Shown: positions 1 through 13,073 of the stretch, piece after piece
How positions within the stretch are numbered: the stretch's first letter is position 1
Layout: each line of letters opens with the position of its first letter
Source: Methanosarcinales archaeon
GTDB taxonomy: Archaea; Halobacteriota; Methanosarcinia; Methanosarcinales; Methanogasteraceae
Reading direction: 5' to 3'
Assembly: GCA_030609345.1 (NCBI GenBank)
Contig: JAUWCK010000013.1
Span: 1 to 13,073 of the forward strand
DNA: 13,073 nucleotides
Position numbers and translations under genes: made by a program
Notes under the pieces: model-generated
Told to the model about the DNA's origin: nothing
Databases searched by the model: none
The model's input: only the letters and a program-made list of their open reading frames with translations

Positions 1-3000
1 GGTGAAGGTGCTGGAGATCAATCAGTTACAGATCCAGCAACCGACCTTCCACCAGAGAACAAGCCGTACAGCGATCCAGAGGGACCATTCTACCCGCAGC
101 ATCCACAGTCACCAAGAAAGGACTTCATGACGTTCAATCCGGTGATCATGGACCACAACGATAAGGACTTCGATTACGGTATGCTCGACTTCGATTACTG
201 CGAGGACAGCACCAATGTGCAGAGACCAAAGCAGAAGGTCTTCAAGCGGATGTGGTACGAGAAGGACTGGTTCAAGGACGATAACGCTGATGGCGTATGG
301 GACAAGTATGGATCGAGTGTGTGGAACAACGATCCATCCAAGGGTGATACCTACGGACCTGCGATCATGCAGGAGTTCACATACATGTTCCTGAACGATA
401 TCACGATGCCGACGATGATCGAGAGCGGAAGCAGGGTTCTCATACCGATGGCACATGACCCAGCCAATTCGTATAGCGGTCTTAACAGCTTCGATGCAGA
501 TGGCGATGGTGCCAATGATGAACTGAGGGTTGAGAGCGAAGCAACACTTGGTATCGACATCGACCAGGATGGCGACACTGACGTTATGGATGTCGATGGC
601 ACCGAGCTCAGCGGTGATGAGTCCGTTGTGCTGGTGATTGAGAAGAGGCTTGAGATAGGCGAGGAGATACAGCTCTTCGACCACAGGGTGAAGCTGCTGA
701 ATATCTATGGACCGGATGATAGGTCGGCAGACTTCCTCGTATCTGATAACGAGGGTGGATCGAGAAGCGATGTGGAGAACATAGATGAGGATGACTACAA
801 GCTCTTCTATAGGGGCTTGGAAGATGACGATGGAACGACCCTCTACGTGAAGGTAATAGCGGTAGACTGGACAGACTCGCCACATGTGCGTGCAGTGCGC
901 ATTGAGGTCGGAAGGATGTTCGGTCAGACATACGCAAACATCGGAGCGAACATTGACTGGAGCCAGAAGGCGTTCATCGTTGACGGGGTCTTCTACAACG
1001 TGGTTGCGATAAAGGCTCAGGATGACTGCATCAAGTACATCACATTCAGGCAGAAGCTTCCAAAGCTGCCGATCAAGCTCTATGGCGTGCATCTGAAGGT
1101 ATGGGATGAAAATCAGATCCTTCCAGAGATGTCACCATTCAACATGGATCACAAGGTGTGCCAGGATGTGCTGGACTACCAGTTCATACCGTACAATATG
1201 CAGGATAAAATCGGAGACGTATCCAAGATAAAACCGCCACTGGAGATCACATACGTGGAAGAGGCTGTCGAGAAGAGATACTACGGATCGCTTCTTGAGA
1301 TCTACAATGAGACCAGGGTGTGCGAGAACAGTGCGCCGCTCTCTGCTGTTAATGATGTGCAATCATGTACCGAGATCGAGAAGTGGATAATTGAATGGTT
1401 CCACACATATCCGGACCAGTACACAGCATTCAGGCTGCAGCCCGATGAGAGGGTACTTGTAACACTCTCCTGGATTGCGGATGAAGCAGAGACCACGATC
1501 TGGAATGGCGATTCGAGTCAGCCGCTTGCGGTCAATAATGGAGACCGTGTCAAGTTCTGGTACGAAGACTGCACAGGACCACTCTACATCGATGATGCTA
1601 CTGATTCGATCAGGGTCTACGGCACATTTGGTGAAGGAGCTGGAGATCATGATGTTATAGATCCAGCAACAGACCTTCCACCAGAGAACAAGCCGTACAG
1701 CGATCCGGAAGGACCGTTCTTCCCACAGCACCCACAGGCACCGGTAAAGGACTTCATGACATTCAATCCTGCAATCATGGACCACAACGATCCGGACTTC
1801 GATTACAGTATGCTTGACTTCGACCTCTGTGAGGATAGCACCAATGTGCAGCGACCAAAGGAGAAGGTCTTCAAGCGGATGTGGTACGAGAAGGATTGGT
1901 TCAAGGACTACAACATGAATGGATGCTGGGATGTTGTGATCGAGTCCCTGAGCGGTACGTATAAGTACACGATATGCCTTGAGGACTGGAATGCGATCCC
2001 TGAATGGCAGAAGGTCGGTGAGAGAATCAGAGAAGGGAACAACGATCCGGCTATCGGGGATATATATGCCCCATCGATCGTGCAGGAGTTCACATACATG
2101 ACGTTGGATGATATCACGATGCCGATCATGGTCGAGAGCGGAAGCAGGGTTCTCATACCGATGGCACACGATCCGTCCAGTCCGTATAGGGGTCTTAACA
2201 GCTTCGATGCAGATGGCGATGGCGTCAATGATGCACTGAGGGTTGAGAGCGAAGCAACGCTTGGTTTCGACATCGACCAGGATGGACTACCACTTGAGCC
2301 TATGGATGGCGATGGCATCGAGCTCAGCGGCGATGAGTCCGTTGTGCTGGTGCTTGAGAAGAGGCTTGAGATAGGCGAGGAGATACAGCTCTTCGACCAC
2401 AAGGTGAAGCTGCTGAACGTCTATGGACCGGATGTTAGATCGGCAGACTTCCTCGTATCTGATAACGAGGATGGATCGACCTCCAACGAAGTGAACATAG
2501 CCGATGATGGTCGCGAGCTCTTCTCCAGAGCAGACCCAGAAGATGAGGGAACGACATTCTACGTAGAGGTTAAAGCGGTAGACTGGACGAATGACCCGGG
2601 CACGCGTGCAGTGCGCATTGAGGTTGGAAGGATGTTCGGTCAGACATACGCGAACATCAGAGCAAACGTTGACTGGAACCAGAAGGCATTCATCGTTGAC
2701 AAGGTCTTCTACAACGTGGTTGCGATAAAGGCGGATGGTGACTGCTTCAAGTACATCACATTCAGGCAGAAGCTTCCAAAGATGCCGATCAAGCTCTATG
2801 GAGTGCACCTGAAGGTATGGGGCGAGGGCGAGCTGCTACCAGAGATGGCACCGTTCTGCGAGGACCACAAGATACTGGTAGACATACTCAAGACACACCC
2901 CAGACCATCTACGCAGCAGGATAAGATCGGCATGCAGGTCGGAAGACCGCCACTTGAGATCACCTACGTGGAAGAGGATACCGAGGAGAGATTCAGCGGA

Positions 3001-4833
3001 TCGCTTCTTGAGATCCTTGATGAGTATGGTGACGGTGCAGATACTGACTGCTGTGATGACGAAGATGCGATCGCCGCCGGAGTGGCATGGCTGGCAGCCC
3101 AGCAAAATGCCGACGGATCATGGGGAACGACCTATGAGGTTGGCACAACTGGTCTTGTTGTACTGAAGTTAGAGGAGTATGCAAGAGAATTGGGAATGTC
3201 GCCCTTCGACCCGGCCTATGCATACTCGGATGAAGTTCAGGACGGACTTGACTATATCTTCAGCCAGTCAACTATCATAGACATCAGCGTACAGCCCGCG
3301 GGTGACCCGGATGGTGACGGTGACGGTCAGGGCGTATATATGGACTCAGGACAGAACCGCAGGAGTTACGAGGCAGGCATAGCAGCAATGGCTATCGCAG
3401 CAGGTGGAGAACCGGACAGAGTGGTGAATGTTGCCGGCAGCGCTGTAGATACATGGACATACGGACAAGTTATGCAGGATGTCGTGGACTATCTGGCATG
3501 GGGTCAGACAGACTCCGGAAATGGACGAGGTGGCTGGAACTACAATGAAATGGACAATTCAGGACCCAGAAGCGATAACTCCATCTCAGGATACGTGGTG
3601 CTGGGTCTCGGCTATGCCGAAGCGGCTCCGCCCAACGGATTCGGATTGACCATCCCGCAGTTTGTCAGGGACGAGCTGAACATCTGGATCGATTACATCC
3701 AGAACGATGTAACTGGAGATGCGGATGATGGTGGTTCTGGCTACACCACTCCTGGCCAATGGGTCAACATCCTCAAGACGGGCAACCTGCTCTATGAGAT
3801 GAAATTTGTCGGCGATACGGAAGACACCCCAAGAGTACAGCACGCAGTCGACTATCTTGTGAGACACTGGAACGATGCCAACCCCGATCCTGGGTGGAGA
3901 GGAACAGCAGTGACAGGAGCCCACAAACAGTCCATGTACTGCACGATGAAAGGGCTTGAATCCCTCGGCATAGAAGAGATCGACGGAATCGACTGGTACT
4001 GCGATGACTTCTGCCCGGTGCTACTTGCCGAGCAGAACGCCGATGGATCGTGGAATCTTGATATGTATGGCGATCAGAACCTGGCTACAGTGTGGGCTCT
4101 GCTCACGCTGGAAAAGGCAGTCCCCGTGCAGCTGGAAGCAAAAGAGCGCTGGACACTCGAATGGTTCCACACATATCCGGAGCAGTACACAGCATTCACA
4201 CTGCCAGAAGGAGAACTCTACCTGATGACTCTTGCATGGTTCGCACCTGAGGCAATGACCGAGATATGGGATGGTGATTCAACCGGATCAATTGCCAGCT
4301 ACACTGGCGATCGCGCCAAGTTCTGGTATGACCCGGCAGATCAGACAGACATCTATATCAACAGGATCCCCGCACATGAGCCAGATCAGCCTGACCTGGA
4401 CATCACAGAGGTCATATGTCCGGACAACGGTGAGATCAGCTACACGGTGAAGAACAACGGCGACGCAGCTGCTGGAGCATTTGATGTGAGCATCGAAGCG
4501 ACAGGCGTCAGCGAAACCGACAGCATCACTGGACTTGCAGCAGGTGTAAGCGTTACCAGAACCGTTGCTGTTGACTGCGTTGAGACCGGATACACGGTCT
4601 GTGCAGATTCGGGCTATGCTGTGACTGAGAGCAACGAGGCCAACAACTGCATGAACTCAGGATCGTGCACGTGTGACTGGAACACATGGAACGACGACTG
4701 CGTCATCAGTGATGATGAGATATCCAATGCAGAGTATTATTGGGCAACCAACACCCCAATAAACGGACACATCATCACTGACCCGGAGATCAGCTCGCTT
4801 GAGTATCAGTGGGTGACCGGCGACGTCTGCTAG
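1..4833 (+). CDS. Giant S-layer-like surface protein, 5'-partial, with inserted terpenoid-cyclase-like barrel
   Basis: The frame is open from base 1, so the start lies upstream; 1610 residues are visible. Residues 1-42 are the Pro-rich tail of an earlier unit (GEGAGD...DLPPENKPYSDPEGP), which recurs at 1630-1755. Two units begin MTFNP at residues 43 and 586. They share DSTNVQRP, KRMWYEKDWF, QEFTYM, VESGSRVLIPMAHDP, Ca-loop-like DADGDG and DIDQDG, GRMFGQTYANI, FRQKLPK and EWFHTYP. Unit 2 is split by an alpha-barrel of prenyltransferase/squalene-cyclase repeat type (about 1019-1380, QNADGSW twice). A CARDB-like domain (about 1461-1558) and a 52-residue Cys-bounded C-terminal module follow. There is no C-terminal membrane helix, no CXXCH haem motif and no obvious DXDD cyclase acid motif, so I read the barrel as structural or binding. 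An S-layer or sheath role is inferred from size, acidity and tandem architecture; I do not recognise a named family for the MTFNP unit. Confidence 0.85.
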   Translation, partial: GEGAGDQSVTDPATDLPPENKPYSDPEGPFYPQHPQSPRKDFMTFNPVIMDHNDKDFDYGMLDFDYCEDSTNVQRPKQKVFKRMWYEKDWFKDDNADGVWDKYGSSVWNNDPSKGDTYGPAIMQEFTYMFLNDITMPTMIESGSRVLIPMAHDPANSYSGLNSFDADGDGANDELRVESEATLGIDIDQDGDTDVMDVDGTELSGDESVVLVIEKRLEIGEEIQLFDHRVKLLNIYGPDDRSADFLVSDNEGGSRSDVENIDEDDYKLFYRGLEDDDGTTLYVKVIAVDWTDSPHVRAVRIEVGRMFGQTYANIGANIDWSQKAFIVDGVFYNVVAIKAQDDCIKYITFRQKLPKLPIKLYGVHLKVWDENQILPEMSPFNMDHKVCQDVLDYQFIPYNMQDKIGDVSKIKPPLEITYVEEAVEKRYYGSLLEIYNETRVCENSAPLSAVNDVQSCTEIEKWIIEWFHTYPDQYTAFRLQPDERVLVTLSWIADEAETTIWNGDSSQPLAVNNGDRVKFWYEDCTGPLYIDDATDSIRVYGTFGEGAGDHDVIDPATDLPPENKPYSDPEGPFFPQHPQAPVKDFMTFNPAIMDHNDPDFDYSMLDFDLCEDSTNVQRPKEKVFKRMWYEKDWFKDYNMNGCWDVVIESLSGTYKYTICLEDWNAIPEWQKVGERIREGNNDPAIGDIYAPSIVQEFTYMTLDDITMPIMVESGSRVLIPMAHDPSSPYRGLNSFDADGDGVNDALRVESEATLGFDIDQDGLPLEPMDGDGIELSGDESVVLVLEKRLEIGEEIQLFDHKVKLLNVYGPDVRSADFLVSDNEDGSTSNEVNIADDGRELFSRADPEDEGTTFYVEVKAVDWTNDPGTRAVRIEVGRMFGQTYANIRANVDWNQKAFIVDKVFYNVVAIKADGDCFKYITFRQKLPKMPIKLYGVHLKVWGEGELLPEMAPFCEDHKILVDILKTHPRPSTQQDKIGMQVGRPPLEITYVEEDTEERFSGSLLEILDEYGDGADTDCCDDEDAIAAGVAWLAAQQNADGSWGTTYEVGTTGLVVLKLEEYARELGMSPFDPAYAYSDEVQDGLDYIFSQSTIIDISVQPAGDPDGDGDGQGVYMDSGQNRRSYEAGIAAMAIAAGGEPDRVVNVAGSAVDTWTYGQVMQDVVDYLAWGQTDSGNGRGGWNYNEMDNSGPRSDNSISGYVVLGLGYAEAAPPNGFGLTIPQFVRDELNIWIDYIQNDVTGDADDGGSGYTTPGQWVNILKTGNLLYEMKFVGDTEDTPRVQHAVDYLVRHWNDANPDPGWRGTAVTGAHKQSMYCTMKGLESLGIEEIDGIDWYCDDFCPVLLAEQNADGSWNLDMYGDQNLATVWALLTLEKAVPVQLEAKERWTLEWFHTYPEQYTAFTLPEGELYLMTLAWFAPEAMTEIWDGDSTGSIASYTGDRAKFWYDPADQTDIYINRIPAHEPDQPDLDITEVICPDNGEISYTVKNNGDAAAGAFDVSIEATGVSETDSITGLAAGVSVTRTVAVDCVETGYTVCADSGYAVTESNEANNCMNSGSCTCDWNTWNDDCVISDDEISNAEYYWATNTPINGHIITDPEISSLEYQWVTGDVC
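127..1755 (+). repeat. Surface-protein repeat unit 1 (543 codons)
   Basis: This unit runs from MTFNPVIMDHND to the codon before the next MTFNP, exactly 1629 bases, and is uninterrupted. Its body holds the DSTNVQRP, SGSRVLIPMAHDP, DGDGAND, FDHRVKLLN and GQTYANIG blocks. It closes with EWFHTYPDQYTAF, a beta-rich stretch, and the Pro-rich linker (1630-1755). The same linker occupies 1-126, showing that a further unit ends at the window edge. Confidence 0.9.
1756..4370 (+). repeat. Surface-protein repeat unit 2, interrupted by alpha-barrel
   Basis: This is the second copy of the MTFNP unit. It has about 30 extra residues after KDWFKD (around 1915-2040). It is split after the GSLLEIL block (about 3020): a roughly 360-residue alpha-barrel is spliced in before ERWTLEWFHTYPEQYTAF (4147 onward). 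The flanking unit sequence resumes with clear similarity to unit 1. Confidence 0.88.
3055..4140 (+). other. Terpenoid-cyclase/prenyltransferase-like alpha-barrel domain inserted in the surface protein
   Basis: The region encodes helical repeats with glycine/tryptophan turns: AWLAAQQNADGSWG near the start, GRGGWNYNE in the middle, PDPGWRGTAVTGAHKQSMY, and LLAEQNADGSWNL near the end. The QNADGSW pattern is typical of the prenyltransferase/squalene-oxidase repeat superfamily (alpha6-alpha6 toroids). Proteins of this fold include cyclases, prenyltransferase beta subunits and thioester domains of complement-like proteins. I see neither a DXDD acid motif nor a CGEQ thioester motif, so enzymatic activity is not supported. 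Confidence 0.75.
4675..4830 (+). other. 52-residue two-fold Cys-bounded C-terminal module (copy A)
   Basis: The module reads DWNTWNDDC, then two half-repeats (VISDDEISNAEYYWAT and IITDPEISSLEYQWVT) joined by NTPINGH, and ends GDVC at the stop. The two halves resemble the paired helices of a dockerin but lack the DxNxDG calcium loops. A cysteine sits before the first half and another is the last residue, which would suit a disulphide clasp. A closely matching copy ends the broken gene at 11036-11194. Confidence 0.75.
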
Positions 4834-4847
4834 AGAATAAAAGATAT

Positions 4848-4872
4848 TGGATGTGTTTTAATAACACATCCA
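4848..4872 (+). terminator. Perfect 10-bp stem hairpin after the giant surface-protein gene
   Basis: TGGATGTGTT pairs perfectly with AACACATCCA across the 5-base loop TTAAT, 15 bases after the stop codon. The following sequence is AT-rich rather than a pure T-tract. It may end or stabilise the upstream mRNA. It lies 29 bases before the next start codon, so partial read-through is possible. Confidence 0.55.
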
Positions 4873-4901
4873 GTATTTAATTTATTTCAAGGAGAACTAC
4901 C

Positions 4902-7199
4902 ATGAAAACAAGTAAAATGGCCATAAATATGTTGATGGCAACGGCGGTGATATGCCTGGTCTTCATGATGGCGCCAGCAGCATCTGCACAAACCATCACA
5001 GGCGACCGGACCATTGATCCCACGAGTCTGCCAGCAGGCGATACATTCAGGGTGACTGTTGATGTGACCATAGCCGGCACAGTCTTCGGTCCAGTACTGA
5101 ATGAAGACGTCCCGCCGGGATGGGCTGTGACAGAAGTTGCCAATGCTGGAGCCACCTACAATGCTGGTGAGACATCGTGGCTCTGGAGCGGCACACAGAC
5201 CGCCGGTACGAAGACGGTTATCTATGATGTCACAGTACCAGCCGGCACAACGCCTGATGACTATCCAGTGACTGGAAAGGTCCTGGCAACCGTCGGTGGA
5301 AACACAATCGGCCCATTTGATGTAACCGGTGACAATCAGGTGACCGTTACAGGACCGCAGAACATCGCAGGCGACCGGACCATCGATCCCACGAGTCTGC
5401 CAGCAGGCGATACAGTCAGGGTGACCGTTGATGTGACCATAACCGGCACAGTCTTCGGTCCAGTATTGAATGAAGACGTCCAGCCGGGATGGACTGTGAC
5501 AGAAGTTGCCAATGCTGGAGCCACCTACAGTGCTGCTGAGACATCGTGGCTCTGGAGCGGCACACAGACCGCCGGTACGAAGACGGTTATCTATGATGTC
5601 ACAGTACCAGCCGGCACAACGCCTGATGACTATCCAGTGACTGGAAAGGTCCTGGCAACCGTCGGTGGAGAAACGATCGGCCCATTTGATGTAACCGGTG
5701 ACGATCAGGTGACCGTTGAGTCGACCATTCCCCCAGACGTAACCGTCATCTATCCGAACGGCGGTGAGACTCTGAGCGGCACTACGATCAATGCGAGTGC
5801 AACAGACACCGATGGGACCATCGCGAGTGTGGTCTTCTCATACTCTCCGGACGATGGAGCGAGCTGGACCCTGCTCGGAGCTGGAACTCCTGCTGGAGGC
5901 GACATCTACGAGTATGACTGGGATACAACGACCGTTGCAGACGGCGACCAGTACCTGATCAGAGCACTGGCAACAGACGATGAAGGTGCAACAGACGTTG
6001 ACGAATCGGATGCTGTGTTCACGGTCTTCAACGAAGACCCACCAGAACCCCGCATCACAACTCCAGCTGATGGATCCACCGTCAGCGGCGTATCATCAAT
6101 CGTAGCGGTGGATGACAGCGGTGAAGGCGATATCGCCTACTGCCTGTTCGAGTGCTACAATGATACGAACTGCAACTGCATCGAAGACGACGTTGGAAGC
6201 GTATGGATTGAGGTGTACAACGACACCGATCCAGCCGGTGGATGGAACTTCACAGGTGACACAACAGAGATTCCAGACTGCTGCCATATAATCAGGGTGA
6301 CGATGGTTGATGGAATCGGTCAAACCGGATCAGATCAGATCAACGTGAATCTGTCGAACCACGACCCAGTGCCAAATATAACAGCTCCAAGTGATGGAGC
6401 CACTATATCTGGTAGCGTGATCGTAAACGCGGTCGATGAGAGCTTTGAATCCGGAGCGGACATTGTCTACTGCCTGTTCGAGTACTACTATGACGAGAAC
6501 TGCAACTGCGCTGAAGACGATGGAAACGAATGGGTCGAGTTATACAACGACACCGATGGATGGAGCACCGAATGGGACATGCTCCCAGGCGGAGTAGCAG
6601 CACATCCGGACGGTTGCTATATGATCAGAGCAACGATGGGTGACGTGCACGGCAGAAACGGATCAGCTGAGATCAACGTGAATCTATCGAACCCTGACTT
6701 CTGCCTCGACCTCAAGGAAGGTTGGAACTTCGTCTCGATCCCGAAGCGCATCAACGGCTCGAATGGAGCGGTTGGCATATTCAATCTGGTACAGGGCGAG
6801 ACCTGCCTGTATTACGACGGATGTGCAGAAGGATGGCTGAGCAACCATGACATCTATGTTGTACCATGCCAGGGCTACTGGGTATACAAGGACGCGGATG
6901 AAAAGATCTGTGTGTACTTTGACCCGGGAACCGGGCAAAGCGTCCCACCATCACAGAATCTCTGTGAGGGATGGAACATGATCGGTCACATAGACACGAG
7001 TCTCATGCCAATCAATGACAAAACCATTGCAGACTTCGGTTCGATCACAACGATCGAGGGCAAGTTTGCACAGGTATGGCAGTGGACGCAAGACGACTAC
7101 TATAAGTGCTATCCGCTTGGTGGATTTACCCACATGACCCCGGGACAGGGCTACTGGATCCTGATGAAGAAAGACGCCACGATGTACGGAACACTGTAG
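4902..7199 (+). CDS. Secreted multidomain surface protein with two TR-I-like domains and GWN/GYW C-terminal domain
   Basis: The ATG follows AAGGAGA, and a signal peptide runs to about residue 29 (APAASA|QT). Two near-identical beta-sandwich domains (31-153, 154-276) carry the VFGPVLNEDV, GATY, SWLWSG and VIYDVTVPAGT blocks. Next come an Ig-like domain (277-379) and two Cys-rich repeats (380-486, 487-597) with NCNC followed by EDD. A C-terminal domain (598-765) has the pattern GWNFVSIP...GYWV...GWNMIGH...GYWILM, which is common in archaeal extracellular proteins. Several N-glycosylation sequons (NDT, NLS, NGS) are present. No membrane anchor is visible, so attachment would be through other envelope proteins. 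Its beta-sandwich domains match those of the minus-strand genes at 9520 and 10367. Adhesion or S-layer assembly is inferred; no enzyme motif is seen. Confidence 0.88.
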   Translation: MKTSKMAINMLMATAVICLVFMMAPAASAQTITGDRTIDPTSLPAGDTFRVTVDVTIAGTVFGPVLNEDVPPGWAVTEVANAGATYNAGETSWLWSGTQTAGTKTVIYDVTVPAGTTPDDYPVTGKVLATVGGNTIGPFDVTGDNQVTVTGPQNIAGDRTIDPTSLPAGDTVRVTVDVTITGTVFGPVLNEDVQPGWTVTEVANAGATYSAAETSWLWSGTQTAGTKTVIYDVTVPAGTTPDDYPVTGKVLATVGGETIGPFDVTGDDQVTVESTIPPDVTVIYPNGGETLSGTTINASATDTDGTIASVVFSYSPDDGASWTLLGAGTPAGGDIYEYDWDTTTVADGDQYLIRALATDDEGATDVDESDAVFTVFNEDPPEPRITTPADGSTVSGVSSIVAVDDSGEGDIAYCLFECYNDTNCNCIEDDVGSVWIEVYNDTDPAGGWNFTGDTTEIPDCCHIIRVTMVDGIGQTGSDQINVNLSNHDPVPNITAPSDGATISGSVIVNAVDESFESGADIVYCLFEYYYDENCNCAEDDGNEWVELYNDTDGWSTEWDMLPGGVAAHPDGCYMIRATMGDVHGRNGSAEINVNLSNPDFCLDLKEGWNFVSIPKRINGSNGAVGIFNLVQGETCLYYDGCAEGWLSNHDIYVVPCQGYWVYKDADEKICVYFDPGTGQSVPPSQNLCEGWNMIGHIDTSLMPINDKTIADFGSITTIEGKFAQVWQWTQDDYYKCYPLGGFTHMTPGQGYWILMKKDATMYGTL
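4992..5360 (+). repeat. 369-bp tandem repeat, copy 1 (beta-sandwich domain)
   Basis: This is the first of two directly adjacent 123-codon copies. Long stretches are identical to copy 2 at base level, including the parts encoding PTSLPAGDT, SWLWSGTQTAGTKTV and TTPDDYPVTGKVLATVGG. This indicates recent duplication or gene conversion. Confidence 0.93.
5361..5729 (+). repeat. 369-bp tandem repeat, copy 2 (beta-sandwich domain)
   Basis: This is the second 123-codon copy, differing from copy 1 by scattered substitutions (for example VPPGWAV against VQPGWTV, and YNAGET against YSAAET). No indel separates the copies. Confidence 0.93.
6039..6692 (+). repeat. Two diverged Cys-rich Ig-like repeats with NCNC motif
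   Basis: Two protein-level repeats (6039-6359 and 6360-6692) each start P-[IT]-TAP-[SA]-DG and share YCLFE, an NCNC segment followed by EDD, W[IV]E[VL]YNDTD, and end INVNLSN. The acidic residues around NCNC resemble a metal-binding loop, and the cysteines could pair. Function is unknown. Confidence 0.75.
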
Positions 7200-7209
7200 T
7201 TGAATACAA

Positions 7210-7252
7210 TAAAGAAAGGATTGATCTTTCATCCTTTCTTTACTTTTGTTTT
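7210..7252 (+). terminator. Hairpin plus T-rich tail after the 765-residue protein gene
   Basis: TAAAGAAAGGAT pairs perfectly (12 bp) with ATCCTTTCTTTA around a 9-base loop, followed by CTTTTGTTTT. It begins 11 bases after the stop codon. It therefore separates the upstream gene from the two-gene operon that follows. Confidence 0.8.
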
Positions 7253-7270
7253 AACAGGTGATGATACCTT

Positions 7271-7954
7271 ATGAAAGAAAACAAGAATACAACTGGAACG
7301 ATCTGGATATTGATCCTTCTTTCGATCCTCTTAACACTATCAGGGATGGTAGTGACGGTGTCGGCAGAGCTTCCCACTCCACCAAATCAGTTCTACGGGA
7401 CTGTGACAATTGATGGCGAGCCAGCACCTGCTGGAACCATCATCACTGCTTACATTGATGGAGACCCCATAGAAAGCATTGAAGTTACAACAGCAGGTGA
7501 ATATGGTTCCGATCTGAACTATCTGGAGGTTGCTGGCAGCGAATCTGATGTGATAACCTTCAGGGTAAGTGGATCCGATGAGACGGGAACTATTGTATGG
7601 GGTCTGTATGAGAAGCCGCGAGAACTCGATATAGGAGAGCCACCTGTTGGAGCAACGCCTACAGATACGCAGGACTCATCACCGGGTGGTGCAGCGGGCG
7701 GCGCCGGTGGAATATCGAGACCGGGAGCGTTACCGACCGTAACACCGGACGGGACAACGTCAGCACCTGATGAGGGTGTGACACCGGATTCCCCGGAAGC
7801 AACGGAGACTTCTACGGAAGTGCCCACATCAACCACAACAGATGAATCTCGATCGGGAGGGATTCTTACAGGATATGGATTGATGCTTGTAATTATAGTT
7901 GCGATCATAGGATTGCTTGTGGTGATATATCTGGGCATGAGAAAGAGAGAATGA
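7271..7954 (+). CDS. Membrane-anchored surface protein: PNQFYG domain, Thr/Pro stalk, C-terminal helix
   Basis: The 227-residue protein starts at an ATG seven bases after an AGGTGAT ribosome binding site. A signal peptide (about 1-33, ending VSA) precedes a beta-rich domain (about 34-122) with the archaeal pattern PPNQFYGTV.I.GE.APAGTIITAYI and GEYG.DLNYL. Residues about 128-195 are a Gly-rich then Thr/Ser/Pro-rich linker suited to a glycosylated stalk. A hydrophobic helix (about 203-221) and MRKRE tail follow, typical of a C-terminal anchor with the basic side in the cytoplasm. The next gene begins 26 bases later and carries a paralogous domain without the anchor, so the pair is probably one operon. 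The exact ligand or partner cannot be read from sequence. Confidence 0.85.
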   Translation: MKENKNTTGTIWILILLSILLTLSGMVVTVSAELPTPPNQFYGTVTIDGEPAPAGTIITAYIDGDPIESIEVTTAGEYGSDLNYLEVAGSESDVITFRVSGSDETGTIVWGLYEKPRELDIGEPPVGATPTDTQDSSPGGAAGGAGGISRPGALPTVTPDGTTSAPDEGVTPDSPEATETSTEVPTSTTTDESRSGGILTGYGLMLVIIVAIIGLLVVIYLGMRKRE

Positions 7955-7964
7955 CTAAGTTTGT

Positions 7965-7973
7965 AAAGGAGGG
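7965..7973 (+). promoter_or_regulatory. Ribosome binding site fixing the start at 7981
   Basis: AAAGGAGGG lies seven bases before the ATG at 7981. The alternative ATG at 7951 overlaps the previous stop, lacks this spacing, and would add residues before a normal signal peptide. Confidence 0.85.
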
Positions 7974-7980
7974 AATATTC

Positions 7981-8847
7981 ATGGAACAAGGTGAAAAAAC
8001 GAGAATGATCAAGGCATTGACCATTCTTTCGATCCTTTTGGCAATATCTGGGATGGCGGCAATAGCATCAGCGTTTCCGTCCCCACCGAATCAGTTCTAC
8101 GGGACTGTTATGATCAATGGTGAAGATGCACCCGCCGGAACCATCATCACTGCTTACATCGGTGATGAACTCAGAGGGAGCATCGAGATTGGAACAGCAG
8201 GTGAGTATGGTTACGATCTGAACTATCTGGGCGTCACTGGCGGCGACTCTGACAACGGCAGGACGATAATCTTCGAGGTAGCTGGAATTCCGGCAAACGA
8301 GAATGATGTTGCATGGAACTGGTACGCGGTTCCGCGAAGACTCGATCTAACCGTTGGAGATTGTGAAGCGCCTGTGGTGTCCGATCCATCTGCAAACCCA
8401 CCATCGATATCAGTAGATGGGCTACAGACCTCACAGCTGAATGTGACGGTCACGGACAACGGCGCGGTTGGCATCGTCACCGTTAACCTGTCAGAGATCG
8501 GTGGACCTGAAGCGCAGGTGATGGAATACATCGGCGATGATGTATACTCCACAACCACGAATGCATCCGTGGACACCGTGCCAGGCACATACTGTCTGCC
8601 AGTCAATGCGAGCGATATTGCGGGCAACTACAATGACAGCGTTTGTATACCGCTGGCAATCAGCGATTGGAAAGATGAGTGGATGGGCCCTGGGTCTGAG
8701 GGTGGTGCTAAGGTTACCACGTCCGAACTTCAGGTGGCTGCTAACTGCTGGCTTGATGGAACGCCAGTGAGAGGGCACGTATTAACCGCCGCAGATTTCC
8801 AGCTGATACTCGCTGCATGGTTGTCAGATAGTGGAGCCTACGCGTGA
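7981..8847 (+). CDS. Secreted paralogue with PNQFYG domain, Ig-like domain and dockerin-like tail
   Basis: The 288-residue protein begins MEQGEKTRM; a signal peptide ends near IASA|FP. The first domain (about 39-130) parallels that of the upstream gene (PPNQFYGTV, APAGTIITAYI, GEYGYDLNYL). A second Ig-like domain (about 135-223) has several N-glycosylation sequons (NVT, NLS, NAS twice, NDS) and a Cys pair (TYCLPV, SVCIPL). The last 45 residues contain two half-repeats, KVTTSELQVAANCWLDG and HVLTAADFQLILAAWLSD, joined by TPVRG. They resemble the two halves of the module at 4675 and of dockerins, but without a Ca loop. With no membrane anchor, I infer it attaches through this tail or through its membrane-anchored partner. 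Confidence 0.85.
   Translation: MEQGEKTRMIKALTILSILLAISGMAAIASAFPSPPNQFYGTVMINGEDAPAGTIITAYIGDELRGSIEIGTAGEYGYDLNYLGVTGGDSDNGRTIIFEVAGIPANENDVAWNWYAVPRRLDLTVGDCEAPVVSDPSANPPSISVDGLQTSQLNVTVTDNGAVGIVTVNLSEIGGPEAQVMEYIGDDVYSTTTNASVDTVPGTYCLPVNASDIAGNYNDSVCIPLAISDWKDEWMGPGSEGGAKVTTSELQVAANCWLDGTPVRGHVLTAADFQLILAAWLSDSGAYA
8710..8844 (+). other. Divergent two-fold dockerin-like tail (no Ca loop)
   Basis: The pattern [VL]T-x2-[ED][LF]-x5-W repeats twice around TPVRGH, aligning with TPINGH between the halves of the 4675-4830 module. The terminal Cys pair of that module is absent; a single Cys sits inside the first half. Confidence 0.5.
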
Positions 8848-8852
8848 ACTTG

Positions 8853-8902
8853 ATCAGAGTCATTGCGGTGGTATCGTGATATCATCGGCGAATGACTTTG
8901 AT
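8853..8902. terminator. Long-stem hairpin between convergent genes
   Basis: ATCAGAGTCATT (8853-8864) pairs with AATGACTTTGAT (8891-8902), 12 bp with one G-U pair, around a 26-base loop. It starts six bases after the stop of the preceding gene. No T-tract follows, so it may be an mRNA-end structure rather than a simple terminator. Confidence 0.5.
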
Positions 8903-8906
8903 GATG

Positions 8907-8968
8907 GCTAACGAATCAAGCGCGACCGTGAACATGAATCGGCGTTCATGATGCGCGCTTACGTTAGC
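8907..8968. repeat. Complex interrupted inverted repeat (three nested stems)
   Basis: GCTAACG (8907-8913) pairs with CGTTAGC (8962-8968). AAGCGCG (8918-8924) pairs with CGCGCTT (8954-8960). TGAAC (8929-8933) pairs with GTTCA (8944-8948). All three stems are perfect and nested, giving one long hairpin with small internal loops. It lies in non-coding sequence and could be a structured RNA, a mobile-element end or a transcription-end structure. Confidence 0.65.
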
Positions 8969-8969
8969 T

Positions 8970-9032
8970 ACAAACGAAGAAGCCACAGTTGTCCCTACCG
9001 GATGAAAATATTCTGGTAGAGGCGGTTACTGT
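8970..9032 (+). mobile_element. Possible IS200/IS605-type right-end remnant
   Basis: The sequence GAAGCCACAGTTGTCCCTACC, its stem CTACCGGA/TCTGGTAG (8995-9018, one G-U pair) and the tail GAGGCGGTTACTG resemble the layout seen at the right ends of IS200/IS605 and tnpB-only elements, where the 3' end of tnpB runs into a subterminal hairpin. A short frame ending LATNEEATVVPTG stops inside the hairpin, but no recognisable TnpB domain remains. The assignment rests on remembered layout only. Confidence 0.3.
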
Positions 9033-9037
9033 GATAG

Positions 9038-9069
9038 ATCTCACTGGTGCAACATCTCACTGGTGCAAC
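9038..9069. repeat. Perfect 16-bp tandem duplication
   Basis: ATCTCACTGGTGCAAC occurs twice without spacing (9038-9053 and 9054-9069). The second copy overlaps the last codons and stop of the transposase remnant, suggesting that a deletion or insertion event ended that frame here. Confidence 0.9.
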
Positions 9070-9488
9070 GTTTCAAATCCTTCTTTCTTCCGCATTTCTT
9101 CTGTGAGCAATGTAAGTGACCATTTCTTGCTTCCATCTGGCGATTTGGTGCATGCTTGCACTATGATTTCTGCAACGTGTTTTTCTGCGTACTTTTTGGG
9201 CTGACCGGGTCTTAGTTTTTCTGTTAGGGCGCTTTGGAGACCTTCTTCGCGGTATCTTTTCTTGATTCTCCAAACGGCGTTCCTGCCAACACATAATATT
9301 TCTGCTATCTCTGTGTCCTCTTTTTGCTGGTTTGCCAGCAGCAGAATACGTGCTCTGGTTAGCTCTCTTGCACTTTTTCGTCCCTTTTTCACAAAGCCCC
9401 TGAGGAGCTTTAGCTCATCCGCTTCAAGTTTTATCTCTACTATGAAGACATTATTATAGTATTCAAAGGTTATTAAATTGTTCCAAAA
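9057..9488 (-). pseudogene. IS630-family transposase, N-terminal helix-turn-helix remnant
   Basis: The minus frame is open from 9488 to the stop at 9057. It encodes IKLEADELKLLRGFVKKGRK, then ARILLLA, EIAEILCVGRNAVWRIKKRY and GQPKKY, the helix-turn-helix region typical of IS630-type transposases. After WSLTLLTEEMRKKEGF the frame ends at the 16-bp duplication. The DDE catalytic domain, normally about 200 further residues, is absent from either strand nearby. There is no ATG in the frame: the first usable start is GTG at 9392, inside the conserved N-terminus. I conclude it is a truncated, inactive element. It sits between two convergent surface-protein clusters. I found no convincing terminal inverted repeats. 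Confidence 0.82.
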
Positions 9489-9519
9489 TTAAGTTGTTGA
9501 GACAATAGACTGGTCCCAA

Positions 9520-10203
9520 TTATTTGATTTTCCTGTATATATAGACTGCTGCAAGCCCGATCAATGCCATAACTGCCCCCAATCCAGGTTGGGCTGGTGT
9601 CTTGGCTTGCACTGGTGCCGCTGCTGGTGTTTCTGTAGCGGCGACCGTGGGGGTGGTCGCTGTTGCGGTCTGCGTCGGACTGGTCGTCATGTTGGCTGTT
9701 GGGGTAGATGTTGTGGTGCCACCGTTACTGGTTATGGTTGATGTTGGTGTTCCCGTAATAATGGTTATGCTGTTGTCACCAGCCACATTGAATGGTCCAA
9801 GCGTACTTCCTGCATCAGTAGCTAAGATCGTTCCAGCAATCTGGTAAACTCCTTCCTCTGTGTTTGAAGGCACAGTAACATCATACACAACTGTCTTTGG
9901 TTCACTCTGAGCACCCCCCCAGAGCCAACGCGTCTCAAGAGAATTATAGGTGGCTCCTGCATTCTCGATCTCTTCAACATTCCAGTCTGTTAAAATACTC
10001 TCATTCAGAACAGGACCATAGACTTCTCCGTCCATATTTATCTGTACCGTCACTGTAAATGCCCCACCCTGTGATATGGTTGTAGGAGTGATGGTTCTTG
10101 TAGCTGCAATCGTATTTTCTGCCAGCACTGGCGTTACCCCGGCAAAGACACAACATAGTATCACGAGAGCCGCTACGATTCCATGTACTTGATTCTTTTT
10201 CAT
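9520..10203 (-). CDS. Secreted TR-I-like protein with Thr-rich stalk and PGF-CTERM-like tail
   Basis: The protein has 227 residues. The ATG at 10203 is chosen because AAGGAGG precedes it and a signal peptide (MKKNQVHGIVAALV..., cleaved near VLA|EN) begins there. Residues about 30-150 form one beta-sandwich domain (ATRTITPTTI, VYGPVLNES, GATYN, RWLWGGAQ, VVYDVTVP). It is paralogous to the next upstream gene and to both repeats of the plus-strand protein at 4902. A Thr/Ser/Pro/Ala stalk (about 152-202) follows. The tail PAQPGLGAVMALIGLAAVYI then RKIK matches the plan of PGF-CTERM signals processed by archaeosortase, with PGL in place of PGF. I infer it is fixed at the cell surface, perhaps through lipid attachment. 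No catalytic motif is seen. Confidence 0.87.
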   Translation of the reverse strand: MKKNQVHGIVAALVILCCVFAGVTPVLAENTIAATRTITPTTISQGGAFTVTVQINMDGEVYGPVLNESILTDWNVEEIENAGATYNSLETRWLWGGAQSEPKTVVYDVTVPSNTEEGVYQIAGTILATDAGSTLGPFNVAGDNSITIITGTPTSTITSNGGTTTSTPTANMTTSPTQTATATTPTVAATETPAAAPVQAKTPAQPGLGAVMALIGLAAVYIYRKIK

Positions 10204-10209
10204 GGTAAT

Positions 10210-10216
10210 CCTCCTT
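10210..10216 (-). promoter_or_regulatory. Ribosome binding site fixing the start at 10203
   Basis: Read on the minus strand, AAGGAGG lies six bases before ATG 10203. It rules out the longer frame from 10311, whose first 36 codons run through duplicated promoter sequence. Confidence 0.85.
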
Positions 10217-10235
10217 ATTGCATACGATGTGCGTT

Positions 10236-10243
10236 TATTTAAA
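10236..10243 (-). promoter_or_regulatory. TATA-like box of the 9520-10203 gene
   Basis: TTTAAATA on the minus strand lies 33 bases before the ATG, placing a start site about 25 bases on, just before the ribosome binding site. It is conserved in the duplicated block upstream of the neighbouring gene. Confidence 0.55.
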
Positions 10244-10261
10244 TGTAACCCACATACATTT

Positions 10262-10297
10262 TTAACACACATCACCGGTTGCCCACTGGTATTCAAG
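10262..10297 (-). pseudogene. Vestige of the Cys-terminal module (last 11 codons)
   Basis: On the minus strand this stretch encodes LEYQWATGDVC and TAA, the exact ending of the modules at 4675-4830 and 11039-11194. Similarity stops directly upstream, so only the tail of a lost gene or a duplicated segment remains. It precedes the promoter of the 9520-10203 gene, just as the intact tail at 11036 precedes the promoter of the 10367-10975 gene. Confidence 0.85.
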
Positions 10298-10366
10298 TAA
10301 TCTGGTGTCACGGTTGTTTGAAATTCATAGACGTCTATAGCATGATAGTCCCTGGCGCGGCGGGAT

Positions 10367-10975
10367 TCATAAATCTATATTCCCGGCTGCCGCCTGCAGC
10401 ATCATGAACGCGTCGAGGGATGTCACCTTACCATCACCGTTCACATCTGCTTCATCTGCGACAGGAATCGCTCCGACCGCCATCAGGAGTGCGATGACCG
10501 CATCTGCTGTGGTGATTGCTTCACCGTCTGTAACAGTTAGTTCATCATCACCGGTTACTTCAAATGGACCAATCGTTTCTCCACCGACGGTTGCCAGGAC
10601 GGTTCCTGTCACGGGATTGTTGCCAGGCGCTGTGCCGGCTGGCACTGTGACATCATAGATAACCATCTTCGTACCGGTCTGTGCACCGCTCCAGAGCCAC
10701 TTTGTCGCATCAGCATTGTAGGTTGCTCCAGCATTGGCAACTTCTGTCACAGTCCATCCCACCGGAAGAGTCCCATTCAGCACCGGACCATAGACTGTGC
10801 CGGTTATGGTCACATCAACGGTCACCCTGAATGCATCGCCTACATTCACACTCGTGGAGTTGATGGTCTGGTTGCCTGCGATGGTATCTGCTGCAGCTAC
10901 TGCTGGTGTCAATGCTGCAAAAACCGATAGCACCATGACAGCCGTCAACAATCCAAACATTTGTTTCTTTTTCAT
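10367..10975 (-). CDS. Secreted TR-I-like protein with C-terminal dockerin
   Basis: The 202-residue protein starts at ATG 10975 after AAGGAGG. A signal peptide ends near AVAA|AD. Residues about 30-150 are the shared beta-sandwich (VYGPVLNGTLPVGW, VANAGATYNA, KWLWSGAQTG, VIYDVTVPAGT, VGGETIGPFEVTGDD). Residues 157-202 form a dockerin: ITTADAVIALLMAVG, then the EF-hand-like DVNGDGKVTSLDAFMMLQ, which is the classic Ca-binding F-hand followed by its helix. The first half lacks a full Ca loop. Dockerins bind cohesins. I recognise no canonical cohesin in the window, so the partner is unknown, although the beta-sandwich itself is a candidate for self-assembly. It is a paralogue of the downstream gene, which has a membrane tail instead, giving a soluble/anchored pair. 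Confidence 0.88.
   Translation of the reverse strand: MKKKQMFGLLTAVMVLSVFAALTPAVAAADTIAGNQTINSTSVNVGDAFRVTVDVTITGTVYGPVLNGTLPVGWTVTEVANAGATYNADATKWLWSGAQTGTKMVIYDVTVPAGTAPGNNPVTGTVLATVGGETIGPFEVTGDDELTVTDGEAITTADAVIALLMAVGAIPVADEADVNGDGKVTSLDAFMMLQAAAGNIDL
10370..10507 (-). other. Dockerin domain
   Basis: About 46 residues end the protein: a first half-repeat ITTADAVIALLMAVG and a second, DVNGDGKVTSLDAFMMLQ. The second half has Asp/Asn/Asp at Ca-ligand positions 1, 3 and 5, with Gly at 6. Confidence 0.8.
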
Positions 10976-10979
10976 AGTT

Positions 10980-11072
10980 CCTCCTTATTGCATACGATGT
11001 GTACATTTATTTAAATGTAACCCACACATACATTTTTAACACACATCACCCGTTGTCCACTGGTATTCAAGC
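10980..11072 (-). repeat. Duplicated module-tail/promoter/leader block, copy 2
   Basis: This is the second copy, spanning the ribosome binding site (10980-10986), the TATA-like box and the final codons and stop of the upstream broken gene. Here the module tail is attached to a full-length module. Confidence 0.9.
11008..11015 (-). promoter_or_regulatory. TATA-like box of the 10367-10975 gene
   Basis: TTTAAATA on the minus strand sits 33 bases from the ATG, the same distance as in the paralogous gene. This implies a short leader of roughly 10-15 bases. Confidence 0.55.
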
Positions 11073-11194
11073 AAGCTGATCTCTGCGTCTGTTATGGTGT
11101 GTCCGTTTATTTGAGTGTTGGTTGCCCAATAATATTCTGCATTGGATATCTCTGAATCACTGATGACGCAATCGTCGTCCCATGGGTTCCAGTC
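11039..11194 (-). other. 52-residue two-fold Cys-bounded C-terminal module (copy B)
   Basis: DWNPWDDDC is followed by half-repeats VISDSEISNAEYYWAT and TITDAEISLLEYQWTT joined by NTQINGH, then GDVC and stop. By hand alignment about 25 of 159 bases differ from 4675-4833, although the two host genes are otherwise unrelated and lie on opposite strands. Confidence 0.75.
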
Positions 11195-11475
11195 TGGCGG
11201 ACTGTAAGTGACCATCACCGATGTTTCCTTTGTGTTTCCTGAAGTGTCGGTTGCTCTGGCATAGATCGTATTTGAGCCAGAAGCAAGGATTACAGATTTA
11301 CTCCACGAGGTTGTTCCGGATGCGATCTGCCAACTTCCATATCCAACCCTCACTTCCCACTTTGCTCAGACCAACATTGTCTGATGCGCTTCCGCTAACG
11401 GTTATGGAAGCAGTTGTGAGTGTCTGTCCGTTTGTTGGGTATGAGATGGAGATCATTGGATCGGTTGGTGTTGAA

Positions 11476-11770
11476 ACAGTGGGTCCAGAAGATGTTCCTG
11501 AAGTAGGCAGTCTCTTTGTGTGACCATGCCCGTCATCGAAATAGAAGTAATAATTGTGGCTTCCTGCCGAAAGGGTTGTTGAATACTTGAACATAGCACC
11601 TGACGTGTAATCTCCGCTTATCTTTGTCATCATGTGTGGAAAACCATCCACATAGACGTACTTCGTTGTTGGAGTATCTCCATCGGAATCTGTGTAGGTG
11701 ACGTAATAATTGAAGGTTGTGGACGTATCACCAGATGATGGGTTTACAGAACCGCTTGAGAGGGTTGGTG
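11476..11770 (-). repeat. 312-bp-period repeat, copy 1
   Basis: The repeat encodes PTLSSGSV.PSSGD.STTFNYY, then VDGFPHMMTKISGDYTSG and DDGHGHTKRLPTSGTSSGPT. It is almost identical in bases to copy 2, whose start lies 312 bases away. Confidence 0.93.
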
Positions 11771-11787
11771 GTTGGTTTGGTGTTAAT

Positions 11788-12082
11788 ACAGTGGGTCCAG
11801 AAGATGTTCCTGAAGTAGGCAGTCTCTTTGTGTGACCATGCCCGTCATCGAAATAGAAGTAATAATTGTGACTCCCTGCCGAAAGGGTTGTTGAATACTT
11901 GAACATAGCACCTGACGTGTAATCTCCGCTTATCTTTGTCATCATGTGTGGAAAACCATCCACATAGACGTACTTCGTTGTTGGAGCATCTCCATCAGAA
12001 TCTGCGTAGGTGACGTAATAATTGAAGGTTGTGGATGCATCGCCCGATGATGGAGTTACAGAACCGCTTGAGAGGGTTGGTG
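11788..12082 (-). repeat. 312-bp-period repeat, copy 2
   Basis: This copy differs from copy 1 by only scattered bases (for example YADSDGDAP against YTDSDGDTP). The near identity in an otherwise broken gene suggests recent duplication or conversion. Confidence 0.93.
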
Positions 12083-12962
12083 CATTGTTCGGAGCAGAAC
12101 CCGTTGTGAAATCCCAGAGAGATCCTGAGGTGGATGCACCGTGATTGTCGGTTGCAGTGATCTTCCAGTAATATTTTGTGTTGTAGCTCAGTGTACCTGG
12201 ATCATGGGTCGTTCCTGACTGATCGTTAGAAACCAATGGTGGGCTTGTGCTGGTTCCGAAGAAGACATCGTATTTTACAGTATCGCCAGTATCAGGATCT
12301 CCGCCGGTCCAACTCAAATCAGCATTGATAGACTGACCGGTTGCGTGATTTGATGGTGAGGGGTTGCTCGGTGTATTTGGTGCGTTGTTTGGATTTAAAG
12401 AATAAACGATGCTCCTTGCATCAGGATAATTTCCCACAATAAAATATTCTGTTGCTTCTTCAACCGTTCCATGCCCGATAGCGAACTGATCGACCGTTAC
12501 TAAGTAACTCGGCTTTGTATCACAGGTAAATCGATGTGCTGCCCATTTTGGAGTATGATCTGGACTATAAAGTGTTAGACCAAAATCCAAGCCATTTACA
12601 AATGACGCCCAATATTCAGTGGGATAAAATTCTGTATTTGGGGTCCCGGGGTCAGTTTGTGGTATGCTAAACTCATTTACTCCATCATTTGTCCATGGAT
12701 TACTATTGGTATATGTAATTAATCGATAAAGTTGTGTATTAATATAAGCACAGGGAAACTCCTGATCGTGAAATGTATAGGTATCAGTTCCGAAATGTGT
12801 AAACTTATACTGGACTTTAACAGATTGCCCTTCCAGAGAAACCCACTGCTCAACATAGGTATCGGTCAGTACTCCTGTTTTCCAATCCCTCGGATGAGTT
12901 TTTGTATAAATCAGGTTTGCTCCTTCATTGTGATTGTGATTTCCCGAAATGATTTCGCCCTA

Positions 12963-13073
12963 TGAAGATGCTCCCCCATGCCAGATGGTGGGCGAAGCCA
13001 TGAGTTAAAAATCCAAGTATTTTCCACACAAATAGTCCATATCTATCGGATATTCGCACCGTTCGTGAGATTT
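12963..13073. other. Window-edge stretch without an assignable gene
   Basis: On the minus strand one frame is open from the window edge to about 12933 (VRISDRYGLFVWKILGFL...), but it matches nothing I recognise. The frame of the broken gene is closed by TAA at 13007-13005 and TAG at 12962-12960. No signal peptide or ribosome binding site is evident. Confidence 0.4.

What the first reader, a model, noticed from the sequence alone, without database searches (positions are those of the whole stretch)
4675..4830. A possibly undescribed two-fold, Cys-bounded C-terminal module
The 52-residue ending has an internal two-fold repeat (VISDDEISNAEYYW / IITDPEISSLEYQW). One Cys precedes the first half and one is the final residue. 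It looks like a dockerin in which the Ca loops were replaced by a disulphide clasp. It ends unrelated proteins here, as expected for a docking or sorting tag.
Basis: partly seen in the sequence, partly recalled or inferred. Interest (0 to 1): 0.8.

Follow-up and report, generated by a model that had tools for sequence, protein, structure and literature searches.

The report
Disulphide-type dockerin-like C-terminal docking tag
A probably archaeal microbe ends several otherwise unrelated secreted proteins with the same tiny two-helix tag, which resembles the dockerin plugs of cellulosomes but appears to be closed by a disulphide bond, so it is probably a plug that holds these proteins on the cell surface.

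Summary
The last 52 residues of the gene ending at 4833 contain a two-fold repeat (0 of 2000 shuffles as good), with Cys at module residues 9 and 52; a second copy ends another gene at 11039. The "copy" at 10262 is a ~13-residue DNA remnant. No Pfam or NCBIfam model covers the module. Database searches found 11 proteins of this type, all C-terminal, on papain-like, matrixin, FG-GAP, SdrD-B, LTD and CARDB bodies. A sister type without the Cys pair ends window gene 7951-8847 (pairwise hhalign E 2.5e-7). Of 17 modules 11 have both Cys, 6 neither, 0 one. The AlphaFold2 model has two main helices; Foldseek's six best PDB matches are dockerins, but all with E >1, and sequence homology to dockerins was not detected. 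In this window paralogues carry either a membrane-type or a docking-type end. Best reading: a dockerin-like surface-docking tag without canonical Ca loops, stapled by a disulphide. The bond and the docking are inferred; the partner is unknown, the neighbouring beta-sandwich domain a candidate. New variant of a known kind.

The parts
4675..4830 (+). Module copy A (52 aa), C-terminal end of gene A; identical residue for residue to the end of P0001
4702..4743 (+). First half of the two-fold repeat (VISDDEISNAEYYW); helix of the model at module residues 13-25
4771..4812 (+). Second half of the repeat (IITDPEISSLEYQW); helix of the model at module residues 36-48
4699..4701 (+). First Cys codon (module residue 9; Gly in P0005 and P0006)
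4828..4830 (+). Terminal Cys codon (module residue 52; absent in P0005 and P0006)
11039..11194 (-). Module copy B, 85% identical to A (32 identical codons, 12 synonymous, 8 nonsynonymous)
10262..10304 (-). DNA remnant of a module end plus stop, not attached to a gene body; part of a duplicated junction
8665..8844 (+). Sister-type module without the Cys pair (DWKDEWMGPGSEGGAKVTTSELQVAANCWLDGTPVRGHVLTAADFQLILAAWL...) ending gene C; it has one Cys at another place
1..4833 (+). Gene A, runs in from before the window: two copies of an unnamed surface domain, a weak squalene-cyclase-like stretch (below cut-off), CARDB, then the module
7271..7954 (+). Paralogue of gene C with a C-terminal hydrophobic segment and basic end instead of the module
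7951..8847 (+). Gene C, same N-terminal domain as 7271-7954, sister-type module at its end
4902..7199 (+). Gene directly after copy A: signal-like N-terminus, two copies of the beta-sandwich domain (4995-5348, 5364-5717), further repeats
10367..10975 (-). Gene directly after copy B: signal-like N-terminus, one beta-sandwich domain (10882-10532), dockerin-like end (PF00404 22.7 bits, cut-off 22.9)
9520..10203 (-). Gene after the module remnant: same beta-sandwich domain (10110-9760) with a PGF-CTERM-like end (17.9 bits, cut-off 18.8)

Best explanation
A dockerin-like C-terminal docking module of secreted surface proteins, probably archaeal. Shown here: an internal two-fold repeat, placed at the very end of proteins with N-terminal hydrophobic (signal-like) segments and unrelated bodies, with two Cys that are both present or both absent. 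Predicted: two main helices in a dockerin-like arrangement. Inferred: after export the Cys near the start and the Cys at the end form an intramolecular disulphide that ties the two ends of the module together, doing covalently what the Trp/Tyr-Pro clasp does in some bacterial dockerins, and keeping a module without canonical Ca loops folded; the folded module then plugs, by its repeated EIS..EY.W helix faces, into a beta-sandwich receptor on the cell surface. The beta-sandwich domain encoded by the next gene after both copies (and after the remnant) is the best candidate receptor, but nothing here shows binding.
For: Two-fold repeat beyond chance. C-terminal in 17 of 17, on at least six body types. 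All 15 proteins returned by the searches (P0012 is the window's gene C) have an N-terminal hydrophobic segment (maximum 2.14-3.46) and none a strong C-terminal one (0.05-1.15). Both-or-neither Cys, 11/6/0; three changes on a tree of 15 distinct modules with Cys masked, bootstrap 5-95% range 3-3. Model pLDDT 87, helices 13-25 and 36-48; Foldseek ranks 1-6 of 9 are dockerin chains of five different dockerins. Paralogue pairs in the window differ at the C-terminus: 7271-7954 hydrophobic end against 7951-8847 module; 9520-10203 PGF-CTERM-like end against 10367-10975 dockerin-like end. Tail + next gene's beta domain is similar in DNA at both copies (77% over 689 columns); that domain's model (pLDDT 95) has 12 cohesin chains among its 38 Foldseek matches at E<=0.001. 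Papers: end-to-end clasp in dockerins (PMC4728124, PMC5864761, passages read).
Confidence: 0.55

Rival explanations
1. A sorting signal: the tail is read and removed or joined to the surface by a dedicated enzyme, in the manner of PGF-CTERM/archaeosortase or the Bacteroidetes type IX C-terminal domains (comparisons recalled), and does not dock by itself.
For: Strict C-terminal place on unrelated secreted bodies; paralogues carry membrane-type ends in its place.
Against: No strong hydrophobic segment in the module; it is predicted as a compact two-helix domain; no invariant short motif at the very end, which varies (VC, VCS, VCF, GGV, GIV in the Cys-type family).
Confidence: 0.15
2. A covalent tether: the terminal Cys is free and makes an intermolecular disulphide with a surface partner or a second tagged protein.
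For: The Cys is the last or next-to-last residue in all 11 modules that have it, where it would be exposed.
Against: The two Cys are present or absent together, as expected for a pair within one module; modules without them end the same kind of proteins.
Confidence: 0.1
3. A folded end-cap that only stabilises or protects the C-terminus, with no partner.
For: Small, probably disulphide-closed, conserved over different bodies; no partner is demonstrated here. Its conservation is hardly higher than that of the adjacent CARDB segment in two of three comparisons (83 against 80% in P0002, 81 against 81% in P0011; 100 against 90% in P0001).
Against: The repeated helix faces (8-11 of 14 positions identical between the halves in the Cys-type family) suggest a binding surface; a mere cap would not be expected to stand where paralogues have membrane-type ends.
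Confidence: 0.15
4. Mainly a DNA-level effect: the tail and the next gene's start are a duplicated block used as a landing place for swapping gene bodies, so the tail's spread says little about its function.
For: Tail + following gene start is repeated at 4675-5352 / 11194-10528 (77%), and tail end + junction at 10304-10155.
Against: Between A and B 12 codons differ synonymously and 8 nonsynonymously, and sister-type modules only 19-33% identical keep the pattern: protein-level selection. A papain-like and a matrixin protein carry it on other contigs.
Confidence: 0.05

Closest known systems
Dockerin modules (type I, PF00404) of cellulosomes and of ANME archaea
   Same: About 50-60 residues, C-terminal, two loop-helix halves with internal repeat, acidic residue at the end of each loop (position 12, 17 of 17); dockerins are the six best fold matches. 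ANME genomes carry many dockerin and cohesin proteins (PMC9012536, PMC5244752, passages read).
   Different: No Pfam dockerin hit, second loop without Ca ligands at 1, 3, 5 in 16 of 17, halves 23 residues apart (30 in the window's own dockerin-like end), P-[IV]-x-G-H link, Cys pair; no detectable sequence homology.
Intramolecular clasp of dockerins (N-terminal Trp with C-terminal Pro in R. flavefaciens ScaA; Tyr5-Pro66 in another type-I dockerin; a 'unique intramolecular clasp' in the double dockerin dDoc_0689)
   Same: Ties the N- and C-terminal ends of the module together (PMC4728124, PMC5864761, PMC12484212, passages read; the original Slutzki 2013 paper is not held).
   Different: The first two are stacking or contact clasps; here a disulphide is inferred. 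Engineered disulphides between cohesin and dockerin exist (title seen in the reference list of PMC12484212), but those are intermolecular.
PGF-CTERM / archaeosortase surface anchoring
   Same: C-terminal, found on different secreted bodies; a below-cut-off match ends 9520-10203, a full match ends the L001 protein (27.1 bits).
   Different: Hydrophobic segment plus basic end; the module has neither.
Cohesin domains
   Same: The beta-sandwich domain next to the modules has cohesins among its best Foldseek matches.
   Different: Other Ig-like sandwiches match as well or better; no Pfam cohesin hit at E<=1 in the window genes or at E<=0.1 in L001.

Membership tests
Dockerin type I (PF00404) | Match to the family profile | tested here: not met
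   0 families at E<=1 for the 52-aa module; none of 9 members matches it at E<=10 (HMMER's filters drop most matches above 0.1)
Dockerin type I (PF00404) | Two duplicated loop-helix (F-hand) segments | tested here: met
   Two-fold repeat and predicted helices 13-25, 36-48
Dockerin type I (PF00404) | Two 12-residue Ca-binding loops with D/N at 1, 3, 5 | tested here: not met
   Cys-type family: first loop has T or P at 1 (13 of 13), D/N at 3 and 5; second loop has none at 1, 3, 5 except Glu at 5 in P0006 (loop rule recalled)
Dockerin type I (PF00404) | Dockerin fold | tested here: inconclusive
Dockerin type I (PF00404) | Detectable sequence homology to dockerins | tested here: inconclusive
   hhalign probability 2.0 and 0.6 against only three dockerin rows
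Dockerin type I (PF00404) | Specific binding to a cohesin | not testable with these tools
   Needs a binding experiment or complex prediction
PGF-CTERM sorting signal | C-terminal transmembrane segment with PGF and basic end | tested here: not met
   Kyte-Doolittle maximum (19 residues) in the last 60 residues is 0.05-1.15 for the 17 module-bearing ends, against 3.15 for 7271-7954 and 1.69 for 9520-10203 (the dockerin-like end of 10367-10975 reaches 1.98, so the scale alone does not decide); no family hit for the module
Cohesin (for the neighbouring beta domain) | Cohesin fold, in preference to other Ig-like sandwiches | tested here: inconclusive
   12 of 38 chains at E<=0.001 are cohesins, but an adhesin domain ranks first there and integrin, pilin and adhesin domains reach higher Z
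Disulphide pair | Both Cys present or both absent | tested here: met
   11 both, 6 neither, 0 single of 17 modules (9/6/0 of 15 distinct)
Disulphide pair | Short Cys-Cys distance in the model | not testable with these tools
   Coordinates are not released (one search lists no model file)

The most novel reading that the evidence does not exclude
A separate archaeal plug-and-socket system: a disulphide-clasped, largely Ca-independent dockerin analogue in at least two specificity classes (EIS..EY.W with the Cys pair; ELQ..A...W without), docking onto the beta-sandwich domains encoded by the adjacent genes, working beside ordinary dockerins and membrane anchors in the same cell to build the surface of a probably methane-seep archaeon.
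Probability: 0.25. Interest if true: 0.75.

Novelty: new variant of a known kind. Interest (0 to 1): 0.5.

Why it matters
ANME archaea are rich in dockerin and cohesin domains whose role is open (PMC9012536, PMC5244752, passages read). A tag that neither Pfam nor NCBIfam covers means that part of such a surface-assembly system may have been overlooked. It marks which proteins (proteases, adhesin-like proteins) may share one surface scaffold, gives a directly testable receptor candidate, and, if the disulphide reading is right, offers a Ca-independent docking tag as a tool.

Tried and rejected
Chance repeat: rejected for A and B. Known domain under another name: no Pfam or NCBIfam match; no PDB sequence relative (the few weak matches are antibody heavy chains). 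Antibody-like and Argonaute PAZ_3 (E 0.072) matches: taken as chance. The 10262 'third copy': rejected as a gene end.

Searches that found nothing: genome contigs with the first module alignment; viral contigs five times; plasmids and phages by tblastn with the module (with the sister type and the 10367-10975 protein, gave only weak matches, E 0.1 at best); genome G001 with the module alignment (no positive control). Genome contigs with the beta domain gave one locus, L001. The window's own genome is not held, so copies per genome and the organism are unknown. A first script on L002/L003 printed nothing. The phrase set dockerin-like / cysteine / calcium-independent found 0 papers; the searches listed no paper whose title or shown start of abstract describes this module; passages were read in five papers of these lists (PMC9012536, PMC5244752, PMC4728124, PMC12484212, PMC5864761) and in PMC5539420, the rest were seen as listings only. 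'Undescribed' rests on these searches and the two domain libraries.

The database counts are lower bounds: the two searches with the Cys type covered only proteins of about 885-2817 and 520-1655 residues that share exact words, the sister-type search about 164-521. The 32-residue core spacing is imposed by the pattern used; that all 17 fit it is the only information. P0012 is gene C of the window itself. Two of the 17 modules repeat another (P0001 = copy A, P0010 = P0008), leaving 15 distinct; the tree used these 15 with every Cys, not only the pair, set to X.
Full report
Observation. The module at 4675-4830 is real and in frame at the end of gene A, followed by a stop codon. Its two halves match at an offset of 23 residues with score 48; 2000 shuffles of the same 52 residues reached at most 33. 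Copy B at 11194-11039 is 85% identical, with 32 identical codons, 12 changed synonymously and 8 nonsynonymously, while the 120 nt upstream show no similarity (27%).

Distribution. Pfam and NCBIfam have nothing for the module. Two searches of about 5.8 billion proteins with the ends of gene A and of P0003 gave 3 of 6 and 10 of 17 candidates, two of them shared, so 11 different proteins P0001-P0011. One with the end of gene C gave 4 of 14 candidates, of the sister type, of which P0012 is gene C itself. Each of the 17 modules (copies A and B, P0001-P0015) lies at the C-terminus, 3-8 residues after its last Trp, once per protein. Bodies include papain-family protease + lectin-like + PKD (P0005), matrixin (P0009), FG-GAP (P0003), SdrD-B repeats (P0007, and P0008 and P0010 by precomputed domains), Lamin-tail domain (P0006) and CARDB (A, P0001, P0002, P0011); P0004 has no Pfam match. 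P0001-P0015 all have a hydrophobic N-terminal stretch (maximum 19-residue hydropathy 2.14-3.46) and no strongly hydrophobic C-terminus (0.05-1.15); the N-termini of A and B are not in one open frame of the window.

Two types. The sister type in gene C and P0013-P0015 shares invariant W2, W5, E15, A19, W23, H32 and W46 with the Cys type (9 sequences), at 19-33% identity, and pairwise profile comparison gives probability 93.4, E 2.5e-7. The link P-[IV]-x-G-H between the halves is common to both, with Q for P in copy B and P0004 and E for G in P0006. The internal repeat is weaker in the sister type (26, 23 of 2000 shuffles as high, for gene C; 35, 1 of 2000, for P0015).

The Cys pair. Eleven of 17 modules have both Cys, six have neither and none has one (Fisher p 8e-5, not corrected for kinship; 9/6/0 of 15 distinct modules). 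Other Cys occur (one in helix 1 of P0012-P0014, one beside the first Cys in P0007) and were not counted. Within the Cys-type family, P0005 and P0006 have Gly for the first Cys and end just before the last. On a tree of the 15 distinct modules with all Cys masked, the both/neither label needs three changes, also in the 5%-95% range of bootstrap trees; but well-supported branches alone force only one, and 30 of 500 label shuffles needed as few. Paired gain or loss is what a disulphide predicts. In EF-hand numbering (recalled), the first Cys stands at position 6, Gly in P0005 and P0006; all 13 modules of this family have T or P at position 1, D/N at 3 and 5 and E at 12 of the first loop. The second loop has no D, N or E at 1, 3 or 5 in 16 of 17 modules; P0006 has Glu at 5. 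So the disulphide cannot simply have replaced two Ca sites, although a weak first site in the Cys-free form is possible.

Neighbours. The gene after copy A (4902-7199), the gene after copy B (10975-10367) and the gene after the remnant (10203-9520) all have a hydrophobic N-terminus and carry one or two copies of a 117-118-residue domain, 50-92% identical to the copy at 5364-5717. Its model is confident (pLDDT 95): a beta-sandwich, with 12 cohesin chains among 38 Foldseek matches at E<=0.001, the first match being an adhesin CLIPPER domain, and with integrin, pilin and adhesin domains above cohesins by Z (13.5 against 11.7). In this window C-terminal ends differ between paralogues: 7271-7954 (hydropathy 3.15 at the end) and gene C (module) share their N-terminal domain (local alignment 85 of 202 columns identical); 9520-10203 (PGF-CTERM 17.9 bits, cut-off 18.8) and 10367-10975 (Dockerin_1 22.7 bits, cut-off 22.9) are 77 of 157 identical. 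The hydropathy scale alone does not separate the second pair (1.69 against 1.98). Membrane-type end, dockerin-like end and module thus look like interchangeable ways of holding a protein at the surface; this is inference.

Source. The one locus with a related beta domain, L001, is a 3.1 kb contig with a PGF-CTERM protein (27.1 bits, over cut-off) and an acylphosphatase, filed in the MAG Desulfuromonadales C00003107, one of the genomes of a study of methane-seep bacterial partners of ANME archaea (PMC5539420, passages read). That it is archaeal DNA misplaced in a bacterial bin, and that the window is from an ANME-like archaeon, is inference. ANME genomes are known for many dockerin and cohesin proteins of open function (PMC9012536 and PMC5244752, passages read).

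Mechanism. Shown: a conserved two-fold C-terminal module on unrelated, probably exported proteins, with paired Cys. Predicted: a two-helix dockerin-like fold. Inferred: a disulphide tying the ends together outside the cell, comparable to the Trp-Pro or Tyr-Pro clasp of some dockerins (PMC4728124, PMC5864761, passages read); docking onto a surface receptor, perhaps the neighbouring beta-sandwich domains. 'It works like a dockerin' is the claim (0.55); 'it is a dockerin' is not claimed, since the profile and the Ca loops fail.

Noticed in passing
window 11298-12590 and 11036-11353 (-): Gene B is split between two reading frames near 11300-11350; both pieces show Ig-like (Big) matches, so this is either a real frame break or an assembly error.
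   Followed up: partly
window 323-1302 and 2036-3015 (+): Gene A holds two copies of an unnamed surface domain, 82% identical in DNA over 990 columns; P0001 has two as well and P0002 two divergent ones (by reading).
   Followed up: partly
window ~2881-4140 (+): Gene A carries a stretch with weak squalene-cyclase-like matches (below cut-off) that is 72% gaps against P0001, which has a Cys-rich stretch near there (by reading): a domain exchange between similar flanks.
   Followed up: no
window 11457-12082 (-): Two tandem copies of a 314-nt repeat, 95% identical, in gene B.
   Followed up: no
window 9057-9392 (-): ORF with helix-turn-helix matches over cut-off (HTH_23, HTH_32, HTH_29), resembling the N-terminal part of a transposase (recalled).
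   Followed up: partly
L001 (MAXT01000383.1): Contig with a PGF-CTERM surface protein bearing the beta-sandwich domain, in a MAG labelled Desulfuromonadales; likely archaeal DNA and a binning error.
   Followed up: partly
window 4820-4900, 10980-11035, 10204-10261: Junctions tail - short intergenic - signal-like start recur at three places; the tail end with the next gene behaves as one duplicating block.
   Followed up: partly
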